Below, in pieces: positions 1 to 64,000 of a stretch of DNA of 64,000 nucleotides. The stretch's first letter is position 1. Every line of letters starts with the position of its first letter. This stretch comes from Agathobacter sp. (lineage in GTDB: Bacteria; Bacillota; Clostridia; Lachnospirales; Lachnospiraceae). The position numbers and the translations under genes were made by a program. The DNA lies in assembly GCA_017409825.1 (NCBI GenBank), contig JAFQRZ010000004.1:23940-87939 (forward strand), in the 5' to 3' direction. Under the pieces are notes generated by a model. It was not told where the DNA came from, did not search any database, and saw only the letters and a list, made by a program, of their open reading frames with translations.

Positions 1-1110
1 GCCGATTTCACCCTCTACAACACCCTCTACATATTCAACTGCCCCAAATGCAGCCTCTACCTCTGCTTTTTCGGATGTCGTACGAACAAAGAAGCTGTTT
101 ACATTTTCTTTGTAATCCACCAATTCCATTTTCTCAGGAGACCAATCAATAAAAACATTGATATTGTTGTGTTTTACCATATCTACAATATCTGCTACTA
201 CCGCGCTTGCAGTAGGAAGCTTACCAGCTCCACTTCCGTAGAACATTGCATCCCCAAGCATATTTCCACGCACGAATACACTGTTAAATACATCGTTTAC
301 ATTACAGAGTGGATGACTTTTCGCAAGCATAAATGGTGCCACCATACAAGCATATTTATCCCCTGCCTGTTTGCTGGAAGCAAGCAATTTGATGGAACGT
401 TTCATTTTATTTGCATAAGCAAAATCTTCCGAAGTAATTTTCGTAATACCTTCGGTATAAATATCTTCATAGTTTACCTGCTTACCACATACCAAGGAAG
501 TGAGAATTGCGATTTTACGACATGGATCGATACCCTCTACGTCTGCAGTTGGGTCAGCTTCTGCATATCCCTTTGCCTGCGCATCCTTTAACACATCCTC
601 GAAGCTTACTCCTTCATTTGCCATGCGTGTCAGCATATAGTTCGTCGTTCCATTTAAAATACCGGTAATCTCTTCGATTTCATCCGCTGTAAGGCAGGTG
701 TTTAATGGACGGATAATTGGAATACCGCCGCCTACACTTGCGCCAAACATAAAGTTCAAATTTCTTTCTCTTGCAATGGCAATCAACTCTGCACCCTTTT
801 CTGCTACCAGGTTTTTATTCGAAGTAGTCACCTGCTTTCCTGCTAAAAGCATTGCTTTCACGAAGGTATAAGCTGGTTCTACTCCACCCATTGCCTCAAC
901 TACAATACCGATTTCTGGGTCATTTACAATTGTCTGGTAGTCATGAACGATACATTTCTCATAAGGATCTCCTGGGAAATCTCTTAAATCCAAAATGTAT
1001 TTTACCTCTACCGGTTCTCCGGCACGTTCTGCGATCAGGTCTTTATTTACTTCTAATACTTCTACTACCCCTGATCCGATAGTACCGTATCCCATAACTG
1101 CTATTTTCAT
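1..1110 (-). CDS. hom: Homoserine dehydrogenase (3' end cut by window edge)
   Basis: NAD(P)-dependent reduction of aspartate semialdehyde to homoserine, the branch point to threonine and methionine. My own translation from the ATG at 1108-1110 stays open for 370 codons and runs off the window start, so the C-terminus (possibly an ACT domain) is not seen. The N-terminus has a Rossmann glycine motif (VMGYGTIGSG), followed by the family signatures TSNKNLVAEKG and GGGIPIIRPL and the conserved ILNGTTNYMLTRM stretch. A GGGAG ribosome-binding site precedes the start. It begins 5 bases after the stop of the ACT-domain gene, so the two are probably cotranscribed. ACT-protein/hom pairs are common in Firmicutes. 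The call is secure; only the missing end is uncertain. Confidence 0.96.
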   Translation of the reverse strand, partial: MKIAVMGYGTIGSGVVEVLEVNKDLIAERAGEPVEVKYILDLRDFPGDPYEKCIVHDYQTIVNDPEIGIVVEAMGGVEPAYTFVKAMLLAGKQVTTSNKNLVAEKGAELIAIARERNLNFMFGASVGGGIPIIRPLNTCLTADEIEEITGILNGTTNYMLTRMANEGVSFEDVLKDAQAKGYAEADPTADVEGIDPCRKIAILTSLVCGKQVNYEDIYTEGITKITSEDFAYANKMKRSIKLLASSKQAGDKYACMVAPFMLAKSHPLCNVNDVFNSVFVRGNMLGDAMFYGSGAGKLPTASAVVADIVDMVKHNNINVFIDWSPEKMELVDYKENVNSFFVRTTSEKAEVEAAFGAVEYVEGVVEGEIG

Positions 1111-1115
1111 TCGTC

Positions 1116-1559
1116 TTACTCCCTAGCAATGATTTTTGCGTAATGTACGCCTTCTACTTGTTCAATATTGGAAACCATCTCATCCACCTTGTCTTCTGTG
1201 TGAAACACATCAATACTTAGAGTTAGAGACGCAATCCCATTGATTGGTACGGATTGATGAATCGTCATAATATTACATTTAAATTTATCAATCGCACGTA
1301 AAATATTGGACAATAATCCTGGCTCATCATCCAACTGAAGCACCAGTGTAATCGACTTTCCTCTTTCGTTTTCATGAAAAGGAAAAATATCATCCTTGTA
1401 TTTGTAGAAAGAGCTTCGGCTAATTCCTACGGCATCCGTCGCATCCTGTACAGATGCGGCCTTACCGGATTCAAATAATCGCTTCGCCTCTACAACTTTA
1501 AGCAACACCTCTGGCACTGCTTTTTCTTTCAACACAAAGTAATTTGTCTTTTCTGACAT
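1116..1559 (-). CDS. ACT domain-containing protein (UPF0735/PheB-like)
   Basis: Small regulator-like protein of 147 residues. The N-terminal half has a helix-turn-helix-like segment (SVQDATDAVGISRSSFYKYK), and residues about 70-145 form an ACT domain (ITLVLQLDDEPGLLSNILRA), which usually binds an amino acid. The open frame extends to 1616, but I place the start at the internal ATG at 1557-1559. That start gives the usual family length, has AGGAAGGA upstream, and avoids overlapping the preceding gene, which ends at 1595. Members of UPF0735 commonly sit beside hom, as here, which suggests sensing of threonine, methionine or an aromatic amino acid. The ligand cannot be read from the sequence. 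Confidence 0.88.
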   Translation of the reverse strand: MSEKTNYFVLKEKAVPEVLLKVVEAKRLFESGKAASVQDATDAVGISRSSFYKYKDDIFPFHENERGKSITLVLQLDDEPGLLSNILRAIDKFKCNIMTIHQSVPINGIASLTLSIDVFHTEDKVDEMVSNIEQVEGVHYAKIIARE

Positions 1560-1594
1560 CTCTTTTGTGGTCCTTCCTCGCTTTTTTACACCAT

Positions 1595-2812
1595 TTATGC
1601 GCGTGGTTTCCCGCATTCAGAACAGAATTTTCCGCTGTTCGTCGTTCCACATTCGCAAACCCAATCTGCGGCTGGTGCTGCTTTACCGCACTCTGGACAG
1701 AATTTACCTGTATTCACACTACCACATGCACAGGTCCATGTATTTGCCGCTGGCTGTGTTGCTGGAGCTTCTACTGGCTGTGCTGGCGCCTGCTGTGGTG
1801 CTGCCGCAAAAACTGTTGCCTGTGGAGCTGCCTGCTGCGGTGTGCCTACTGGCATCTGACCTAAAATATTCCCCTGCATATTCATGCCCATACCCATGCC
1901 AAGGAAGCTGTTCATCGCACCGCCTTCATTAGAGCCTGCTGCTTCCATGCCACGAGCCATATGTCCAACCATATATCCTCTCTGGATATTAGGGTCAGAA
2001 AGCATCGCACCTTCATTTCTAAGATTAATGAGTTCTTGTGATTTTTCATCATAAGAAATGCTTGCGATACCTACTGCCTGGATTTCCATACCACGCATCT
2101 GATTCCATTCCTGGTCTAATACAGATGCCATATATCTACCAAGCTCAAGAGCTTTACTTGTCACATGAGAAATACGTGTGCCATCTGCTGACATCTGGTT
2201 AATTGATGCCTGTAAAGCCTGAAGAAATTCAGAAACATACTGTTCGTTGATTTCGTTAATATCTACATAATCCTTATTTCTTGGAACTGCTTCTGCATAA
2301 AACTGTAATGGATTTACAATTTTGATGGAGTATGTACCATGTGCACGAATAAATAATTCTGCATTATAGAATGCATCAAAATAATTGATTGGATTACGTG
2401 TTCCAAATTTAATTCCTTTGATTTCCTGAAGATTGATGTAATAAACCTTCTGCTCTCTTGGAGAATCTCCACCAAATTTCACACGATCAAAGGCTTCTTT
2501 TAAAGTATCACCAAATTCACCATTTAAAAGGGATGGCATAGATGAGTTGTCTACCTTGTAATAGCCTGGCTCTGCAGTATAATCTACTACCTTACCACCA
2601 TCAACCAGTAACATAAACTGATTCTCATATACACGAATCAAAGAACCATTGGATACAGTATCATCGGTTCCCTTTACGTTCTGTCCGTTGCGTGTTTTGA
2701 TACCACGACAGAAGACTGTCTGTTCCCCCATATTATCTGGCTCGATAATCTCCAACCACTGATCGCCAAAGCCGCCTTTAATCGCCTGTCCAATTGCTTT
2801 AATAATTCCCAT
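1595..2812 (-). CDS. SPFH-domain protein with two C-terminal zinc ribbons (YdjI-like)
   Basis: 405 residues. The N-terminal two thirds (about 1-280) resemble the SPFH/virion-core family of B. subtilis YdjI. An Ala/Pro/Gln-rich linker (about 310-358) follows. The tail holds two short CxC...CxxC zinc ribbons (CACGSVNTGKFCPECGK and CECGTTNSGKFCSECGK). There is no transmembrane segment, so association with the membrane would be through a partner. The start is supported by GAGGAGG nine bases upstream. The gene upstream, at 2863-3639, encodes a membrane protein that also carries a zinc ribbon, so the two may form a membrane scaffold. In B. subtilis, ydjI is cotranscribed with the pspA homologue ydjF. 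No PspA-like gene is present here, and the function is unknown. Confidence 0.85.
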   Translation of the reverse strand: MGIIKAIGQAIKGGFGDQWLEIIEPDNMGEQTVFCRGIKTRNGQNVKGTDDTVSNGSLIRVYENQFMLLVDGGKVVDYTAEPGYYKVDNSSMPSLLNGEFGDTLKEAFDRVKFGGDSPREQKVYYINLQEIKGIKFGTRNPINYFDAFYNAELFIRAHGTYSIKIVNPLQFYAEAVPRNKDYVDINEINEQYVSEFLQALQASINQMSADGTRISHVTSKALELGRYMASVLDQEWNQMRGMEIQAVGIASISYDEKSQELINLRNEGAMLSDPNIQRGYMVGHMARGMEAAGSNEGGAMNSFLGMGMGMNMQGNILGQMPVGTPQQAAPQATVFAAAPQQAPAQPVEAPATQPAANTWTCACGSVNTGKFCPECGKAAPAADWVCECGTTNSGKFCSECGKPRA

Positions 2813-2862
2813 GATTTATTTCCTCCTCTTTTTGAAGTCATTTTCTTTTGATGCTTTATCTA

Positions 2863-3639
2863 TTAATTATAATCCACTTCGTAGAATTTGTGAAGAGACC
2901 AAACTCGAATATTTAATGGAACAATACCGCTTCCGCAATACTCACAGTACTTTGCCCCAAGAACCTTCACAGGCGCACCACATTGTGGACAGGTTGTTCC
3001 AACTGCATTATCCAATTTCGCATCTTCTACATCCTGTATGTACACCAATTCCATATTATATTTTGTCTGTGTTTTCCGCTTTTTATCCCCTGCAATTACT
3101 TCACCATCCTGCATCTTGTAATACATATATCCAACTGCACTTTGTATCGTAATCACACATTTTCCATTCTGTTTCTGGTAATTTGCAATTTCTGTCTGAT
3201 GAATTTCAATATCCGAATAGGTTTCCCCTACATTATTGGCACGATTATCTTCAATAATGTTTGTGACTTGTTTTTTTATATCATCAGACGCATCCACCAA
3301 ACGTTCTGGATTATTTGCAGAAATTGCAAGCAAAGCTGAGGTCAACATATTCTCTGCCTTATGCTTAAATTCTTCCCAGGAGAACTCTGGAAAATCTCGC
3401 ATAATCTGCGGCTCCATCAAACGCGTCATAGCCGACACCGATTTCGGTGTCTCTGCCTGTACATCCGCCGCCATTTTCAAACCTTTCACAAAATCCGTTG
3501 TTCCGAAAAGCTGACTAGACATACTGCGAAGCTTTCTCGTTACATTTTTATATACCGTAAATATACCAATTCCAACTGCAACCAAAAACAGCAATAAAAT
3601 CAGTAGCTTGATAAGCTCATACGTACTCATCCCCAGCAT
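2863..3639 (-). CDS. Membrane-anchored protein with Tim44-like region and zinc ribbon
   Basis: 258 residues. One strong N-terminal membrane helix spans about residues 8-28. A soluble region (about 75-200) then resembles Tim44-like or TIM22-associated lipid-binding folds. A zinc ribbon follows (CPQCGAPVKVLGAKYCEYCG, about residues 214-233), and the tail ends WSLHKFYEVDYN. The start ATG has GGAGGTG six bases upstream, favouring it over the internal ATG three codons later. It lies between prfB (22 bases upstream) and the SPFH gene (50 bases downstream), all on the minus strand, and shares the zinc-ribbon theme with the SPFH protein. The Tim44-like assignment comes from the general pattern and is less certain than the membrane helix and the zinc ribbon. 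Confidence 0.7.
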   Translation of the reverse strand: MLGMSTYELIKLLILLLFLVAVGIGIFTVYKNVTRKLRSMSSQLFGTTDFVKGLKMAADVQAETPKSVSAMTRLMEPQIMRDFPEFSWEEFKHKAENMLTSALLAISANNPERLVDASDDIKKQVTNIIEDNRANNVGETYSDIEIHQTEIANYQKQNGKCVITIQSAVGYMYYKMQDGEVIAGDKKRKTQTKYNMELVYIQDVEDAKLDNAVGTTCPQCGAPVKVLGAKYCEYCGSGIVPLNIRVWSLHKFYEVDYN

Positions 3640-3661
3640 TTCGTCACCTCCATTTCAAATT

Positions 3662-4798
3662 TTATTCCTCATCCGAAGTCATATTATCCGGACAGCCTAA
3701 GCTCAACCACTTCAAATAACCATTGATAAAAATATCAATATCACCATCCATGACATTATCTACATTGCCACTTTCTACGCCGGTACGTCGGTCCTTTACC
3801 ATCGTATATGGCTGCATGACATAGGAACGAATCTGGTTTCCCCAGCCAATTTCTGTCACTTCGCCACGAATCCCAGCCGCCTTCGCCATCTGTTCTTCCT
3901 GTCGCAAAAGATACAGCTTCGCCTTTAACATCTGCATCGCCTTATCTTTATTCTGGAACTGCGAGCGTTCGTTCTGACACTGTACCACGATTCCTGTTGG
4001 AAAATGCGTAATACGAATCGCCGAAGAAGTTTTGTTGATATGCTGTCCACCAGCCCCACTCGAACGATAGGTATCAATACGAATTTCGTCATCTTTGATT
4101 TCGATATCAATGTCTTCATCAATATCTGGCATAACATCACAGGACACAAAAGAGGTCTGCCTTTTTCCAGCTGCATTGAATGGCGAAATACGTACCAAAC
4201 GATGCACTCCTTTTTCCGATTTCAAATATCCATACGCATTTTCTCCATTTACTTCAAATGTAATGGATTTAATACCAGCCTCTTCTCCATCCAGCGAATC
4301 TAACACCGTAAGCGTAAATCCCTTTTTGTCCGCCCATCTCGAATACATACGAAACAACATAGATGCCCAGTCACAGGACTCCGTCCCACCTGCGCCTGCA
4401 TGAAGCGATACAATAGCCTTCTTTCCATCGTATTCTCCCGACAATAATGTCTTTAAATGAATCGCCTCATAGGTAGCCACAAAATCATCCAGCATTTCCT
4501 GAATTTCTGGAATCAAAGAAGCATCATTTTCTTCGTAGCCCATCTCAATCATAGTTTCAATATCTTCGTATCCCTGTTCCAGATTCGCATAGGTCGCTAC
4601 GTCATCTTTCATGCTTTTTAATTCCTGCATTTTCTTTTGAGAAACCGATGGGTCATTCCAAAAATCCGGAGCCTCCATCTCTCGCTCCAATTCTTGAATC
4701 TTCTGCTGTTTATTTACCAAATCCAGTGCTGCCTTTACTTCCTGCAAAGGGCTTTTATAGGTAGCCAGCTCTGTTTTAAAGTTGTCTAATTCGACCAT
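3662..4798 (-). CDS. prfB: Peptide chain release factor 2
   Basis: Recognises UGA and UAA stop codons and triggers peptide release. At 378 residues it is close to the usual length. The stop-codon recognition tripeptide SPF is present (RISPFNAAGKRQTSF), as is the catalytic GGQ loop (SSGAGGQHINKT). The start has AAGGAG eight bases upstream. The start region overlaps the 3' end of the VanZ-like gene by 23 bases. Unlike most bacterial prfB genes, the frame runs uninterrupted through the region near codon 25 where an in-frame UGA and +1 programmed frameshift normally occur, so this copy appears to lack autoregulatory frameshifting. Confidence 0.98.
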   Translation of the reverse strand: MVELDNFKTELATYKSPLQEVKAALDLVNKQQKIQELEREMEAPDFWNDPSVSQKKMQELKSMKDDVATYANLEQGYEDIETMIEMGYEENDASLIPEIQEMLDDFVATYEAIHLKTLLSGEYDGKKAIVSLHAGAGGTESCDWASMLFRMYSRWADKKGFTLTVLDSLDGEEAGIKSITFEVNGENAYGYLKSEKGVHRLVRISPFNAAGKRQTSFVSCDVMPDIDEDIDIEIKDDEIRIDTYRSSGAGGQHINKTSSAIRITHFPTGIVVQCQNERSQFQNKDKAMQMLKAKLYLLRQEEQMAKAAGIRGEVTEIGWGNQIRSYVMQPYTMVKDRRTGVESGNVDNVMDGDIDIFINGYLKWLSLGCPDNMTSDEE

Positions 4799-5270
4799 AA
4801 ATTCTCCTTACAAAATATAATAACACTAATGCTATCGTAATTCCGCAGGTATCTACACCCACATCAAACAAATTTCCGCTTCTGCCCGGCACAAACAACT
4901 GATGAAACTCATCCGAAGCCGCATACACAACCGCAGCCAGCCACGCACACAGATAGCGCTTCTTCTCGGTATCCATTTGCGTATAAAACCGAATTGCAGC
5001 AAACACGAGAACTGCCAAAATCCCAAATTCTGTCATGTGTGCCAATTTGCGAATTGGAAAATCCCAAATTGCAGTCATTTCGAGAAGCTGAGCCTCATCC
5101 CATCCCAACTGAAATATCCAATTCCAAATTTGCATAAACAAATGACTAATCCCGCCGCTCAAATCTGCGGATTCCTCTCCCCGCTGTGCGGAAAAACAAA
5201 ATATTACAATCATCCAAGCCACAACAAAAACATGTGAAATGACCTGTCTTATCTTTTGAAGTTTACTCAT
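4776..5270 (-). CDS. VanZ family membrane protein
   Basis: 164 residues with four predicted membrane helices. The VanZ pattern is clear: FSAQ after the first helix, RKLAHMTEFGILAVL, then SDEFHQLFVPGRSGNLFDVGVDTCG before the last helix. VanZ itself confers low-level teicoplanin resistance, but most chromosomal homologues are uncharacterised envelope proteins, and no van cluster is visible here. The start ATG overlaps the stop codon of the upstream Ctp protease (ATGAGTAA), suggesting translational coupling, with AAGGAAAAG upstream. The 3' end overlaps prfB. A housekeeping envelope role is more likely than acquired resistance. Confidence 0.88.
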   Translation of the reverse strand: MSKLQKIRQVISHVFVVAWMIVIFCFSAQRGEESADLSGGISHLFMQIWNWIFQLGWDEAQLLEMTAIWDFPIRKLAHMTEFGILAVLVFAAIRFYTQMDTEKKRYLCAWLAAVVYAASDEFHQLFVPGRSGNLFDVGVDTCGITIALVLLYFVRRIYGRIRQL

Positions 5271-6588
5271 TTGCTAACTTTTCCTTCATGATTTCTACAG
5301 CCTTTAAAAACTGACTATCATACTGCTTCTCATAGGCCTCTCCTTCTGGACCTGAGTATTCGTAATCCACTTCTACATCTGGAGCAACACCGATTTTGTG
5401 AATATCGTTTCCTTTTGGAGTAAAGTATTTTGCCGTCGTAATTTTCATTGCATCCCCGTCTGACAAACGAATAATATTCTGCACGATTCCCTTTCCGTAG
5501 GTTGTTTTCCCTACGAGAGTTGCATATTCATAATCTTTCAATGCACCTGCGAAAATTTCTGATGCACTTGCACTGTTTTCATCTGTCAACACAACAATTG
5601 GCAAATCCAAACAGCTCGCACCAGATGTATATTCGTCGCGATTACCATACTTATCCTCTACATAAACCAAAAGCCCTTCTGGCAATATCTGATCTAGTAA
5701 CTTTACAACCGAATTCAGCAATCCACCTGGGTTTGCACGAACATCAATAATCAAGCCTTTGGCACCTTGCGTCTGAAGCTGTTTCACCATAACCTCAAAC
5801 TGCTCATCCGTCTTATCCTGAAATTCTGTAATCTGAATATATCCGATTCCATCATCTAACATTTCGCCTTCAATACTTGGAAGCTCTACATGTCTTCTTT
5901 CCACATCAAATTCCAAAATCTCTCCTGTGGATGGACGATATACTTCAATGTGTACTGTTGTTCCTTCCTCTCCACGAATGTGCTGCACCAATTCGGATAC
6001 TTCTACACTAGTAGCGGTAATCCCCTCTACAGAAAGAATCATATCTCCATTCTTAAGCCCAGCTTCTTCCGAAGGTGTTCCTCGATATACCTTTGTAATC
6101 GTCACCTCCATCGTAGTCAAATTCTGACTGACACCTGCCCCGATTCCATAATAGGTTCCAGAAGTAGAGACTCTCATATCTTCATATTCTTCTGGTGTAT
6201 AGTATACGGAATATGGATCCTCCAAGCTTTCCATGACACCACTGTAAATGGAATTATAAATATCTTCTTTTTCAAAATCGCCATAATAATAGATATTCAT
6301 ATACTGGTAAATTTCATCTACTTTTTCTGCTACCTCATCATTTAAAATAGCATTTCCCTGAATCGTAGATGCACCAGCTTCCCCAATAATCAACAGCTGT
6401 CCTGACATTTTCAAAACGCCCTTGATTCCAAAACATACGATAGCCACACAAACCATCGCGGTTAACACACCAAAGAAAAATGCGTGCTTTTTGAAGAAGC
6501 TTTCCTTCTTCTCTTCTACCGATTCCATGTACACCGCTTCATTGGTGCACTCCTCATTTAAATTTTCAATTTCATTATTGTACTGCAT
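5263..6588 (-). CDS. Carboxy-terminal processing protease (S41, CtpA/CtpB-like)
   Basis: Membrane-anchored PDZ serine protease acting outside the membrane. From the chosen start it has 441 residues: a short cytoplasmic tail, a membrane helix at about 30-52, a PDZ domain at about 140-215 and the S41 core. The catalytic serine lies in SASEIFAGALKDYEY and the lysine in TTYGKGIVQ. The open frame extends to 6729, but I start at the ATG at 6586-6588. It has AGAGG upstream and avoids running through the ftsX terminator. The gene follows ftsEX, as ctpB does in B. subtilis. Its stop overlaps the VanZ-like start. Its substrate cannot be deduced; a role in wall remodelling or sporulation signalling is an inference from relatives. 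Confidence 0.93.
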   Translation of the reverse strand: MQYNNEIENLNEECTNEAVYMESVEEKKESFFKKHAFFFGVLTAMVCVAIVCFGIKGVLKMSGQLLIIGEAGASTIQGNAILNDEVAEKVDEIYQYMNIYYYGDFEKEDIYNSIYSGVMESLEDPYSVYYTPEEYEDMRVSTSGTYYGIGAGVSQNLTTMEVTITKVYRGTPSEEAGLKNGDMILSVEGITATSVEVSELVQHIRGEEGTTVHIEVYRPSTGEILEFDVERRHVELPSIEGEMLDDGIGYIQITEFQDKTDEQFEVMVKQLQTQGAKGLIIDVRANPGGLLNSVVKLLDQILPEGLLVYVEDKYGNRDEYTSGASCLDLPIVVLTDENSASASEIFAGALKDYEYATLVGKTTYGKGIVQNIIRLSDGDAMKITTAKYFTPKGNDIHKIGVAPDVEVDYEYSGPEGEAYEKQYDSQFLKAVEIMKEKLANE

Positions 6589-6657
6589 AATTTTTCCTCT
6601 TCTAAAAATATAACTTTGATGTTTATTATGCCACAACTCATCATTTTTTTCTACCAT

Positions 6658-6693
6658 AAAAAAAGAACTATCACAATTTTGTGATAGTTCTTT
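6658..6693 (-). terminator. Intrinsic terminator of ftsEX
   Basis: A perfect 15-bp stem (arms 6662-6676 and 6679-6693) with a 2-nt gap is followed on the minus strand by a run of seven U (A-run at 6658-6664). It lies directly after the ftsX stop codon and before the Ctp protease start, separating the two transcription units. Confidence 0.92.
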
Positions 6694-6698
6694 AAATA

Positions 6699-7604
6699 CT
6701 ATACTTTTAAATGTTTGCGAATCGTCCATATACTTCCCAAGAAACCAATACCAACGCCTAACAGTAAGCCAATTGGAACAAGTCCTTGGAACAGAGTGTG
6801 TGGAGATACAAATTCGAGAAGCGAGCCTACGAAAGCAAACTTTTCTGCGACATAAAGCACAACCTTGTCATAAAGCACATAAAGCAATACTAATGGTGCC
6901 GCTGCACCGATTAATCCGATTATGATACCCTCTACAATAAATGGTGCACGTACCAGATAGTCCGTTGCTCCTATCAGTTTCATAATCGCAATTTCTTCCC
7001 TACGAACTGCGATACCAACTGTAATTGTATTGTTAATCAAGAATACTGCTACACAAAGCAGAATCGCTATGATTCCACCTGACACTATGCTCAGAATTTT
7101 ATTAAACTCTGTCAAGGTTTCCGCTACTGATTGGGACTGTTTAACATCTCGTATCCCTTCTATGCTCTCCAAATATGTCACTAAAGAAGTCTGCTTCGAA
7201 ACATCCTTTAAATAGATTGCATAGTTCGCAGAATTGGCCAATGGATTTTCCGAAAAGCCACTTGCATATTCTTCATTTCCTTCAAAATACACTTCCTTGA
7301 AGCTTTCCCATGCTTCTTCTGCAGAAACAAAATCCATCTCTCTTACTTCGGTTCGTTTCGCAATCTCTTTTCCGATTTCTTTGATTTCATCTTCTGAAAG
7401 TCCTTCATCAAAAAAGACCGTAATTGCAACACTTTCTTCCGCATCCTGTACCATCGCATTTACATTAAACACTAAAATATAAAAGATACCAAACATAAAG
7501 ATGCAGGCCGCCATAGTTGCCATAGATGCAAGTGAAAACATACTATTTCTAGCAATGTTTTTAAAGCCCTGTTGTATTGAATAAAAAAACGTATTAATTT
7601 TCAT
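6699..7604 (-). CDS. ftsX: Cell-division ABC transporter permease FtsX
   Basis: Membrane partner of FtsE. FtsEX transmits ATP hydrolysis across the membrane to peptidoglycan hydrolases. From the chosen start it has about 301 residues: one N-terminal helix, an extracytoplasmic loop (about 50-165) and three C-terminal helices, as expected for FtsX. The C-terminal half contains the usual IAVRREEIAIMKLIGATDYLVRAPF motif region. The open frame begins at a GTG at 7631, but the ATG at 7602-7604 overlaps the ftsE stop (ATGAAAATTAA) and fits the family N-terminus. Translational coupling with ftsE is likely. An intrinsic terminator follows. Confidence 0.96.
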   Translation of the reverse strand: MKINTFFYSIQQGFKNIARNSMFSLASMATMAACIFMFGIFYILVFNVNAMVQDAEESVAITVFFDEGLSEDEIKEIGKEIAKRTEVREMDFVSAEEAWESFKEVYFEGNEEYASGFSENPLANSANYAIYLKDVSKQTSLVTYLESIEGIRDVKQSQSVAETLTEFNKILSIVSGGIIAILLCVAVFLINNTITVGIAVRREEIAIMKLIGATDYLVRAPFIVEGIIIGLIGAAAPLVLLYVLYDKVVLYVAEKFAFVGSLLEFVSPHTLFQGLVPIGLLLGVGIGFLGSIWTIRKHLKV

Positions 7605-8280
7605 AAGCTGTATCACCCGCTTTGCTATCACCTACGATAACACCTTTCTGCACAGTGATTACACGCTTTTTCATGACCTTTACTATCTCCATATTGTGAG
7701 TTACAACAATCACCGTTGTACCGCGATTATTGACCTCTTCTAGTAATTTCATGATTTCCCATGCATTATTGTTGTCCAAATTTCCTGTTGGCTCGTCCGC
7801 CAAAAGGATGCTTGGCTCATTAATAAGAGCTCTGGCAATTGCAACACGCTGCTGCTCCCCACCAGATAGCTCCTTTGGATAGGAACGATATTTTGCAGCC
7901 AAACCTACCATTGATAAGAAAGAAGGCACTTTCTTCTTAATATTTCTGGTTGGCTCGCCGATTACCTTCTGTGCAAAGGCAATATTTTCATATACATTTC
8001 TATCCTTCAACAAACGGAAGTCCTGAAAAACAACTCCGATATTTCTACGGAATTTCGGAATCTGTCTTCTTCTAATCCTACCCAGATTTTTGCCATTAAT
8101 CGTAATAGTTCCCGCAGAAGGCTCCAATTCCTTTAACAATAATTTAATCATCGTCGACTTACCAGATCCACTGTCGCCTACGATAAACACAAATTCTCCA
8201 TCTTCAATTTCCAGGCTAACATCGTTCAGCGCAGGTATCCCTGCAGAATAAGACTTGCTGACATGTTCCAGTTTAATCAT
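7594..8280 (-). CDS. ftsE: Cell-division ATP-binding protein FtsE
   Basis: ABC ATPase of the FtsEX complex. At 228 residues it is the standard size, with Walker A GDSGSGKS at residues 35-42, the signature LSGGEQQR, Walker [13 protein letters not shown] and the switch histidine in [14 protein letters not shown] precedes the ATG. It starts 20 bases after the stop of the PucR-type regulator and overlaps ftsX by 11 bases. The natural effector hydrolase is not adjacent, but an SH3-NlpC/P60 hydrolase gene at 11.5 kb is a candidate in the same genome. Confidence 0.97.
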
Positions 8281-8300
8281 TTCAATCTCCTAACTATTTT

Positions 8301-9389
8301 CTAGTAGTCCAATGTCTCCATATACTTCATGTACTTCACTACCATAAGCGCAATGCGGAATGTAATAGCATCTTCAAACACACGCAAATCAAGCCCTGTA
8401 CTCTTCTGTAGCTTATCCAATCTGTATACCAAAGTATTTCTATGGATATACAGCTGTCTAGAAGTTTCAGATACATTTAAGCTGTTTTCAAAGAATTTAT
8501 TGATTGTGGTAAGCATTTCTTCATCAAAATCATCTGGTGATCTTCCATCAAAAATTTCCTTGATAAACATTTTGCAAAGAGGAATCGGAAGCTGATAAAT
8601 CAAACGTCCAATTCCAAGCTGTGAATATGCAATTACGTCTTTTTCCTCAAAGAAAATCTTTCCTACATCAAGGGCCATACGAGCCTCTTTGTAAGAACGC
8701 GATACTTCTTTTAATTCATTCACTATGGTACCGTATGCTACATGTACATTGTGTTCCGCGTCGCCTCGGAATAAGTTAATGATAACCTCTGCTGTTTTGC
8801 TTAAGTCCTCATATTTCTCATTCTCTGCCAATTCTTTTACAACGATGATATTCTTTTCATCAACCGCTGTAACGAAATCTTTGGATTTGCCACCAAAAAG
8901 CCCACGGATTTTCTCTAATTCGTTTCCATCCTTGTCGCGATTTGTCTCAACGATAAATACGACACGTTTTACTTCTGTTTCGATGTGCAGTTTCTTTGCA
9001 CGATTATAGATATCTACTAAAAGGAGATTATCTAACAAGAGGTTCTTGATAAAGTTATCCTTATCAAAACGCTCTTTATATGCTACCAACAGATTCTGTA
9101 TCTGGAAGCTGGCAATCTTGCCAATCATATATACATCTTCTGTATCTCCATACGCCAACAGAATATACTCCAACTGATGATCATCAAATACCTTAAAAAA
9201 CTGACATCCGCCCACTACCTGGCTATCTGCAGGTGAGCTCACAAAACTCTGTGCAGGCTCAATAAACTTGTCTGCATCCTGGAATGTAGCAGCCAGAATC
9301 TTGCCGTCTACATCTATCACGCACAAATCAGTTCTAGTAATATTTTTTAATCCATCGATTGTATTTTGTAATATTTGATTGGAAATCAT
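8301..9389 (-). CDS. PucR/CdaR-type helix-turn-helix regulator
   Basis: 362-residue transcription factor. The C-terminus (about 295-355) has the PucR/CdaR HTH pattern (NVSETSRQLYIHRNTLVYRLDKLQKSTG). Before it lies a GGDEF-like regulatory region typical of the family, and the first about 110 residues may form a small sensory domain beginning at LCVIDVDGKILAA. Family members sense sugar diacids, purines or amino acids; the ligand here cannot be inferred. AAGGAGAAAAGGT precedes the ATG. It is upstream of ftsEX by 20 bases, so it may be transcribed with them, although a functional link to cell division is unproven. Confidence 0.9.
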   Translation of the reverse strand: MISNQILQNTIDGLKNITRTDLCVIDVDGKILAATFQDADKFIEPAQSFVSSPADSQVVGGCQFFKVFDDHQLEYILLAYGDTEDVYMIGKIASFQIQNLLVAYKERFDKDNFIKNLLLDNLLLVDIYNRAKKLHIETEVKRVVFIVETNRDKDGNELEKIRGLFGGKSKDFVTAVDEKNIIVVKELAENEKYEDLSKTAEVIINLFRGDAEHNVHVAYGTIVNELKEVSRSYKEARMALDVGKIFFEEKDVIAYSQLGIGRLIYQLPIPLCKMFIKEIFDGRSPDDFDEEMLTTINKFFENSLNVSETSRQLYIHRNTLVYRLDKLQKSTGLDLRVFEDAITFRIALMVVKYMKYMETLDY

Positions 9390-9455
9390 ACCTTTTCTCC
9401 TTATCCCCCATATTTGCGTTTTGCATAAATACCTGCCTCTATTTTAATGCATAAA

Positions 9456-9509
9456 CACAAAAAAAGAAAGAGGGAATGTGCATTTTTTATGCATTTTCTC
9501 TCTTTCTTT
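9456..9509 (-). terminator. Intrinsic terminator downstream of the YitT-like gene
   Basis: A 20-bp stem with G-U pairs (arms about 9463-9482 and 9490-9509) is followed on the minus strand by a U-rich tract. It ends the 9.5-11.1 kb transcript and insulates the PucR-type gene, whose promoter must lie between here and 9390. Confidence 0.85.
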
Positions 9510-9532
9510 GCTTAAAATCTAGTAAATTTTAA

Positions 9533-10402
9533 CTAAAATTCCTTTTTATACTCCTGAAAGCCTTCTCCCAGCACTTCTTTCACATCCGAAACGATTACAA
9601 ATGCACTCGGGTCCACTTCATTGACAATATCCTTTAATCCAATAATTTCTTTTTGGGTCACGATACAGTATAAAACACATTTATCTTCCTTGGTATACAT
9701 CCCTGTCGCCTGAAGACCTGTCACACCACGCTCCAACTCTGTCATGATACGCTTTGCAACCTCTTCATGTTCGTTCGTGATGATATATGCCGCCTTAGAG
9801 TAATTGAAACCTTCCACAATCAAATCGGACACCTTGGTCTGCACTACAATACCAATAATTGCATAAAGAGTTGGTCTCATACCAAAGATGAAAAGACCCA
9901 GCAGCACAACCAGACCATCAATCACTTGTAAAATCTGTACAATCGAATAATGTCTCATTTTCAATTGTACCAAAGCTGACACCATATCCGTACCACCTGT
10001 TGTAGCTCCTACACGAATCACAAAACCAATTCCTGCACCTGCGCAAACACCACCAAACAGAGCTGCTATCATCAGGTCTCCTTCTGCCATATTAATCGCT
10101 GGCAAAATATACAGCCAAACGGATAACATAATTGTTCCAAACAACGTTTTACCAATGAATTTTTTTCCTTTCAGGAAATAGGATAAAATAAACACTGGTA
10201 CGTTCAATGCAATATTGGTCAACCAAAGTGGAATACCACCTTCTATAAACACTTCTGTTACGTGCTTAATAACAATTGCCAAACCACTAAATCCACCTGT
10301 AACCAATCCGACTGGATCATAAAAACAAGCAATACCAAATGCCAAAATTCCTGTTCCAAATATGATCATGATATAATCATAAATTCTACTATGTTTTTTC
10401 AT
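9533..10402 (-). CDS. YitT family membrane protein (DUF161/DUF2179)
   Basis: 289 residues. There are about five to six N-terminal membrane helices (residues 10-190) containing the family motifs YDPVGLVTGGFSGLAI and RVGATTGGTDMVSALV. A cytoplasmic DUF2179 domain (about 205-285) follows (AYIITNEHEEVAKRIMTELERG). YitT proteins are widespread in Firmicutes, often several per genome, and their transported substrate, if any, is unknown. The gene follows the WecG-like gene by 29 bases and is probably cotranscribed with it. An intrinsic terminator lies just downstream. Confidence 0.93.
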   Translation of the reverse strand: MKKHSRIYDYIMIIFGTGILAFGIACFYDPVGLVTGGFSGLAIVIKHVTEVFIEGGIPLWLTNIALNVPVFILSYFLKGKKFIGKTLFGTIMLSVWLYILPAINMAEGDLMIAALFGGVCAGAGIGFVIRVGATTGGTDMVSALVQLKMRHYSIVQILQVIDGLVVLLGLFIFGMRPTLYAIIGIVVQTKVSDLIVEGFNYSKAAYIITNEHEEVAKRIMTELERGVTGLQATGMYTKEDKCVLYCIVTQKEIIGLKDIVNEVDPSAFVIVSDVKEVLGEGFQEYKKEF

Positions 10403-10431
10403 AGCTCACCATTCTCTTTCTTAAAAGAATC

Positions 10432-11103
10432 TTATTTTGTATCTTTTTCATTTTTTATATAATTCATAAGCTTATACTTACGAAGTTTTTTCAGCAGTAG
10501 AAATTTAAGACTATGCTTCTGTCCTACGATTTTCCCACTGCCAATCCCATACCAAAGCCTTGTAGATAGCATCGCTTTATGCTCTGCCAAAAAATGTTCC
10601 TGCATTGGCGATGGCAATACACTTACGATAACATCTGGAGCAAGCATATTGATATCATTTATAATGCCCTCATCTGCTCCAACGCATTCCTCTAATGCTT
10701 GCGCTCCCACAATATGCAATCTAGGAAATTCCTCTGCAATATATTCGCAAGTCTGTACAACTTCCTGCTGCGCATCTCCAAGCACAAAAATTGAGTAACG
10801 ATTGCGTTCCAAAATATTCATAAGTCGAAAGAAGAATTCGCGTTTCTCAAGCTCACGTTTACGCAGAGTTGTATTTTCCCCCACTGCATCCCAAACACCA
10901 TTTTCTGCTATCACCGTAACATCCATTTCTTCTAGCATTTTTTTCACAACTTCATCTTCCTTTGCCAGAAGAATGGTACGCATATAAACTTCCTCTACCG
11001 TAGTAAAAACATGGTTATCTAAGTTTTTTCCAATACGCATCAAATTCTCTAATGCGGTATAACTATTCAGTTTAATTCCTGCTACTGTAATTTCCTTAAT
11101 CAT
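10432..11103 (-). CDS. WecG/TagA/CpsF family glycosyltransferase-like protein
   Basis: 223 residues, slightly shorter than typical WecG/TagA enzymes (about 240-260) and divergent. The N-terminus keeps the family order (VAGIKLNSYTALENLM, then VFTTVEEVYMRTILLA). The C-terminal part carries SVLPSPMQEHFLAEHKAML and LWYGIGSGKIVGQ, corresponding to the conserved PKQE and GVG regions. These enzymes transfer N-acetylmannosamine or related sugars during wall polymer synthesis. The usual catalytic aspartate in the DG(x)G motif seems replaced (VIAENGVW), so activity is uncertain. No ribosome-binding site is seen, and the promoter lies so close that the mRNA is probably leaderless. Its neighbour YitT follows. 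Confidence 0.75.
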   Translation of the reverse strand: MIKEITVAGIKLNSYTALENLMRIGKNLDNHVFTTVEEVYMRTILLAKEDEVVKKMLEEMDVTVIAENGVWDAVGENTTLRKRELEKREFFFRLMNILERNRYSIFVLGDAQQEVVQTCEYIAEEFPRLHIVGAQALEECVGADEGIINDINMLAPDVIVSVLPSPMQEHFLAEHKAMLSTRLWYGIGSGKIVGQKHSLKFLLLKKLRKYKLMNYIKNEKDTK

Positions 11104-11111
11104 GACAATTC

Positions 11112-11140
11112 AGTATATCAAAGGGGGAAAATTTTGGCAA
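11112..11140 (-). promoter_or_regulatory. SigA-type promoter of the WecG-like gene
   Basis: On the minus strand, TTGCCA (11135-11140) and TATACT (11112-11117) are separated by 17 bases. The predicted start of transcription, about seven bases beyond the -10 box, falls at or within a few bases of the ATG at 11101-11103, leaving no room for a ribosome-binding site. Confidence 0.7.
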
Positions 11141-11309
11141 GCATTTTAATTGTTCGACAATTTGCGACAACTTCAAACAATTTTTTTACTATTAAAATGT
11201 CAATCCTTTTCTTGTTTTTTTCCAATTTTTACTAAAGTTTATGATATCTTCACAAAACGGTTGTTCGTTTTTCTCCGCTTTTCCCACATCCTACACCACT
11301 CATTTTTTG

Positions 11310-11379
11310 TGGATAACGTGAATAAGTCCGTGTATAACTCGATTTTTGGGGCTTTCCGAGCCCTCAAATGTGGATAACT
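11310..11379. promoter_or_regulatory. Cluster of DnaA-box-like sequences
   Basis: The intergenic stretch 11104-11462 holds two perfect DnaA boxes (TGTGGATAA at 11310-11318 and 11371-11379) and one near match (CGTGTATAA at 11331-11339), all in the same orientation. A small GC hairpin (about 11352-11366) lies between them. The stretch is AT-rich, has poly-T tracts, and contains a repeated GACAATTTGC motif (11156 and 11399). No dnaA gene is nearby. Two perfect 9-mers 61 bases apart in noncoding DNA suggest a DnaA-binding or titration site, but this is inference. Confidence 0.55.
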
Positions 11380-11462
11380 TTTGAATCATAGCATTTGACA
11401 ATTTGCAACACTTTTTTTCCAATCACAACATATTTGTGCAATTTGTACATGTATCACAAGTA

Positions 11463-11516
11463 AAAAACTTCCATTTCGCCTCATAAGCAAGCTTACGAGG
11501 CAGAATGGAAGTTTTT
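11463..11516 (-). terminator. Intrinsic terminator of the NlpC/P60 gene
   Basis: A long hairpin (arms 11463-11488 and 11491-11516) with three mismatches in about 26 pairs ends in U-runs on both strands. It lies 18 bases after the hydrolase stop codon and so ends that minus-strand transcript. It could also work from the other strand. Confidence 0.88.
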
Positions 11517-11533
11517 ACTTTTCTAAATAGTTT

Positions 11534-12664
11534 TTAAAAGATTCTACGGATTGCAAGCACCTGTTTGTACTGCCAATTATCTGAAATCTTAATTCCTTCT
11601 TTTCTATTTGATGCATGCACAATTTTACCATTTCCAATATAAATTGCTACATGTCCGCTATAGCAAATAATATCACCAGGGCGAACATCAGATGCACTTA
11701 CTGCGTATCCAACATATCTCTGCTGGTATGAGCTATGTGGAAGCTTTACACCAAATGCTTCATAAATCTTCATTACAAAGCCAGAACAATCTGCACCATT
11801 TGTCAAACTTGTTCCACCCCATACATAAGGGTTTCCTACGAACTGTACCGCATAATCAACTACCGCCTGACCTTCTTTACTTGCTGGTGCATTGTAGTGC
11901 TTATTGGAAGAAGAGGATGCCTGCTGCTGTTTCTTTGCTGCAGCTTCTGCTTCTAAACGAGCTCTTTCTTCCTCTTTTGATTCTGCATAATTATAAACTG
12001 TTTCTACTGATACATACTCGGATGCTACATAACCTACATAAGAACGATACTGTACCTTAAGCCATCCTTCCATAGACTCATCAAGGACTGTCATCTTGTT
12101 TCCTTCTGTAAGCAATGTATATACACCTGCTTCTGTCGAAGCTTCTTTACGAATTCTTAAAGCGTCTGTAATTACAATACCAACTCTTTGTGAAACAGCT
12201 TTACAAGTAGCTTCATCGCCAACAACTACGTAATCTGCAGATACATAACCTGTTACGCTGCCAGAAGTAACCTTATACCAACCATCTAATGTTTCAAGTA
12301 CGGTTGCAGCTCCGTTGTTATAAAGCTTACCGAGCACTGCTGCATTTGGATTTGCCTCAGTTCTAATATTCAGATATTCATTTACTTTTGCGATTGCAAT
12401 GTTTGCGTATGGGTTTGTAGGTTCTGCTACAACTGGTGCTTCATTTTCTTCTACACCGGCATAGAGTTCATCCTCTGTAGCATCTTCTAATACAACCGTT
12501 TCGCCAATGGCTGAATGAGCACCTGCGGAAAAGCTGTATGAAGTTCCTGTAATGTAGTTCGTACTTTCAACGGTCTGTCCTGCAAATACCTCTGCTGGAA
12601 CAGTTGTAACCAAAAGTGCTGCAACTAAAAGGCCTGCTGTAAGTCTTACTCCCTTGTTAATCAT
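11534..12664 (-). CDS. Secreted SH3-NlpC/P60 peptidoglycan hydrolase
   Basis: 376 residues. A signal peptide (residues 1-28, ending VPAEVFAG) is followed by two bacterial SH3 domains (about 90-150 and 160-225), a basic/Gln-Ser linker, and a C-terminal NlpC/P60 domain (about 265-375). The catalytic cysteine is in GADCSGFVMKIYEAFG and the histidine in SGHVAIYIG. Such enzymes cut the D-Glu to diamino-acid bond in wall peptides. The ATG at 12662-12664 has GGAGG five bases upstream; the longer frame begins at an unlikely TTG. It is monocistronic, with a near-consensus promoter and a terminator, and a WalR-like box lies just after the promoter. Confidence 0.95.
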   Translation of the reverse strand: MINKGVRLTAGLLVAALLVTTVPAEVFAGQTVESTNYITGTSYSFSAGAHSAIGETVVLEDATEDELYAGVEENEAPVVAEPTNPYANIAIAKVNEYLNIRTEANPNAAVLGKLYNNGAATVLETLDGWYKVTSGSVTGYVSADYVVVGDEATCKAVSQRVGIVITDALRIRKEASTEAGVYTLLTEGNKMTVLDESMEGWLKVQYRSYVGYVASEYVSVETVYNYAESKEEERARLEAEAAAKKQQQASSSSNKHYNAPASKEGQAVVDYAVQFVGNPYVWGGTSLTNGADCSGFVMKIYEAFGVKLPHSSYQQRYVGYAVSASDVRPGDIICYSGHVAIYIGNGKIVHASNRKEGIKISDNWQYKQVLAIRRIF

Positions 12665-12698
12665 TGTATCCTCCAAAATCGAATGAATTTATTAATTT

Positions 12699-12724
12699 TG
12701 TTACGAATTTGTTACAAATGTTAC
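12699..12724. promoter_or_regulatory. WalR-like direct repeat at the wall-hydrolase promoter
   Basis: On the plus strand, TGTTAC at 12699-12704 and 12710-12715 are separated by five bases, matching the WalR consensus TGTWAH-N5-TGTWAH. A third TGTTAC lies at 12719-12724. The repeat lies about 10-26 bases downstream of the predicted transcription start of the NlpC/P60 gene, a position more compatible with repression than activation. Confidence 0.55.
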
Positions 12725-12730
12725 GATGCC

Positions 12731-12759
12731 ATTATAACAACCCTGTATACAAGTGTCAA
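12731..12759 (-). promoter_or_regulatory. Consensus SigA promoter of the NlpC/P60 gene
   Basis: TTGACA (12754-12759 on the complement) and TATAAT (12731-12736) are separated by exactly 17 bases on the minus strand. Just upstream, an 11-bp inverted repeat (12761-12771 with about 12798-12808) could be an operator or structural element. Confidence 0.88.
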
Positions 12760-12826
12760 GCCCCTAAATATGCACTTTCCTAGGTACATTTCACCCTATA
12801 TTTGGGGGATTGTATTCAAAAAGCAG

Positions 12827-12857
12827 AAAAAAAGAGCTATCTTGCGATAGCTCTCTT
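12827..12857 (-). terminator. Intrinsic terminator of ridA
   Basis: A 9-bp stem (12833-12841 with 12846-12854) and TTGC loop are followed on the minus strand by a U-run, 15 bases after the ridA stop codon. Confidence 0.88.
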
Positions 12858-12872
12858 CGTAATAGTTTCGTT

Positions 12873-13247
12873 TTATTTCGTAGCAATTGCTTCGATTTCA
12901 AGCAATACATCTTTTGGAAGTCTTGCGACTTCTACACAGCTTCTTGCAGGGAATTCAGAAGTAAAGTATTCTTTATAAACCTCATTGATAGTTCCAAATT
13001 CATTCATTTCTTTGATAAACACAGTTGTTTTGATAACATTGTTTAAACTTGTGCCTGCTGCTTCTAAAAGATTCTTGAGATTTGTAAGCGCCTGATTTGC
13101 CTGGGCTACGGTTCCCTCTGGAATTTCACCTGTTGCAGGATTTACTGGAATCACACCAGAAGTATAAACCATTCCGTTTACTTCAATTGCCTGTGAGTAT
13201 GGTCCGATTGCTGCTGGTGCCTTGTCTGTACTAATAATGTTTTTCAT
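12873..13247 (-). CDS. ridA: RidA family reactive intermediate deaminase
   Basis: 124 residues, the standard size for the YjgF/YER057c/UK114 family. It hydrolyses reactive enamine/imine intermediates released by PLP enzymes such as threonine dehydratase. The conserved blocks are present: APAAIGPYSQAI, YTSGVIPVNPATGEIPEG and PARSCVEVARLPKDVLLEIEAIA, the last with the arginine that binds the substrate carboxylate. GGAG precedes the ATG. It stands as its own unit between a promoter at 13295-13322 and a terminator at 12827-12857. Confidence 0.97.
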   Translation of the reverse strand: MKNIISTDKAPAAIGPYSQAIEVNGMVYTSGVIPVNPATGEIPEGTVAQANQALTNLKNLLEAAGTSLNNVIKTTVFIKEMNEFGTINEVYKEYFTSEFPARSCVEVARLPKDVLLEIEAIATK

Positions 13248-13294
13248 ATTTTATTTCTCCTTTTTATGATACATATTTTATTCACTTCTTATCT

Positions 13295-13322
13295 ATTATA
13301 GTAAACTGACGTTATCTTACAA
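13295..13322 (-). promoter_or_regulatory. Probable ridA promoter
   Basis: On the minus strand, TTGTAA (13317-13322) and TATAAT (13295-13300) are separated by 16 bases. The -35 box overlaps the last codons of the upstream cvfB gene. Confidence 0.6.
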
Positions 13323-14148
13323 GACGGATTTTGCCATCTGTGATATCGATAACTCTCTGCTTATATAAATGTCCTACTGCACGTTTAAATGCGTTTTTAC
13401 TAAGACCTGTTTCCCTCTTAATAACCTCAGGACTTGCTTTTTCCGAAAATGGAAGCACACCTGCATAAGACTCAATAAGTTCTAAAATCTTTTCTGCATC
13501 CGCATCCATCTGGATATATGCCTTTTCTCGCAAGGTCAAATCCAACTTTCCATCTGGTTTTACCGCTACAACTTTTGCATCAATAATATCACCTATGCGA
13601 AGGTAGCTATGATCCTCATGACTCGGAATACGTGCAGAATATTTATCATCTACCGCCACAAACGTACCAAAGTTATCACTAAATTCATACACACGTCCAG
13701 TTACCATGTCATCTTTCTGGTATGGAGAATCTGTGGAAAGCAAATTATAAAGTCCCTTCATACTCGCACAAAGACGATTGCTCTTGTCCGTATATACCGT
13801 TACCAGCACTTCATCCTCTGGCTGTACCTTCTGGGTCATCTCTTTAAATGGAAGGAACAAATCCTTTTCCAGTCCCCAATCAAGAAATGCACCAATTTTT
13901 CCAATTTCTTTTACCGTAAGTACGCCAAACTGCCCTAATGTAAGTTTTGGCTCATTCGTTGTCGCAATCATGCGGTCTTTGGAGTCTTTATATAAGAAGA
14001 CTTTGATTTTATCTCCACGTTTCGCTTCCACTGGTACCTGTTTCGCAGGAAGCAGCACTCGTTCCTCTGCATTTTCCGTTTCCCCGAGGTATACACCGAA
14101 GTCTACCTTCTTTATATAGATAAGTTCTTGGTATTCACCTAATTTCAT
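13312..14148 (-). CDS. cvfB: CvfB/YitL family S1 RNA-binding protein
   Basis: 278 residues. There are three S1-like OB-fold modules (about 1-60, 65-130 and 145-215) and a C-terminal winged-helix segment (ETGLSKNAFKRAVGHLYKQRVIDI). The family includes S. aureus CvfB, a virulence-linked RNA-binding protein, and B. subtilis YitL. The conserved segments VKEIGKIGAFLDWGLEKDLFLPF and GRVYEFSDNFGTFVAVDDKY are visible. It probably acts in the cytoplasm on RNA or translation; targets are unknown. It lies between the thioesterase and ridA on the same strand with a 60 to 90 base gap on each side. Confidence 0.93.
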   Translation of the reverse strand: MKLGEYQELIYIKKVDFGVYLGETENAEERVLLPAKQVPVEAKRGDKIKVFLYKDSKDRMIATTNEPKLTLGQFGVLTVKEIGKIGAFLDWGLEKDLFLPFKEMTQKVQPEDEVLVTVYTDKSNRLCASMKGLYNLLSTDSPYQKDDMVTGRVYEFSDNFGTFVAVDDKYSARIPSHEDHSYLRIGDIIDAKVVAVKPDGKLDLTLREKAYIQMDADAEKILELIESYAGVLPFSEKASPEVIKRETGLSKNAFKRAVGHLYKQRVIDITDGKIRLVR

Positions 14149-14236
14149 AGTTTCCTCTTTCTTTATATAATGTCTATCCGTTTCGTAGCAAGTTTACATG
14201 GGTATCGCATCCTTGTCAACTTGTTTCTGTACCCAC

Positions 14237-14947
14237 TTACGCCTCACCTAAAAATAAAACTGTCGCGTAAGCCTTACCACTTTCATTCACAAGCACAACT
14301 GTAACTGCATCCCCCTGTATCGTCACACGTGGTACAATTATATCTCCCTGCATCGCAGCAGTCTTGTACTCTACACGAATATCTTTCACCTGAAAACTTT
14401 CTGGAAGATACTCTTCCGCAACCATAACATATTTCGCGTTGTTCATGTGGTTATTGGTATCAATAAAATAATTTGGCACAATGATCGCCGTTTTTTCTTC
14501 ATATTCTTCTGGAATTACAATCTTTCTATCACAATAATCCATTTCCAGCATTGGTTCATCTGGATAGTGAGAAGATACTTCATCCGTAATACGAATTGGA
14601 CGGCCTGTTCTAGGATCAACCAATACCCAGATTGAATTGGCTTTTACTATTTTATCGCCTTTACCATTTTCCATACAAAAATTTCTTAATCCAAACAAAC
14701 CTCTGGTTTGATACGGCCAGGTCGTTACACAAATATCCTCGCTCAGCTTTGGCATCTCTTCAATGCAAATCTGCCAGAACGACAAAATCCATGCCATGTT
14801 CTGCTCCAATAGCTGTGCGCCACTTTCTCCAAGCTCTTCCGAATGCAATGTGCTGGAATCCTGCAGATAATTAAGAAGCGCATGATAGGTAAGTTCGCTT
14901 TTTGAATTCGACTCGCTATAGCGAACCTTTGATTTTAATTCATACAT
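14237..14947 (-). CDS. Acyl-ACP thioesterase
   Basis: 236 residues with the double hot-dog fold of the FatA/FatB-like acyl-ACP thioesterase family. The N-terminal half contains SWILSFWQI-like and WPYQTRGLFGLRNF segments. The catalytic region DTNNHMNNAKYVMVAEEYLP at about residues 158-177 supplies the aspartate, asparagine and histidine. It releases free fatty acids from acyl carrier protein in the cytoplasm. No other fatty-acid genes are nearby, and the gene appears to stand alone between cvfB and the tRNA-Gln terminator. Confidence 0.92.
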   Translation of the reverse strand: MYELKSKVRYSESNSKSELTYHALLNYLQDSSTLHSEELGESGAQLLEQNMAWILSFWQICIEEMPKLSEDICVTTWPYQTRGLFGLRNFCMENGKGDKIVKANSIWVLVDPRTGRPIRITDEVSSHYPDEPMLEMDYCDRKIVIPEEYEEKTAIIVPNYFIDTNNHMNNAKYVMVAEEYLPESFQVKDIRVEYKTAAMQGDIIVPRVTIQGDAVTVVLVNESGKAYATVLFLGEA

Positions 14948-15015
14948 AATTCTACCTCATGTTCGATTCAGTCCTAAACATGTGTTAAGTGTAACACTAA
15001 TTTTCACAAAAAGAA

Positions 15016-15042
15016 AGACCTCGAAGAATTTCTTCGAGGTCT
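15016..15042 (-). terminator. Intrinsic terminator of tRNA-Gln
   Basis: A 13-bp stem (15016-15028 with about 15030-15042) is followed on the minus strand by a U-rich tail, seven bases beyond the tRNA 3' end. Confidence 0.88.
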
Positions 15043-15048
15043 CATTAG

Positions 15049-15119
15049 CTGGCCCACAAGGATTCGAACCTTGGATGACGGAGTCAGAGTCCGTTGCCTT
15101 ACCGCTTGGCGATGGGCCA
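15049..15119 (-). tRNA. tRNA-Gln (anticodon CUG)
   Basis: A 71-nt cloverleaf on the minus strand. The acceptor stem is UGGCCCA/UGGGCCA with discriminator G, and the anticodon stem is ACGGA/UCCGU with loop CUCUGAC, placing CUG at plus-strand 15085-15087. The T arm is CAAGG-UUCGAAU-CCUUG. The CCA end is not encoded and must be added afterwards. A consensus promoter and a terminator flank it, so it is an independent gene reading CAG codons. Confidence 0.97.
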
Positions 15120-15139
15120 ATGTTGTCTCAACAAATGGT

Positions 15140-15168
15140 ATTATACATAGGTTATGCACGTGTGTCAA
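15140..15168 (-). promoter_or_regulatory. Consensus promoter of tRNA-Gln
   Basis: TTGACA (15163-15168) and TATAAT (15140-15145) lie on the minus strand with a 17-base spacer, about 20 bases before the mature tRNA 5' end. Confidence 0.9.
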
Positions 15169-15214
15169 CAACTTTTTAAAAATTTTTTTAAATTTTTACT
15201 ATGTAAGAAAAAGC

Positions 15215-15862
15215 TTAAGAAAACAACTGCACCTGCTTATCAATAACGGCATAAGTGGTTTCATCGCCCCATTCGAGCCCTGCAGCCCCGTTCGTATGTT
15301 CAATGACCGCTTTTTCGATTTCTTCCTTCCGTTCTACTGGGACAAGCACAGTCATTCTAACATCAACACCATATTCGCTTTCCATTATCGCAATTTCTTT
15401 TTGCGCAAATAAATATTGTAATTTTCCAATTCCATTGTAGTCTGTATTTATATATAGAAGAAAGCCACTTCTTTTTTCGATCATCTGCGAATTTGCCAAT
15501 CCCTCTTGCACAGCTTTCTGGTAAGCCCGCACCAATCCACCTGTTCCCAGCAACACGCCCCCAAAATAACGTGTTACAACAACGGCCACATTCGTGACAC
15601 CTTCTTTTAATAACACATCCAGCATCGGTCTGCCTGCCGTCTGAGCTGGTTCTCCATCATCCGAACATCTTGTGAGCTCCTGATGTTCCCCAATAACAAA
15701 AGCACTACAGTTATGTCTGGCATCCCAGTATTTCTTTTTCATTTCGTTGATGAATGCCACTGCTTCCTCTTCGCTTTCTACGGGTCTTACTGTAGCTATG
15801 AAACGGGATTTCTTTTCTATAATTTCACCTTCTCCGCCCTGATACACGACACAATATGACAT
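15215..15862 (-). CDS. yigZ: YigZ/IMPACT family protein
   Basis: About 215 residues. The N-terminal UPF0029/IMPACT domain (about 1-120) shows the family signature (DARHNCSAFVIGEHQELTRCSDDGEPAQTAGRP and VVVTRYFGGVLLGTGGLVRAY, read in parts). A DUF1949 ferredoxin-like domain covers about 135-215. The eukaryotic relative IMPACT regulates GCN2; the bacterial role is unclear. I place the start at the ATG at 15860-15862, with AAAGGA eight bases upstream. The frame opens three codons earlier at an ATG that overlaps the ribosome-binding site. Confidence 0.93.
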   Translation of the reverse strand: MSYCVVYQGGEGEIIEKKSRFIATVRPVESEEEAVAFINEMKKKYWDARHNCSAFVIGEHQELTRCSDDGEPAQTAGRPMLDVLLKEGVTNVAVVVTRYFGGVLLGTGGLVRAYQKAVQEGLANSQMIEKRSGFLLYINTDYNGIGKLQYLFAQKEIAIMESEYGVDVRMTVLVPVERKEEIEKAVIEHTNGAAGLEWGDETTYAVIDKQVQLFS

Positions 15863-15918
15863 AATCTGCATCCTTTCTCAACAATCTCTAAAAACTTTAT
15901 TAAATCTTTCTTAATCCT

Positions 15919-15979
15919 ATCATACCGCCCCCTCTATTTCAATTTTTTTCTTCCTAAGAGGTATGATTTTTGGTATAAT
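15919..15979 (+). promoter_or_regulatory. Promoter region of the class A PBP with inverted repeat
   Basis: A -10 box TATAAT lies at 15974-15979; no good -35 is seen. An inverted repeat ATCATACC/GGTATGAT (15919-15926 and 15960-15967) spans the -35 position, and a palindrome AACTATAGTT follows downstream. Both could be regulator sites. Confidence 0.45.
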
Positions 15980-16030
15980 ATGAGTAACTATAACTATAGT
16001 TGTTTATAATGCTTATAGGAGGCAATTTTT

Positions 16031-18595
16031 ATGACTTATAACAAGAGTTCAACCAAAAAGCGTATTAAAAATGCGAACTCGAAAAAAACAAAGATAAAAA
16101 ATAAACTCGGACTAACAGGACTGCAGATTGGTCTTATTGCATTCATTGTTGTTGTCGTGATTGTTTGTTCTGCTTTACTTGGCATTGCAAAAGGAATCAT
16201 TGATTCTGCTCCAGACATCTCCAAAATCGACGTAGTACCAACTGGTTTTTCTACTTCCGTTTTGGCAGATGACGGCGTTACAGAAATCACCACATTAGTT
16301 GGTTCTGGTGCCAATCGTGAATATGTAAAATTAGACCGCATTCCAGACCATATGCAGCAAGCGTTTGTTGCAATTGAAGATGAACGTTTCTACGAGCATA
16401 ACGGCATTGATTTGCAGAGTATCGCACGAGCAGGCGTTGCTACCGTACAAAAATTATTGACAGGCAGTGGTAGCATTCAGGGCGGTAGTACCATCACACA
16501 GCAGTTAATCAAAAACAATGTCTTAACCAGCTGGACTGGCGAAAAAAACATGCTCGAAAAGATTCAACGCAAGCTCCAGGAACAGTATCTCGCCTTGAAA
16601 TTAGAAGAACAAATCAATGACAAGGATTGGATTTTAGAAAACTACTTAAATACCATTAACTTGGGTTCTAATACTTTGGGTGTTCAATCTGCAGCCAATA
16701 AATACTTTGGCAAAGACGTATCTGAACTCACACTTTCCGAAAGTGCTGTTATCGCTGGTATTACACAAAATCCTTATGGATACGACCCAATTCGTTTTCC
16801 AGAAAAAAATGCGCAACGACGCGAGCGTGTATTAAATAATATGCTTGAGCAGAAATATATTTCTAAAGCACAATACGATGAAGCCTTAGCCGATCCCGTT
16901 TACGACAGAATCTCATCCTACAACGTAGAAACTACGACTTCCTATAACACTTACTTTGTAGATGCATTAATTGACGATGTTTTGGATGACTTAATCAATA
17001 AAGCGGGGTATACGGAATCGGATGCATATAAAGCGCTTTATCATGGTGGATTAACGATTGTTTCTACTCAAGATTTAAACATTCAAAAAATATGCGACGA
17101 AGAAGTCAATAATGAAAAAAACTATTTTGCTAAACCTAGATATTCGTTTCATATGTCATTCTCTGTAAAAAAAGCCGATGGAAGCACCAAAGCATACACG
17201 CACCTAACCATGCTTTCTTACTATAGAAATAAACAGACTTCCGAATTTAGCATTATTTATCCTACGGAAGACGCATGTTATGATGCTATCAGACAATATC
17301 AGAAAGATATTTTAGAAGAAGGCGATAGTATTGTAGAAGGTACTGAATCCATCCTTATCACGTTACAGCCACAGGTTGCAGCAACAGTTATCGACCAGAG
17401 CACTGGCGAAGTAAAAGCGCTAGTTGGTGGCCGTGGAGACAAGACCGGAAATCGTATTTGGAATCGAGCTACTGACACCAAACGTCAGCCAGGTTCTACA
17501 TTTAAGATTGTATCTTGTTATGCTGCTGCCTTGGATGCTGCTGGAAAAACACTTGCATCCGTACAGGATGACGCCCCATTAAAAGTTGGCGACAAAGAAT
17601 ATAAGAACGATCTTGAGAACGAATTCTATGGTTTAACCACTATGCGCGAAGCCATTCGTCATTCTCATAATATTACAGCGTTAAAATTTGCACAAGAAAT
17701 TGGGATTAATCTCTGCTATGAATATGCTACAAAATTTGGTTTCTCGTCTTTAACAGAAAGCGACAAGACTTTGAGCCTTCCTCTTGGAGGATTAACCACT
17801 GGTGTTACCACTCTTGAACTTGCTTCTGCTTATGCTTCTATTGCAAATGCAGGGGAATATATTGAGCCAAGCTTCTATACGGCCGTATATGACCACGAGG
17901 GAAATCTCATCTTAGATAACACGAAACAAGAACAGCACAGAGTCATTAGCGAAGAAACTGCCTGGTTGTTGACCGAAGCAATGCGAGATGTTATGACGCT
18001 TGGAACTGGTAGAGAAGCTTATTTTGGAAGCACCATGGAACAGGCTGGTAAGTCCGGTACAACTACCGACTGTCGCGACATTCTTTTTGCTGGATATACC
18101 CCATACTACACAACCGTTATTTGGGGCGGTTACGATGACAACACAGGTCAAGTTCCAGAAGAACGTGGATATATACGAGCCATTTGGAAAGCTGCTATGA
18201 AACGTATGCATGAAAATTTGGAATATAAAGATTTTAAGAAGCCATCTTCTATTACCACTGCAGACGTATGTATTATGTCAGGATTATCTCCATTAGAAGG
18301 TGCTTGCGAATTTTGCCAAAAGGGAAATGCAATTTACGAAGAATATTTTGCTATCGGCACAGTTCCAACTGAAACCTGTGACCATCATATCACTTTAGAT
18401 ATTTGTTCCGAGACAGGTATGATAGCAAGTGCGAACTGTCCGGAATCGCAGATTGTAAAAAAAGTATTTATTATTGATGCAGATACTGAAACGATGGATA
18501 AACCATATATTGCAACAGAAGAATTCTTATCCACTACCTGTACGCATCACTCCGAAAGCAAAGCGAACAACTTCACAACCAGCGATGATGACTAG
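16031..18595 (+). CDS. Class A penicillin-binding protein (PBP1-type)
   Basis: Bifunctional peptidoglycan synthase of 854 residues. A basic cytoplasmic tail and a membrane helix (about 33-57) are followed by a GT51 glycosyltransferase domain with EDERFYEHNGID (catalytic Glu near residue 116) and QGGSTITQQLIKN. The transpeptidase domain carries SxxK in QPGSTFKI (near residue 488), the SHN motif (near 543) and KSGTT (near 674). A C-terminal Cys/His-rich extension (about 750-830, with CIMSGLSPLEGACEFC and CDHHITLDIC) is also present. AGGAGG precedes the ATG. It is convergent with glnA and followed by a 34-bp tandem repeat and a conserved-loop hairpin. Confidence 0.96.
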   Translation: MTYNKSSTKKRIKNANSKKTKIKNKLGLTGLQIGLIAFIVVVVIVCSALLGIAKGIIDSAPDISKIDVVPTGFSTSVLADDGVTEITTLVGSGANREYVKLDRIPDHMQQAFVAIEDERFYEHNGIDLQSIARAGVATVQKLLTGSGSIQGGSTITQQLIKNNVLTSWTGEKNMLEKIQRKLQEQYLALKLEEQINDKDWILENYLNTINLGSNTLGVQSAANKYFGKDVSELTLSESAVIAGITQNPYGYDPIRFPEKNAQRRERVLNNMLEQKYISKAQYDEALADPVYDRISSYNVETTTSYNTYFVDALIDDVLDDLINKAGYTESDAYKALYHGGLTIVSTQDLNIQKICDEEVNNEKNYFAKPRYSFHMSFSVKKADGSTKAYTHLTMLSYYRNKQTSEFSIIYPTEDACYDAIRQYQKDILEEGDSIVEGTESILITLQPQVAATVIDQSTGEVKALVGGRGDKTGNRIWNRATDTKRQPGSTFKIVSCYAAALDAAGKTLASVQDDAPLKVGDKEYKNDLENEFYGLTTMREAIRHSHNITALKFAQEIGINLCYEYATKFGFSSLTESDKTLSLPLGGLTTGVTTLELASAYASIANAGEYIEPSFYTAVYDHEGNLILDNTKQEQHRVISEETAWLLTEAMRDVMTLGTGREAYFGSTMEQAGKSGTTTDCRDILFAGYTPYYTTVIWGGYDDNTGQVPEERGYIRAIWKAAMKRMHENLEYKDFKKPSSITTADVCIMSGLSPLEGACEFCQKGNAIYEEYFAIGTVPTETCDHHITLDICSETGMIASANCPESQIVKKVFIIDADTETMDKPYIATEEFLSTTCTHHSESKANNFTTSDDD

Positions 18596-18662
18596 AATCG
18601 TATGGAGCATTTCCTCTTTGAAGCAATGGAATCGTATGGAGCATTTTATTTTTGAAATAATG
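18595..18662. repeat. Two tandem copies of a 34-bp sequence
   Basis: Copies at 18595-18628 and 18629-18662 share 29 of 34 bases and both begin GAATCGTATGGAGCATTT. The array begins at the last base of the PBP stop codon. The frame is not kept open in the PBP reading frame, so it is probably noncoding. Confidence 0.85.
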
Positions 18663-18675
18663 TAAACCAACTAAG

Positions 18676-18744
18676 AAAACCCCTAGAATATAAAATTGGA
18701 AGTCTTATGTCAATACAGCGACAATTTTATATTCTAGGGGTTTT
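18676..18744 (-). other. Long hairpin with conserved apical loop, copy 1
   Basis: A perfect 23-bp stem (18676-18698 with 18722-18744) ends in CCCC/GGGG and A/T tracts. The 23-nt apex (18699-18721) reads, on the minus strand, GCTGTATTGACATAAGAC within TC...TTC. It lies 12 bases after the glnA stop and may end both glnA and the convergent PBP transcript, having short T-runs on both sides. The apex matches two other copies in this window although the stems differ. Confidence 0.85.
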
Positions 18745-18756
18745 CGTATTATTTAA

Positions 18757-20880
18757 TTACACTTCAAAAATCAAATCTCCATACGATGGCATTGGCCACA
18801 TTGACTTGTCGACAATCATTTCCAGCTTATCTACAGGATCACGAAGCTGTTCCATGGCTGCATTCACTTCATCTCTATAATAACGTGCCTGCGCTGCTCC
18901 GCGTTCCATTCGGAAGGCTTTTTCTGTTACATCCTGCAACTTAACCATAGCCTCCTTTGTTTCTTCCAAACACTTTGAAGTTTCCTTCAAAAGAGATATC
19001 TGAACATTTACTGGCGCCTCTGGACACGCAGCTTTTACTGAATTGATACTATCTGCCAAAACCGTCGTATAACGAATGACCGCTGGGACAATCTGCTTGG
19101 TGGCAATATCAATCATCGCTTTCGCCTCAATATTCAGTGTTTTCGCATAGATTTCGTATTCAATTTCCATACGAGATTCCAATTCGCTTCTACTGAATAC
19201 GCCAAATTTTTCAAACAACTCTACCGATGCTGGAGCAACGTATTCTGGAATTGCATCCACCATACATTCCAAATTTGGAAGTCCACGACGTGCCGCCTCT
19301 TCGACCCATTCTTCAGAATATCCATCACCATTAAAAATAATACGTTCATGTGCCTGCGCATACTCCTGAATCAAACTATGCACAGCAGCATCAAAATCTT
19401 CCGCATTTTCTAGTACATCACACGCCTCTGCAAAAGCTTCTGCAACGATAGTATTTAAAATTACATTCGACTGTGCCACAGAATCCTGTGAGCCTACCAT
19501 ACGAAATTCAAATTTATTTCCGGTAAAAGCAAATGGAGACGTACGATTTCTATCTGCTGCATCCTTACGGAAGTCCGGTAATGTTTTTACCCCAGTGGAA
19601 AGCCCTTCCCCTTTAATGCTATGTGTAGCAGCACCTTTTTCCATATACTGTGCCAAAATATCTTCTAACTGTTCTCCAAGATAAACAGAAATAATCGCTG
19701 GAGGTGCTTCATGTGCACCTAAACGGTGATCATTTCCTACATCTGCTGCAGAAGCACGGAGTAAACCAGCATGCTTATCCACCGCTTTTAACACACATGC
19801 TAAAACCAAAAGGAACTGTGCATTCTCATGTGGTTTCTTACCTGGATCCAATAAATTGATTCCATCATCTGTCGTAAGCGACCAGTTATTATGCTTACCA
19901 GAACCATTTACCCCATCAAATGGCTTTTCATGCAGCAGACACTGAAGTCCATGTCTACCTGCAACCTTTTTTAAGGTTTCCATTACGAGTTGATTATGGT
20001 CTACTGCCACATTACATTCTGCATAAATTGGCGCCATCTCATGCTGTGCCGGAGCCGCTTCATTGTGTTCTGTTTTTGAGGTAACTCCAAGCTTCCAAAG
20101 TTCAACGTCTACGTCCTTCATATATGCCGCAATACGTTCACGAATAGAACCGAAATAATGGTCATCCATTTCCTGTCCCTTTGGAGGCATTGCTCCAAAA
20201 AGTGTACGTCCAGTAAATACCAAATCTTTTCTTTTTAGATATTTTTCTCTATCTACAAGGAAGTATTCCTGCTCCGCGCCTACAGAAGGGGTTACCTTCT
20301 TTGATGTGGTATTGCCAAACAAGCGAAGTAAACGAAGTGATTGTTCTCCCACCGCCTGCATAGAACGAAGTAATGGTGTTTTCTGGTCTAATGCTTCACC
20401 TGTATAAGAACAAAATGCTGTAGGGATACAAAGTGTTGCACCACCTGCATCCTGTCGCACAAAGGCAGGGGATGTACAATCCCATGCAGTATAACCTCTC
20501 GCTTCAAATGTTGCACGAAGTCCACCAGATGGGAATGAAGACGCATCCGCTTCCCCTTTGATTAATTCTTTTCCAGAGAAACTCATAAGCACCTTTCCGC
20601 TATCCATCGGTGCAGTAATAAAAGAATCGTGTTTTTCTGCAGTTACACCAGTAAGCGGCTGGAACCAATGTGTAAAATGAGTGGCACCCTTTTCAATCGC
20701 CCATTCCTTCATCTCATGTGCAATAACATCTGCAGTTTCGATATCCAACTCGCCACCCTCTGCAATAATCTGATGAAGTTTACTGTACACTTTCTTTGGA
20801 AGACGTGCCTGCATCACAGAATCATTAAACACGTTCTCTCCAAATATTTCAGATACATTGATTCTCAAATTCTCGTTCAT
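18757..20880 (-). CDS. glnA: Glutamine synthetase type III
   Basis: ATP-dependent synthesis of glutamine from glutamate and ammonia, the main entry of ammonia into metabolism. At 707 residues it fits the type III (GlnN) class rather than the about 450-residue type I. Recognisable blocks include FTHWFQPLTGVTAEKHDSF, AEQEYFLVDREKY, NEAAPAQHEMAPIYAE and VNGSGKHNNWSL, corresponding to the metal and glutamate sites. AAAGGGAAA precedes the ATG. It is monocistronic, preceded by a 176-base noncoding region and followed by the conserved-loop hairpin at 18676-18744. No GlnR or PII gene is adjacent. Confidence 0.97.
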   Translation of the reverse strand: MNENLRINVSEIFGENVFNDSVMQARLPKKVYSKLHQIIAEGGELDIETADVIAHEMKEWAIEKGATHFTHWFQPLTGVTAEKHDSFITAPMDSGKVLMSFSGKELIKGEADASSFPSGGLRATFEARGYTAWDCTSPAFVRQDAGGATLCIPTAFCSYTGEALDQKTPLLRSMQAVGEQSLRLLRLFGNTTSKKVTPSVGAEQEYFLVDREKYLKRKDLVFTGRTLFGAMPPKGQEMDDHYFGSIRERIAAYMKDVDVELWKLGVTSKTEHNEAAPAQHEMAPIYAECNVAVDHNQLVMETLKKVAGRHGLQCLLHEKPFDGVNGSGKHNNWSLTTDDGINLLDPGKKPHENAQFLLVLACVLKAVDKHAGLLRASAADVGNDHRLGAHEAPPAIISVYLGEQLEDILAQYMEKGAATHSIKGEGLSTGVKTLPDFRKDAADRNRTSPFAFTGNKFEFRMVGSQDSVAQSNVILNTIVAEAFAEACDVLENAEDFDAAVHSLIQEYAQAHERIIFNGDGYSEEWVEEAARRGLPNLECMVDAIPEYVAPASVELFEKFGVFSRSELESRMEIEYEIYAKTLNIEAKAMIDIATKQIVPAVIRYTTVLADSINSVKAACPEAPVNVQISLLKETSKCLEETKEAMVKLQDVTEKAFRMERGAAQARYYRDEVNAAMEQLRDPVDKLEMIVDKSMWPMPSYGDLIFEV

Positions 20881-21056
20881 GAATTTCCCTTTCTAAACTA
20901 GTATCCCGCCGAATAAAACCGACTTGACGTTTAAGTATATCTAATAAATATCGTCTTATTATGTATAAAATCTTATCAATTTTATATCGTAAATATACTC
21001 CTTATTCCTCTATCTGTAAAGATAAAATTTGCTGTTTTTTATTTTGCACAAAGTAA

Positions 21057-21131
21057 GAACTCCCCATCTATATATTCATTTAGAAGCCTTACGCCAGTAC
21101 AGCGATAAATGAATATATAGATGGGGAGTTC
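21057..21131 (-). other. Long hairpin with conserved apical loop, copy 2
   Basis: A perfect 26-bp stem (21057-21082 with 21106-21131) carries a 23-nt apex (21083-21105) that reads, on the minus strand, GCTGTACTGGCGTAAGGC within TC...TTC. It lies 35 bases after the fba stop and upstream of glnA. Neither side has a clear T-run, so it is not a standard intrinsic terminator. Confidence 0.87.
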
Positions 21132-21166
21132 GTAGTTTATTCAATACCTAAATCAAACAGCAAATC

Positions 21167-22030
21167 TTATGCTTTGCCAACAGAACCAAAAAGTTCCATT
21201 TTTTCTTTTACAGTTGCTTTGATAGCTTCAGTACCAGGAGCAAGTAATTTACGAGGGTCAAATCCTTTGCCTTCTAAATCTTTACCAGCTTCTACGTATG
21301 TACGTGTAGCTGCAGCAAATGATAACTGACATTCTGTATTTACGTTGATCTTAGCTACGCCAAGGTCGATTGCTTTCTTAATCATTTCTTCTGGGATACC
21401 TGTACCACCATGAAGTACTAATGGCATTGTACCTGTTTTTTCCTGAATAGCATCCAATGTTTCGAAGCTAAGTCCTGCCCAGTTTGCTGGGTATTTACCA
21501 TGGATATTACCGATACCAGCTGCAAGCATATCTACGCCAAGATCAGCGATTGCTTTACATTCATCTGGATCTGCACATTCACCAGCACCTACTACACCAT
21601 CTTCTTCTCCACCGATAGAACCAACTTCAGCTTCGATAGATAATCCTAACTGATGAGCAACTGCTACTAATTCTTTTGTCTTTGCAACGTTTTCTTCAAT
21701 TGAGAAATGTGAGCCGTCAAACATGATTGATGTGAAACCAGCTTTGATACATTTGTAGCATCCGTCGTATGAGCCGTGATCTAAGTGAAGTGCTACAGGA
21801 ACTGTGATTCCAAGTTCTTCATCCATAGCTTTTACCATAGCTGCAACTGTCTTGAAACCTGTCATGTACTTTCCAGCACCTTCAGATACACCAAGAATAA
21901 CTGGAGAGTTTAATTCCTGTGCTGTTAAAAGGATAGCCTTTGTCCATTCTAAGTTGTTGATGTTGAACTGTCCAACTGCATAGTGGCCAGCTTTTGCTTT
22001 GTCGAGCATCTCTTTTGCTGATACTAACAT
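21167..22030 (-). CDS. fba: Class II fructose-1,6-bisphosphate aldolase
   Basis: Zinc-dependent glycolytic aldolase of 287 residues. Zinc ligands are seen in ALHLDHGSYD, in GNIHGKY and in LVLHGGTGIP. The active-site aspartate is in HLDHG, and phosphate-binding glycines follow (GVAKINVNTECQ). AGGAGG precedes the ATG. The gene is alone between the lipid kinase and glnA units, followed by a conserved-loop hairpin, and is presumably highly expressed, as expected for a glycolytic enzyme in a fermentative organism. Confidence 0.98.
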   Translation of the reverse strand: MLVSAKEMLDKAKAGHYAVGQFNINNLEWTKAILLTAQELNSPVILGVSEGAGKYMTGFKTVAAMVKAMDEELGITVPVALHLDHGSYDGCYKCIKAGFTSIMFDGSHFSIEENVAKTKELVAVAHQLGLSIEAEVGSIGGEEDGVVGAGECADPDECKAIADLGVDMLAAGIGNIHGKYPANWAGLSFETLDAIQEKTGTMPLVLHGGTGIPEEMIKKAIDLGVAKINVNTECQLSFAAATRTYVEAGKDLEGKGFDPRKLLAPGTEAIKATVKEKMELFGSVGKA

Positions 22031-22132
22031 TTTATTGTCCTCCTAGATTTAAAATTTTTATGCATTTTAAATACAATTTCGTTGCTAATAATTATATTAC
22101 ATTTTTCAGAAAAAAGAAAGCGAAAATACAAC

Positions 22133-23032
22133 TTATTCGTTTTCTTTCGTAAGAATGTTGAGTTTTCTATGGTGATTTTTGATTTCTACACTCCAATGTT
22201 CTCCACCATTCTCCCCGTCCATCGTCCAACTTACACTAGAACGCGAACGAATCGCAATATGCGAAGTCTTAAAACTGTATACCATCTTCGTCTCTGGAAT
22301 GATACCTGTCAAATATGCAATGATTTCATTTAATTCAATTGGGTTATTTGGGCTCTTAACCAAAGTAACCTCGAACTCTCCATCATCTAACTGCACATCT
22401 TTTCCTGTCAATCCCTTAAATCCTGCAACCGAAACAGAATTCGTAATCATACCATATATAAATCTATCCTGAATAATCTCGCCATTGGCCTCTACCTGCA
22501 TCAGGTAATTTGGAATAGAAGCAAGACTCTTTGCCGCTGACAAAATATACGCCGCATGTCCAAAGATATTTTTCAGTTCCTGTGGAGTCTCATAAGAGAT
22601 TTCTGTAAACAGACCAAAGCCAGCAATGTAGATAAATGTCTCCTCATTGAACTGTCCCACGTCACACGGGAATATATGCTCACCTACCGCAATTTCTGCT
22701 GCTTTTACCATATCATTGGGAATACCTAAGGTGCGTGCAAAATCATTGGTGCTTCCTGCTGGAATATACCCCAATGGTGTATACAAATCCGCTTCACGCA
22801 TACCTGTAACCACCTCATCCAAGGTGCCATCTCCACCACTACAGACAATACGGTCATATTCCGCCCCATCTGCTTTTACTTTACGGGTTGCATCACCTCT
22901 TGCCTGCGTTGGATATACCGTAGGCTCATATCCAGCTTTTACCATTACATCCACAATGTCCAATAAATTGTTTTTTATCAATCCCATACCCGACTTTGGA
23001 TTGAATACAAATAACAGTTTTTTCTCGCTCAT
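22133..23032 (-). CDS. YegS/DagK family lipid kinase
   Basis: 299 residues in the diacylglycerol kinase catalytic fold. The nucleotide-binding motif CSGGDGTLDEV lies near residue 62-72, followed by LGYIPAGSTNDFARTLGIP, both diagnostic. It phosphorylates diacylglycerol or a related lipid at the membrane surface, recycling lipid from wall polymer synthesis. GAGGAAAAG precedes the ATG. It is the last gene of the minus-strand block beginning at ftsH, 12 bases after the HPr-like gene. Exact substrate is not readable from sequence. Confidence 0.92.
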   Translation of the reverse strand: MSEKKLLFVFNPKSGMGLIKNNLLDIVDVMVKAGYEPTVYPTQARGDATRKVKADGAEYDRIVCSGGDGTLDEVVTGMREADLYTPLGYIPAGSTNDFARTLGIPNDMVKAAEIAVGEHIFPCDVGQFNEETFIYIAGFGLFTEISYETPQELKNIFGHAAYILSAAKSLASIPNYLMQVEANGEIIQDRFIYGMITNSVSVAGFKGLTGKDVQLDDGEFEVTLVKSPNNPIELNEIIAYLTGIIPETKMVYSFKTSHIAIRSRSSVSWTMDGENGGEHWSVEIKNHHRKLNILTKENE

Positions 23033-23044
23033 TTGCTTTTCCTC

Positions 23045-23293
23045 TTATTTGGTTAAAAAATCCTCCAAAGCAGCAATCGCCACTTCTTCATCATTGCCAT
23101 CTGCTTCCACTGTGATTACCTTATCTACATCCAAGCCTAAGCCCATAACACCCATAATGCTCTTTGCATTGATGCGTTTGTTTTCCATTTCAATCATAAC
23201 ATTGCTCGAAAAACTGTTCGCCAAACCTACAAGTTCTGCCAATGCACGTGCATCATATACAGATGATGTTTTAACAGTAATCTCCTTTTTCAT
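23045..23293 (-). CDS. Crh-like HPr family protein lacking the PTS histidine
   Basis: 82 residues with the HPr fold. The regulatory serine (equivalent to Ser46) is intact in INAKSIMGVMGLG, but the PTS phosphoacceptor His15 is aspartate (VYDARALAEL). It can therefore be a substrate of HPr kinase/phosphorylase but not of Enzyme I, like B. subtilis Crh, which also lacks His15. The open frame extends to a TTG at 23398, but the ATG at 23291-23293 gives the family length and has GGGAG upstream. It follows whiA by 25 bases, the same order as whiA-crh in B. subtilis, and hprK lies in the same block. Confidence 0.9.
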   Translation of the reverse strand: MKKEITVKTSSVYDARALAELVGLANSFSSNVMIEMENKRINAKSIMGVMGLGLDVDKVITVEADGNDEEVAIAALEDFLTK

Positions 23294-23318
23294 AACAAAT
23301 TTCTCCCTTAGTTTTTTA

Positions 23319-24167
23319 CTACATAGCATGACTTTCTCGAATAGCATCCGCCACAGCTGCCAATTTTCGAAGTCTATGATTAATTCCAGATTTCCCAACC
23401 GGTGGATCTAGATATTTCCCCAAATCCTTAAGTGGTGCTTCTGGATATTCCAATCTTACCAACGCCATCTCCCTTAATGGTGCCGGCAGACTGTCGAGCC
23501 CTTCTGTGTCTCGTATGAGCTCTATATCTGCGATTTGTTTCACCGCGGCATTTACTGTTTTACTGATGTTTGCAGTCTCACAATTTACCTGTCGGTTTAC
23601 AGAATTACGCATCTCTTTCAGTATGCGCACATTTTCCAAATTCATGAGCGACACATACGCTTCCATTACATTCAGCATATCAACAATCTGCGAACCTTCC
23701 TTCAGGTAAACCACATAGTAATTTTTTCGTACGATTACTTTTGGCTCCGTTTCAAACTCTTTCATAAGTTCCTGAAGCCTTGCCGCCTGTTCTGGCGTTC
23801 TGCACACAATTTCGAAGTGGTAGCCTTTGTTTGGGTCTGTCATAGAACCCGATGCCATAAACGCGCCTCGAATAAACGCTCGTTTACAGCAGGTTTTCTC
23901 CAAATACAGCCCCTGTATCGCCTCCACTATTTTTTTGCACTCCTGGCTGCCCAATGGTTCTCCCACATCAATGTCAAATGCTCGTCTCATAAGAGTCGAA
24001 TACTTTTCTATCAATATCGGATTATCCGTTTCAAAGGACAATGCAAGCGGATTCACACTTATACGTCCTTCCTGCATAATCATCGCCGAAAGCTCTGCAA
24101 TCTGACAGTGCTTGGCCTTGCTATGCTGACGTGCCAGTTCTGCTTTTACATCACTTGAAAATGACAT
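23319..24167 (-). CDS. whiA: WhiA family DNA-binding regulator
   Basis: 282 residues. An N-terminal LAGLIDADG-homing-endonuclease-like region (RAFIRGAFMASGSMTDPNKGYHFEI in parts) is followed by a C-terminal helix-turn-helix (LGKYLDPPVGKSGINHRLRKL). In actinobacteria WhiA controls sporulation septation; in B. subtilis it affects cell division and fatty acid composition. It lies between rapZ (one base gap) and the Crh-like gene. The yvcK gene that lies between rapZ and whiA in B. subtilis is absent here. Confidence 0.95.
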   Translation of the reverse strand: MSFSSDVKAELARQHSKAKHCQIAELSAMIMQEGRISVNPLALSFETDNPILIEKYSTLMRRAFDIDVGEPLGSQECKKIVEAIQGLYLEKTCCKRAFIRGAFMASGSMTDPNKGYHFEIVCRTPEQAARLQELMKEFETEPKVIVRKNYYVVYLKEGSQIVDMLNVMEAYVSLMNLENVRILKEMRNSVNRQVNCETANISKTVNAAVKQIADIELIRDTEGLDSLPAPLREMALVRLEYPEAPLKDLGKYLDPPVGKSGINHRLRKLAAVADAIRESHAM

Positions 24168-24168
24168 T

Positions 24169-25047
24169 CTATTTTCCTCTTAAAGCATCCTTTGTCAAAT
24201 CTCTATGCTCAATCTTTAAACCATAATCCCTATCTTCGCCATCCAAACGCTTATGCAATTCATTTGCCAGCGTAACAGAACGATGTTTTCCACCTGTACA
24301 TCCAATCGAGATAACCAATTGGTTCTTTCCTTCCGAGATATACTGTGGAATTAAAAATTGAATCAAATCTTCCAACTTATCAATAAACTCGGTTGCCTCC
24401 GGATATTTCATAACAAAATCCTGAATTTCTTTATCATTGCCTGTCTTTGGACGAAGTTCTACATCATAATACGGATTCGGTAAAAATCTCACATCCATTA
24501 CCATGTCCGAATCTGCTGGAATCCCATATTTGAAACCGAAGGATAAAATCGTAATCATCATACTCTTAAACTCTTCGTCATTTACAAAAATTCGCTCCAG
24601 CTCATATTTTAATTCGCGAGTAAGAAGATTACTCGTATCAATAATATAATCTGCATCCTTTTTCAAAAATGCAATCTTCTCGCGTTCTCTTTCCAATCCC
24701 TTTTCAATGCGTTCCCCATTCGTCAATGGATGAATGCGGCGCGTCTCTTTGTATCGCTTAATCAATACTCTATCATCCGCATCCAAAAAGAGAATCTCAA
24801 ACGGAATTTCCATGTAGCCCAAACGTTGCAATGCAAATTCCAAATTCTCCAAATCTGCACCACTACGCACATCCATACCAATTGCAACCTTTTGCTGCGT
24901 TGGCTGGCTACCATTAAAAAACTCCAAAAACTTCTCAAATAATATAGTTGGAAGATTATCTATACAAAAATACCCCATATCTTCCATCATTTTCATTGCT
25001 GTACTTTTTCCAGCTCCGGACATACCGGTTACGATTACCAGCTTCAC
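24169..25047 (-). CDS. rapZ: RNase adapter / P-loop protein RapZ
   Basis: 292 residues. The Walker A motif GMSGAGKS lies at residues 8-15, with RapZ/YvcJ signatures DADDRVLIKRYKETRRIHPL and SIGCTGGKHRSVTLANELH near the C-terminus. E. coli RapZ binds GlmZ RNA and controls amino-sugar supply; the Firmicute homologue YvcJ binds GTP and influences competence. The start is GTG, overlapping the murB stop by one base (TAGTG), so translation is probably coupled. It is followed after one base by whiA. Confidence 0.95.
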   Translation of the reverse strand: MKLVIVTGMSGAGKSTAMKMMEDMGYFCIDNLPTILFEKFLEFFNGSQPTQQKVAIGMDVRSGADLENLEFALQRLGYMEIPFEILFLDADDRVLIKRYKETRRIHPLTNGERIEKGLEREREKIAFLKKDADYIIDTSNLLTRELKYELERIFVNDEEFKSMMITILSFGFKYGIPADSDMVMDVRFLPNPYYDVELRPKTGNDKEIQDFVMKYPEATEFIDKLEDLIQFLIPQYISEGKNQLVISIGCTGGKHRSVTLANELHKRLDGEDRDYGLKIEHRDLTKDALRGK

Positions 25048-25958
25048 TAAAATTCTCCTATCATCTTTACCTCAGGTTCTAATTCCACCTGAAACCTATC
25101 CCATACAATTTTCTTTACATCTTCGATTAACTGAATGACATCCTTAGCAGTTGCATCCCCTGCGTTAATTACGAAACCGCAATGCTTTTCGGATACCTGT
25201 GCTCCCCCAACTCGGTATCCACGCAAGTCCGCATCCTGAATCAATTTTCCTGCAAAATATCCTTCGGGACGTTTAAACGTACTGCCCGCACTTGGATATT
25301 CCAATGGTTGCTTGTCTACACGACGAGCTTTGAAATCCGCCATTTTTTCTCGAATCTCTGTTTCCTCACCTGGCTCAAGCTCCAATGTCGCTTCCAAAAC
25401 AATATATTCTTTTTCTGGAATACAACTATGGCGATACGACAACTCTAGCTCTTCTCTAGACAATTCTATTATCTCACACTCTGGTGTAAGTACCTTCGCA
25501 CTCACTACCACATCCTTCATTTCTCCGCCATAAGCACCTGCATTCATTACAATGGCACCACCTAGAGAACCAGGAATTCCTGCAGCAAATTCCAACCCTG
25601 TTAAACTGTTTTTTGCTGCTTCTGCGGCCGCCTTCGCCAAAATCGTTCCAGCCGATACCGTCATGCATCTGCCATCTAATTGGATATCCTCTGCTTCCTT
25701 TCCAAAGGCAAGAACCAATCCACGAATGCCTTTGTCACCCACCAAAAGATTACTTCCGTTTCCCACAACAGTGACTGGCACCTCATACCTCTTTGCCAGG
25801 GAAATAATATCCGCTACCTGCGAAACCTTTGGCGATACAAACACATCCGCATTGCCACCAATGCGGAAGGTTGTATGTTTACTCATCGGTTCGTTTTCCA
25901 GGATGGCTTCTTTCGAAGCCAGCTCTGCTAATTTATCATAGAACTCTCGATTTATCAT
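25047..25958 (-). CDS. murB: UDP-N-acetylenolpyruvoylglucosamine reductase
   Basis: Reduces UDP-GlcNAc-enolpyruvate to UDP-MurNAc, an early cytoplasmic step of peptidoglycan synthesis. 303 residues of the type IIa form. The FAD-binding PCMH domain shows TTFRIGGNADVFV and VVGNGSNLLVGDKGIRG, then GIPGSLGGAIVMNAGAYGGEM. The catalytic serine is in YPSAGSTFKRP and the C-terminal glutamate is in ELEPEVKMIGEF. It sits between an aminopeptidase gene (19-base gap) and rapZ. MurB next to rapZ is a recurrent arrangement in Firmicutes. Confidence 0.97.
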   Translation of the reverse strand: MINREFYDKLAELASKEAILENEPMSKHTTFRIGGNADVFVSPKVSQVADIISLAKRYEVPVTVVGNGSNLLVGDKGIRGLVLAFGKEAEDIQLDGRCMTVSAGTILAKAAAEAAKNSLTGLEFAAGIPGSLGGAIVMNAGAYGGEMKDVVVSAKVLTPECEIIELSREELELSYRHSCIPEKEYIVLEATLELEPGEETEIREKMADFKARRVDKQPLEYPSAGSTFKRPEGYFAGKLIQDADLRGYRVGGAQVSEKHCGFVINAGDATAKDVIQLIEDVKKIVWDRFQVELEPEVKMIGEF

Positions 25959-25977
25959 AATCTTCGATTCCTTTTTA

Positions 25978-27378
25978 TTATGCTTCTTTTAAGAATGCTA
26001 CATATCCTCTATATGCTTCGTATAAGTCTACCTTACTGATGATTTCCCATGGTGCATGCATATTTAAAACTGCAACACCACTATCAATTACATTCATACC
26101 ATAGCTTGCTAAAATGTAAGCGATAGTTCCGCCGCCACCCTGGTCTACTTTACCAAGCTCTGCCGTCTGGAAGGATACTTCGTTTGTATCCATAATATTA
26201 CGAAGCTTTGCAATATATTCTGGATTTGCGTCATTTGAGCCGCCTTTGCCGCCTCTGCCTGTAAATTTGTTAAATACAAGACCTTTACCAAAATAAGCCG
26301 CATTCTTTTTCTCCATAACAGATGGGAAGTTAGGGTCAAATGCTGCAGATACATCCGAAGAAAGCATTTTGGAATTCTTGAGTGCACGACGAAGTGCAAG
26401 TTCTGAATAGCAGCCTGCCAAATTCATCACTTCTGCTACGCAGTTCTCAAAGAACTTCGATTCCATACCTGTTGCACCTACACTACCGATTTCTTCTTTA
26501 TCTACTAAAAGACAAACACTTGTATATTCTGGTACATCTACTTCTAACATCGCTTTATAGGATGGCCATGCACATACTCTGTCATCATGTCCATATCCCA
26601 TAATCATACTACGGTCAAATCCATAGTCTCTCGCTTCTCCCGCTGGAACTACTTCAATTTCTGCTGAAAGGAAATCTTCTTCTTCAACGCCATAAGTTTC
26701 TTCCAAAATACGGAGGATATTGCCTTTTACTTTTTCTTTTACCTTTTCTTCAGCATCTTCCTCTTCTGTCATTGGGATGCTACCGATAAGAAGGTCAAGA
26801 CTTTCGCCTTCAATTACTTTCGCTGCCTTTTTGTCAAGCTGGTCAGCAGAAAGATGAATTAATAAATCGCTGATACCGAATACTGGATCTTCTGGCTTGT
26901 CGCCGATGTTTACATTTACCGTAGTGCCGTCTTTCTTACAGATTACTCCATGTAAAGCAAGTGGAAGTGCAACCCACTGATATTTTTTGATACCGCCATA
27001 ATAATGGGTATCTAACATAGCCATTTCGGTATCTTCAAACATTGGAACCTGCTTTAAATCAATACGTGGAGAGTCGATATGTGCACCAAGAATGTTCATA
27101 CCAGCTTCCATACCCTTTTCACCTAAAATAAACATTGCAAGACCCTTGCCCATGTTATTTGCGATTACTTTGTCCCCCGCCTTTAATGCTGTGCCAGCAG
27201 CAATTGCTTCATCCAAATCCACAAAGCCCGCTTCTTTTGCTAAATCATAAATGTATGTGGCACATTCACGTTCTGTTTTACATTCGCTGATAAATTTACG
27301 ATAATCTTCTGCAAACGCGAACACTTCATTTCTTTTTTCTCCCTGTGGGTATTTTTCCCAAGCATTTTTTCTTTCCAT
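25978..27378 (-). CDS. M18 family aminopeptidase
   Basis: 466-residue dinuclear zinc aminopeptidase. Metal ligands are seen as histidine in GAHIDSPRIDL, aspartate in GYGHDDRVCAWPS, glutamate pair in VDKEEIGSVGATG and histidine in LNMHAPWEI. M18 enzymes prefer N-terminal acidic or hydrophobic residues and assemble as dodecamers in the cytoplasm, completing peptide breakdown. The gene is two bases downstream of hprK and 19 bases upstream of murB, so it belongs to the long ftsH-to-lipid-kinase block, without an obvious functional link to its neighbours. Confidence 0.95.
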   Translation of the reverse strand: MERKNAWEKYPQGEKRNEVFAFAEDYRKFISECKTERECATYIYDLAKEAGFVDLDEAIAAGTALKAGDKVIANNMGKGLAMFILGEKGMEAGMNILGAHIDSPRIDLKQVPMFEDTEMAMLDTHYYGGIKKYQWVALPLALHGVICKKDGTTVNVNIGDKPEDPVFGISDLLIHLSADQLDKKAAKVIEGESLDLLIGSIPMTEEEDAEEKVKEKVKGNILRILEETYGVEEEDFLSAEIEVVPAGEARDYGFDRSMIMGYGHDDRVCAWPSYKAMLEVDVPEYTSVCLLVDKEEIGSVGATGMESKFFENCVAEVMNLAGCYSELALRRALKNSKMLSSDVSAAFDPNFPSVMEKKNAAYFGKGLVFNKFTGRGGKGGSNDANPEYIAKLRNIMDTNEVSFQTAELGKVDQGGGGTIAYILASYGMNVIDSGVAVLNMHAPWEIISKVDLYEAYRGYVAFLKEA

Positions 27379-27380
27379 TT

Positions 27381-28322
27381 TTATTCCTCTTCTCTATTTT
27401 TTACTAAATTTTGTTGTACCCTGCGATAAAGCTCCTGTGCCGCATGGTAACCCATCTTCTTCTGTCTATGGTTAACCGCCGCTGTCTCACAGATAACAGC
27501 TAAATTTCGTCCTGGACGAATTGGCACCGAATAGCATACGACCTTATTCCCAAGATATTCAATATACTCATCTTCCAATCCCATACGGTCATATTCAGCA
27601 TCCTTCTTCCATTCTGAAAGATTAATTACCAAATCGATTTCCTGTTTTTCTCGAATACATTCTACACCATACAAGGACTTTACATCTACGATTCCAATAC
27701 CACGAAGCTCGATAAAGTTTCGCGTAATATCTGGTGCCGTACCAATCAAAGTATGGTCATTGATACGACTGATTTCTACAACGTCATCCGATACCAAACG
27801 ATGTCCACGTCGAATCAGCTCAAGTGCCGCTTCACTTTTACCGATGCCACTCTCTCCCGTAATCAAAACACCTTCGCCATAAACGTCTACCAAAACGCCA
27901 TGAATGGTAATACATGGAGCTAACAGCTCACCCAAAGCATAAATCAACTCCGCAGTAAATTCGGAAGTCGGACGCCTGGTTCCTAATACTGGAATTCCGT
28001 TTTCTTCTGCAATTTGAATAAAATCTGCATCCGGAACCAAATCACGGCTAAAGATGATACAAGGCATCTCATAACTTAATAGCTCGCGGTAGATTTCTAA
28101 TTTCTTTTCTTCTTCCAGCTGCTTGGTGTAGAAATACTCTACGTTACCAATTACCTGAACACGAGAACTATCAAAATGCAAAAAGTAGCCCGCTAGCTGC
28201 AATGCTGGTCGATTGATATCCGAGCGTTCTATTTTACGTTTTTTTAAATCAATGTCATCGGTGTAAACCTTTAGGTCTAACCGTTCCACGATTTTGGAAA
28301 CACTGACTCCATTTTTACTCAT
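27381..28322 (-). CDS. hprK: HPr kinase/phosphorylase
   Basis: Bifunctional sensor that phosphorylates HPr and Crh on Ser46 when glycolytic intermediates are high, driving carbon catabolite repression. 313 residues. The P-loop GESGIGKS lies at residues 156-163, and the HprK signature ELRGIGIVDVKSLYG follows near 210. GGGGG precedes the ATG. It is in the same transcriptional block as the Crh-like gene four genes downstream, so kinase and substrate are probably co-produced. Confidence 0.97.
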   Translation of the reverse strand: MSKNGVSVSKIVERLDLKVYTDDIDLKKRKIERSDINRPALQLAGYFLHFDSSRVQVIGNVEYFYTKQLEEEKKLEIYRELLSYEMPCIIFSRDLVPDADFIQIAEENGIPVLGTRRPTSEFTAELIYALGELLAPCITIHGVLVDVYGEGVLITGESGIGKSEAALELIRRGHRLVSDDVVEISRINDHTLIGTAPDITRNFIELRGIGIVDVKSLYGVECIREKQEIDLVINLSEWKKDAEYDRMGLEDEYIEYLGNKVVCYSVPIRPGRNLAVICETAAVNHRQKKMGYHAAQELYRRVQQNLVKNREEE

Positions 28323-28400
28323 GGTTCGTCCCCCCTATTTGGTGTCGTACACATAAGTGCCGATATTCAAAATAATTTTATCATATTTCCAGATAGATTT

Positions 28401-30272
28401 CTACTCTTTTAAAGGCTGATGGAAGAACAAGTATACCGCTTCTGCGCTGCTCTGATTCATTCCATCCACTTGTACCAATTCCTCAACTGATGCACTTCGA
28501 ATATTCTCCAAGGACTGGAAGTGCTTCATCAATGCCTTTCTTCTCGTCGGTCCAATTCCAGGTATATCATCCAGCACTGATTTTACCTGAGATTTGCTTC
28601 GAAGGCTTCTATGATATTCGATTGCAAATCGATGTGCTTCATCCTGAATTCGCGTAATCAATTGAAAACCTTCCCCGTGGCGGTCAATTGGAATCTCTAC
28701 GTTATTGAAATACAACCCTCTCGTACGATGATTATCATCTTTTACCATACCACAAACTGGAATATCCAATCCCAATTCCTCTAATACCTGAAGACAAATA
28801 TTTACTTGTCCACGACCACCGTCCATCATGATAATATCTGGGAAACGAGTAAATGAACCCATTTCTTCTGGCAGATTTTTGTCCTGCAATTCATTCCGTT
28901 CCTCCATCCCATGCAGGAAACGTCTCGTCAACACCTCATGCATAGAGGCATAGTCATCTGGTCCCGCTATCGTACGAAGTTTAAACTTACGATAATCACT
29001 CCTCTTTGGCTTTCCTTTTTCATAAACCACCATTGAGCCTACGGTTTCAAAACCATTGATATTAGAAATATCAAATGCTTCCATTCGATGTAATCCCTTT
29101 AGACCCAAAAGCCCTTCGATTTCCTTTACTGCTCCAATCGTACGACCTTCTTCACGTTTTATCTTTTCTTTATCCTGGTCTAACACCATCTGTGCATTAC
29201 GAGCTGCCAACTCGACCAATTTATTTTTCATCCCTTTTTGTGGTGTATGAATACTTACTTTGTGACCACGTTTCTTTCCTAACCATTCTTCCACCAGATT
29301 TGCTTCCTCAATCGCTTCCTGCAGCAAAATCTCTCTTGGAATAAAAGGCGTTCCCGAATAAAACTGTTTGATAAACGTAGAAAGAATATCACTCCTCGTT
29401 TCATCCGTTCCCACTCTTACGTGGAAGTGATCACGACCTATTAATTTTCCACTTCGAATAAAGAATACCTGAACTACTGCATCCACATCATCTGCAGCAA
29501 GTGCAATAATATCCTTATCTTCTCCATCTGTATTTGTAATTTTCTGCTTCTGTGCAATCTGCTTTACACTGGATAAAAGCTCTCTGTATTCGATGGCTTT
29601 CTCAAATTCCATATCTTCGGAAGCCTGATTCATTTTCACTTCCAAATCACGCATGACTGGAGCATAATTCCCATTTAAAAATTCCATTACACCCTGTATT
29701 TTCTCTGCATATTCTTCCTTGCTGATACACCCCTGACAAGGGGCATCACACTGATGAATGTGATAATTCAAACATGCTCTGTCCACTCCAATATCTCTTG
29801 GCAGATTACGATTGCAGGTACGGAGTTTGTAAATTTTGTTAATCAAATCTATCGTATCTTTTACAGCTCCTGCACTGGTATACGGACCAAAGTACCTCGA
29901 CTTGTCCTTTTTCATCAGGCGTGCAAAAAGCACACGTGGAAAATCCTCTCCCACCGTCACACGAATGTACGGATAGGTTTTATCATCTCGAAGCATCGTA
30001 TTGTATTTTGGTGTGTGCTCTTTAATCAGATTACATTCCAATACAAGTGCTTCTAATTCCGAATCCGTAATGATGTATTCGAAACGCTCAATATGCTCCA
30101 CCATCTGTTTCTTTTTAATCCCCTCATTATGGCTTGGCTGAAAATATTGACGCACGCGTTTTCGGAGACTAAGTGCTTTTCCAATATAGATAATGGCATC
30201 TGATTTATCATGCATAATATAAACTCCCGGTAAATCCGGGAGTTTTTTCAATTCATCCTGTATATCAAACAT
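28401..30272 (-). CDS. uvrC: Excinuclease ABC subunit C
   Basis: Incision subunit of nucleotide excision repair. 623 residues: GIY-YIG nuclease at the N-terminus ([20 protein letters not shown], residues 14-33), a short Cys cluster ([27 protein letters not shown] in parts), the UVR motif (about 205-240), the UvrC RNase H-like nuclease with [17 protein letters not shown] and [10 protein letters not shown], and a C-terminal helix-hairpin-helix pair ([15 protein letters not shown]). GAGG precedes the ATG. It follows ftsH by 19 bases; a 78-base gap separates it from hprK. Confidence 0.97.
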
Positions 30273-30291
30273 ATGAATCCTCTTTTATTTT

Positions 30292-32340
30292 TTAATCCTC
30301 TTCGAAATAATCATCTACGAGTTCTACAACTTCTTTTCTTTCGGTTTTCGCTTCTTCTGAAACGACCTCATCCACAAAGATATCCTCTTCTTCTGGAATT
30401 CCTTTCATCTCACGATACAGTTTCATGAATTCCTTACCAGTAATGGTTTCTTTTTCAAAGAGATAATCCGAAATCTTATCCAATACTTCTTTGTTTTCTT
30501 CCAACATCTGATATGCATTGCTATAGCACTGATTGATTAATGCAAGAACCTCTTCATCAATCTGACCTGCAGTATCTTCACCACAGATAAGCCCTGCTGC
30601 ACCATTCAAATACTGATTTTCCACCGTTGCAAGACACATCATTCCAAAACGGTCTGACATACCATACATCGTAATCATCGCACGCGCGATTCTTGTCGCA
30701 TTTTCGATATCGTTGGCTGCACCGCTTGTCGCTGAATCGAACTGAAGCATCTCGGCAGCACGACCTGCCATATATGTCGTAATCTTTGCAATCAGTTCAT
30801 CCTTTGTCTCCAGATATTTTTCTTCTTCTGGAGTCTGGAGTGTATAACCAAGAGCCCCCATCGTACGAGGAACAATCGTAATTTTCTGTACTGGTTCCGT
30901 ATCCTTCTGTAACGCCGAAACAAGTGCGTGACCTACTTCATGGTAAGCTACAATCTTTCTTTCCTTTTCGCTCATCACGCGGTCTTTCTTTTCTTTACCA
31001 CCGACTGCTACAAGTTCAAACGCTTCAAAAAGGTCTTTCTGATTTACAAACTTACGACCATCTTTTACCGCTAAAATGGCAGCTTCATTAATCATATTCG
31101 CAAGGTCGGAACCTACAAGACCAGCAGTTGCTAATGCAAGTGCATCTAAGTCTACGGTTTCATCCATATTTACATCTTTGGAATGTACCTTAAGGGTTTC
31201 TAAACGGCCCTTTAAGTCTGGTTTATCTACAATTACTCGTCTGTCAAAACGACCTGGACGAAGCAATGCTTTATCCAATACTTCAGGACGGTTGGTTGCC
31301 GCCAAAATCAAAATACCTTTCGAGGTGTCGAAACCATCCATTTCTGCAAGCAGCTGGTTTAAGGTCTGTTCACGTTCATCGTTTCCACCACCATAACGTC
31401 CGGTATCACGGCTCTTACCAATCGCATCAATTTCATCGATAAAGATAATACATGGTGCCATCTTCTGTGCTTCCTTGAATAAGTCTCTCACTCGAGAAGC
31501 ACCTACACCAACAAACATTTCTACGAAATCAGAACCTGCTAATGAGAAGAATGGTACATTTGCCTCTCCTGCTACCGCCTTCGCAAGAAGTGTTTTACCA
31601 GTTCCTGGAGGCCCTACCAAAAGAGCTCCCTTTGGAAGCTTCGCACCGATTTCTTTATACTTAGCAGGATTGTGAAGAAAGTCTACCATTTCCTGTAAGG
31701 TTTCTTTGGCTTCATCCTGACCCGCAACATCCTTAAATGTCACCCCGGTAGAAGTCTCTACATAAACCTTGGCAGTAGATTTTCCAACGCCCATCGTTCC
31801 ATTTCCCATTTTTCTAAATAGGAATCCTAAAAGAATCCACATAAGCACAAGAGGAAGGATCCAGCCCACCGTTTCCATAATAAGCGCAGCCGTCGTATCT
31901 GGCACAGTCGCTTTTACTTCTACTCTCTCACCTTTTTTATTTGTCATATTCTTTACGGACTGCACAAGTTCTTCATCGTTAATATATCCTGTATAATAGG
32001 TAACCTCATAGTCTTCCTTATCGTCTACTAAGGTATAATCAATCTGATAATTACCAAAGGATACACTTTCTATATTTCCAGCTTCTAATTCTTCTAAGAA
32101 TGCTGTATACGTGGTCTCCTTCGTGGTCATATTATTGAAACGGTCTGAAAAGAACGACATGATAAGAAGTGCCACCAATGTAAACATGATGAATACAAGT
32201 GCATTCTGTGGATTTGGCTTTTTCGACCCATTTCCGTTGTTATCACCATTTCCATTATTTCCGTTATTATTTCCATTCCCATTTGGACTATTATTTTCTG
32301 GTCCAAGTTCTGGGTTATTGTATTCGTTTGAACTACTCAT
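30292..32340 (-). CDS. ftsH: ATP-dependent zinc metalloprotease FtsH
   Basis: Membrane AAA+ protease that degrades misfolded membrane and regulatory proteins. 682 residues. An unusual Asn/Gly-rich leader (about 14-42) precedes the first membrane helix (about 46-65); a second helix lies at about 152-176. The AAA domain has Walker A GPPGTGKT and Walker [12 protein letters not shown]; the protease motif is HEVGH. The C-terminus is acidic. GGAGG precedes the ATG. It is the first gene of the minus-strand block that runs to the lipid kinase. The Asn/Gly leader is low complexity and varies among relatives. Confidence 0.98.
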
Positions 32341-32455
32341 ATTTCCTCCATTTTTCTAATCGTACAATACCCTATTATAAAGAGTTTGCGGCGTGAAATC
32401 AACTCCTACACCACGAAGTTTATCAATCTTTAATATTTGAATTGCATAAAACAAA

Positions 32456-32632
32456 TTACATCTGATGGCGCACCACCTGATATTCATCCCCTGATTTAAA
32501 ATATGGACATGATTTGTAGCTGCTCTGAATAAAACGAGCCATATCATCCTCATCCATATTCACAGAGCAGTAATATTCTTCATCTTCTTCATCGTACTCA
32601 TTATACGCACAAAAATCACAATTCGTTGTCAT
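32456..32632 (-). CDS. Small Cys-rich acidic protein (DUF6472-like)
   Basis: 58-residue protein found by translating the minus strand. The sequence begins MTTNCDFCAYNEYDEED and continues with YYCSVNMDEDDMARF, SCPYFKSGDEYQVVRHQM. Four cysteines (5, 8, 22 and 42) could bind a metal. AAGGAGAG lies seven bases before the ATG. From memory it fits the short DUF6472 family of Lachnospiraceae, whose function is unknown; the family label is less sure than the gene itself. It lies between the DUF4250 gene and ftsH on the same strand. Confidence 0.82.
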   Translation of the reverse strand: MTTNCDFCAYNEYDEEDEEYYCSVNMDEDDMARFIQSSYKSCPYFKSGDEYQVVRHQM

Positions 32633-32657
32633 AATTTCTCTCCTTCAACACCACGCC

Positions 32658-32720
32658 CGTGTATGAGTGTAGAACGGCTCGTGGCTCCGCAAAAAACTCG
32701 CCTTTTCTACATCATACACG
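32658..32720. repeat. Imperfect long inverted repeat with 30-nt loop
   Basis: Arms 32658-32674 and 32705-32720 pair over 16 bases with one bulged G, extended by CCA/TGG beyond. The minus-strand loop holds a T6 run followed by GCGGAGCCACGAGCCG. It lies just downstream of the DUF4250 gene. A U-run outside the stem is missing, so it is not an ordinary terminator. Layout resembles the variable-stem, structured-loop elements at 18.7 and 21.1 kb but the loop is different. Confidence 0.7.
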
Positions 32721-32744
32721 TGGCTTACTTTTCAACATAATTAA

Positions 32745-32921
32745 TTATGAAAACTGATTCTGATTTTCGTCATAAACATAATTAATTACTGCAAGCTTCT
32801 CAATAATCTCCTCAGCAGTCGTTCCTTCTGCTGCCGCAAGTTCTTCTAGGCTTGGATATAAATCACGCAACTTGGTGTTTACAACACTAAGTAACATGAC
32901 TGGGTCTTTCGGTAAACTCAT
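32745..32921 (-). CDS. DUF4250 family protein
   Basis: 58-residue helical protein starting MSLPKDPVMLLSVVNTKLRD, the hallmark of DUF4250, a small family of Firmicutes with no known function. The C-terminal half (TTAEEIIEKLAVINYVYDE) has the look of a small helix-turn-helix. The frame extends to 32951, but the ATG at 32919-32921 has GGAGAG seven bases upstream and matches the family start. It follows the WYL regulator by 19 bases. Confidence 0.88.
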   Translation of the reverse strand: MSLPKDPVMLLSVVNTKLRDLYPSLEELAAAEGTTAEEIIEKLAVINYVYDENQNQFS

Positions 32922-32940
32922 ATAGTTCTCTCCTTCATTT

Positions 32941-33930
32941 TTATATCTCATAACGAGACATGATATTCGTTAGATAAGCGATATATTCACTTCTCACTTC
33001 GTCTGGTGAAATAATTTCCACGCGAGGTCCTAAACCTGCCAGCCAGCCGAAAAACTGTGAGCTCACCACAACCTCTGCACGTGCGATAAAATGATTATCT
33101 CCATCTGGTCGAAGTGCTATATCTGTTCCAAAGGTATCAATAATAACACCCGTTAATGAATTCTCGCAACGAAGACGTACTGTCTTCTCTTCTCCCGCAA
33201 ACATACCAAAGGTTTTCTTAGAAAACTCAGCCATATCCAAATGTTCAAAGGACTCTTTTCCCTCACGAGCCTCCTGACTCAAAGCAATATCTACAATTTT
33301 ATCTACACGATAAAAACGAATCTCATTCGCTTTTTCATCAAATGCCATTAGGTAATAATTTTCATCATCCCAAGTCAATCTCCATGGGCTTACTTCATAC
33401 CATGTCCCATCATGACGAAGCTGCATTTTCTTATTTACATCCCAGTCAAAATAATGGAAACGAATTTTTACGTTCTGGGAAATAGCAGTATGCACCATAT
33501 CCACATTGTAATAAATGGTTTCATTCAATGTTTTGCTTCGTCCGATAATTTCCACCTGACGGCGCATGGCCTTCGCATCGTATTTACTCGTTAACGTTTC
33601 TAATTTTGTAATCAGTTCCCTAGACTTCTTTTCGGTAATAAATTTCGAAGACTGCACCAAATCCACTAGAAGTTTTACCTCTGCTAGCTCGAATGGACGA
33701 CTAGCAAGCATATAGCCTCCACGGTGCTCCTCGGAACGGATAATGTCCATGCCGAAATCGTTCAAGGTATCAATATCATTATATATACTCTTTCTTTCTG
33801 CCTTTATTCCCTGACTGTTCAAATACTCAATGAGTTGAGGTGTGGACACCGCATGCTTCTCATCTGTATTCTCCATCAAATACTGTGCAATATGTAATAA
33901 TTTTTGTTTTTGATTTTCTGATTTTGGCAT
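32941..33930 (-). CDS. WYL-domain transcriptional regulator
   Basis: 329 residues. An N-terminal winged helix (HAVSTPQLIEYLNSQGIKAERKSIYNDIDTL in parts, about 25-75) precedes a WYL domain (about 145-220, with VSPWRLTWDDENYYLMAFDE) and a C-terminal WCX region (about 235-320). WYL domains sense nucleic acid or nucleotide ligands and often act in stress or metabolic control. The ATG at 33928-33930 has GGGAG upstream. It is divergent from the flavoprotein operon, and an inverted repeat sits inside its own promoter, so it may regulate itself and the neighbour operon. Confidence 0.92.
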   Translation of the reverse strand: MPKSENQKQKLLHIAQYLMENTDEKHAVSTPQLIEYLNSQGIKAERKSIYNDIDTLNDFGMDIIRSEEHRGGYMLASRPFELAEVKLLVDLVQSSKFITEKKSRELITKLETLTSKYDAKAMRRQVEIIGRSKTLNETIYYNVDMVHTAISQNVKIRFHYFDWDVNKKMQLRHDGTWYEVSPWRLTWDDENYYLMAFDEKANEIRFYRVDKIVDIALSQEAREGKESFEHLDMAEFSKKTFGMFAGEEKTVRLRCENSLTGVIIDTFGTDIALRPDGDNHFIARAEVVVSSQFFGWLAGLGPRVEIISPDEVRSEYIAYLTNIMSRYEI

Positions 33931-33985
33931 ACTATCTCCCATCCTTTATCCGACCAATAAATCGTACACATGAAAAAGTATTTTC

Positions 33986-34013
33986 ATTTTAACACAAATT
34001 TTCAATTTGTAAA
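33986..34013 (-). promoter_or_regulatory. Promoter of the WYL regulator with embedded inverted repeat
   Basis: On the minus strand, TTTACA (34008-34013) and TAAAAT (33986-33991) are 16 bases apart. The spacer is largely an inverted repeat, ACAAATT-TTC-AATTTGT (33994-34010), a plausible operator. Confidence 0.6.
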
Positions 34014-34052
34014 TAATTCTTTTCTTACCTTTTATTTATCATTGTAAAGTGA

Positions 34053-34058
34053 TATAAT
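34053..34058 (+). promoter_or_regulatory. Probable -10 box of the flavoprotein operon
   Basis: TATAAT lies about 60 bases upstream of the first ATG. The -35 position is AT-rich without a clear match, which would fit a promoter that needs an activator. Confidence 0.45.
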
Positions 34059-34117
34059 ATCTCTATCTGAAAATGATTTTCTAACTTATAAGAAAAAGCA
34101 ATAGGAAGGAGTTTACT

Positions 34118-35554
34118 ATGATGTACGATGTAGCGATTATTGGTGCTGGCGTCATCGGAAGTGCAATCGCAAGAGAGCTTTCCAAATATGACGTAAAGTG
34201 TTGTGTCATCGAACGTGAAGAAGACGTTTGCTGCGGCACATCCAAAGCAAACAGTGCCATTATCCATGCAGGTTTTGACGCAAAACCAGGAACATTAAAA
34301 GCTAAATTAAATGTTCGTGGTAATGAAATGATGGATCAGTTATCCAAAGATTTGGATATCCCATTCAAGAGAAACGGTTCTTTGGTTGTATGTACAAAAA
34401 ACCAGGATCCAGCAGGCTTAGAAGAGCTTTTGGAAAAAGCAAAAGCAAATGGAGTTCCAAGATGCCGTATCTTAGACCGTGACGAACTTATCGCCATGGA
34501 GCCAAACTTAAGTGATGATGTAGTGGCAGCACTTCACGCACCAACTGGAGCTATCGTTTGTCCATTCCACATGACGATGGCATTTGCAGAAAATGCATTT
34601 GAAAATGGGGTAGAGTTTTTCTTAAATACCAATGTTGAGAAAATCGAAAAAGCAGAATGCGGCTACCGTATTATAACCAACAAAGAAACATTTGAAACAA
34701 AGGTTGTTGTAAATGCTGCTGGTGTTTATTCCGATGAATTCAACAATCAGGTTTCTGACAGAAAATTACAGATTATCGCTCGTAAGGGTGAATATATGCT
34801 TTTGGACAAGCAGGCAGGATGTCACGTAAACCAGACCATCTTCCAGCTTCCAAGTAAAATGGGTAAAGGCGTATTAGTTTCTCCTACCGTTCATGGTAAC
34901 CTTTTGGTAGGACCTACTGCTGCAGATATCGAAAACAAAGAAGGCACTGATACTACTCAGAAATATTTGGATTCTTTAGGTCCATTATCTGCACTCTCTG
35001 TAAAGAACGTACCTCTTCGTCAGGTTATTACAAGCTTTGCAGGTCTTCGTGCTCATGAAGTAGACGGCGACTTCGTCATCGGCGAAGCAGAAGACGCACC
35101 AGGTTTCTTCAATGCTGCTGGCATCGAATCTCCAGGACTTTCTTCTGCACCAGCCATCGGCGAGTACCTCGGTGATATGATTGCAGAAAAGCTTGCACTT
35201 GTAAAAAAAGAAAACTTCAAAGCAACCAGAAAAGGTATCTTAAATCCAGAACACCTCACCATGGAAGAAAGAAATGCTTTGATTAAAGAAAACCCAGCTT
35301 ACGGCAATATCATCTGTCGTTGTGAAATGATTTCAGAAGGAGAAATTTTAGACGCGATTCACCGTCCACTCGGCGCTCGCTCACTCGATGGCGTAAAACG
35401 TCGTACACGTGCTGGTATGGGACGTTGCCAGGCAGGCTTCTGTTCGCCAAGAACAATGGAAATCCTCGCTCGCGAAGTTCCAATGGAAATGAATGAAATC
35501 ACAAAGAACGGTGGCAAATCTACATACATCGTAGGCACCAATAAAAATATTTAA
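34118..35554 (+). CDS. FAD-dependent oxidoreductase, GlpA-like, with BFD-type Fe-S domain
   Basis: 478 residues. An N-terminal FAD-binding DAO domain (IIGAGVIGSAIARELSKYD, then ERDEDVCCGTSKANSAIIHAG-like segment) covers about 1-360. A C-terminal BFD-like [2Fe-2S] domain has CRC (about 397), then GRCQAGFCSP (about 435-445). It resembles anaerobic glycerol-3-phosphate dehydrogenase subunit A. AAGGAG precedes two adjacent ATGs; I use the first. It is the first gene of a three-gene operon with an NAD/FAD oxidoreductase and a DUF1667 protein, 14 and 3 bases apart. Substrate glycerol-3-phosphate is likely but not proven; no glpK or glpF is nearby. Confidence 0.88.
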   Translation: MMYDVAIIGAGVIGSAIARELSKYDVKCCVIEREEDVCCGTSKANSAIIHAGFDAKPGTLKAKLNVRGNEMMDQLSKDLDIPFKRNGSLVVCTKNQDPAGLEELLEKAKANGVPRCRILDRDELIAMEPNLSDDVVAALHAPTGAIVCPFHMTMAFAENAFENGVEFFLNTNVEKIEKAECGYRIITNKETFETKVVVNAAGVYSDEFNNQVSDRKLQIIARKGEYMLLDKQAGCHVNQTIFQLPSKMGKGVLVSPTVHGNLLVGPTAADIENKEGTDTTQKYLDSLGPLSALSVKNVPLRQVITSFAGLRAHEVDGDFVIGEAEDAPGFFNAAGIESPGLSSAPAIGEYLGDMIAEKLALVKKENFKATRKGILNPEHLTMEERNALIKENPAYGNIICRCEMISEGEILDAIHRPLGARSLDGVKRRTRAGMGRCQAGFCSPRTMEILAREVPMEMNEITKNGGKSTYIVGTNKNI

Positions 35555-35568
35555 GGAGGACGCTACAA

Positions 35569-36831
35569 ATGAAAAATTATGATCTTGTAATCGTTGGTGG
35601 CGGTCCTGCTGGTCTTGCCGCTGCTGTCTCAGCTAGAGACAATGGTATCGAAAGCATCCTTATCATCGAACGTGATAAAGAGCTTGGTGGTATCTTAAAC
35701 CAGTGTATCCACAACGGATTTGGTTTACATACTTTTAAAGAAGAATTAACAGGTCCTGAATATGCTGCTCGTTTTGCAGCACAGGTATATGAAAGAAATA
35801 TCGAATACAAATTAAACACCATGGTTATGGATATCAATGACGACAAAGTCGTTACTGCTATGAACCGTGAAGATGGCATGTTCCAGATTCAGGCAAAAGC
35901 AGTTATCCTTGCAATGGGCTGTCGCGAACGAAGCCGTGGTGCACTTAATATCCCTGGCTATCGTCCAGCAGGTATCTACTCTGCTGGTACAGCACAGAGA
36001 CTTGTAAACATGGAAGGCTTCATGCCAGGTAAAAAATGTGTCATCTTAGGTTCTGGTGACATCGGTCTTATCATGGCACGTCGTATGACCTTAGAAGGTG
36101 CTAAGGTAGAAGTCGTAGCAGAACTGATGCCTTACTCCGGCGGATTAAAGAGAAATATCGTACAGTGTTTGGATGACTTCGGTATTCCTTTGAAGCTTAG
36201 CCACACGGTTATTGACATTGAAGGCAAAGAACGTGTAGAAGCTATCACCATCGCAGAAGTCGGTCCAGATAGAAAACCTATCCCTGGCACAGAAATCCGT
36301 TACGAATGTGATACCTTACTTCTTTCCTGTGGTCTTCTTCCAGAAAACGAATTATCGAGAAGTGCTGGTGTAAATCTTTCTCCTATCACTTCTGGTCCAG
36401 TGGTAAACGACAGCTTAGAAACCAACATCGATGGTATCTTCGCTTGTGGTAATGTACTTCACGTACATGACCTCGTTGACTACGTTTCTCAGGAAGCCAC
36501 TACCGCTGGTAAGAATGCTGCAAACTATATCAAAAACGGTAAAAATGCGGAAGCGAAAGAAGTAAAGATATATCCAGAAGGCGGCGTACGTTATACTGTA
36601 CCTGCTACCATTCGCCCAAGCGAAATGGATGATACTCTTACCGTGCGTTTCCGTGTTGCAGATGTATACAAAAACCACGCAATCTGCACCTACTTTGATA
36701 ACGAACTCATTAGCAAACGCAAACGTCCTGTTATGGCACCAGGTGAAATGGAACAGGTTATCCTTACGAAAGCAAAACTTGCGGAATACCCTGAGCTTGA
36801 CAGAATTACCATTACATTGGAGGAGGCATAA
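35569..36831 (+). CDS. FAD-dependent pyridine nucleotide-disulfide-type oxidoreductase
   Basis: 420 residues with two dinucleotide-binding folds: GGGPAGLAAAVSARDNG at residues 9-25 for FAD and LGSGDIGLIMARRMTLEGA near 161-179 for NAD(P), then GIFACGNVLHVHDLVDYVS near the C-terminus, which binds FAD. It has cysteines at CIHNGFG and MGCRERSRG. It probably passes electrons between the GlpA-like subunit and NAD or another carrier. AGGAGG precedes the ATG. It sits between the GlpA-like and DUF1667 genes, an arrangement repeatedly seen in clostridia. Confidence 0.88.
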   Translation: MKNYDLVIVGGGPAGLAAAVSARDNGIESILIIERDKELGGILNQCIHNGFGLHTFKEELTGPEYAARFAAQVYERNIEYKLNTMVMDINDDKVVTAMNREDGMFQIQAKAVILAMGCRERSRGALNIPGYRPAGIYSAGTAQRLVNMEGFMPGKKCVILGSGDIGLIMARRMTLEGAKVEVVAELMPYSGGLKRNIVQCLDDFGIPLKLSHTVIDIEGKERVEAITIAEVGPDRKPIPGTEIRYECDTLLLSCGLLPENELSRSAGVNLSPITSGPVVNDSLETNIDGIFACGNVLHVHDLVDYVSQEATTAGKNAANYIKNGKNAEAKEVKIYPEGGVRYTVPATIRPSEMDDTLTVRFRVADVYKNHAICTYFDNELISKRKRPVMAPGEMEQVILTKAKLAEYPELDRITITLEEA

Positions 36832-36834
36832 GAC

Positions 36835-37200
36835 ATGGAAAAAAGAGACTTAATCTGTATCGGATGTCCTTTAGGATGCCCACTCACTGTTACTATCGAA
36901 AATGGCGAAGTTACCGAAGTAAAAGGTAACACCTGTCCAAAGGGTGATGCCTATGCTCGTAAAGAAGTAACCAACCCAACACGTATCGTTACCTCTACCG
37001 TAGTCGTAGAAGGTGGCGTAGCTCCTATGGTATCCTGTAAAACAGCAGCAGATATTCCAAAAGGAAAAATCTTTGACGTAACAGATGCGTTAAAAGATGT
37101 CGTTGCAAAAGCTCCTGTTGCTATCGGCGATGTATTACTTGCTGATGTAGCTGGAACTGGCGTAGATATTGTAGCGACAAAGAATGTAGAAGCTATTTAA
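36835..37200 (+). CDS. DUF1667 family protein
   Basis: 121 residues. The N-terminus has a conserved cysteine cluster (CIGCPLGCPLTVTIENGE, then NTCPKGDAYARKE) that probably binds an Fe-S cluster or metal, followed by a compact C-terminal domain. DUF1667 proteins are almost always encoded with GlpA/GlpB-like flavoproteins, as here, and are believed to be the third electron-transfer subunit. It starts three bases after the previous stop, with GGAGG upstream, and is followed by an intrinsic terminator. Confidence 0.92.
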   Translation: MEKRDLICIGCPLGCPLTVTIENGEVTEVKGNTCPKGDAYARKEVTNPTRIVTSTVVVEGGVAPMVSCKTAADIPKGKIFDVTDALKDVVAKAPVAIGDVLLADVAGTGVDIVATKNVEAI

Positions 37201-37222
37201 AATTTATCTTTTATATCAAATG

Positions 37223-37252
37223 AAAACGGGACACCTTTCGGTGTCCCGTTTT
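37223..37252 (+). terminator. Intrinsic terminator of the flavoprotein operon
   Basis: A 13-bp perfect stem (37223-37235 with 37240-37252), TTTC loop and short T-tract follow the DUF1667 stop by 22 bases. Confidence 0.9.
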
Positions 37253-37296
37253 CGAGGAGTTTAGTTATGAAAATGTTTATAATAAAAAGGGAATGT

Positions 37297-37323
37297 TTGT
37301 AAAGGCATTTCCGACCTTTACAA
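37297..37323 (-). terminator. Short inverted repeat downstream of murI
   Basis: TTGTAAAGG/CCTTTACAA (37297-37305 and 37315-37323) with a 9-nt loop. On the minus strand a T5 run follows after about seven bases, so it may end murI transcription weakly. The rest of 37253-37409 shows nothing supportable. Confidence 0.45.
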
Positions 37324-37409
37324 GTGTTAGTATATACAGAAAATATGGCAAAAATATGTCCATTTTCAAAAACATTTCTAAAATCGCATACAATTTTTTA
37401 ATAAACTTT

Positions 37410-38183
37410 TTATAATTCTAAAAGCATTTTACATAGTTCTATTTTTTTCTTGTCCTCTAGACTGTTTCTAAAATCTACGGCCCCCTGCGTAGTACTTGGA
37501 TTCAGTAAATCTGCTTCTGCAAGTCTACGACGCATTTCCCTCGCAGTTCCTTCTCCTCCATCAAACACAAGCACATCTGGCCCGAGGACTTCCTTAATCA
37601 TATCCTTCGCAAATGGATAATGGGTACATCCTAATACAACCGAATCCACTGGATGGATACGATGCACAAAAAGCAATTCCTCCAAATATCTACGAAAATC
37701 ATCGCTGGTTAAATCTCCGCGTTCCACAAAGTCCATAAGACCTGGACATGGTAATGGGATGATTTCCGCCATATCTTCATATTTCGCCATGAGGCTTTGG
37801 AATTTCTCTTCACGAATGGTCATCGGTGTTGCCATAACTAAAACTCGGCAATTTGGTTTCAACGTAGCTGCTGGCTTCACCGCTGGCTCAATCCCCACAA
37901 TTGGAATATCTGGATACATTTCGCGCAGAACTCTTACCGCTGCACTAGTCGCTGTATTACAAGCCACAACCAGCCCTTTTGCTCCCTGTGCAAAAAGATA
38001 TTCTGCAGCATCAATCGTAAGCTGTTTTACGGTCTCTTTATCCTTCATGCCATAAGGGGCATTCTTGGAATCTCCATAATAAATATAATCCTCATTGGGA
38101 AGGATTTTTACGAGTTCTCTTAATACACTGATTCCGCCTACACCAGAATCAAATACTGCAATTGGATTTGTTTTCTTTGACAT
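37410..38183 (-). CDS. murI: Glutamate racemase
   Basis: Makes D-glutamate for peptidoglycan. 257 residues. The two catalytic cysteines are in VVACNTATSA (near residue 73) and VLGCTHYPFA (near 184), and the N-terminal FDSGVGGISVLRELVKILP is diagnostic. GGAG precedes the ATG. It is divergent from the zinc-ribbon/HTH gene at 38236 and stands alone on its strand. Confidence 0.97.
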   Translation of the reverse strand: MSKKTNPIAVFDSGVGGISVLRELVKILPNEDYIYYGDSKNAPYGMKDKETVKQLTIDAAEYLFAQGAKGLVVACNTATSAAVRVLREMYPDIPIVGIEPAVKPAATLKPNCRVLVMATPMTIREEKFQSLMAKYEDMAEIIPLPCPGLMDFVERGDLTSDDFRRYLEELLFVHRIHPVDSVVLGCTHYPFAKDMIKEVLGPDVLVFDGGEGTAREMRRRLAEADLLNPSTTQGAVDFRNSLEDKKKIELCKMLLEL

Positions 38184-38235
38184 AATATACTCCTATTATG
38201 TATAATAATTGTATCACATTAATTGGGAGGCCAAT

Positions 38236-38535
38236 ATGGATATCAATAAACCTCGTTTAGATTTAGACGAATTGGAACGTAAGAATTCCATCAGCTATAA
38301 ATACTGCGAACACTGTGGTGCCGCAATCCCTCGTAGTGCGGAATTCGCCTGCTGTTCACACTGCCAGGAAACCATTCTCTTTCACGCAGTTAAAGACTAT
38401 ATCCGCGAGAATAATGTCAATGAATTTCAGGTTGCAGAACACTTCGGTATTCCACTCCGTTTGGTAAAACAATGGATGCGTGAGTTACGTATTGAATACG
38501 TCAATCCAAATCGTGGACCTAGATTATTTCAATAA
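38236..38535 (+). CDS. Zinc-ribbon/helix-turn-helix protein (YvyF-like layout)
   Basis: 99 residues. A zinc ribbon (YCEHCGAAIPRSAEFACCSHC) is followed by a helix-turn-helix (NEFQVAEHFGIPLRLVKQWMRE) and the tail NPNRGPRLFQ. The layout recalls the YvyF/TIGR03826 family of flagellar-operon regulators, but no flagellar gene is nearby, so that comparison is weak. The frame opens at a TTG at 38209; the ATG at 38236 has GGGAGG upstream and is preferred. A terminator follows directly. Confidence 0.8.
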   Translation: MDINKPRLDLDELERKNSISYKYCEHCGAAIPRSAEFACCSHCQETILFHAVKDYIRENNVNEFQVAEHFGIPLRLVKQWMRELRIEYVNPNRGPRLFQ

Positions 38536-38540
38536 AACAC

Positions 38541-38570
38541 AAAAGAGTTCCATAACGGAACTCTTTTTCT
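38541..38570 (+). terminator. Intrinsic terminator of the zinc-ribbon/HTH gene
   Basis: An 11-bp stem (38541-38551 with 38557-38567) is followed by a T-rich tract on the plus strand. It separates this gene from the convergent SufB gene. Confidence 0.88.
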
Positions 38571-38577
38571 TTTCTCA

Positions 38578-39495
38578 TTATTTCAAGAATCCGTTGATAA
38601 TCTGTTCCTCTGCTTCCGCTTCTGTAAGTCCCAAAGTCATTAACTTAATCAACTGCTCTCCTGCGATTTTACCAATCGCTGCTTCATGAATCAGGCTCGC
38701 ATCAATATTCGCTGCAGTCAGCTGTGGACTTGCTGCTACTACTGCCTGGTCCATAATGATGGCATCACATTCACTATGTCCTGTACACACACTATTTCCG
38801 TTGATGTTAGAGAAGAATTCCTGTCTAGACTCATCTCGTGCAACTGAACGTGATATAATGTTTGCACTACATCCATCCCCATTCAAATCTACAGAAAAAT
38901 CGGTACGCGCGTACTGTTTTCCATGCGTCATCAATTTTTCACGAACCTCTAACGTCGCACCCGCTGCCAAATCCCCGCGAGTAATACGATTCGTAGAATC
39001 GATTCCTTTAATCTGGGTCGTTTCCATTTCAAGAACGGCACCTTCTTCTAAATGAATAATGGTTTCTGGATTCATGATATTTTCACCATTCCCATCTCCT
39101 TCACCATAGTGACGCTCTACATATTTCACCTTTGCATTCTTTCCTATATAAAAGGTATGCACACCATCATGCTTTGATGTATCAACACCACAATTGTGGA
39201 TGCCACAGCCTGCTACGATTGTGACATCTGCACCTTCGCCGATATAGAAGTCATTATAAACAACTTCCTGAATACCACTCTGGCTAAGCAATACTGGAAT
39301 ATGCACACTCTCGTTTACGGTACCTGGCTTGATTACAATATCAATGCCATCTTTATCCTCTTTTTGCACTATATCAATATTCGCAGTTGTATTTTTCCCC
39401 GCACTTGCCCCATTGGCACGAATATTATATGCACCTTCTGGAACCTCATGCAAATCTGCAATCTGCGATAAAAGATTTTTTTGTATTAAATCCAT
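38578..39495 (-). CDS. Minimal SufB/SufD-family Fe-S scaffold (SmsB-like)
   Basis: 305 residues, much shorter than classical SufB (about 465). The SufBD beta-helix core is present (VERHYGEGDGNGENIMNPET, ITRGDLAAGATLEVREKL, CTGHSECDAIIMD and IHEAAIGKIAGEQLIKL). It acts with the adjacent SufC-like ATPase to assemble Fe-S clusters. There is no second SufB/SufD gene, SufS or SufU here, so the pair looks like the minimal SMS system described in archaea and anaerobic bacteria. It follows the SufC gene by 20 bases. Confidence 0.9.
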   Translation of the reverse strand: MDLIQKNLLSQIADLHEVPEGAYNIRANGASAGKNTTANIDIVQKEDKDGIDIVIKPGTVNESVHIPVLLSQSGIQEVVYNDFYIGEGADVTIVAGCGIHNCGVDTSKHDGVHTFYIGKNAKVKYVERHYGEGDGNGENIMNPETIIHLEEGAVLEMETTQIKGIDSTNRITRGDLAAGATLEVREKLMTHGKQYARTDFSVDLNGDGCSANIISRSVARDESRQEFFSNINGNSVCTGHSECDAIIMDQAVVAASPQLTAANIDASLIHEAAIGKIAGEQLIKLMTLGLTEAEAEEQIINGFLK

Positions 39496-39515
39496 AGTTG
39501 TATCTCTTTTCTATC

Positions 39516-40238
39516 TTACTGCTTGTCCGCCAATGTCTGACAAGATCTACTAGTATATAAAAGTGTAGGTAAAACTTCCTCACGTGTTCCGATTTTTTCA
39601 ATTTCTCCATTTGCAATCACGATAATCTTATCCGCGATGTTAAGAATTTTCTCTTGATGGGAAATGATAAGAATCGTTCCATGAATCTCGTCTCTCATCT
39701 TCTCAAATACCTTAATCAAACTATTAAAGCTCCACAAATCAATCCCTGCTTCTGGCTCATCAAAGATAGACATCTTAGTTCCTCTCGCCAAAATCATCGC
39801 AATTTCAATACGCTTGAGTTCTCCTCCAGAAAGGCTAGCATTAATCTCACGATCAATATAATCTCTTGCGCAAAGTCCTACTTCGGAAAGAATATTGCAA
39901 ATATCATTCACACTCATCGTCTTTCCTGCCGCAATAGAAATCAAATCCTTTACAGTTAATCCCTTGAAATGAACTGGCTGCTGGAAAGCAAAACTGATTC
40001 CCTTCCTTGCTCGTTCCGTAATATTAAGATTGGTAATGTCTTCCCCATCCAGTAAAATCTGTCCACTGGTTGGTTGGATAATACCAGCAATCATTTTTGC
40101 CAAAGTAGATTTCCCACCACCATTTGGTCCAGTGATTGCCACAAAATGTTCATCAATTGTCAAACTAACATTTTTTAAAATTTCTTTTTTCTCATTTTCT
40201 ACGTCTACATCGTAGCAAATATTTCTTAACTCTAACAT
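39516..40238 (-). CDS. SufC-family Fe-S assembly ATPase (SmsC-like)
   Basis: 240-residue ABC ATPase. Walker A GPNGGGKST lies near residues 38-46, the signature LSGGELKRIEIA near 137, and Walker B MSIFDEPEAGIDLWS near 157; the DEPEAGID variant is typical of SufC. It powers the SufB-like scaffold encoded next to it. As in other SMS-type pairs, no SufD is present, and the pair is likely to be essential for anaerobic Fe-S supply. Upstream is a small membrane protein gene 11 bases away. Confidence 0.93.
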   Translation of the reverse strand: MLELRNICYDVDVENEKKEILKNVSLTIDEHFVAITGPNGGGKSTLAKMIAGIIQPTSGQILLDGEDITNLNITERARKGISFAFQQPVHFKGLTVKDLISIAAGKTMSVNDICNILSEVGLCARDYIDREINASLSGGELKRIEIAMILARGTKMSIFDEPEAGIDLWSFNSLIKVFEKMRDEIHGTILIISHQEKILNIADKIIVIANGEIEKIGTREEVLPTLLYTSRSCQTLADKQ

Positions 40239-40249
40239 GATTTATCCCG

Positions 40250-40741
40250 TTATCTAATTACTTTTTGTCTGTATTTTATGCAAACTGCATCCAGGTATTT
40301 ATCATCTGGCTCGAATATCGTCATATGAAGTCCTTCTTCTACCTTAGACACCATTGCATATACCTTCGCATCTTTCTTTCCTGATGAAAGATCTCTGGTT
40401 TTCACCTGTGGATTATTTTCATACTGATAAAGGCTTCTATCTCCCTTTGGTGCGATTACAATTACATTCTCTACATCATAGCCAATTAACTCTTTACGTT
40501 TCTGTTTGCTGATAATTTTTGCGAAACGAAAATCGCCATCGAAATAAGAATATTCAAATTCAACACTTCTAGTATGTAGAAACCATCCGATTGCCAAAAG
40601 AGGAACTGCAATTGCGAAATAGATAAAAAGACCTACCAGCGTCGCATACATAAAATATGCTCCTGCCACGAAAAATAAAATCGTTAAAATCTTCATCCAC
40701 AAAGACTTCTGTTTTTCTACTAATACATATACTTCTAACAT
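40250..40741 (-). CDS. Small membrane protein (DUF6106-like)
   Basis: 163 residues with two adjacent N-terminal membrane helices (about 16-34 and 36-53) and a cytoplasmic domain (about 60-163) rich in beta-like segments (EFEYSYFDGDFRFAKIISKQKRKELIGYD in parts). I believe it belongs to the DUF6106 family of Lachnospiraceae, of unknown function. The frame extends to 40789, but the ATG at 40739-40741 has AGGTAGAG upstream and gives the family N-terminus MLEVYVLVEKQKS. It is 11 bases upstream of the SufC gene. Confidence 0.72.
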   Translation of the reverse strand: MLEVYVLVEKQKSLWMKILTILFFVAGAYFMYATLVGLFIYFAIAVPLLAIGWFLHTRSVEFEYSYFDGDFRFAKIISKQKRKELIGYDVENVIVIAPKGDRSLYQYENNPQVKTRDLSSGKKDAKVYAMVSKVEEGLHMTIFEPDDKYLDAVCIKYRQKVIR

Positions 40742-40845
40742 TTCTCTACCTCCAAATCTATTTGGCATTATAGCACAAAACTCTAGCATTTTCCACCATC
40801 TTCTATTACAATAGAGATATAATTTATAAATAAATGAGGTGCACT

Positions 40846-43056
40846 ATGAATTTTCACTTTTCAGGAGAACAGTTATCAAATTTTGCAGATAACGCAAAGA
40901 GAGAATGGGCTCTCACAAATGGTATTGGAGGATATGCAGGAGGTTCCGTTTTAGGCAGTTTAGGACGAACACATCAGGGTTACCTCATTGCCAGCTTCCA
41001 CCCACCCGTAGAGCGCTTCCTTGTCTTTAGCAAGACAAACGAAGCTTTTGTTTGTGGCAATACCACTTACAACTTAGAAGCCGCACAGCATGCCGGCGAA
41101 GAAATGGACATCAGCCTTGTTTCTTCCGATGAAGTTCCAGATGTATACAAAGACCCTAATACCGTACATGTGGCTTCTGATTTCGTTCCAAGAAAGCCCG
41201 TATACACAGAGGGGCAGAAATACCTTGCCAGCTTTGACTATGATGGCACCGTTTGCTTCACCTACCAGGCTGGCGCTATCACTTTGAAAAAATACGTTTC
41301 CTTGGTACAAGGTGAAAATACAGTTGCTGTAGCCTATGATATTACAAACAATGGCGAAGCATCTGATTTCTATATCACACCATTGATGAACTACCGCGAG
41401 CATAACGATAGCAGCACAGTTGATACACTTTCCTTCCACAAGTTTAAACTAACTGACACATGTGGGTTTATGTTAATTCCAGAAAGTGCGCCTTCTGTAG
41501 AAATCGTTTTACAGGCAAGCGAAGGCGAACTCGTAGAGTCTGAATCCCAGTATGATGTCGACCTCCAGTTTGCTACCGAAGTAGAAAATGAAGTCCCAGG
41601 GTTAGATACCTGTTACACACCATATAAGATTAAAGTAACTATCCCTGCAAACAGTACCAAGCATGTTTCACTCGTTTGTCATGTAGAAAACGGAGAAAAT
41701 ATTTACTGTTCCAATGTAGTTGCAGATGTCTTACCTGGACATACGCCAGCTTGGAACTGGGGACAGGACATCACTTCCGAGTCAGCATTCCAAGTATTAG
41801 AGGATAATAAAAAATTCTTCACAGCATTACTTGCAAACGCTTCATGTAAGGACGAGCTGTCCGAAATCTTAACAATTGCTGCCAACGAAGTATTATCTTA
41901 TCGAGAATCCACAGGACTTACCACAGTACTTGCTGGTCTTCCATGGTTTACCGACTGGGGTCGCGACACCATGATTGCCTTTACCGGTTGTGTATTGTCC
42001 ACTGGACGTTTCAAAAAGGCAGAAGAAATTCTTCTTACGTTTGCACAGTATGTAGAACCAGAAATGGGGATGGTCCCAAATATGTTCCCTGATAATGGTC
42101 AAGCACCACTATACAACACTGTAGATGGTTCCCTTTGGTACTTCTATGCTGTACATAAATACTTAGAATATAACAACACACCAGAAGCACATAAATTCAT
42201 TCAGGAAAAGATTTATCCTGCATTAAAGAATATCTGTGCTGCTTACCAGAGAGGAACAGACTTCTCTATTTATATGGAAAACGATGGTCTCATTCATGCT
42301 GGTAGTGGTACAGACCAGGTTACATGGATGGACGTTCGTGTAGGTGATTGGGTAGTTACACCTCGTCACGGTAAACCTGTAGAGATTTCTGCTCTTTGGT
42401 ACAATGCATTAAAGGTTATGGAAAACCTTGCTACCAAATTTGGTGAAGATGCTACACACTATGGTACATTAGCAGAAAAAGTAAAAGCTTCCTTCTGTGA
42501 AAAATTCTGGAATGAAAAAGACGGCTGTCTCTATGATGTAATCGACGATGATTGCGGACATGTAAATCCAAATCATACCGAAGATGTTTACGATGCTTCC
42601 ATTCGTCCAAATCAGATTTATGCAGTAGCGCTTCCATACACCATGTTGGATGCTGACAAAGCAAAATCGGTTGTAGACGTAGTAAAAGAAAAGCTATTCG
42701 TTGGTGTAGGACTTCGTTCCCTCGACCCCGCACACGAAGATTATCATCCAATTTATGTTGGTTCTCTTCCAAAACGTGATGCTGCATATCATCAGGGAAC
42801 TGCATGGGGCTTCATTGCAGGCGGCTTCATTACAGCATACTGTAATGTATATGGCAGAAATGCTGAAACTGCTAAGAAAGCGTTAGAAATGCTCGAACCT
42901 ATGAAAGCACACCTCTACAACAACTGCGTTGGTTCTATCTGTGAAATCTTCGACGGCAATGCGCCACACAATGGACGCGGTTGCTATGGACAGGCCTGGA
43001 GTGTTGGCGAGACGCTTCGTTGCTATACAGAAGATATTTTACCTTATCTTAAATAA
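40846..43056 (+). CDS. Glycogen debranching enzyme (GH133-type)
   Basis: 736 residues with an N-terminal GDE-N domain (EWALTNGIGGYAGGSVLGSLGRTHQGYLIA, in parts) and a C-terminal amylo-alpha-1,6-glucosidase (alpha/alpha barrel) with GLPWFTDWGRDTMIAFTGC and GTDQVTWMDVRVGDWVVTPRHG. It cleaves alpha-1,6 branches of glycogen. GAGGTG lies five bases before the ATG at 40846; the frame opens 12 bases earlier at another ATG. No glycogen synthesis genes are near, but a GH31 glucosidase lies at 47.3 kb. An intrinsic terminator follows. Confidence 0.93.
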   Translation: MNFHFSGEQLSNFADNAKREWALTNGIGGYAGGSVLGSLGRTHQGYLIASFHPPVERFLVFSKTNEAFVCGNTTYNLEAAQHAGEEMDISLVSSDEVPDVYKDPNTVHVASDFVPRKPVYTEGQKYLASFDYDGTVCFTYQAGAITLKKYVSLVQGENTVAVAYDITNNGEASDFYITPLMNYREHNDSSTVDTLSFHKFKLTDTCGFMLIPESAPSVEIVLQASEGELVESESQYDVDLQFATEVENEVPGLDTCYTPYKIKVTIPANSTKHVSLVCHVENGENIYCSNVVADVLPGHTPAWNWGQDITSESAFQVLEDNKKFFTALLANASCKDELSEILTIAANEVLSYRESTGLTTVLAGLPWFTDWGRDTMIAFTGCVLSTGRFKKAEEILLTFAQYVEPEMGMVPNMFPDNGQAPLYNTVDGSLWYFYAVHKYLEYNNTPEAHKFIQEKIYPALKNICAAYQRGTDFSIYMENDGLIHAGSGTDQVTWMDVRVGDWVVTPRHGKPVEISALWYNALKVMENLATKFGEDATHYGTLAEKVKASFCEKFWNEKDGCLYDVIDDDCGHVNPNHTEDVYDASIRPNQIYAVALPYTMLDADKAKSVVDVVKEKLFVGVGLRSLDPAHEDYHPIYVGSLPKRDAAYHQGTAWGFIAGGFITAYCNVYGRNAETAKKALEMLEPMKAHLYNNCVGSICEIFDGNAPHNGRGCYGQAWSVGETLRCYTEDILPYLK

Positions 43057-43062
43057 ATATAG

Positions 43063-43094
43063 AAAACGCTCAGCAAAAATGCTGAGCGTTTTTT
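43063..43094 (+). terminator. Intrinsic terminator of the debranching enzyme gene
   Basis: A 13-bp perfect stem (43063-43075 with 43080-43092), AAAA loop and T-run, seven bases after the stop codon. It directly abuts the tRNA-Phe promoter. Confidence 0.93.
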
Positions 43095-43095
43095 C

Positions 43096-43124
43096 TTGAC
43101 AACAACTCAAACCTGATGTAGAAT
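43096..43124 (+). promoter_or_regulatory. Promoter of tRNA-Phe
   Basis: TTGACA (43096-43101) and TAGAAT (43119-43124) with a 17-base spacer, 23 bases before the mature tRNA. The -35 box begins two bases after the previous terminator. Confidence 0.88.
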
Positions 43125-43146
43125 ATATTCGTTGTGAATGCAACAT

Positions 43147-43219
43147 GCCCAGATCTCTCAGTTGGTAGATCAAAGGACTGAAAATCCTTGTGTCGCTGGT
43201 TCGATTCCGGCTCTGGGCA
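43147..43219 (+). tRNA. tRNA-Phe (anticodon GAA) with weak D-stem
   Basis: A 73-nt cloverleaf with acceptor stem GCCCAGA/UCUGGGC, anticodon stem AAGGA/UCCUU with loop CUGAAAA (GAA), T arm GCUGG-UUCGAUU-CCGGC and discriminator A. The D-stem is aberrant: UCUC faces GAUC, so positions 10-25 and 11-24 do not pair, and the almost universal G10 is U. CCA is not encoded; a T-run follows at once. It may still fold by tertiary contacts, but the D-arm is unusual. Confidence 0.9.
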
Positions 43220-43234
43220 CTTTTTTATGTAAAT

Positions 43235-43282
43235 AAGAGACCATCTCATATAGACTTTCGCGTCTATATGAGATGGTCTCTT
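43235..43282. terminator. Bidirectional terminator between tRNA-Phe and the DUF6465-like gene
   Basis: A 21-bp perfect stem (43235-43255 with 43262-43282) and 6-nt loop lie between the convergent tRNA and the minus-strand gene that ends at 43303. The T-run is only modest on both sides. Confidence 0.85.
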
Positions 43283-43302
43283 GTTTTCCTATTATGTACT
43301 TC

Positions 43303-43686
43303 TTAGAATAAATCTACAGAACCTGTAACATCACCGTTTACTACATAGTAAGCTTTGTTTTCAAAAGGTTTTACATAGATATTTAAAGATTTGATAGAAG
43401 ATGCTTTAACGCCTTCAGCTACGATCTGAGCTTTTACTTTTTCTTCTACTGTTGACATAACTGTTGTGTAATCACCAAATTCAAGAGTGATAACTGTTTC
43501 AGCTTTAGCAGCTGCTTTTTTAGCTGGAGCTTTCTTTTCTGTTGTAGCAGCTTTCTTTGCTGGAGCTTTTTTAGCTGGAGCCTTTTTAGCTTCTGCTTTA
43601 ACTTCTTTTACTTCAGCTACTGGAGCTTCTACTTTAACTTCTTTTACTTCTGTTGCTTTTGTTGTTGCTTTTTTTGTTGTTGCCAT
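43303..43686 (-). CDS. Lysine/alanine-rich protein, DUF6465-like
   Basis: 127 residues. The N-terminal half (1-65) is a histone-H1-like low-complexity tail with repeats of KKAPAKKA and TEKKAPAKKA. The C-terminal half is a compact domain (ITLEFGDYTTVMSTVEEKV to NIYVKPFENKAYYVVNGDVTG). From memory it fits DUF6465, found in Lachnospiraceae. The basic tail suggests nucleic-acid or wall-polymer binding; no function is known. AGGAGG precedes the ATG. It follows the HPr-like gene by 24 bases and is probably strongly expressed. Confidence 0.82.
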   Translation of the reverse strand: MATTKKATTKATEVKEVKVEAPVAEVKEVKAEAKKAPAKKAPAKKAATTEKKAPAKKAAAKAETVITLEFGDYTTVMSTVEEKVKAQIVAEGVKASSIKSLNIYVKPFENKAYYVVNGDVTGSVDLF

Positions 43687-43710
43687 GATTTTCTTCCTCC
43701 TGAGAATTTC

Positions 43711-43965
43711 TTATTCACAAACTAAGAATTTTTCGATTGCTAATACTGCTTCTTCTTCATCTGAACCTTGTGTCACAATGTTGATTGACATGCCTTCTGA
43801 TGGATTGAAAGCCATAATACCCATAATGCTTTTCGCATTAATTCTGCGATTATCACTTTCTAATATAATCTCGCTGTCAAATCTACACGCTAACTGAACC
43901 AGTTCAGCGATTGGATTCGCGTGTCCATCTGATACATTAGAAACAATTACATTTTTTCTGCTCAT
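43711..43965 (-). CDS. HPr-like protein with altered active-site motif
   Basis: 84 residues with the HPr fold. His15 is present at residue 15 and Ser46 at residue 46 (INAKSIMGIMAFN), but the active-site motif reads GHANPIAEL rather than GIHARPAT, so the conserved Arg17 is Asn. That arginine stabilises the phosphohistidine, so PTS transfer may be impaired. AAGGAG precedes the ATG. It precedes the DUF6465-like gene; no Enzyme I gene is adjacent. Together with the Crh-like protein at 23 kb, the genome segment has two noncanonical HPr relatives. Confidence 0.85.
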   Translation of the reverse strand: MSRKNVIVSNVSDGHANPIAELVQLACRFDSEIILESDNRRINAKSIMGIMAFNPSEGMSINIVTQGSDEEEAVLAIEKFLVCE

Positions 43966-44114
43966 TTTGCACTCCTTATTCCAATCCTAAAATACAAATC
44001 ACAATATAGCCTAATTTTCTAGGTTTTGCAAGCACTTCTGAAAATTCTGTTAAACTTATACTAAGGATTCCAAAATGAGTTTTCTTAATTGTTCAAAATG
44101 ACAATGAATTTCTC

Positions 44115-46640
44115 TTATTTTACGTATGCAATGAAGTAATTTCCACCATTTTCAAACAAACGAGTAACTTCCTCATAACTTACCGTTTTATTTTGTCTCG
44201 TAGCTGGATCATAATATGTTACTGTACTTGAAGTATATCCCGTCAATAAAATTGCTCTGTCTACTCCTGTACGAGCAAGCACCGGTGTCTCCAAATCAAT
44301 GAAATACAACAATTCATCTACTGTGCAATCCTCCAGCTCTAGCACTGCATATCCCTTTAATGTACTTTCCAAAATCTGTATTGGAGTTTGACCAGTTATC
44401 GCCAAATCGCTTACACTAATTCCAACATCCTCTCTTGTAAGAATAATACTTACAGCTTTCATGAGAGGCGTTGCCGCTACATCCGCTTCATTTAATACTA
44501 AATTTTGGAAAGCGGTCTGCGAAGTACTTCTTGCACGTTTAAAAATATATCTTAACTCCGAATCAACAACTACACCGTAATTCTCGTTGGCACATCTTAC
44601 AGCCTCTCCTACATCCTTCGTTGCTAAAAGAACCTTTCCACGTGCGTAGGCATAATAATAGCCCTCCATCTTCACATTTAAATCCACATTGCGGCTTTCT
44701 TCCAAAAGAATATGCTTCGGCAAAATTGACTGCACCGCAGTATCCTTCTTAATCTCTTTCATATTAATTGCAATCTGGGTTTGTTTTAAATCAGTAACAG
44801 ATTTGCGCAATTTGACACCATTGGCAGGCTCCGCTTCTCTATTCATAATCGTATCCGTACCACGAACTACTAATTTTCCATCCACTTCCGCTACTAATTC
44901 CACATAGATATTCGCCTCATCCACGGTTACTTTTCCAATTTTGTTACCATCTGGCGAATATGTTTTTATTACATCTCTTTTTTCTTCTGAGGTATTTAAA
45001 ATTTCTAATTTACTCATTGGGTAAAGCACTTCACCCAATGCATTCGTCTTTACATCCGTAGCCTGAGTCACGCCATATACAAAATCTTCTCCAACAAAGG
45101 CGATTGGTAATAGATAACAATCCTTCTCCGCATTCACCTCATAAGTGATTCCCATCTTCAAATCTTCTAAATGAATCGTTGTACTAGAATACTTTTCTTT
45201 TGACTCTACCCACGCGAAATAACGTCCACTTTCTGAAATTGCATAACTATCATCCGTTTCACTATTTACCAGGAGAGAAATATCAAACGTATTCATATCA
45301 ATTTTGTACACGTCGTTATCTAACATAAGATAGAGCATCTTTTGTTCATTTACAAAAAGAAGCTCTCCTAGCTCTGCCTGTAGCATTTCAAACGACTTGT
45401 TGCTCGGTATAAACACTTCCTCTTCGACGGTATGCCCAATACCATCATAGTGATATACTGCTACACCAACATATCCCTCGTGTTCTCCACGGTTCATATA
45501 ACCAGATACTACAAAGGAAATACTTCCCGCCTCATCAATTCTAATTATCTGAATATCATGCTGATCCCAGTTTTCTCTACTGTTAATCCCTTCTGCACCG
45601 CGGAAACTAAACACCTGCGAAATCGTATTGTTTACACGGTCATAGCACCATAATTCCCCTTCCTGCACAAAAGCAATACAGTTTCCGGAATCATTTGCCA
45701 AATACTCTACATCATTATCTCGAATTCCTAGTAGGATCCCTGTGGTTCCTAAAAAGAAATTATTTTCATTTCTAAAAATCTGATTCATTCTACGTTCAAA
45801 ATTCAGAACGTAGATACGAGTAGGTGTATATCTCAAACGATAATATTCTTCAACGTTATAATACTCTACCTCATTCTGCTCATTTACATTTGTCATTACA
45901 TAATTCAAGGTAATAACATTATATGAATTATTTACCTCTTTAAACGATGCCACTGGCTCTGTTAACTTCACACCCGTAAAGTCTGCCCAGGTAATCTGTC
46001 TCAACGTACAGGACAAATCCACATAACTCAACGTCGTAGCATCTCCGGTTGCTGGATCCATATAGGTTGGAATAAAATCTTTGGCATCATCACGGAAGGT
46101 ATACTCATGAAAAAGCATTGCAAAATCCAAGCTTTCATCGATATAGCAATCCAGTGATCTTACCATTCTCGTGTAATAATAAATCTCTTTCTCTCCTACC
46201 GTAAGAACAATCTCCATATTATATTCCTGATTGTCCTCAAAGAGACTAGGAAGACTGATATTACAGCCCACCTTATCCTGTGTCACTGTAATATCAGCAC
46301 AATCTTCTTCCATTAACAATCTTTCGCTATCCATACTACGTATTTTGTAGGAAAGATTTTCCACTTCATTTCCGTAGGTCATGACTTCCAAATGAATTGC
46401 ACGGTCCTCTCCAATTGGCACCATCCCATCTCTCATGGATAACATATCCATTTCCTGCATATAACCATGTAATTCGTTGATAATCTTATCCTCATACACA
46501 AAATGCATCACTGGCAGGCTGGCTTCGTCCATCGTAGTGGTTGAATCGATATTCACTTTATTGGTCAACATACTAAACACAAATGCTGAAATCAAAAATA
46601 CGACTGTCAGCACAATTGGTTTTGTGGCTTTATTATTCAT
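44115..46640 (-). CDS. Large exported protein with degenerate C39-like C-terminus
   Basis: 841 residues. A single N-terminal membrane helix (about 8-27) anchors a large extracytoplasmic part. The middle (about 250-600) shows repeated beta-rich motifs of a propeller-like kind. The last about 130 residues (from MKAVSIILTREDVG) resemble a peptidase C39-like domain: ETPVLARTGVDRAILLTGYT then YYDPATRQNKTVSYEEVTRLFE and YFIAYVK. The histidine normally preceding the hydrophobic LTGY motif is replaced by Asp-Arg and no catalytic cysteine is evident, so it is probably not an active protease. The ATG at 46638-46640 is preceded by AAGG. No family name can be given. Confidence 0.72.
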   Translation of the reverse strand: MNNKATKPIVLTVVFLISAFVFSMLTNKVNIDSTTTMDEASLPVMHFVYEDKIINELHGYMQEMDMLSMRDGMVPIGEDRAIHLEVMTYGNEVENLSYKIRSMDSERLLMEEDCADITVTQDKVGCNISLPSLFEDNQEYNMEIVLTVGEKEIYYYTRMVRSLDCYIDESLDFAMLFHEYTFRDDAKDFIPTYMDPATGDATTLSYVDLSCTLRQITWADFTGVKLTEPVASFKEVNNSYNVITLNYVMTNVNEQNEVEYYNVEEYYRLRYTPTRIYVLNFERRMNQIFRNENNFFLGTTGILLGIRDNDVEYLANDSGNCIAFVQEGELWCYDRVNNTISQVFSFRGAEGINSRENWDQHDIQIIRIDEAGSISFVVSGYMNRGEHEGYVGVAVYHYDGIGHTVEEEVFIPSNKSFEMLQAELGELLFVNEQKMLYLMLDNDVYKIDMNTFDISLLVNSETDDSYAISESGRYFAWVESKEKYSSTTIHLEDLKMGITYEVNAEKDCYLLPIAFVGEDFVYGVTQATDVKTNALGEVLYPMSKLEILNTSEEKRDVIKTYSPDGNKIGKVTVDEANIYVELVAEVDGKLVVRGTDTIMNREAEPANGVKLRKSVTDLKQTQIAINMKEIKKDTAVQSILPKHILLEESRNVDLNVKMEGYYYAYARGKVLLATKDVGEAVRCANENYGVVVDSELRYIFKRARSTSQTAFQNLVLNEADVAATPLMKAVSIILTREDVGISVSDLAITGQTPIQILESTLKGYAVLELEDCTVDELLYFIDLETPVLARTGVDRAILLTGYTSSTVTYYDPATRQNKTVSYEEVTRLFENGGNYFIAYVK

Positions 46641-46680
46641 CTGTTTCACCTTACGTAACTAAAGTATTTCTAGCTGGCAA

Positions 46681-47235
46681 TTACCACCAGCGGCTACATC
46701 TACGATGTCTGCATCTTCTACGATAAATTTCATCATGGAACAAAATACCAATAAGACTGCGTAGCCATGCATGCTCTCTGCCTCGACCGTATTGCTGCAT
46801 CGACAAATCTTCCTCATTTCGAGGCATCGGTCTCGGTGGCACCGGATTCATCGGCCCTTCTGGACGAGGCATCGGTCTCGGTGGCACTGGATTCATCGGT
46901 CTCTCTGGACGCATCATTGGAGTCTCTGGTCTCGGCAGAGGAGGTGCCATACTGCCATATTGCGGATTCTGTCTCAAAAATTCCTCTAACAGCCTCTGTG
47001 CCTCTCTTTCCAACATATAACGGTCTGGATTCTCGTCATACATACGACTCCCCTCGTACTCCATCTCATCACAACGACGTTCCACCATTTGCTGCAATTG
47101 GAGCACTTCTTTCGGATACAACTCTTTCATTCGTTCCATATCCTTTTCATATTCCATTTCCGTCAAATACAAATTCTGCATTGGATATGTCATATAAAAA
47201 GGTGTTTTCTGAAATAAACTATCTCTATATTCCAC
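46681..47235 (-). CDS. Proline-rich hypothetical protein
   Basis: 184 residues. The first half is helical and highly charged (EYEKDMERMKELYPKEVLQL, MYDENPDRYMLEREAQRLLEEF). Residues about 92-140 are Pro/Arg/Met-rich with a tandem duplication of a 14-residue unit (PMNPVPPRPMPRPEG). The tail is Arg/Cys/His-rich (IYRRRCRHRRCSRWW). I prefer the GTG start at 47233-47235, which has GGAG seven bases upstream; the frame opens at a TTG eight codons before. The composition would suit a spore-coat or surface protein, but I do not recognise a family. Confidence 0.65.
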   Translation of the reverse strand: MEYRDSLFQKTPFYMTYPMQNLYLTEMEYEKDMERMKELYPKEVLQLQQMVERRCDEMEYEGSRMYDENPDRYMLEREAQRLLEEFLRQNPQYGSMAPPLPRPETPMMRPERPMNPVPPRPMPRPEGPMNPVPPRPMPRNEEDLSMQQYGRGREHAWLRSLIGILFHDEIYRRRCRHRRCSRWW

Positions 47236-47289
47236 ATTGATTCTCCATTTTTCTATCAATATAGCTTATGAAGAATCTTTCAAAATGTG

Positions 47290-49554
47290 CTAGAAACCTA
47301 ATTTTACAACAGATACTTCTTCGTAAACAGAATATCCCTGATGTTTCATTTCTGTTGTAAGATTACCATTTGCATCTGTCGTAAACTGATACAAATTGTA
47401 AATTCCATTTTTATAAGCATAGTCTTCGCCATTATCCTGGAAGTGTTCATAAGAACCTTCTCCTGGTGTTACTAAAAGCTCTACTTTGTTATATGCTTTT
47501 TCTCCCACATATTGAACTACTTCGTAAGTAGGAATAATACTTCCCGCTTTGATATACATTGGGCATACATCGATTGGAGCATCCTTCAAAATATACTGTT
47601 TGCCTTCGAATTTTTCACCCGTCCAGTAATCATACCAGGTTCCATCTGGAAGATATACCATTCTCTTCGTTACCCCCTGCTCTAATACAGGTGCTACCAA
47701 TATATTTTCTCCAGCTAAGAATTCACTATTCAAGTTACGCACTTCTGGATCATTTGGATAATGAAGCACCAATGGTCTCATTACTGGAAGACCTGTCGTT
47801 TCACCCTTGTAGAAAAGGTCATAAATATATGGCAGGAACTTATAACGAAGCTCAATATATTTACGGTTGATGTCTACAACCTCTTTGCTAAATCTCCATG
47901 GTTCTTGATCCTTTGTACCCTTTGCCGCATGGTTACGGAATAATGGTGAGAACATCGCTGCCTGAATCCATCTGCACAAAAGCTCTGGTGTACAGTCTGC
48001 GCCAAATCCACCGATATCCGTTCCACAGAAAGCAAATCCACTCATACCTAAATTACAAAGCTGTGGAATCACCATCTGAAGATGATGCCAGAGACTCTGA
48101 TTGTCACCGGTCCAAACGGTAGTATATTTCTGAGAACCCGCATAACATGCACGTGTAATAACAAATGGACGTTTTCCTGTCTGGTCTTTTAAGCCCTGGA
48201 AAGTAGCTCTACACATATTATGTCCATACACATTGTGAATTTCTGCATGATTTGTTACACGGTCTTCATCATGGAATACAACATCTGCTGGTAATTCACC
48301 ATGGAAGCTGGCTGGTTCATTCATATCATTCCAGATACCACCAACGCCAAGGTCTGTGAGCACCTTATGATTGTTTGCCCACCAGTTTCTTACTTCTTCT
48401 TTACCAAAATCAGGGAAGTGAGAATCACCTGGCCATACTGCATTGACATACACTTCGCCATCTTTATCTTTTGCAAAGTAATCATTTGCTACACCTTCGT
48501 CATCAATAGAATATCCTTTTTCTACCTTTGTACCTGGGTCAATGATACAAACTGGTTTTACACCAAGACCTTTGATTCGGTCAAATAATTCACCTGGCTT
48601 TCCATAGTTCTTTTCATTCCAAGTAAATACTTTGAAGTTATCCATATAATCAATATCTAAATGAATCACATCCAAAGGGATATTGGATGCACGATAATTA
48701 TCTACTACGAAATTAATATCATCGGCACTTTCATATCCCCATCTTGACTGCTGATAGCCTAATGTAAAGAGCTGTGGAAGTGGGGTAGTTCCCGTTAAAT
48801 ATGTATAACTTCCAACAACATCTACTAAGCTCTCACCTGTCATGAAATAGTAATCCAAATTTCCTTCTTCTGTTGAATAGAAGAAGTATTCGGTATTTTC
48901 TTTTCCAAGATTGATATTGCTACGGAAGGTATTATCGAAAAATACGCCATACGCTTCTGCATCCTTCTTTAAACACATCAAAAATGGAATCGATTTATAT
49001 AATGCTTTAAAATCTTCGTTATGTGCCTGTGGCAAATCGGAATTCCAATTTTCATATTCATAATGTTTCTTATTCAGGAAACCAGATTTATCTCCCAAAC
49101 CATAGAAATCATCACCTTCATCTAATTTCTTTACCAACTGGTATCTGCAAGGCTTTTCCAAATAGCCAGAAATATCATGTCCTTCTGCCTCTAACATCTC
49201 TAATGACATCCAGCTTACCTTTTCTTTTGTAGTACGCTCTCCACGGTAGTCTGCCATGAGAAGCTTACCTTCTGCATTATAAAAATCGACTACAAAATCA
49301 TCATAGATTTTTACCACTACTTTTTCTGTAGAAATCACGATTGCAGCTCCATCCTGCTCCACCGTAAAATCTGCATCCACACATGGATCATTTTCAATCG
49401 CTTTTGACTTCACGTTCTCATCGAAAAATGGCACATATACACGAACGATTTCATCGCGTACTACCGTAAAATATGCCTCTCTCTTTTCGAATGATACCTT
49501 AATCTCGCAATCGCTTACTTCATAACCTAAAAGTTTTCCAAAGTTGTTTTCCAT
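47290..49554 (-). CDS. GH31 family alpha-glucosidase
   Basis: 754 residues. The retaining glycosidase signature GIWNDMNEP supplies the nucleophile aspartate, and WTGDNQSLWHHL supplies the acid/base region; the N-terminal barrel begins near FTLGYQQSRWGYESADDIN. A C-terminal beta domain follows (TWYDYWTGEKFEGKQ). It releases terminal glucose from alpha-glucans or isomalto-oligosaccharides. It lacks a signal peptide, so it acts in the cytoplasm. A DMT transporter gene lies 20 bases upstream; sugar transport genes are not adjacent. The precise linkage specificity cannot be read. Confidence 0.94.
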   Translation of the reverse strand: MENNFGKLLGYEVSDCEIKVSFEKREAYFTVVRDEIVRVYVPFFDENVKSKAIENDPCVDADFTVEQDGAAIVISTEKVVVKIYDDFVVDFYNAEGKLLMADYRGERTTKEKVSWMSLEMLEAEGHDISGYLEKPCRYQLVKKLDEGDDFYGLGDKSGFLNKKHYEYENWNSDLPQAHNEDFKALYKSIPFLMCLKKDAEAYGVFFDNTFRSNINLGKENTEYFFYSTEEGNLDYYFMTGESLVDVVGSYTYLTGTTPLPQLFTLGYQQSRWGYESADDINFVVDNYRASNIPLDVIHLDIDYMDNFKVFTWNEKNYGKPGELFDRIKGLGVKPVCIIDPGTKVEKGYSIDDEGVANDYFAKDKDGEVYVNAVWPGDSHFPDFGKEEVRNWWANNHKVLTDLGVGGIWNDMNEPASFHGELPADVVFHDEDRVTNHAEIHNVYGHNMCRATFQGLKDQTGKRPFVITRACYAGSQKYTTVWTGDNQSLWHHLQMVIPQLCNLGMSGFAFCGTDIGGFGADCTPELLCRWIQAAMFSPLFRNHAAKGTKDQEPWRFSKEVVDINRKYIELRYKFLPYIYDLFYKGETTGLPVMRPLVLHYPNDPEVRNLNSEFLAGENILVAPVLEQGVTKRMVYLPDGTWYDYWTGEKFEGKQYILKDAPIDVCPMYIKAGSIIPTYEVVQYVGEKAYNKVELLVTPGEGSYEHFQDNGEDYAYKNGIYNLYQFTTDANGNLTTEMKHQGYSVYEEVSVVKLGF

Positions 49555-49573
49555 AATAAAACTCTCCTCATTT

Positions 49574-50452
49574 TTATAATGGGATGATAGGTAAATCTGC
49601 TAATAAAAGCCAGAAACCTAGCATCATAAAAATCATTCCGAAAATTGCACGTACCGTTAAACGCTCTCTCATAAACACGCAGCCTAATACAACTGCAGCA
49701 ACTAAATCAAATCTCTCTACCATCTCAACGGTTGCGTTGGTTCCAAGCACATAGGCTTTATAAAAGCAATACCATGCACCGCCCATACTTGCACCTGACA
49801 AACACAAATATACGCCATCCAAAAATGACATGGAACGTAAGCCTTTATAGCCTCGTGTCGCAAAAACAACTAGCCAAACTAAAACAAGTGCAATTCCATA
49901 TCGTACCAGTCGTTCGAAATAAGAATTGACTCCCGTAATTCCGATTCTATCCAAAACGACGGTCACCGTAGTCAATGCCATCGCTCCGATTGCGTATCCC
50001 AGCCAAGTGCCTGTTTTACCGCCTCTGCCAGAACCTTTTAGTCCCATCATAAGTGTACCAGCAATCAAAACAATCAGAATGATAATCTTGTTCCAGCTCA
50101 CACCATCATGAAAAAGAAAAATCCCAACCAGAAGATCCAAAATGATACTTCCTTCCACGATTGGCACAACTTTTACGACTTCTCCTAACTGTAACGCCCG
50201 TAATAAGCAAACCCAAACCAAACCAGTCGCAATACCTGAAAAAATAAGATATAAAAAGCTATTTGAGCCGATTCCAGAAATATGCATTCCGGAACCTGTC
50301 AGGTTTACCATAAACCATGCTCCCAAAAACAAAAATGTTCCTCTAAGAGCCGCTGCCAAATGGGAATTTGATTTGTGCATTCCACTCTTGGCAAATACAG
50401 GAGATGTGCCCGCAAGCACAGCTCCCAATATTGCATAAAGTAACCAATTCAT
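49574..50452 (-). CDS. EamA/DMT-superfamily transporter
   Basis: 292 residues with about ten membrane helices arranged as two EamA repeats (about 1-135 and 150-288). The second repeat contains SGASMGGAWYCFYKAYVLGTNATVEMVERFDLVAAVVLG (in parts), the region that usually lines the substrate path. Members export or import amino acids, nucleosides or sugars. It is upstream of the GH31 gene by 19 bases, so a sugar or a related metabolite is possible, but this is inference. Confidence 0.85.
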   Translation of the reverse strand: MNWLLYAILGAVLAGTSPVFAKSGMHKSNSHLAAALRGTFLFLGAWFMVNLTGSGMHISGIGSNSFLYLIFSGIATGLVWVCLLRALQLGEVVKVVPIVEGSIILDLLVGIFLFHDGVSWNKIIILIVLIAGTLMMGLKGSGRGGKTGTWLGYAIGAMALTTVTVVLDRIGITGVNSYFERLVRYGIALVLVWLVVFATRGYKGLRSMSFLDGVYLCLSGASMGGAWYCFYKAYVLGTNATVEMVERFDLVAAVVLGCVFMRERLTVRAIFGMIFMMLGFWLLLADLPIIPL

Positions 50453-50472
50453 TTACGTTTCCTCAACTTTTG

Positions 50473-50937
50473 TTATTCTGCATCTACAACCACTACATAG
50501 GTCTTGCTTACATAGCCTTCTTGTCCGTTGTAGATTACTTTGTACCAGCGCTCCAAATCCTCTACCACTTCAATCTTTGTGTCCTTTGGGATACTTGCTA
50601 ATGTCGAACAACTAGTATTTGGTTCTACACGAAGATTAAGATTCGCCGTCGTCTTTACATATGTTTTCGCATCTACAGAAGGTTCTGGCTCCGGCGTCAC
50701 ATCTGATTCCGTATCTTCCTGCGTCGTCTCTTCCTGTGTATCTTCGCTGTCTACATTTTCGATATCCTGATTACCCGATTGTGTATTCTCTGTATTCTGC
50801 GAATCCTTGTCCTGTCCAGAAGACTTCGTAAGCCGTGATATTGCAAACGAGAGTAATGCAATTATTATAATCAGCAATACCGCAGCAATGATTCGTGCAA
50901 TAATAACATCTTTTCTAAAGTGTTTACTTTTTTTCAT
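50473..50937 (-). CDS. Membrane-anchored SH3-domain protein
   Basis: 154 residues. A basic N-terminus and membrane helix (about 12-34) are followed by an acidic Ser/Thr/Asp/Glu-rich spacer (36-88) and a C-terminal bacterial SH3 domain (about 92-150, NLNLRVEPNTSCSTLASIPKDT). It is probably anchored outside the membrane and binds wall peptides. The linker is unlike its neighbours in composition. It lies 12 bases after pyk and 20 bases before the DMT gene on the same strand. Function beyond wall binding is unknown. Confidence 0.82.
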   Translation of the reverse strand: MKKSKHFRKDVIIARIIAAVLLIIIIALLSFAISRLTKSSGQDKDSQNTENTQSGNQDIENVDSEDTQEETTQEDTESDVTPEPEPSVDAKTYVKTTANLNLRVEPNTSCSTLASIPKDTKIEVVEDLERWYKVIYNGQEGYVSKTYVVVVDAE

Positions 50938-50948
50938 TTCTTATCCTC

Positions 50949-52385
50949 TTAGTCAATCGTAACAATTCTCATCATATTACTTACACCATAATCAAATCCA
51001 CCAACATGTGGGGAAGGGATACCTGCTGTAAGCACGGTTATATCTCCCGCTTCTACATAATTCTTTTCTTTTGCAAGCTCAATTGCATGTCCACAAATTG
51101 CATCCGAAGTTTCAAACTGCATAGACTCATACGGTCTTACACCCCAATAAATCTGCATTCTACGAAGTGCTCTAGCGTTTGGACTTACTGCAAGTACATC
51201 CATCTTTGGATGGAATTTGGAAATAATACGAGCAGTTGCACCAGAACCTGTAGGTGCAATAATACATTTTGCATCTAAATTGGTTGCTGTAGAAACAGTA
51301 GCATATCCCAACGCACTTGTTGTATCCTTCATGCGCTGATTTTTCATCTTGCTTAAAATTTCTTCATGGTCCAAATGAGATTCTGTATTTTCGCAAATCT
51401 GTACCATCATTTTCAATGCTTCAATTGGATATTTACCCTGTGCAGTTTCACCCGAAAGCATAACTGCATCGGTTCCATCATATACCGCATTTGCAACGTC
51501 TGTTACTTCGGCACGAGTAGGACGTGGATTACGCATCATAGAATCAAGCATCTGTGTTGCTGTAATAACAGGTTTGTAAACTTCCTTACATTTGTTAATC
51601 ATCATCTTCTGGATATATGGAACCTCTTCTGCAGGAATTTCTACACCAAGGTCACCACGTGCAACCATGATACCATCTGCTACTTCTAAGATTTCATCTA
51701 AATTGTCGATACCTTCGGCATTCTCGATTTTAGCAATAACTGGTGTGTATGGTGCACCACATTCACGAAGAAGTGCTTTGATTTCACGAATACACTCCGC
51801 ATTACGCACAAAAGAAGCTGCAATAAAGTCAACATCCTGCTGCGCACCAAAACGGATATCTTCTTTATCCTTTTCTGTAATAGCAGGAAGACGAATTGGA
51901 ACATTTGGAACATTTACACCTTTTCTCTGCCCCAGTTCGCCACCATTAATAACCTTACAGATGATATCTTTTCCCGCAATTTCTTCTACTACTAATTCGA
52001 TAAGACCATCATCAATAAGGATTCTGCCGCCTACTTCTGCATCTTCTACCAAGCCTTCATAAGTGATGCTTACTCGCTTGTTATCTCCAACGATTTCTTC
52101 TGTTGTAAGAACGAATGTGTCACCTTCTACTAACTGAACCTTCTGTCCATCTTGCAATAAACCAGTACGAATTTCTGGTCCCTTTGTATCTAAAAGAATG
52201 GCAATATGTTTGCCTTCTTCTTTACGAATTTTCTTTAACGCATCCATACGTTCTTTCTGTTCTGCATGATCACCATGGGAGAAATTGAAACGAGCAATAT
52301 CCATGCCTCCCTGTACGAGCTTTCTCATAACTTCCAGATCATTTGAATTTGGTCCCATTGTACATACGATTTTTGTTTTTTTCAT
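50949..52385 (-). CDS. pyk: Pyruvate kinase
   Basis: Converts PEP and ADP to pyruvate and ATP, the last step of glycolysis. 478 residues, the standard form without the C-terminal PEP-utiliser domain. Seen are KIVCTMGPNSND at the N-terminus, the active-site signature IAKIENAEGIDNLDEIL, and MVARGDLGVEIP, followed by TATQMLDSM. It follows the hybrid histidine kinase gene by 25 bases. With fba and hprK it represents glycolysis and its regulation in this window. Confidence 0.97.
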   Translation of the reverse strand: MKKTKIVCTMGPNSNDLEVMRKLVQGGMDIARFNFSHGDHAEQKERMDALKKIRKEEGKHIAILLDTKGPEIRTGLLQDGQKVQLVEGDTFVLTTEEIVGDNKRVSITYEGLVEDAEVGGRILIDDGLIELVVEEIAGKDIICKVINGGELGQRKGVNVPNVPIRLPAITEKDKEDIRFGAQQDVDFIAASFVRNAECIREIKALLRECGAPYTPVIAKIENAEGIDNLDEILEVADGIMVARGDLGVEIPAEEVPYIQKMMINKCKEVYKPVITATQMLDSMMRNPRPTRAEVTDVANAVYDGTDAVMLSGETAQGKYPIEALKMMVQICENTESHLDHEEILSKMKNQRMKDTTSALGYATVSTATNLDAKCIIAPTGSGATARIISKFHPKMDVLAVSPNARALRRMQIYWGVRPYESMQFETSDAICGHAIELAKEKNYVEAGDITVLTAGIPSPHVGGFDYGVSNMMRIVTID

Positions 52386-52410
52386 GTTTTCTCTCTCTTT
52401 CTTTCCCTTT

Positions 52411-54735
52411 TTATTCTATTATTTGCTTTAATGTTTCAAATAAAACATCAATTTCAATCGGTTTGGTAACATATCCATTCATACCGCAAGCAAATGCTTT
52501 CTTTCGCTCTTCTCCAAATGCATTTGCAGTCATAGCAACAATTGGAACATTTGCTAAAATACGATTATCCAAATCACGAATTTTCTTCGTCGCTTCATAA
52601 CCATCCATAATTGGCATCTGAATATCCATAAGTACCACTGCATACTCACCAGAATGTGATGCTTTTACTTTATCCACAGCTTCCTTACCATTTACTGCTT
52701 CATCAATGATAAAGCCTTGCTCCGAAAGAAGTTTTTTGGCAATTTCTCGATTCAGGTTATTATCCTCTACCAACAAAATCTTTCTTCCTGCAAAAAGAAC
52801 TCTCTGTGCTTCTTTTTCCGCCGCTTGCTTACGAGCAATTTCTTTGCGCTTTTCTTCTACATTTATCTCAGCTTCATCCATATCCTGAAGCATAAACACG
52901 ACTTTTACTGTAAACTCTGCACCTTTGCCCAGTTCACTTTCCACAGATATCTTTCCACCCATCATAGTTACGATACTCTTCGTAATGGAAAGTCCCAATC
53001 CAGTTCCCTGTATGCCAGAGTTTTCTGTACTTTTTTCTCGTTCAAAGGCTTGGAAAATACTGTCCTGAAATTCCTTGCCAATTCCGATGCCATTATCTTT
53101 CACTTTAAAAATATAAACTCCATATCCGGCAGGTGCAACCATTTCCTGGTGTATTCGCAATGAGATTTCACCGCCATTCGGTGTAAATTTCACCGAATTC
53201 CCCAACAGATTAATCAACACCTGATTCAAACGAAGCTTATCACAGTATACATAGTTATTGACAATTTCATTTTGTATCTGGAAGTCAATATTCTTCTCTT
53301 CTGCCATCGGCTGAATCAGATTATTTACCTCTGTCAGCACCTCTCTCAATGAAACTTCGCTCTCTTCTATCTGCACCTTCCCGCTTTCAATACGGCTCAT
53401 ATCCAAAATGTCATTGATAAGATTCAGCAGGTGTTTGCTTGCGGACTGAATTTTGCCCAAATAATCTTTCACCTGAGCTTTATCCTCAATATACGTTTGC
53501 GCTAAATTCGCAAATCCTGTAATGGCATTCATCGGTGTTCGAATATCATGCGACATATTCGAAAGGAATCGGCTCTTTGCTTTATTCGCTTGCTCCGCAT
53601 CCACCAGTGCTTTCTCAAGTGCTTCCTTCTGCTGAATATCCTTTTGTATTTCCTTGTCCACATCCATGATAGCTAAAACCACATGTGTTACCTTTCCATC
53701 TGGTGCATACGATGCGACAATTACATGCATACGATACCATTTTTCGACTCCGCCTGCTACCTGACGATAATTAAAGGAATAGAACAAATTATCTTTGCTC
53801 AATTTCTTTGCCATATAGGCACGGCTACACATCGTGCAATAATTCTCTCTATCATCCTTGTGAATAAAACTATCCGCATAAACGCGAATAGCATCCTCAT
53901 GATCTGCTGGTGCTTCTCGATAAAAATCACCTGTCAGATAATCTTCTACCTTTTCCTCCGTATTGCTTAAATACTCTCGTTTTCCCGTCTGCAAATCCAA
54001 ATAATACGAGCTAATAAACAATCGGCTTAAACTATGGATTTTGGAAGAACTCAATTCTCGTTCGCGTTCAAATGTTACGTAAAACAGGTAGGTCTGCAAT
54101 GTTGCCATCGCAATTCCCATACAAAGGAATGGCATATTTTGATATACAATCTGCAAAATACCAAACACCACTGGGAAAACGAAGTAAGACAACATAATCA
54201 TGTAGGTGTTCTGGTCCTCAAAGTTCTTCGTCATAAACATACGAAGAGCCAGCTTCCCAGCTGCAAAAACGATGTATCCATAAGTAAATACAAGCTGTGC
54301 AATATATAATGGGCCTCTGCAATATGCGCCTTGTGCGTCTATATAAAAGAACGAATGTGTCCACAAAGACAGCACCGAAACGATTACTACAAACATCATC
54401 GGAATTTTGGTCAGCCTTCTTATCTTAGGATTATGATAAAGAGCTGACTCCTGCATATACTCCACATACACAAACCATCGATATGAAATGGTCGCAGAAG
54501 ATGCATAATATGCTGCATATATTATTTCCTGTATCGGTATTGGAATTGGTAACAAATTATCGTAGATAACACCCCACAGGACATCTAACCCAAGATAAAC
54601 CATCCCAACAATCATGATGCCTACATAGATATCTCTTTTCTCACTTCGTACAACACTGCTTATCATTCGCAGATACAAAACGAAGGTCAGCAAAAAGCAT
54701 AGTCCGGCAACTAATGAATATAATCCAGTTCCCAT
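52411..54735 (-). CDS. Hybrid sensor histidine kinase / response regulator
   Basis: 774 residues. Six to seven N-terminal membrane helices (about 5-220) are followed by a PAS-like region (about 235-360), a HisKA domain (phospho-acceptor histidine in NMSHDIRTPMNAITGF near residue 405), a HATPase domain with N, G1 and G2 boxes (NLLGNSVKFTPNGG, VKDNGIGIG, GTGLGLSITKSIV), and a receiver domain (about 660-774) with aspartate in VVLMDIQMPIMDGYE. The stimulus is unknown. The ATG has GAGAGG upstream. No separate regulator gene is adjacent. Confidence 0.95.
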   Translation of the reverse strand: MGTGLYSLVAGLCFLLTFVLYLRMISSVVRSEKRDIYVGIMIVGMVYLGLDVLWGVIYDNLLPIPIPIQEIIYAAYYASSATISYRWFVYVEYMQESALYHNPKIRRLTKIPMMFVVIVSVLSLWTHSFFYIDAQGAYCRGPLYIAQLVFTYGYIVFAAGKLALRMFMTKNFEDQNTYMIMLSYFVFPVVFGILQIVYQNMPFLCMGIAMATLQTYLFYVTFERERELSSSKIHSLSRLFISSYYLDLQTGKREYLSNTEEKVEDYLTGDFYREAPADHEDAIRVYADSFIHKDDRENYCTMCSRAYMAKKLSKDNLFYSFNYRQVAGGVEKWYRMHVIVASYAPDGKVTHVVLAIMDVDKEIQKDIQQKEALEKALVDAEQANKAKSRFLSNMSHDIRTPMNAITGFANLAQTYIEDKAQVKDYLGKIQSASKHLLNLINDILDMSRIESGKVQIEESEVSLREVLTEVNNLIQPMAEEKNIDFQIQNEIVNNYVYCDKLRLNQVLINLLGNSVKFTPNGGEISLRIHQEMVAPAGYGVYIFKVKDNGIGIGKEFQDSIFQAFEREKSTENSGIQGTGLGLSITKSIVTMMGGKISVESELGKGAEFTVKVVFMLQDMDEAEINVEEKRKEIARKQAAEKEAQRVLFAGRKILLVEDNNLNREIAKKLLSEQGFIIDEAVNGKEAVDKVKASHSGEYAVVLMDIQMPIMDGYEATKKIRDLDNRILANVPIVAMTANAFGEERKKAFACGMNGYVTKPIEIDVLFETLKQIIE

Positions 54736-54943
54736 ATCATTATCCTCTCTTGTGACATTTTAATCCAAGTTATATTGTACCACTAAAGCACATAAAAAGA
54801 AACAAAAAGCATGCATTATCGCTGGAATTTTTTACATTTCTTTATTATAATATAGTTAATAAATTGGAATAGATTGTCGATATAGAAGATAACTAGAATA
54901 CCCTGCAAACGGAATTGCATGAAAAGACAAGGAGGAGTCAACT

Positions 54944-55651
54944 ATGAGTCAATTATTTGGAATGGACAATGTACTTTCCTCATTAACAGGAAAATACGAA
55001 AACAACGTAAACAAGGAAACTGCAAAAGTAGCAAACGGCAAAAACAGCATTGGTAACCCAAAGCTAACAGATGCTGCTTCCAAATACTATGAAGAATTAA
55101 AAGCAAAATATGGCGATATGGAATTCATCCTGGTAGATGACGAACATATCAATACTGCAAAAGAACAGTCTTCTAACATCACCTCTGATAAGAGTATGCT
55201 TGTACTTATCAGCGAATCTGAATTAGAAGAAATGGCTGTGAATGAAGATGTCCGCAAGAAAAACGAAGCCTTCATCGAAGACGCAAAGGCTCAGATGCCA
55301 GATATGCTGAAACGATTAAACGAATCTGGTACAGAAATCAAATCCTTCGGCATTGAAATCAAAGATGGTACTGCTTCTTACTTCGCTGTTTTAGACAAAT
55401 CTGCAGCAGCTCAGAAAGAACGTATCGAAGCGAAACAGGAAGCGAATCGTGCCGAGAAAAAAGCAGATGCCAAGGAAGCTAACGTTGCGAAAACAAAACC
55501 GAACAAGAAAGAAGATTTGACTACCATAAGCGCTGGTAGCATTGAAGAATTAATCAAAAAACTCCAGTCTGCATCTTATGAAGCAATGGCTGACAATGTT
55601 CAGACAGAGCAGGAAAAGATGGTGGGACAGTCCTTTGATTTTTCGATTTAA
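54944..55651 (+). CDS. Helical hypothetical protein (DUF6033-like)
   Basis: 235 residues. The N-terminal two thirds have a mixed fold (KYGDMEFILVDDEHINTAKEQ, LISESELEEMAVNED, IKSFGIEIKDGTASYFAVL). Residues about 160-195 are Lys/Glu/Ala-rich coiled coil (KQEANRAEKKADAKEAN). The N-terminus MSQLFGMDNVLSSLTG is not a signal peptide. From memory it resembles DUF6033 proteins of Lachnospiraceae; their role is unknown. AGGAGG lies five bases before the ATG. It is the only plus-strand gene around and ends at a conserved-loop hairpin. Confidence 0.68.
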   Translation: MSQLFGMDNVLSSLTGKYENNVNKETAKVANGKNSIGNPKLTDAASKYYEELKAKYGDMEFILVDDEHINTAKEQSSNITSDKSMLVLISESELEEMAVNEDVRKKNEAFIEDAKAQMPDMLKRLNESGTEIKSFGIEIKDGTASYFAVLDKSAAAQKERIEAKQEANRAEKKADAKEANVAKTKPNKKEDLTTISAGSIEELIKKLQSASYEAMADNVQTEQEKMVGQSFDFSI

Positions 55652-55665
55652 ATTATAAGAATTAC

Positions 55666-55735
55666 AAAACCCCCTCATATATAAAATTGTTGCTTTACTG
55701 ACGTAAGGCTTCCAATTTCATATATGAGGGGTTTT
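55666..55735 (+). other. Long hairpin with conserved apical loop, copy 3
   Basis: Arms 55666-55689 and 55713-55735 pair over about 22 bases with one bulge and one A-C mismatch. The 23-nt apex (55690-55712) contains GCTTTACTGACGTAAGGC within TT...TTC. It lies 14 bases after the stop of the upstream plus-strand gene and 15 bases before the aldo/keto reductase stop. It is the same apex as in copies 1 and 2, in the same sense relative to the upstream gene. Confidence 0.85.
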
Positions 55736-55750
55736 CTTTCATTTTATAAT

Positions 55751-56929
55751 TTAATATCTAATAAACAGCGGTACTACTTTCTTCGCGACCTTATAAATAG
55801 GTCCCTCTAATACCTTCTGCGCATTCTTTAATTCTTCACGAATACGAATTCCCTGCGGGCAGTGTTTCTCACATTTTCCACAGCCAATGCAGTTAGATAT
55901 CGATGTGGCATCTTTACGAAAAACAGAGCTGCGTAAATGCTCATACCATGCCTCTTGTTTTCCATCGACTGCAGATACGTTGTAGGCCGCAAACGCCCCA
56001 GGAATATCTACATTCATCGGGCATGGCATACAATAGCCGCACCCCGTACAACCAACCTTCATTTTGGAATTAATAGACTCTACTACCTGAGCAAGTAATA
56101 CATTGTCCTCTTCTGTAAATTCACCCACCTGACATTCACTTGCAACGCGGGCATTTTCTTCTAACATTTCCATCGAGTTCATGCCCGAAAGCACGCAGGT
56201 CACCTCTGGCTGATTCCACAACCAACGAAATGCCCACTCTGCTGGCGAATACTTCTTTGGATGCTCTGCAAAAAGCTTCTTCGCTTTTTCTGGAAGATTA
56301 CTTACCAGCTTGCCACCACGAAGCGGTTCCATGATGATAACCGGAAGCCCTTTGGCCGCAGCATGATATAATCCTTTTCTTCCTGCCTGTGCATTTTCAT
56401 CTAAATAGTTGTACTGAATCTGACAAAAATCCCAGTCATACGCGTCCACAACTTTACAAAAACTCTCTGAATTCCCGTGATAGGAGAACCCAATCTGGCG
56501 AATAGCTCCGCTTTCTTTTTTCTGGCGAATCCACTCCAAAATCCCCATATCCACAAGCTTTTCCCATGTCTTCACATCATTTAACATGTGCATAAGATAG
56601 TAGTCGATATAGTCCGTACGAAGTCGGCTAAGTTCCTCTTGAAAACACTTCTCAATACTTTCCATGGAATTCATGAGATAATGAGGAAGTTTTGTAGCAA
56701 TATTAATTTTTTCACGTATACCATTCTTCTCAAAAATCTTTCCAATAGCAGCTTCACTTCCACCATAGATATAGGCGGTGTCATAATAGTTCACACCCAT
56801 CTTACAAGCTGCCATCAGTTCCTTTTCAGCTTTGTCCATATCGATAGCACCTGCCGTTTTCGTAAAACGCATACAGCCATAGCCTAACATTGATATTTTA
56901 TTTCCATATTTATCAGTACGATATTGCAT
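55751..56929 (-). CDS. Aldo/keto reductase with 2x[4Fe-4S] C-terminus
   Basis: 392 residues. The N-terminal TIM barrel (about 1-290) carries the AKR tetrad: aspartate and tyrosine in NYYDTAYIYGGSE, lysine in IATKLP, and histidine in YYLMHMLND. The C-terminus has two ferredoxin motifs, CTGCGYCMPCPMNVDIPG and CIGCGKCEKHCPQGIRI. It probably reduces carbonyls while exchanging electrons with ferredoxin or flavodoxin. AAGGAG precedes the ATG. It stands alone and is common in anaerobic Firmicutes. The physiological substrate is not known. Confidence 0.93.
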   Translation of the reverse strand: MQYRTDKYGNKISMLGYGCMRFTKTAGAIDMDKAEKELMAACKMGVNYYDTAYIYGGSEAAIGKIFEKNGIREKINIATKLPHYLMNSMESIEKCFQEELSRLRTDYIDYYLMHMLNDVKTWEKLVDMGILEWIRQKKESGAIRQIGFSYHGNSESFCKVVDAYDWDFCQIQYNYLDENAQAGRKGLYHAAAKGLPVIIMEPLRGGKLVSNLPEKAKKLFAEHPKKYSPAEWAFRWLWNQPEVTCVLSGMNSMEMLEENARVASECQVGEFTEEDNVLLAQVVESINSKMKVGCTGCGYCMPCPMNVDIPGAFAAYNVSAVDGKQEAWYEHLRSSVFRKDATSISNCIGCGKCEKHCPQGIRIREELKNAQKVLEGPIYKVAKKVVPLFIRY

Positions 56930-56990
56930 AGTATCTCCTTATTTTTGCACTAATTTCACAACACTCATTCTATCATAAAAAATATGAGAA

Positions 56991-58004
56991 TTAAATAACC
57001 TTATCTGTGCCTAATAATAATTTATCTATCACTGAACGAATCATTTCTGTATCTCCAATCTTATTTATGGCACACAATTTCTTACCTGCATCCTTACTAG
57101 ATGCACCACAATGATATGCTTGTTCTGTAGGTAAACCATAATCAATCACAATCAATCGATCGTGACAATCTGGATTCGATTTGATTCGAAGTGGAGGATA
57201 CTGATTGATAAAGTCACTTACAACTGCTGATGCCAAAAATCCCTTTTTACCATGACCATTCTCTGTAAACAAAACGACTTCTACACCTTGCTTCTTTTGT
57301 GACAAAAGCTGTAATGTCTTTGTATTCATATAATCATCGACAACATAAATACTCCTTGTTGCCTGCTGATAAATATCTATGTACGCAGCATCTGCTTCAG
57401 ATTTTTGTCCTTTATAGATAACATAATTTTTGAAATCTTTATCCGACACAAAGTTTTCATTGAGTGTATCTATGCTTTTTTGAATACTTACTATGTCATT
57501 TTCTGTTTTCTTTTTCCAATCTGAAATACCTGCAACTTGCACCGATATCTCGGATACTTTTGCTGTTACAAGTTTCATTTCTGATTGCGTAACGAACTGT
57601 TGATTCTGTTTAATATAATGGCGCATTTCACGGAATGTACGCATAATAAAAATACTTTGTTGCTCGGCAAGCTTTCCTTTCAAAACTGTAGCAAGCATAT
57701 ATATACCTTGTTCAGTAAATGCGTATGGCATTTTTTTGATATGAAGTCCTCTTTTATTTCCGCTTTCGTTTAAAGTCACAATTTGTGACTTTAAAAAATC
57801 TTCCGGTATTTCTTCCTTTTTTAGTTGAAACATAAAATCCTCTGGAAATCTATCAATATTTCTTTTCACTTGCTGATTTAATGCTTTAACTTCGTATCCG
57901 TAGAGATCCGCTAAATCATAATCAAGCATAACCTGCTGACCTCTTATGATATATACTCGATTACATATATTATCTACTGTCATCAACTCTGTAGTTTCTG
58001 CCAT
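56991..58004 (-). CDS. ORF6N-domain protein fused to a PLD-like domain
   Basis: 337 residues. Residues about 10-100 are an ORF6N DNA-binding domain (YIIRGQQVMLDYDLADLYGYEVKALNQQV in parts), common in phage and mobile proteins. A coiled region (135-195) links to a C-terminal domain (about 205-330) with a single HxRxxxxD version of the phospholipase-D motif (CHDRLIVIDYG) and GASSKDAGKK. GGAGG precedes the ATG. It is followed by no partner; a truncated regulator fragment lies 25 bases upstream. The combination suggests a regulatory or defence nuclease, though activity is uncertain. Confidence 0.82.
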   Translation of the reverse strand: MAETTELMTVDNICNRVYIIRGQQVMLDYDLADLYGYEVKALNQQVKRNIDRFPEDFMFQLKKEEIPEDFLKSQIVTLNESGNKRGLHIKKMPYAFTEQGIYMLATVLKGKLAEQQSIFIMRTFREMRHYIKQNQQFVTQSEMKLVTAKVSEISVQVAGISDWKKKTENDIVSIQKSIDTLNENFVSDKDFKNYVIYKGQKSEADAAYIDIYQQATRSIYVVDDYMNTKTLQLLSQKKQGVEVVLFTENGHGKKGFLASAVVSDFINQYPPLRIKSNPDCHDRLIVIDYGLPTEQAYHCGASSKDAGKKLCAINKIGDTEMIRSVIDKLLLGTDKVI

Positions 58005-58029
58005 TATACCCCTCCAATCTTTTGTGCCT

Positions 58030-58251
58030 CTACTCCATCTCCTCCAATGCTTCTATCTGTTTCAAAGCCTCCATATATTTCATAAGTCTTTTACGCTGTG
58101 CATCTTTCATAGCATGAATATCCTCTATGATACGAATATCCGCTTTTGATATTTCCAGCTCTGCTTTAGCTTTCTTAGGCTTGTACTCTACATATTCTTC
58201 ATCAATACCTTTTCCAGTTAACAACTGCTCCGGTGTCACTTCCAGCACCAT
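58030..58251 (-). pseudogene. 5'-truncated regulator fragment (C-terminal XRE-like remnant)
   Basis: A 73-codon frame resembling the tail of an XRE-family repressor (LEVTPEQLLTGKGIDEEYVEY followed by an acidic helix ending in EALEEME). The DNA-binding half is missing, and no ribosome-binding site precedes the first ATG. It lies 22 bases after the methyltransferase stop and 25 bases before the ORF6N gene, so it is probably a leftover from rearrangement in this small accessory patch. It could still be translated from readthrough. Confidence 0.55.
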
Positions 58252-58273
58252 ATATTTGGATAGTCAAATCATT

Positions 58274-59065
58274 TTAGTTATCTTTCTTACATACATACAA
58301 CAAATGACTTGAACTACCGAGCAATTCTCTCTTTTCACATGTTGCCAGATGATACTTAACAAACAGCATAAACTCTTCATCTGACATCATAAAATCTGCT
58401 CGACCTTCTGCCAGTTCTAGAATATTATCCGCTGCTACTGTTGTAATATATTTCGTCTTATGTGATTCAAAAAGCTGCTCAAATTCTACAATGTCATATC
58501 CTGTGAACAGCTGCTCCTCGAAGTGTTTTACCTTAAACTCACTATCAAAGTTTTCCTCTATGCCTGCTGCAAATGATCCGTTGAGGTAATTGTCGTTCAT
58601 AATAGCATATACAGAAAGAAATGCTACCAAAATTACACCATCTTTTTTCGTAACTCGAATTGCTTCATCTATTGCTTTATGTACATCTTCTATACTGTAT
58701 AAATGATACATAGGTCCAAACAATAATGTAATATCAAACTGGTTATCTTCAACTCTGCTAAGGTTTAAAGCATCTCCCTGATAAGAAACAATATTTTTTA
58801 TATCACTACTATTTTTTCTCAAAACTTCAAGGTTACTTTCCACCAATTCAACAGCCGTTACCTTGTATCCTTCTTTTGCTAATGCTATGGAATATCTACC
58901 AGTTCCCGCACCAATCTCTAATACCTTCGCTCCCGCTTTCGCATAACGATGAATATATTCCATTGTAGTCTCATACTCTAACTGTCCATGACGACTTCTG
59001 TTCAATCTACTGTCTTCATCAATATCATCATAAAATGAACTTACTATTTCTATTCTTTTGCTCAT
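58274..59065 (-). CDS. Class I SAM-dependent methyltransferase
   Basis: 263 residues with a Rossmann methyltransferase fold. Motif I is VLEIGAGTGRYSIALAKEG (about residues 49-67), followed by VTAVELVESNLEVL, then GDALNLSRVEDNQFDITLLFGPMYHL. The substrate is not identifiable; the DISPLAY pattern fits small-molecule methyltransferases. GGAGG precedes the ATG. It is 18 bases after the GNAT gene and probably cotranscribed. The genes here look like an accessory patch inserted between housekeeping units. Confidence 0.88.
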   Translation of the reverse strand: MSKRIEIVSSFYDDIDEDSRLNRSRHGQLEYETTMEYIHRYAKAGAKVLEIGAGTGRYSIALAKEGYKVTAVELVESNLEVLRKNSSDIKNIVSYQGDALNLSRVEDNQFDITLLFGPMYHLYSIEDVHKAIDEAIRVTKKDGVILVAFLSVYAIMNDNYLNGSFAAGIEENFDSEFKVKHFEEQLFTGYDIVEFEQLFESHKTKYITTVAADNILELAEGRADFMMSDEEFMLFVKYHLATCEKRELLGSSSHLLYVCKKDN

Positions 59066-59083
59066 GTCCTATTCCTCCGATTT

Positions 59084-59599
59084 CTACTTCGTATTGTTAA
59101 TCCAATATCTTTGTTCTACAACACCATCAACCTCTACTTCATTTTCAAGCACACCGCCATTATTAATAATACTTTTTGCTGATCCAATATTGTCCTTATC
59201 GCATACCATCAAGACTTTTTCAATTCCTAATTTTCTACATTCATCTAATGCGAGAGCTATCATTTTTGTGGCAATTCCTTTTCTTCTCTCAGATGGTCTT
59301 ACACCATCACCAATATGCCCGCCGTTAAGTAATAGCGATTCATTCAAATAATGTCTGATATTTACAGCTCCAACCATAATATTTCTATCTTCATCCAGAC
59401 AGAAAAATGTTGAATCCGGAACTAACCCACTAGTATCATCCCTTATTTCTAAATTATTACAGTAGTTTTCAAAATCCCTATAATCCAACCGACGGATTGC
59501 ATATGGAACAATTTTCTCACCAAAACTATTCCATTCCTCCATCATGTTACTTATCTGGCTACGATATTCTTCCGAAGCCTTTACTAATCTCAAATTCAT
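59084..59599 (-). CDS. GNAT family N-acetyltransferase
   Basis: 171 residues in the GNAT fold. The acetyl-CoA binding region RPSERRKGIATKMIALALDECRKLG lies at about 107-131 in the chosen frame; the N-terminus (NLRLVKASEEYRSQISNMMEEW) and the tail NNGGVLENEVEVDGVVEQRYW are typical. The substrate is unknown. The ATG at 59597-59599 has AGGAG upstream and is preferred over a TTG two codons earlier. It overlaps nothing and precedes the methyltransferase gene. Confidence 0.9.
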   Translation of the reverse strand: MNLRLVKASEEYRSQISNMMEEWNSFGEKIVPYAIRRLDYRDFENYCNNLEIRDDTSGLVPDSTFFCLDEDRNIMVGAVNIRHYLNESLLLNGGHIGDGVRPSERRKGIATKMIALALDECRKLGIEKVLMVCDKDNIGSAKSIINNGGVLENEVEVDGVVEQRYWINNTK

Positions 59600-59646
59600 A
59601 TCCAATTACTCCTTTCGACAAATTTATTAATTCATCGGGCCCTGAT

Positions 59647-59690
59647 GAATAAAAAAAGACCACCTACCCGAAAAGATAAGTGGTCAAAAA
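59647..59690 (-). terminator. Intrinsic terminator of the 35-codon gene
   Basis: On the minus strand a stem GACCAC.../...GTGGTC with a short loop is followed by seven U (A-run at 59650-59656). It lies 30 bases after the small ORF stop. The rest of 59606-59720 holds a GGGCCC-centred palindrome (TTCATC...GATGAA) near 59630-59650 and the GNAT upstream sequence. Confidence 0.85.
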
Positions 59691-59720
59691 CAACTATAAA
59701 TATATTCTGTCTCTGAAAGC

Positions 59721-59828
59721 TTATTTTTCTTCGTAACTAAAATATTCACATACAACAATAAGACCATGCCCATTATTCTGCATCACCTGTTTAGAATTGT
59801 ATGAATTTTTAGTTACGAATAAATACAT
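59721..59828 (-). CDS. Orphan small protein (35 codons) with own promoter and terminator
   Basis: The minus-strand ORF from ATG 59826-59828 to TAA 59721-59723 encodes 35 residues beginning MYLFVTKNSYNSKQVMQN and ending VVCEYFSYEEK. AAGGAAG lies upstream of the start; a TTGACA-17-TATATT promoter (59861-59889) and an intrinsic terminator (59647-59690) flank it. No membrane segment and only one cysteine. The ORF ends coincide with the arms of an imperfect 90-nt inverted repeat (59730-59819), so the mRNA may be highly structured. No homologue is recognised; it could also be a structured ncRNA. Confidence 0.6.
   Translation of the reverse strand: MYLFVTKNSYNSKQVMQNNGHGLIVVCEYFSYEEK
59730..59819. 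repeat. Imperfect inverted repeat within the small gene
   Basis: Left arm 59730-59755 (starts TTCGTAACTAAAA) and right arm 59797-59819 (ends TTTTTAGTTACGAA) match over about 22 bases with small gaps; the loop is about 41 nt. It covers almost the whole 35-codon ORF. Confidence 0.8.
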
Positions 59829-59860
59829 ATCTATGCTTCCTTCCTTAAAATATTTCATCC

Positions 59861-59889
59861 AATATAATCCCTGTAATTTATTTTGTCAA
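59861..59889 (-). promoter_or_regulatory. Promoter of the 35-codon gene
   Basis: TTGACA (59884-59889) and TATATT (59861-59866) on the minus strand with a 17-base spacer, about 33-38 bases before the ATG. Confidence 0.8.
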
Positions 59890-59937
59890 TACTATTCCTT
59901 GCAAATAAAAAATTATAGTATCCATGAAATGTGTATA

Positions 59938-59994
59938 TTACACCATCCCCAAATGCTCCAACGCATCCATATCAAGAGTTACATTCACATGATG
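59938..59994 (-). pseudogene. Scar of an RlmD C-terminal extension
   Basis: Directly after the rlmD TAG, the same frame continues HHVNVTLDMD then ALEHLGMV and TAA. From memory, many clostridial RlmD proteins carry a C-terminal domain beginning HVNVxLD and ending ALxHFGMI; here its first and last segments are fused, with the middle absent and a stop before it. It looks like an internal deletion followed by a nonsense mutation. Confidence 0.6.
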
Positions 59995-61416
59995 CTATGC
60001 TTCATGAAGTTTGGACAATAAACATACCGTCTCCACATGTCCCGTATGTGGGAACTGGTCTACTGCTCTCACCTTTTTCAGCTCATAACCACCATCGCAA
60101 AGAATGCGCAAATCCCTTGCAAGTGTCGCAGAATCGCAGCTTACATACACGATACGTTTTGGCTGCATTTTAAGCATCGTGTCAAGACATGCCTCGTCAC
60201 AGCCTTTTCGTGGTGGGTCGACTACGATAACATCTGGTGTGAGCATCGCGTTGGCGTCCTCAGTTCCTTTACCTGCTGCTACATCGCGTTTCAAATTCTC
60301 ATAGAACTCTGGCAAAACTTCTTCCGCCTTACCCACGAAAAATTCTGCATTCTCAATCCCATTTATCTTCGCATTGTTTTTTGCATCTTCAATCGCCTGT
60401 GGTACGATTTCTACGCCATAAACCTTCTTCGCCTTTTGAGCTAAGAAAAGAGAAATCGTTCCAATCCCACAATAAAGGTCCCAAACATATTCCTCACCGG
60501 TAAGCTCCGCGTAGTCTAATGCCGTGCTATACAGCTTTTCTGTCTGCACTGGATTTACCTGATAGAAAGATTGCGGTGAAATACGATATGCAACACTTCC
60601 TAAATAATCCGTAATATAAGCCTGTCCCCAGATACACTCTGTCACATCACCCAAAATCACATTTGTGTTTTTGGTATTTATGTTGATAGAAATAGACGTC
60701 ATACCGTCCATCTTTTCCAAACGTGCAATCAAATCTGCCTGTGCAGGGAGTGTTCGCCCATTGATAATCAAACACACCATGATCTCTTTGGTGGTAAATC
60801 CAAAACGAAGCAGCACGTGACGAAGTAAGCCTTTTCCTGTGGTTTCATCATAAGCTGTAACGCCATTTGCAAGCATCCATTCCTTCACCGCCTCCAAAAT
60901 AGGTGCGTTCTCTTCTACCCCCAAAAGGCAGTCATCCACTGGGATAATACTATGTGTTCTCGCCACATAAAATCCAGCTACTAAGTTCCCATCCTTGTCC
61001 ATCCCTACTGGAAACTGAGCTTTATTTCGATAGCGGAATGGTGTTTCCATTCCTACAATTGGAAGCATTTTCGCATCAATTTCTTCTGCCGAGAAACCGC
61101 CGATACGAATCAGATTTCCACGCACCTTATCCTGCTTAAATTCTAACTGTTTTTCATAAGAAAGTGCCTGGACCTGACAGCCGCCACATCTTCTATGATG
61201 CGGGCATTTCGGTTCCACACGAAAAGTGGAAGGAGTTAATACCTCTTCCACTCTTGCATATCCATAATTCTTTTTTAGTTTCGTTGCACGAGCACGGATC
61301 ACATCACCGATCAATGCATCCTTTACAAAAAACGTCATGCCATCGTAATGGCCGATGCCTTCTCCATCCACACCCATGTCTGTGATTTCCAAATCGAAAA
61401 TATCATTTTTCTTCAT
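59995..61416 (-). CDS. rlmD: 23S rRNA (uracil-C5)-methyltransferase RlmD/RumA family
   Basis: 473 residues. A TRAM OB-fold lies at residues 1-60, the [4Fe-4S] cysteines in CPHHRRCGGCQVQAL (with a fourth cysteine later), and the C-terminal Rossmann methyltransferase (YVWDLYCGIGTISLFLAQKA, VVDPPRKGCDEAC) ends in the catalytic motif VSCDSATLARDL. It methylates a uridine of 23S rRNA. The protein stops at a TAG after KLHEA; the frame beyond contains a remnant of the C-terminal extension common in related organisms. It is the last gene of a minus-strand run after yhaM, with a 29-base gap. Confidence 0.95.
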   Translation of the reverse strand: MKKNDIFDLEITDMGVDGEGIGHYDGMTFFVKDALIGDVIRARATKLKKNYGYARVEEVLTPSTFRVEPKCPHHRRCGGCQVQALSYEKQLEFKQDKVRGNLIRIGGFSAEEIDAKMLPIVGMETPFRYRNKAQFPVGMDKDGNLVAGFYVARTHSIIPVDDCLLGVEENAPILEAVKEWMLANGVTAYDETTGKGLLRHVLLRFGFTTKEIMVCLIINGRTLPAQADLIARLEKMDGMTSISININTKNTNVILGDVTECIWGQAYITDYLGSVAYRISPQSFYQVNPVQTEKLYSTALDYAELTGEEYVWDLYCGIGTISLFLAQKAKKVYGVEIVPQAIEDAKNNAKINGIENAEFFVGKAEEVLPEFYENLKRDVAAGKGTEDANAMLTPDVIVVDPPRKGCDEACLDTMLKMQPKRIVYVSCDSATLARDLRILCDGGYELKKVRAVDQFPHTGHVETVCLLSKLHEA

Positions 61417-61445
61417 AATTTTCTCTTTCTAAAAAACCTACGAAA

Positions 61446-62396
61446 TTATTTCTCGGAACTAGTTCTACGAACATTTGTCTCCAACAAACGATTATATCCC
61501 TGCCACTCTAAATTATTTTCTGGAACTGCATTTAAGATTTCTTTCATCGTTTCCATCTTGGCATCCAGATTATCTGCAAAGCTTAGACAAAGCGCTTCAA
61601 CCAAGGCTGGCTTCTTTGGTGAGCCGAACTCCAATTCTCCATGGTGTGCCAAAATACAATGCTTGAGTTCATTTGCAAGTGTCACCGGAAAATCTTCTAT
61701 CTGTCGAATCTGATCATTAATCATCTCCACTCCCATGACGATATGACCAAGGAGATTTCCTGCATCAGTGTAATCATTTTCTGGGAAGGTCGACAATTCT
61801 TTCAACTTTCCAACATCATGAAACAATGCTGCCGTAAGCAGTAAATCGCGATTTAGAATAGCATACTGCTTTGCAAAGAAATCACAGTTTCTCGTCACAC
61901 TTAAGGTATGCTCTAATAACCCCCCTACAAATCCATGATGTACGCTCTTTGCCGCAGAATGAAATTTGAATTTTTTCTCAAATGCTGCGTTGTCAAAAAA
62001 AGCGTGTAGCAGTTTACTATAATATGGATTCTTAATCGAGTTTATGTAACCCATCAACTCCACAAACATACCATCGATATCATATTCGCTGACTGGAAGA
62101 TAATCACTTGGATTGTATTCGCCCTCTGTCGCGATTCTTGCACGTTTAATAGAAAGCTGTGGACTGCCATTGTAAATCGATACATCACCTGTAATGTACA
62201 CATAATCCATTACATCGAAATCATCGATTCCAACAGAGCCTGGATCCCATATTTTAGAATCAATAGTTCCAGTCTTATCCTGTAAAATTACGATATCATA
62301 AGGCTTACCCGCTTTGGTAAGTGCTGCCTGTTTAAACTTGCAAAGATACACATCATTGATGCGTTCTCCCTCTCGAAAACTTTCAATATATTTCAT
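61446..62396 (-). CDS. yhaM: 3'-5' exoribonuclease YhaM family
   Basis: 316 residues. An N-terminal OB-fold (residues 1-90, beginning MKYIESFREGERINDVYLCK) is followed by an HD domain with HHGFVGGLLEHTLSVTRNC and AALFHDVGKL, the two metal-binding halves. YhaM degrades RNA or single-stranded DNA from the 3' end. The frame extends to 62429, but the ATG at 62394-62396 has GGAGG upstream. It follows the HtrA-like gene by 13 bases on the same strand. Confidence 0.93.
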   Translation of the reverse strand: MKYIESFREGERINDVYLCKFKQAALTKAGKPYDIVILQDKTGTIDSKIWDPGSVGIDDFDVMDYVYITGDVSIYNGSPQLSIKRARIATEGEYNPSDYLPVSEYDIDGMFVELMGYINSIKNPYYSKLLHAFFDNAAFEKKFKFHSAAKSVHHGFVGGLLEHTLSVTRNCDFFAKQYAILNRDLLLTAALFHDVGKLKELSTFPENDYTDAGNLLGHIVMGVEMINDQIRQIEDFPVTLANELKHCILAHHGELEFGSPKKPALVEALCLSFADNLDAKMETMKEILNAVPENNLEWQGYNRLLETNVRRTSSEK

Positions 62397-62409
62397 ACTT
62401 CCTCCACCA

Positions 62410-63642
62410 TTATTCCTGCAACACACCAATGGTAACTACGCATGTTACATCATAATATTCATTTCCATTTTGTCTCTTTACGGATATTTCACAAGTCGTA
62501 CCCGGTATCAACTGTGCAATCTTTTCACTGAACATCGCATCTGTCATCATTGCATCTCCATTGATATGTGTAATGACATCTCCATTCTGCAATCCCGCTT
62601 TCATCGCAGGAGAATCCGCTACCACTTCTTTGATAAACACACCTTTTGGAATATCGTAATCTTCTGAAATATCATCTGTCACAGTAGAAATGTATAAACC
62701 CACATACGGTATGTCTTTTCCATTTCTCAAGTTCGAAATAATACCATTGATTTCATCAATCGCTACCGCAGTTAAGGTACTTACATCCTGTGAACCACTA
62801 AACGCCTGAATTACCATACCGATGACTTCACCATTAGTATTAATCAACACACCACTGCCATTTTTGCTGGCAACAATATCTGTAGTATATACCGAATAAT
62901 TTTTATCCTTCGTCATTACTTCATTTTCTACCGAAGTAATATTACCTGTCAAAATCGAATAGTTCGTTCCAAGCGGACTACCTAGCGCAATTACCAAAGC
63001 ACCATTATTTACTGTACTGGTACTGCTCATTTTTGCAACCATAATTGCTCGTTTCGTTTCTAATTTCAGTTGCCTTTTTTCCACCGTCAAAATAGCAATC
63101 CCTGTATTCGCATCATACTTAAACATCGTAGCTTCTGCACCTGTACCATCTACAAACGAAATACGAATATGTGCTGCGTCTGCAATAATTTTACGCTCTG
63201 TTAAAATATAGATATAATTATTGTCTTCCGAAATAATAACACCAGACCCCTGCCCCTCTGTTTCAAAGTTATTGGTGGTCCAATCGGCTTCATTTTCCAT
63301 TTTGGTAACCATGACAATCGATTTATTCACATGATTACCAATACGATATAACTCATCCTGCAAGGTCTGGTAATCATCTAGCGACAGATTGAAATCTGGT
63401 GGCAGAATAATACTGTTCCCCTGCTGCTCTGTTTCCTGTGTAGCATCTTCCTGCTCTGTATCATCCTGTGTGCTTATCATTTCGTTTTCTTCTGGTTTGA
63501 GAATCAGTGGTGCTGCTATCGCCAAAATAATACACACAACGAATGCAAACACAAGACCACACAAAGCTGCTACGCCCACCTTCATCGCCAATTTTCTTTT
63601 ACTTATCGGTTTTTCCTTAATCTTTTCTCGTATGAATTCCAT
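62410..63642 (-). CDS. HtrA-like PDZ protein with degenerate protease triad
   Basis: 410 residues: N-terminal membrane helix (about 18-47), acidic linker, chymotrypsin-like region (about 100-290) and C-terminal PDZ domain (about 300-395). The catalytic histidine of NHHV is replaced (TERK), the catalytic aspartate of TDLAVL is glycine (TGIAIL), and the serine region reads NGSGVL in place of GNSGGP. It is therefore probably an inactive scaffold or substrate-binding pseudoprotease. The ATG at 63640-63642 has AGAGGG upstream. It starts the operon with yhaM and rlmD. Confidence 0.9.
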   Translation of the reverse strand: MEFIREKIKEKPISKRKLAMKVGVAALCGLVFAFVVCIILAIAAPLILKPEENEMISTQDDTEQEDATQETEQQGNSIILPPDFNLSLDDYQTLQDELYRIGNHVNKSIVMVTKMENEADWTTNNFETEGQGSGVIISEDNNYIYILTERKIIADAAHIRISFVDGTGAEATMFKYDANTGIAILTVEKRQLKLETKRAIMVAKMSSTSTVNNGALVIALGSPLGTNYSILTGNITSVENEVMTKDKNYSVYTTDIVASKNGSGVLINTNGEVIGMVIQAFSGSQDVSTLTAVAIDEINGIISNLRNGKDIPYVGLYISTVTDDISEDYDIPKGVFIKEVVADSPAMKAGLQNGDVITHINGDAMMTDAMFSEKIAQLIPGTTCEISVKRQNGNEYYDVTCVVTIGVLQE

Positions 63643-63681
63643 AAAATCCCTCTTGTATTCTAACGACAATATACCAATCTT

Positions 63682-63710
63682 ATTATATTGTCATTTCTAG
63701 CTGCTTGCAA
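63682..63710 (-). promoter_or_regulatory. Promoter of the HtrA-like/yhaM/rlmD operon
   Basis: On the minus strand, TTGCAA (63705-63710) and TATAAT (63682-63687) are 17 bases apart, about 40 bases before the HtrA-like ATG. Confidence 0.78.
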
Positions 63711-64000
63711 GCATTTAATTCGCATGACCGTGGGATACAAATTCCGATTTGCCGCCGCCTTTTCTTCATGCTTTGAAATATATTTTTCTATGTATCGTGG
63801 ATGCATTTTCGAACCTTTAGGGAAAACGCTTAAATTTCTTGAAACACAATTACTGCTTAAGTTTTATGTCTTTCAACCATTTTACTATCTGCGAAGTATG
63901 CTCCGATGTGGGAAAGACACTGGTACATCCTTTCCTAGCATCTCTAAGTACGGCATCTTTATATAGTTGATATTACATGTGCATACTCGAAACTCCGCAC
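63711..64000. other. No supportable gene
   Basis: This 290-base stretch to the window end holds only broken or low-quality frames on both strands (the longest, on the plus strand, has no ribosome-binding site and no recognisable family). It may contain the 3' end of a gene lying outside the window, but nothing can be supported. Confidence 0.6.

Follow-up and report, generated by a model that had tools for sequence, protein, structure and literature searches.

The window analyzed here is a 64,000-nucleotide stretch of a contig from Agathobacter sp., whose genome is denoted G000; the genome of its sister species is denoted G007. Three long hairpins lie in the window, each behind a gene and in its sense (Table 1). 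Copies 1 and 2 had been described in an earlier note, made from the letters alone, as perfect arms closing on 23-nt apices. Recomputation returns the same arms, and the gene-sense apices, TCGCTGTATTGACATAAGACTTC in copy 1 and TCGCTGTACTGGCGTAAGGCTTC in copy 2, agree with those first read. The sense strands of copies 1, 2, and 3 fold with z-scores of −9.4, −12.8, and −7.0, respectively, and none of 200 shuffles is as stable. Within the window, the apex is matched three times against an expectation of 0.36, a number reached by 1 of 100 shuffles.

At copies 1 and 2, the hairpin sits in the middle of an imperfect inverted repeat of greater length, which extends into the upstream gene. The far flank beyond the hairpin is an inverted copy of the 3′ end of the host gene, termed the “mirror”. 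At glnA, the inverted copy is contained in a tandem pair that directly adjoins the stop of the convergent gene, and Tandem Repeats Finder does not report this pair (18595..18662). Copy 3 has an outer inverted repeat, and no significant gene-end mirror is scored for it (score 9).

Table 1. Hairpins, host genes, and mirrored stretches within the window.
Feature	Position	Strand	Description
Copy 1, long hairpin	18676..18744	-	23-bp perfect arms, 23-nt apex; sense, 3′ of glnA
Copy 1, conserved apex	18699..18721	-	
glnA, upstream of copy 1	18757..20880	-	Pfam Gln-synt_C and Gln-synt_C-ter
glnA coding end, mirrored beyond copy 1	18763..18794	-	
Inverted copy of glnA coding end	18624..18656	+	88%, 33 nt
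Tandem pair containing the inverted glnA end	18595..18662	+	~34-nt units (85%)
Copy 2, long hairpin	21057..21131	-	26-bp perfect arms, 23-nt apex; sense, 3′ of fba
Copy 2, conserved apex	21083..21105	-	
fba, upstream of copy 2	21167..22030	-	class II fructose-bisphosphate aldolase
fba end, mirrored beyond copy 2	21155..21184	-	stop codon and start of 3′ UTR
Inverted copy of fba end	21009..21037	+	80%, 30 nt
Copy 3, long imperfect hairpin	55667..55734	+	apex 55690-55712; sense, 3′ of DUF6033 gene
Copy 3, outer inverted repeat	55648..55754	.	arms 55648-55689 and 55713-55754, 42 nt, 81%

Small-apex hairpins behind genes

The window copies belong to a family that is dispersed over the genome. A search of G000 with the small-apex pattern, allowing ≤3 mismatches and using the reversed pattern as control, finds 35 places (15 forward, 20 reverse) versus none for the control; one place holds only half a copy, adjoining another copy. 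Among 60 genomes searched as relatives, G007 has 17 places, and G017, G019, and G034 have one match each, without a stem. An exact scan of genome contigs with the apex, from which the window’s own record was possibly left out, returns only Agathobacter sp. RGIG4703, a MAG from roe deer rectum, at the positions seen in G007. Alignment A2 and the covariance model R1 comprise 44 of 51 copies; the remaining seven, whose arms are irregular or whose stems are of class II, were left out. R1 matches 2 of 62 genomes of the genus and adds a few divergent copies; its raw counts of 46 and 21 overstate the copies because some hairpins also match on the opposite strand.

The earlier note had named many further copies with paired changes, mostly 3′ of genes in one sense, as support for its reading, and such copies are present in G000 and G007. 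In G000, 29 of 33 copies lie at the 3′ end of a gene in its sense (p = 1.1e-5), where gene orientation is taken from a script’s longest-ORF calls rather than from annotation. Eighteen of these 29 lie between convergent genes, and most small-apex units lie no farther than about 70 nt from a stop codon, in gene sense. Units of this lineage also have a base motif in common, TCTAAATACTACGAA / TTCTTACTTTTTGGAA.

The genes followed by hairpins are diverse. The suggestion that the hairpins mark strongly expressed metabolic genes is not supported, as the 30 upstream genes scanned (34 are listed) are without a common function. They include glnA, fba, carB, purC, spoIVA, a SASP spore protein, fliD, and cheR, as well as a response regulator, rplT, and DUF proteins, and this diversity rejects a tie to one metabolic gene class. 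Other points of the earlier note are supported, namely a real multi-copy family, two-sided stem changes, and a sense 3′ bias.

Judged from sequence features, the hairpin is probably a terminator or an mRNA 3′-end structure for the upstream gene. A role in termination or mRNA protection is suggested by the position, the GC-rich lower stem, the T-rich 3′ side, and the ordinary-looking terminators found at several of the element-free orthologues. As in intrinsic terminators, the hairpin stands a few tens of nt past the stop and is GC-rich near its base. Unlike them, the family has a stem of ~25 bp, a structured apex, an interrupted T-run (TTCTTACTTT), and common ancestry of apex and base. Copies 1 and 2 escape a simple terminator scan, their loops being longer than the 8 nt that it allows.

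Paired change in the stems

Mid-stem sequence varies among the copies, and pairing is kept. Over the first 17 stem pairs of 51 copies (15 in one copy), 853 of 865 cells are Watson–Crick, the others being nine A–C, two G–T, and one of another kind. The outer helix of A2 (22 pairs, 44 copies) is 98.3% paired, with 16 of 968 cells unpaired; 306 cells have changed on both sides relative to the commonest pair, and there is no one-sided change to a standard pair. The whole A2 structure is 98.1% paired versus ≤48.8% in slid versions, and all shuffles fall short of it in both pairing and covariation score. In the small inner stem, the T-A to C-G exchange first noticed between copies 1 and 2 recurs across the 44 copies, which have UA in 22, CG in 18, UG in 1, and an unpaired position in 3. 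The TGRC tetraloop read from the same two copies is not universal, since TAGC, TTGC, TCGC, TGTC, and TTAC also occur.

Change can also be followed between the two species, whose orthologous sites were matched by flanking DNA and whose stems were compared over a fixed length. At 13 such sites, 232 pairs are unchanged, 50 have changed on two sides, 6 on one side, and 12 have been gained or lost. The two-sided class consists of 46 changes from one Watson–Crick pair to another, 2 to G–T, and 2 from a mismatch. By simple arithmetic, if the two sides changed independently at this rate, some 10 pairs would differ on both sides and 87 on one. A trimmed count, in which the stem is cut at the first unbridged mismatch and pairing is thereby flattered, gives 1240 of 1257 Watson–Crick cells, with 42 two-sided and 2 one-sided changes. 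Transversions make up 22 of the 40 Watson–Crick-to-Watson–Crick changes in that count. A transversion cannot pass through G-U, so double transversions count against ordinary compensatory evolution.

The scarcity of G-U in the family is only partly special, because ten other long hairpins of G000 are G–T-poor as well (5 of 164 cells). These ten replace an earlier comparison set of 108 T-run hairpins, which were mostly chance folds in coding DNA. The base of the element retains conserved mismatches, which copying of one arm from the other would be expected to remove.

The large apex and its dispersal

A second, larger apex occupies the same slot on the same base motif as the small apex, with different stems. 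It is structured, ~100 nt long, and conserved in its loops and junctions (CTAAnYTCR / YTCRYTAAG and ACACG-CTTTCGCTC), with variable stems. The base motif TCTAAATACTACGAAA, at ≤2 mismatches, occurs 39 times in G000 versus 12 for reversed controls and carries the small apex, the large apex, or none. Because apex-less copies persist on the same base, the apex appears dispensable for retention and may matter for spread. Derivation of the small apex from the large one by deletion lacks statistical support, 367 of 5000 shuffles being equally good.

A comparison of the two species covered 22 further gene ends (18 from G000, 4 from G007). An orthologue in the other species was located for 17, the exceptions being L009, L015, L032, the third window copy, and L051. 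The small apex is present in both species at L012/L154. Small in one species and large in the other is the arrangement at L014/L140, L011/L142, L005/L144, and L043/L161, and the apex has been lost in one species at L016/L159. One species is free of the element at eleven sites (L002, L004, L006, L018, L019, L024, L025, L027, L029, L042, L121), several of which bear an ordinary-looking terminator hairpin.

The large apex is spread across the family Lachnospiraceae. The model built for it, R2, matches 15 of 62 genomes of the genus and 55 of 150 Lachnospiraceae genomes, taken one per genus; with only 16 base pairs in the model, these counts rest mostly on sequence, and the copy numbers per genome are to be read as “at least”. 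Sense placement is not uniform, as 17 of 21 large copies of G000 with a called upstream gene have that gene in sense versus 12 of 22 in G017, which is no bias. A 79-bp class II copy is found behind unlike genes.

In G132, eight loci were examined, and each has two large elements facing one another. Most of these loci have a ~600-bp unit in common, 74-88% alike in full-length matches; L291 matched only piecewise. The units occur in both orientations with sharp edges and thus resemble a non-autonomous mobile element. On visual inspection these units have imperfect inverted ends, and no clear target duplication was seen at them. The many copies with defined edges expected of a MITE-like element are present as the G132 units, and in G000 the common base marks the unit. 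An empty-site/filled-site pair with target duplication was not found in this lineage, and searches limited to Y1_Tnp and RVT_1 identified no mobilizing enzyme. Of the options in the earlier note, a hairpin-mobilized repeat comes closest, given the large-apex relatives dispersed in Lachnospiraceae and the ~600-bp sharp-edged units of one genome. That note had missed the second apex type, the common base motif, and the inverted gene-end copy.

BOX and RUP of pneumococcus are, like MITEs, dispersed non-autonomous repeats of bacteria. Like all of these, the family is short, non-coding, multi-copy, intergenic, and foldable, with sharp-edged ~600-bp relatives in G132. Unlike them, it has stems that differ among copies yet remain complementary, a sense-biased position behind stops, and an inverted host gene end, and neither a transposase nor a target duplication was found. 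REP sequences and BIMEs, with their RAYT (Y1) transposases, are also dispersed extragenic hairpins, often at 3′ ends, and are similar to the family in that respect. REP copies, however, have a common stem sequence, whereas the long stems of the family are unlike among copies and the apex is common. Y1_Tnp (PF01797) has no match in G000, with 5 of 14 control genomes positive. A REP/RAYT origin is rejected on these grounds, the Y1 transposase having no match in G000 and the stem sequence not being common to copies.

Neither apex matches an Rfam family at the gathering threshold, in the window copies or in 10 large-apex loci (L140, L142, L144, L161, L163, L175, L178-L181), and membership of an Rfam class is rejected on this basis. 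For the small apex, the Rfam scan of the window matches only tRNAs. At relaxed E-values the window copies draw eukaryotic miRNA and other Rfam families, all below cut-offs, and in L165, L169, and L171 the matches are to cspA, beyond the limits of the element, and to one family below threshold. Phage or plasmid carriage is likewise rejected, the sole viral match being without a stem; the large core has no exact-pattern match in viral contigs, and one large copy of G017 has no blastn match in phages or plasmids. No description of the repeat family was found in the open-access literature searched.

Mirrored gene ends and the origin of the family

The mirrors seen at copies 1 and 2 recur across the family. 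The flank test covers 54 of 78 elements (31 small, 23 large); the other 24 were dropped, their base motifs not both being recognizable. For 45-nt flanks outside the base, the mean score is 16.1 for matched versus 7.5 for mismatched flanks, 33 of the 54 elements lie above the 99th percentile of the mismatched, and the largest mean in 5000 permutations is ≤8.9. With 150-nt flanks, a score of ≥15 is reached by 38 of 54 elements versus 3 of 154 mismatched pairs, leaving 16 elements without a scored mirror. Median values for these 38 mirrors are 37 nt in length and 82% in identity, with starts 5 and 4 nt outside the base. Coding sequence of 6 nt or more, up to 93 nt, is included in 30 of them.

The signal persists in coding sequence. 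With scoring restricted to the last 60 coding nt, a value of ≥15 is found at 25 of 64 gene ends that bear an element versus 1 of 94 ends without one, with mismatched pairs at 4 of 190 and 2 of 278; the coding-only mirror is absent in the remaining 39. At ≥13, the numbers are 33 of 64 versus 4 of 94. Adding 25 nt past the stop, a span that may include base or stem, raises them to 52 of 64 versus 3 of 94 (Fisher p = 3e-26). Among these three element-free ends, L185 has an apex-less hairpin on the same base, and L001:2424 has a 26-bp hairpin with an apparent large-apex remnant.

Beyond the two sister species, the picture is mixed. In G024 and G063 together, sense-side gene ends score ≥15 in 5 of 8 cases, whereas none of 9 on the opposite side does; among mismatched pairs, 6 of 84 (G024) and 0 of 36 (G063) score that high. 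Flanks starting farther out reach ≥15 in 1 of 8 (G024), 0 of 4 (G063), and 1 of 5 (G079). No mirror is found at any of 8 gene ends of G079, and G017 has a mild excess (7 of 32 matched at ≥15 versus 62 of 956 mismatched) and 0 of 22 in the 150-nt flank test. Mirroring is thus not a property of the whole family, because the elements of G017 and G079 are without a clear mirror. Overall, the reverse-complement copy of an adjacent stretch that marks a template switch is found, and copy 3 is an exception.

Chance origin is rejected by the apex counts against controls and by the mirror scores against mismatched pairs. An artefact of a single assembly is rejected as well, the family being present at orthologous sites of a second MAG and the mirrors having decayed. 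Host coding sequence in a mirror probably does not belong to the mobile unit and looks locally copied. According to Monttinen and Loytynoja (PMC8794818), an intra-strand template switch can create hairpins and repair their pairing. Such template-switch or quasipalindrome mutagenesis makes reverse-complement copies and repairs stem pairing in single events, which is where the family resembles it. The family differs in that template switching is described there as a general mutation mechanism, whereas here the marks recur at one family and enter host genes.

We regard it as rather probable that the hairpins are settled MITE-like elements, that fold-back copying makes the mirrors and helps to match the stems, and that the elements probably act as terminators now. 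Each unit would consist of a conserved folded apex (23-nt small or ~100-nt large), a long stem, and, in this lineage, the base motif. Once the unit is in place, the folded strand may act as its own primer or template, as the mirrored flanks suggest. A polymerase running past the hairpin base would then copy the neighboring gene end, inverted, onto the far side; the observed orientation is the one expected if the strand folds at the hairpin and is extended from a 3′ end located at the far foot. The arms could be kept complementary during drift by copying of the same kind from arm to arm, aided by selection on the hairpin, which is consistent with the two-sided changes, their few intermediates, and the near-strict Watson–Crick pairing. 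Selection on the inner hairpin must share this work, because mirrors are ~82% identical, the inner stem is ~99% Watson–Crick, and the base mismatches are conserved. The apex is probably the structure read by the mobilizing machinery.

A more far-reaching and less probable version is that a lineage of mobile hairpins inserts behind stops and that self-primed fold-back synthesis completes the insertion, copying the 3′ end of the host gene, with its coding sequence, in inverted orientation; long matched stems would in this way be built and repaired as gene terminators, with stem and apex exchangeable in the slot.

A structured RNA under selection only, with an apex that binds a protein or another RNA where mRNAs end and a stem kept by ordinary compensatory evolution, seems unlikely. 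It would account for the conserved apex with its covarying inner pair (UA 22, CG 18 of 44), for the sense 3′ position, and for retention at 14 orthologous sites. The stems, however, have few one-sided intermediates (6 versus 50 two-sided) and many double transversions (22 of 40), and G–T (2) is no commoner than A–C (9), so RNA wobble is not favored. That a single site can have lost its apex or exchanged it for the other type also speaks against it, and the mirrored gene ends are left unexplained.

Less probable still is a retro-type origin, in which the 3′ hairpin of an mRNA self-primes reverse transcription over the gene end, followed by recombination of the cDNA into the chromosome. The mirrors do begin near the base, the expected end point of a terminated mRNA, and on the sense side, and G000 has two RVT_1 matches. 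RVT_1 has no match, however, in mirror-bearing G007, G024, and G063 (71, 58, and 84% complete MAGs), and with three of four mirror-bearing genomes lacking a match, though incomplete, this route loses weight. That the hairpins are ordinary long intrinsic terminators with an apex common by descent and no special copying is very improbable. Where they stand, the GC content of the lower stem, the T-rich 3′ side, and the ordinary-looking terminators that several orthologous sites have in place of an element fit such an origin, but the same apex and base behind unlike genes, the family-wide dispersal of the large apex, and the concentration of mirrors at element-bearing ends do not.

The family is real and is a variant of dispersed hairpin repeats, undescribed in the literature and Rfam searched. 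The mirrored gene ends make it more unusual than was first thought. How long matched RNA stems arise, with both partners changing together, is an old question, for which template switching is proposed as an answer in PMC8794818. In this family the question is replicated at dozens of loci of related genomes, and the template that was apparently copied, a gene end, can still be read beside the hairpin, which opens the mechanism to dating and testing. The family is also a structured repeat family, without an Rfam match, spread over a major family of gut bacteria, and it points to a route by which a mobile hairpin may take over the 3′ end of a gene.

Changes in the paired arms

At the Agathobacter sp. 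locus L020, a half copy stands in tandem with a full hairpin and its orphan part is the 3' arm. Compared by eye with the orthologous element L046 of the sister-species genome, this orphan arm retains the stem sequence of the orthologue, whereas in the full copy both paired arms have been altered together. Most of the stems displayed from G017, a related genome, carry a bulge; in L250, L255, and L260, again read by eye, the bulge is absent and the arms are complementary at that point. The bulge-free arms match what the proposed arm-to-arm copying would leave.

Features with coordinates
Feature	Position	Strand	Remarks
L020 element	1501-1523	-	half copy adjoins, G000 (genome of the window) C15:112962-113023
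Hairpin directly after tRNA gene	window 43226-43291		25 pairs (24 WC, 1 GT), 6-nt loop

Copies and neighboring repeats

An 8-kb stretch is present in two places of the Agathobacter sp. genome at 100% identity (L124:1-8066 on contig C31 and L125:1-8066 on C34). It holds three class II hairpins, with stem AAGGAATATAATGG, located 3' of its genes, two behind similar genes and one behind an unlike gene. Several contigs of this genome (C1, C6, C8, C15, C16, C23, and C33) end within or next to large elements, and the large-element count may therefore be an underestimate.

The tRNA-adjoining hairpin lacks the family apex. A further repeated 3' sequence, approximately GGGCTGTCGCAAA...GACGCCCTTTCTTCATG, sits at several gene ends in both the sister species and Agathobacter sp. 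(L146, L158, L194, and L206). At L012 and L017 of the latter, convergent genes, read by eye, apparently have common C-terminal codons because the mirror, the inverted copy of the host gene's 3' end, extends into the second gene.

Facing large-apex hairpins in another genus

At eight loci (L287-L294) of G132, a genome from a different Lachnospiraceae genus, two large-apex hairpins face each other to form a unit of ~600 bp. The units have sharp edges and occur in both orientations, and no ORF of at least 90 aa was called within six of the eight. Judged from these sequence features, the unit is a MITE-like element.
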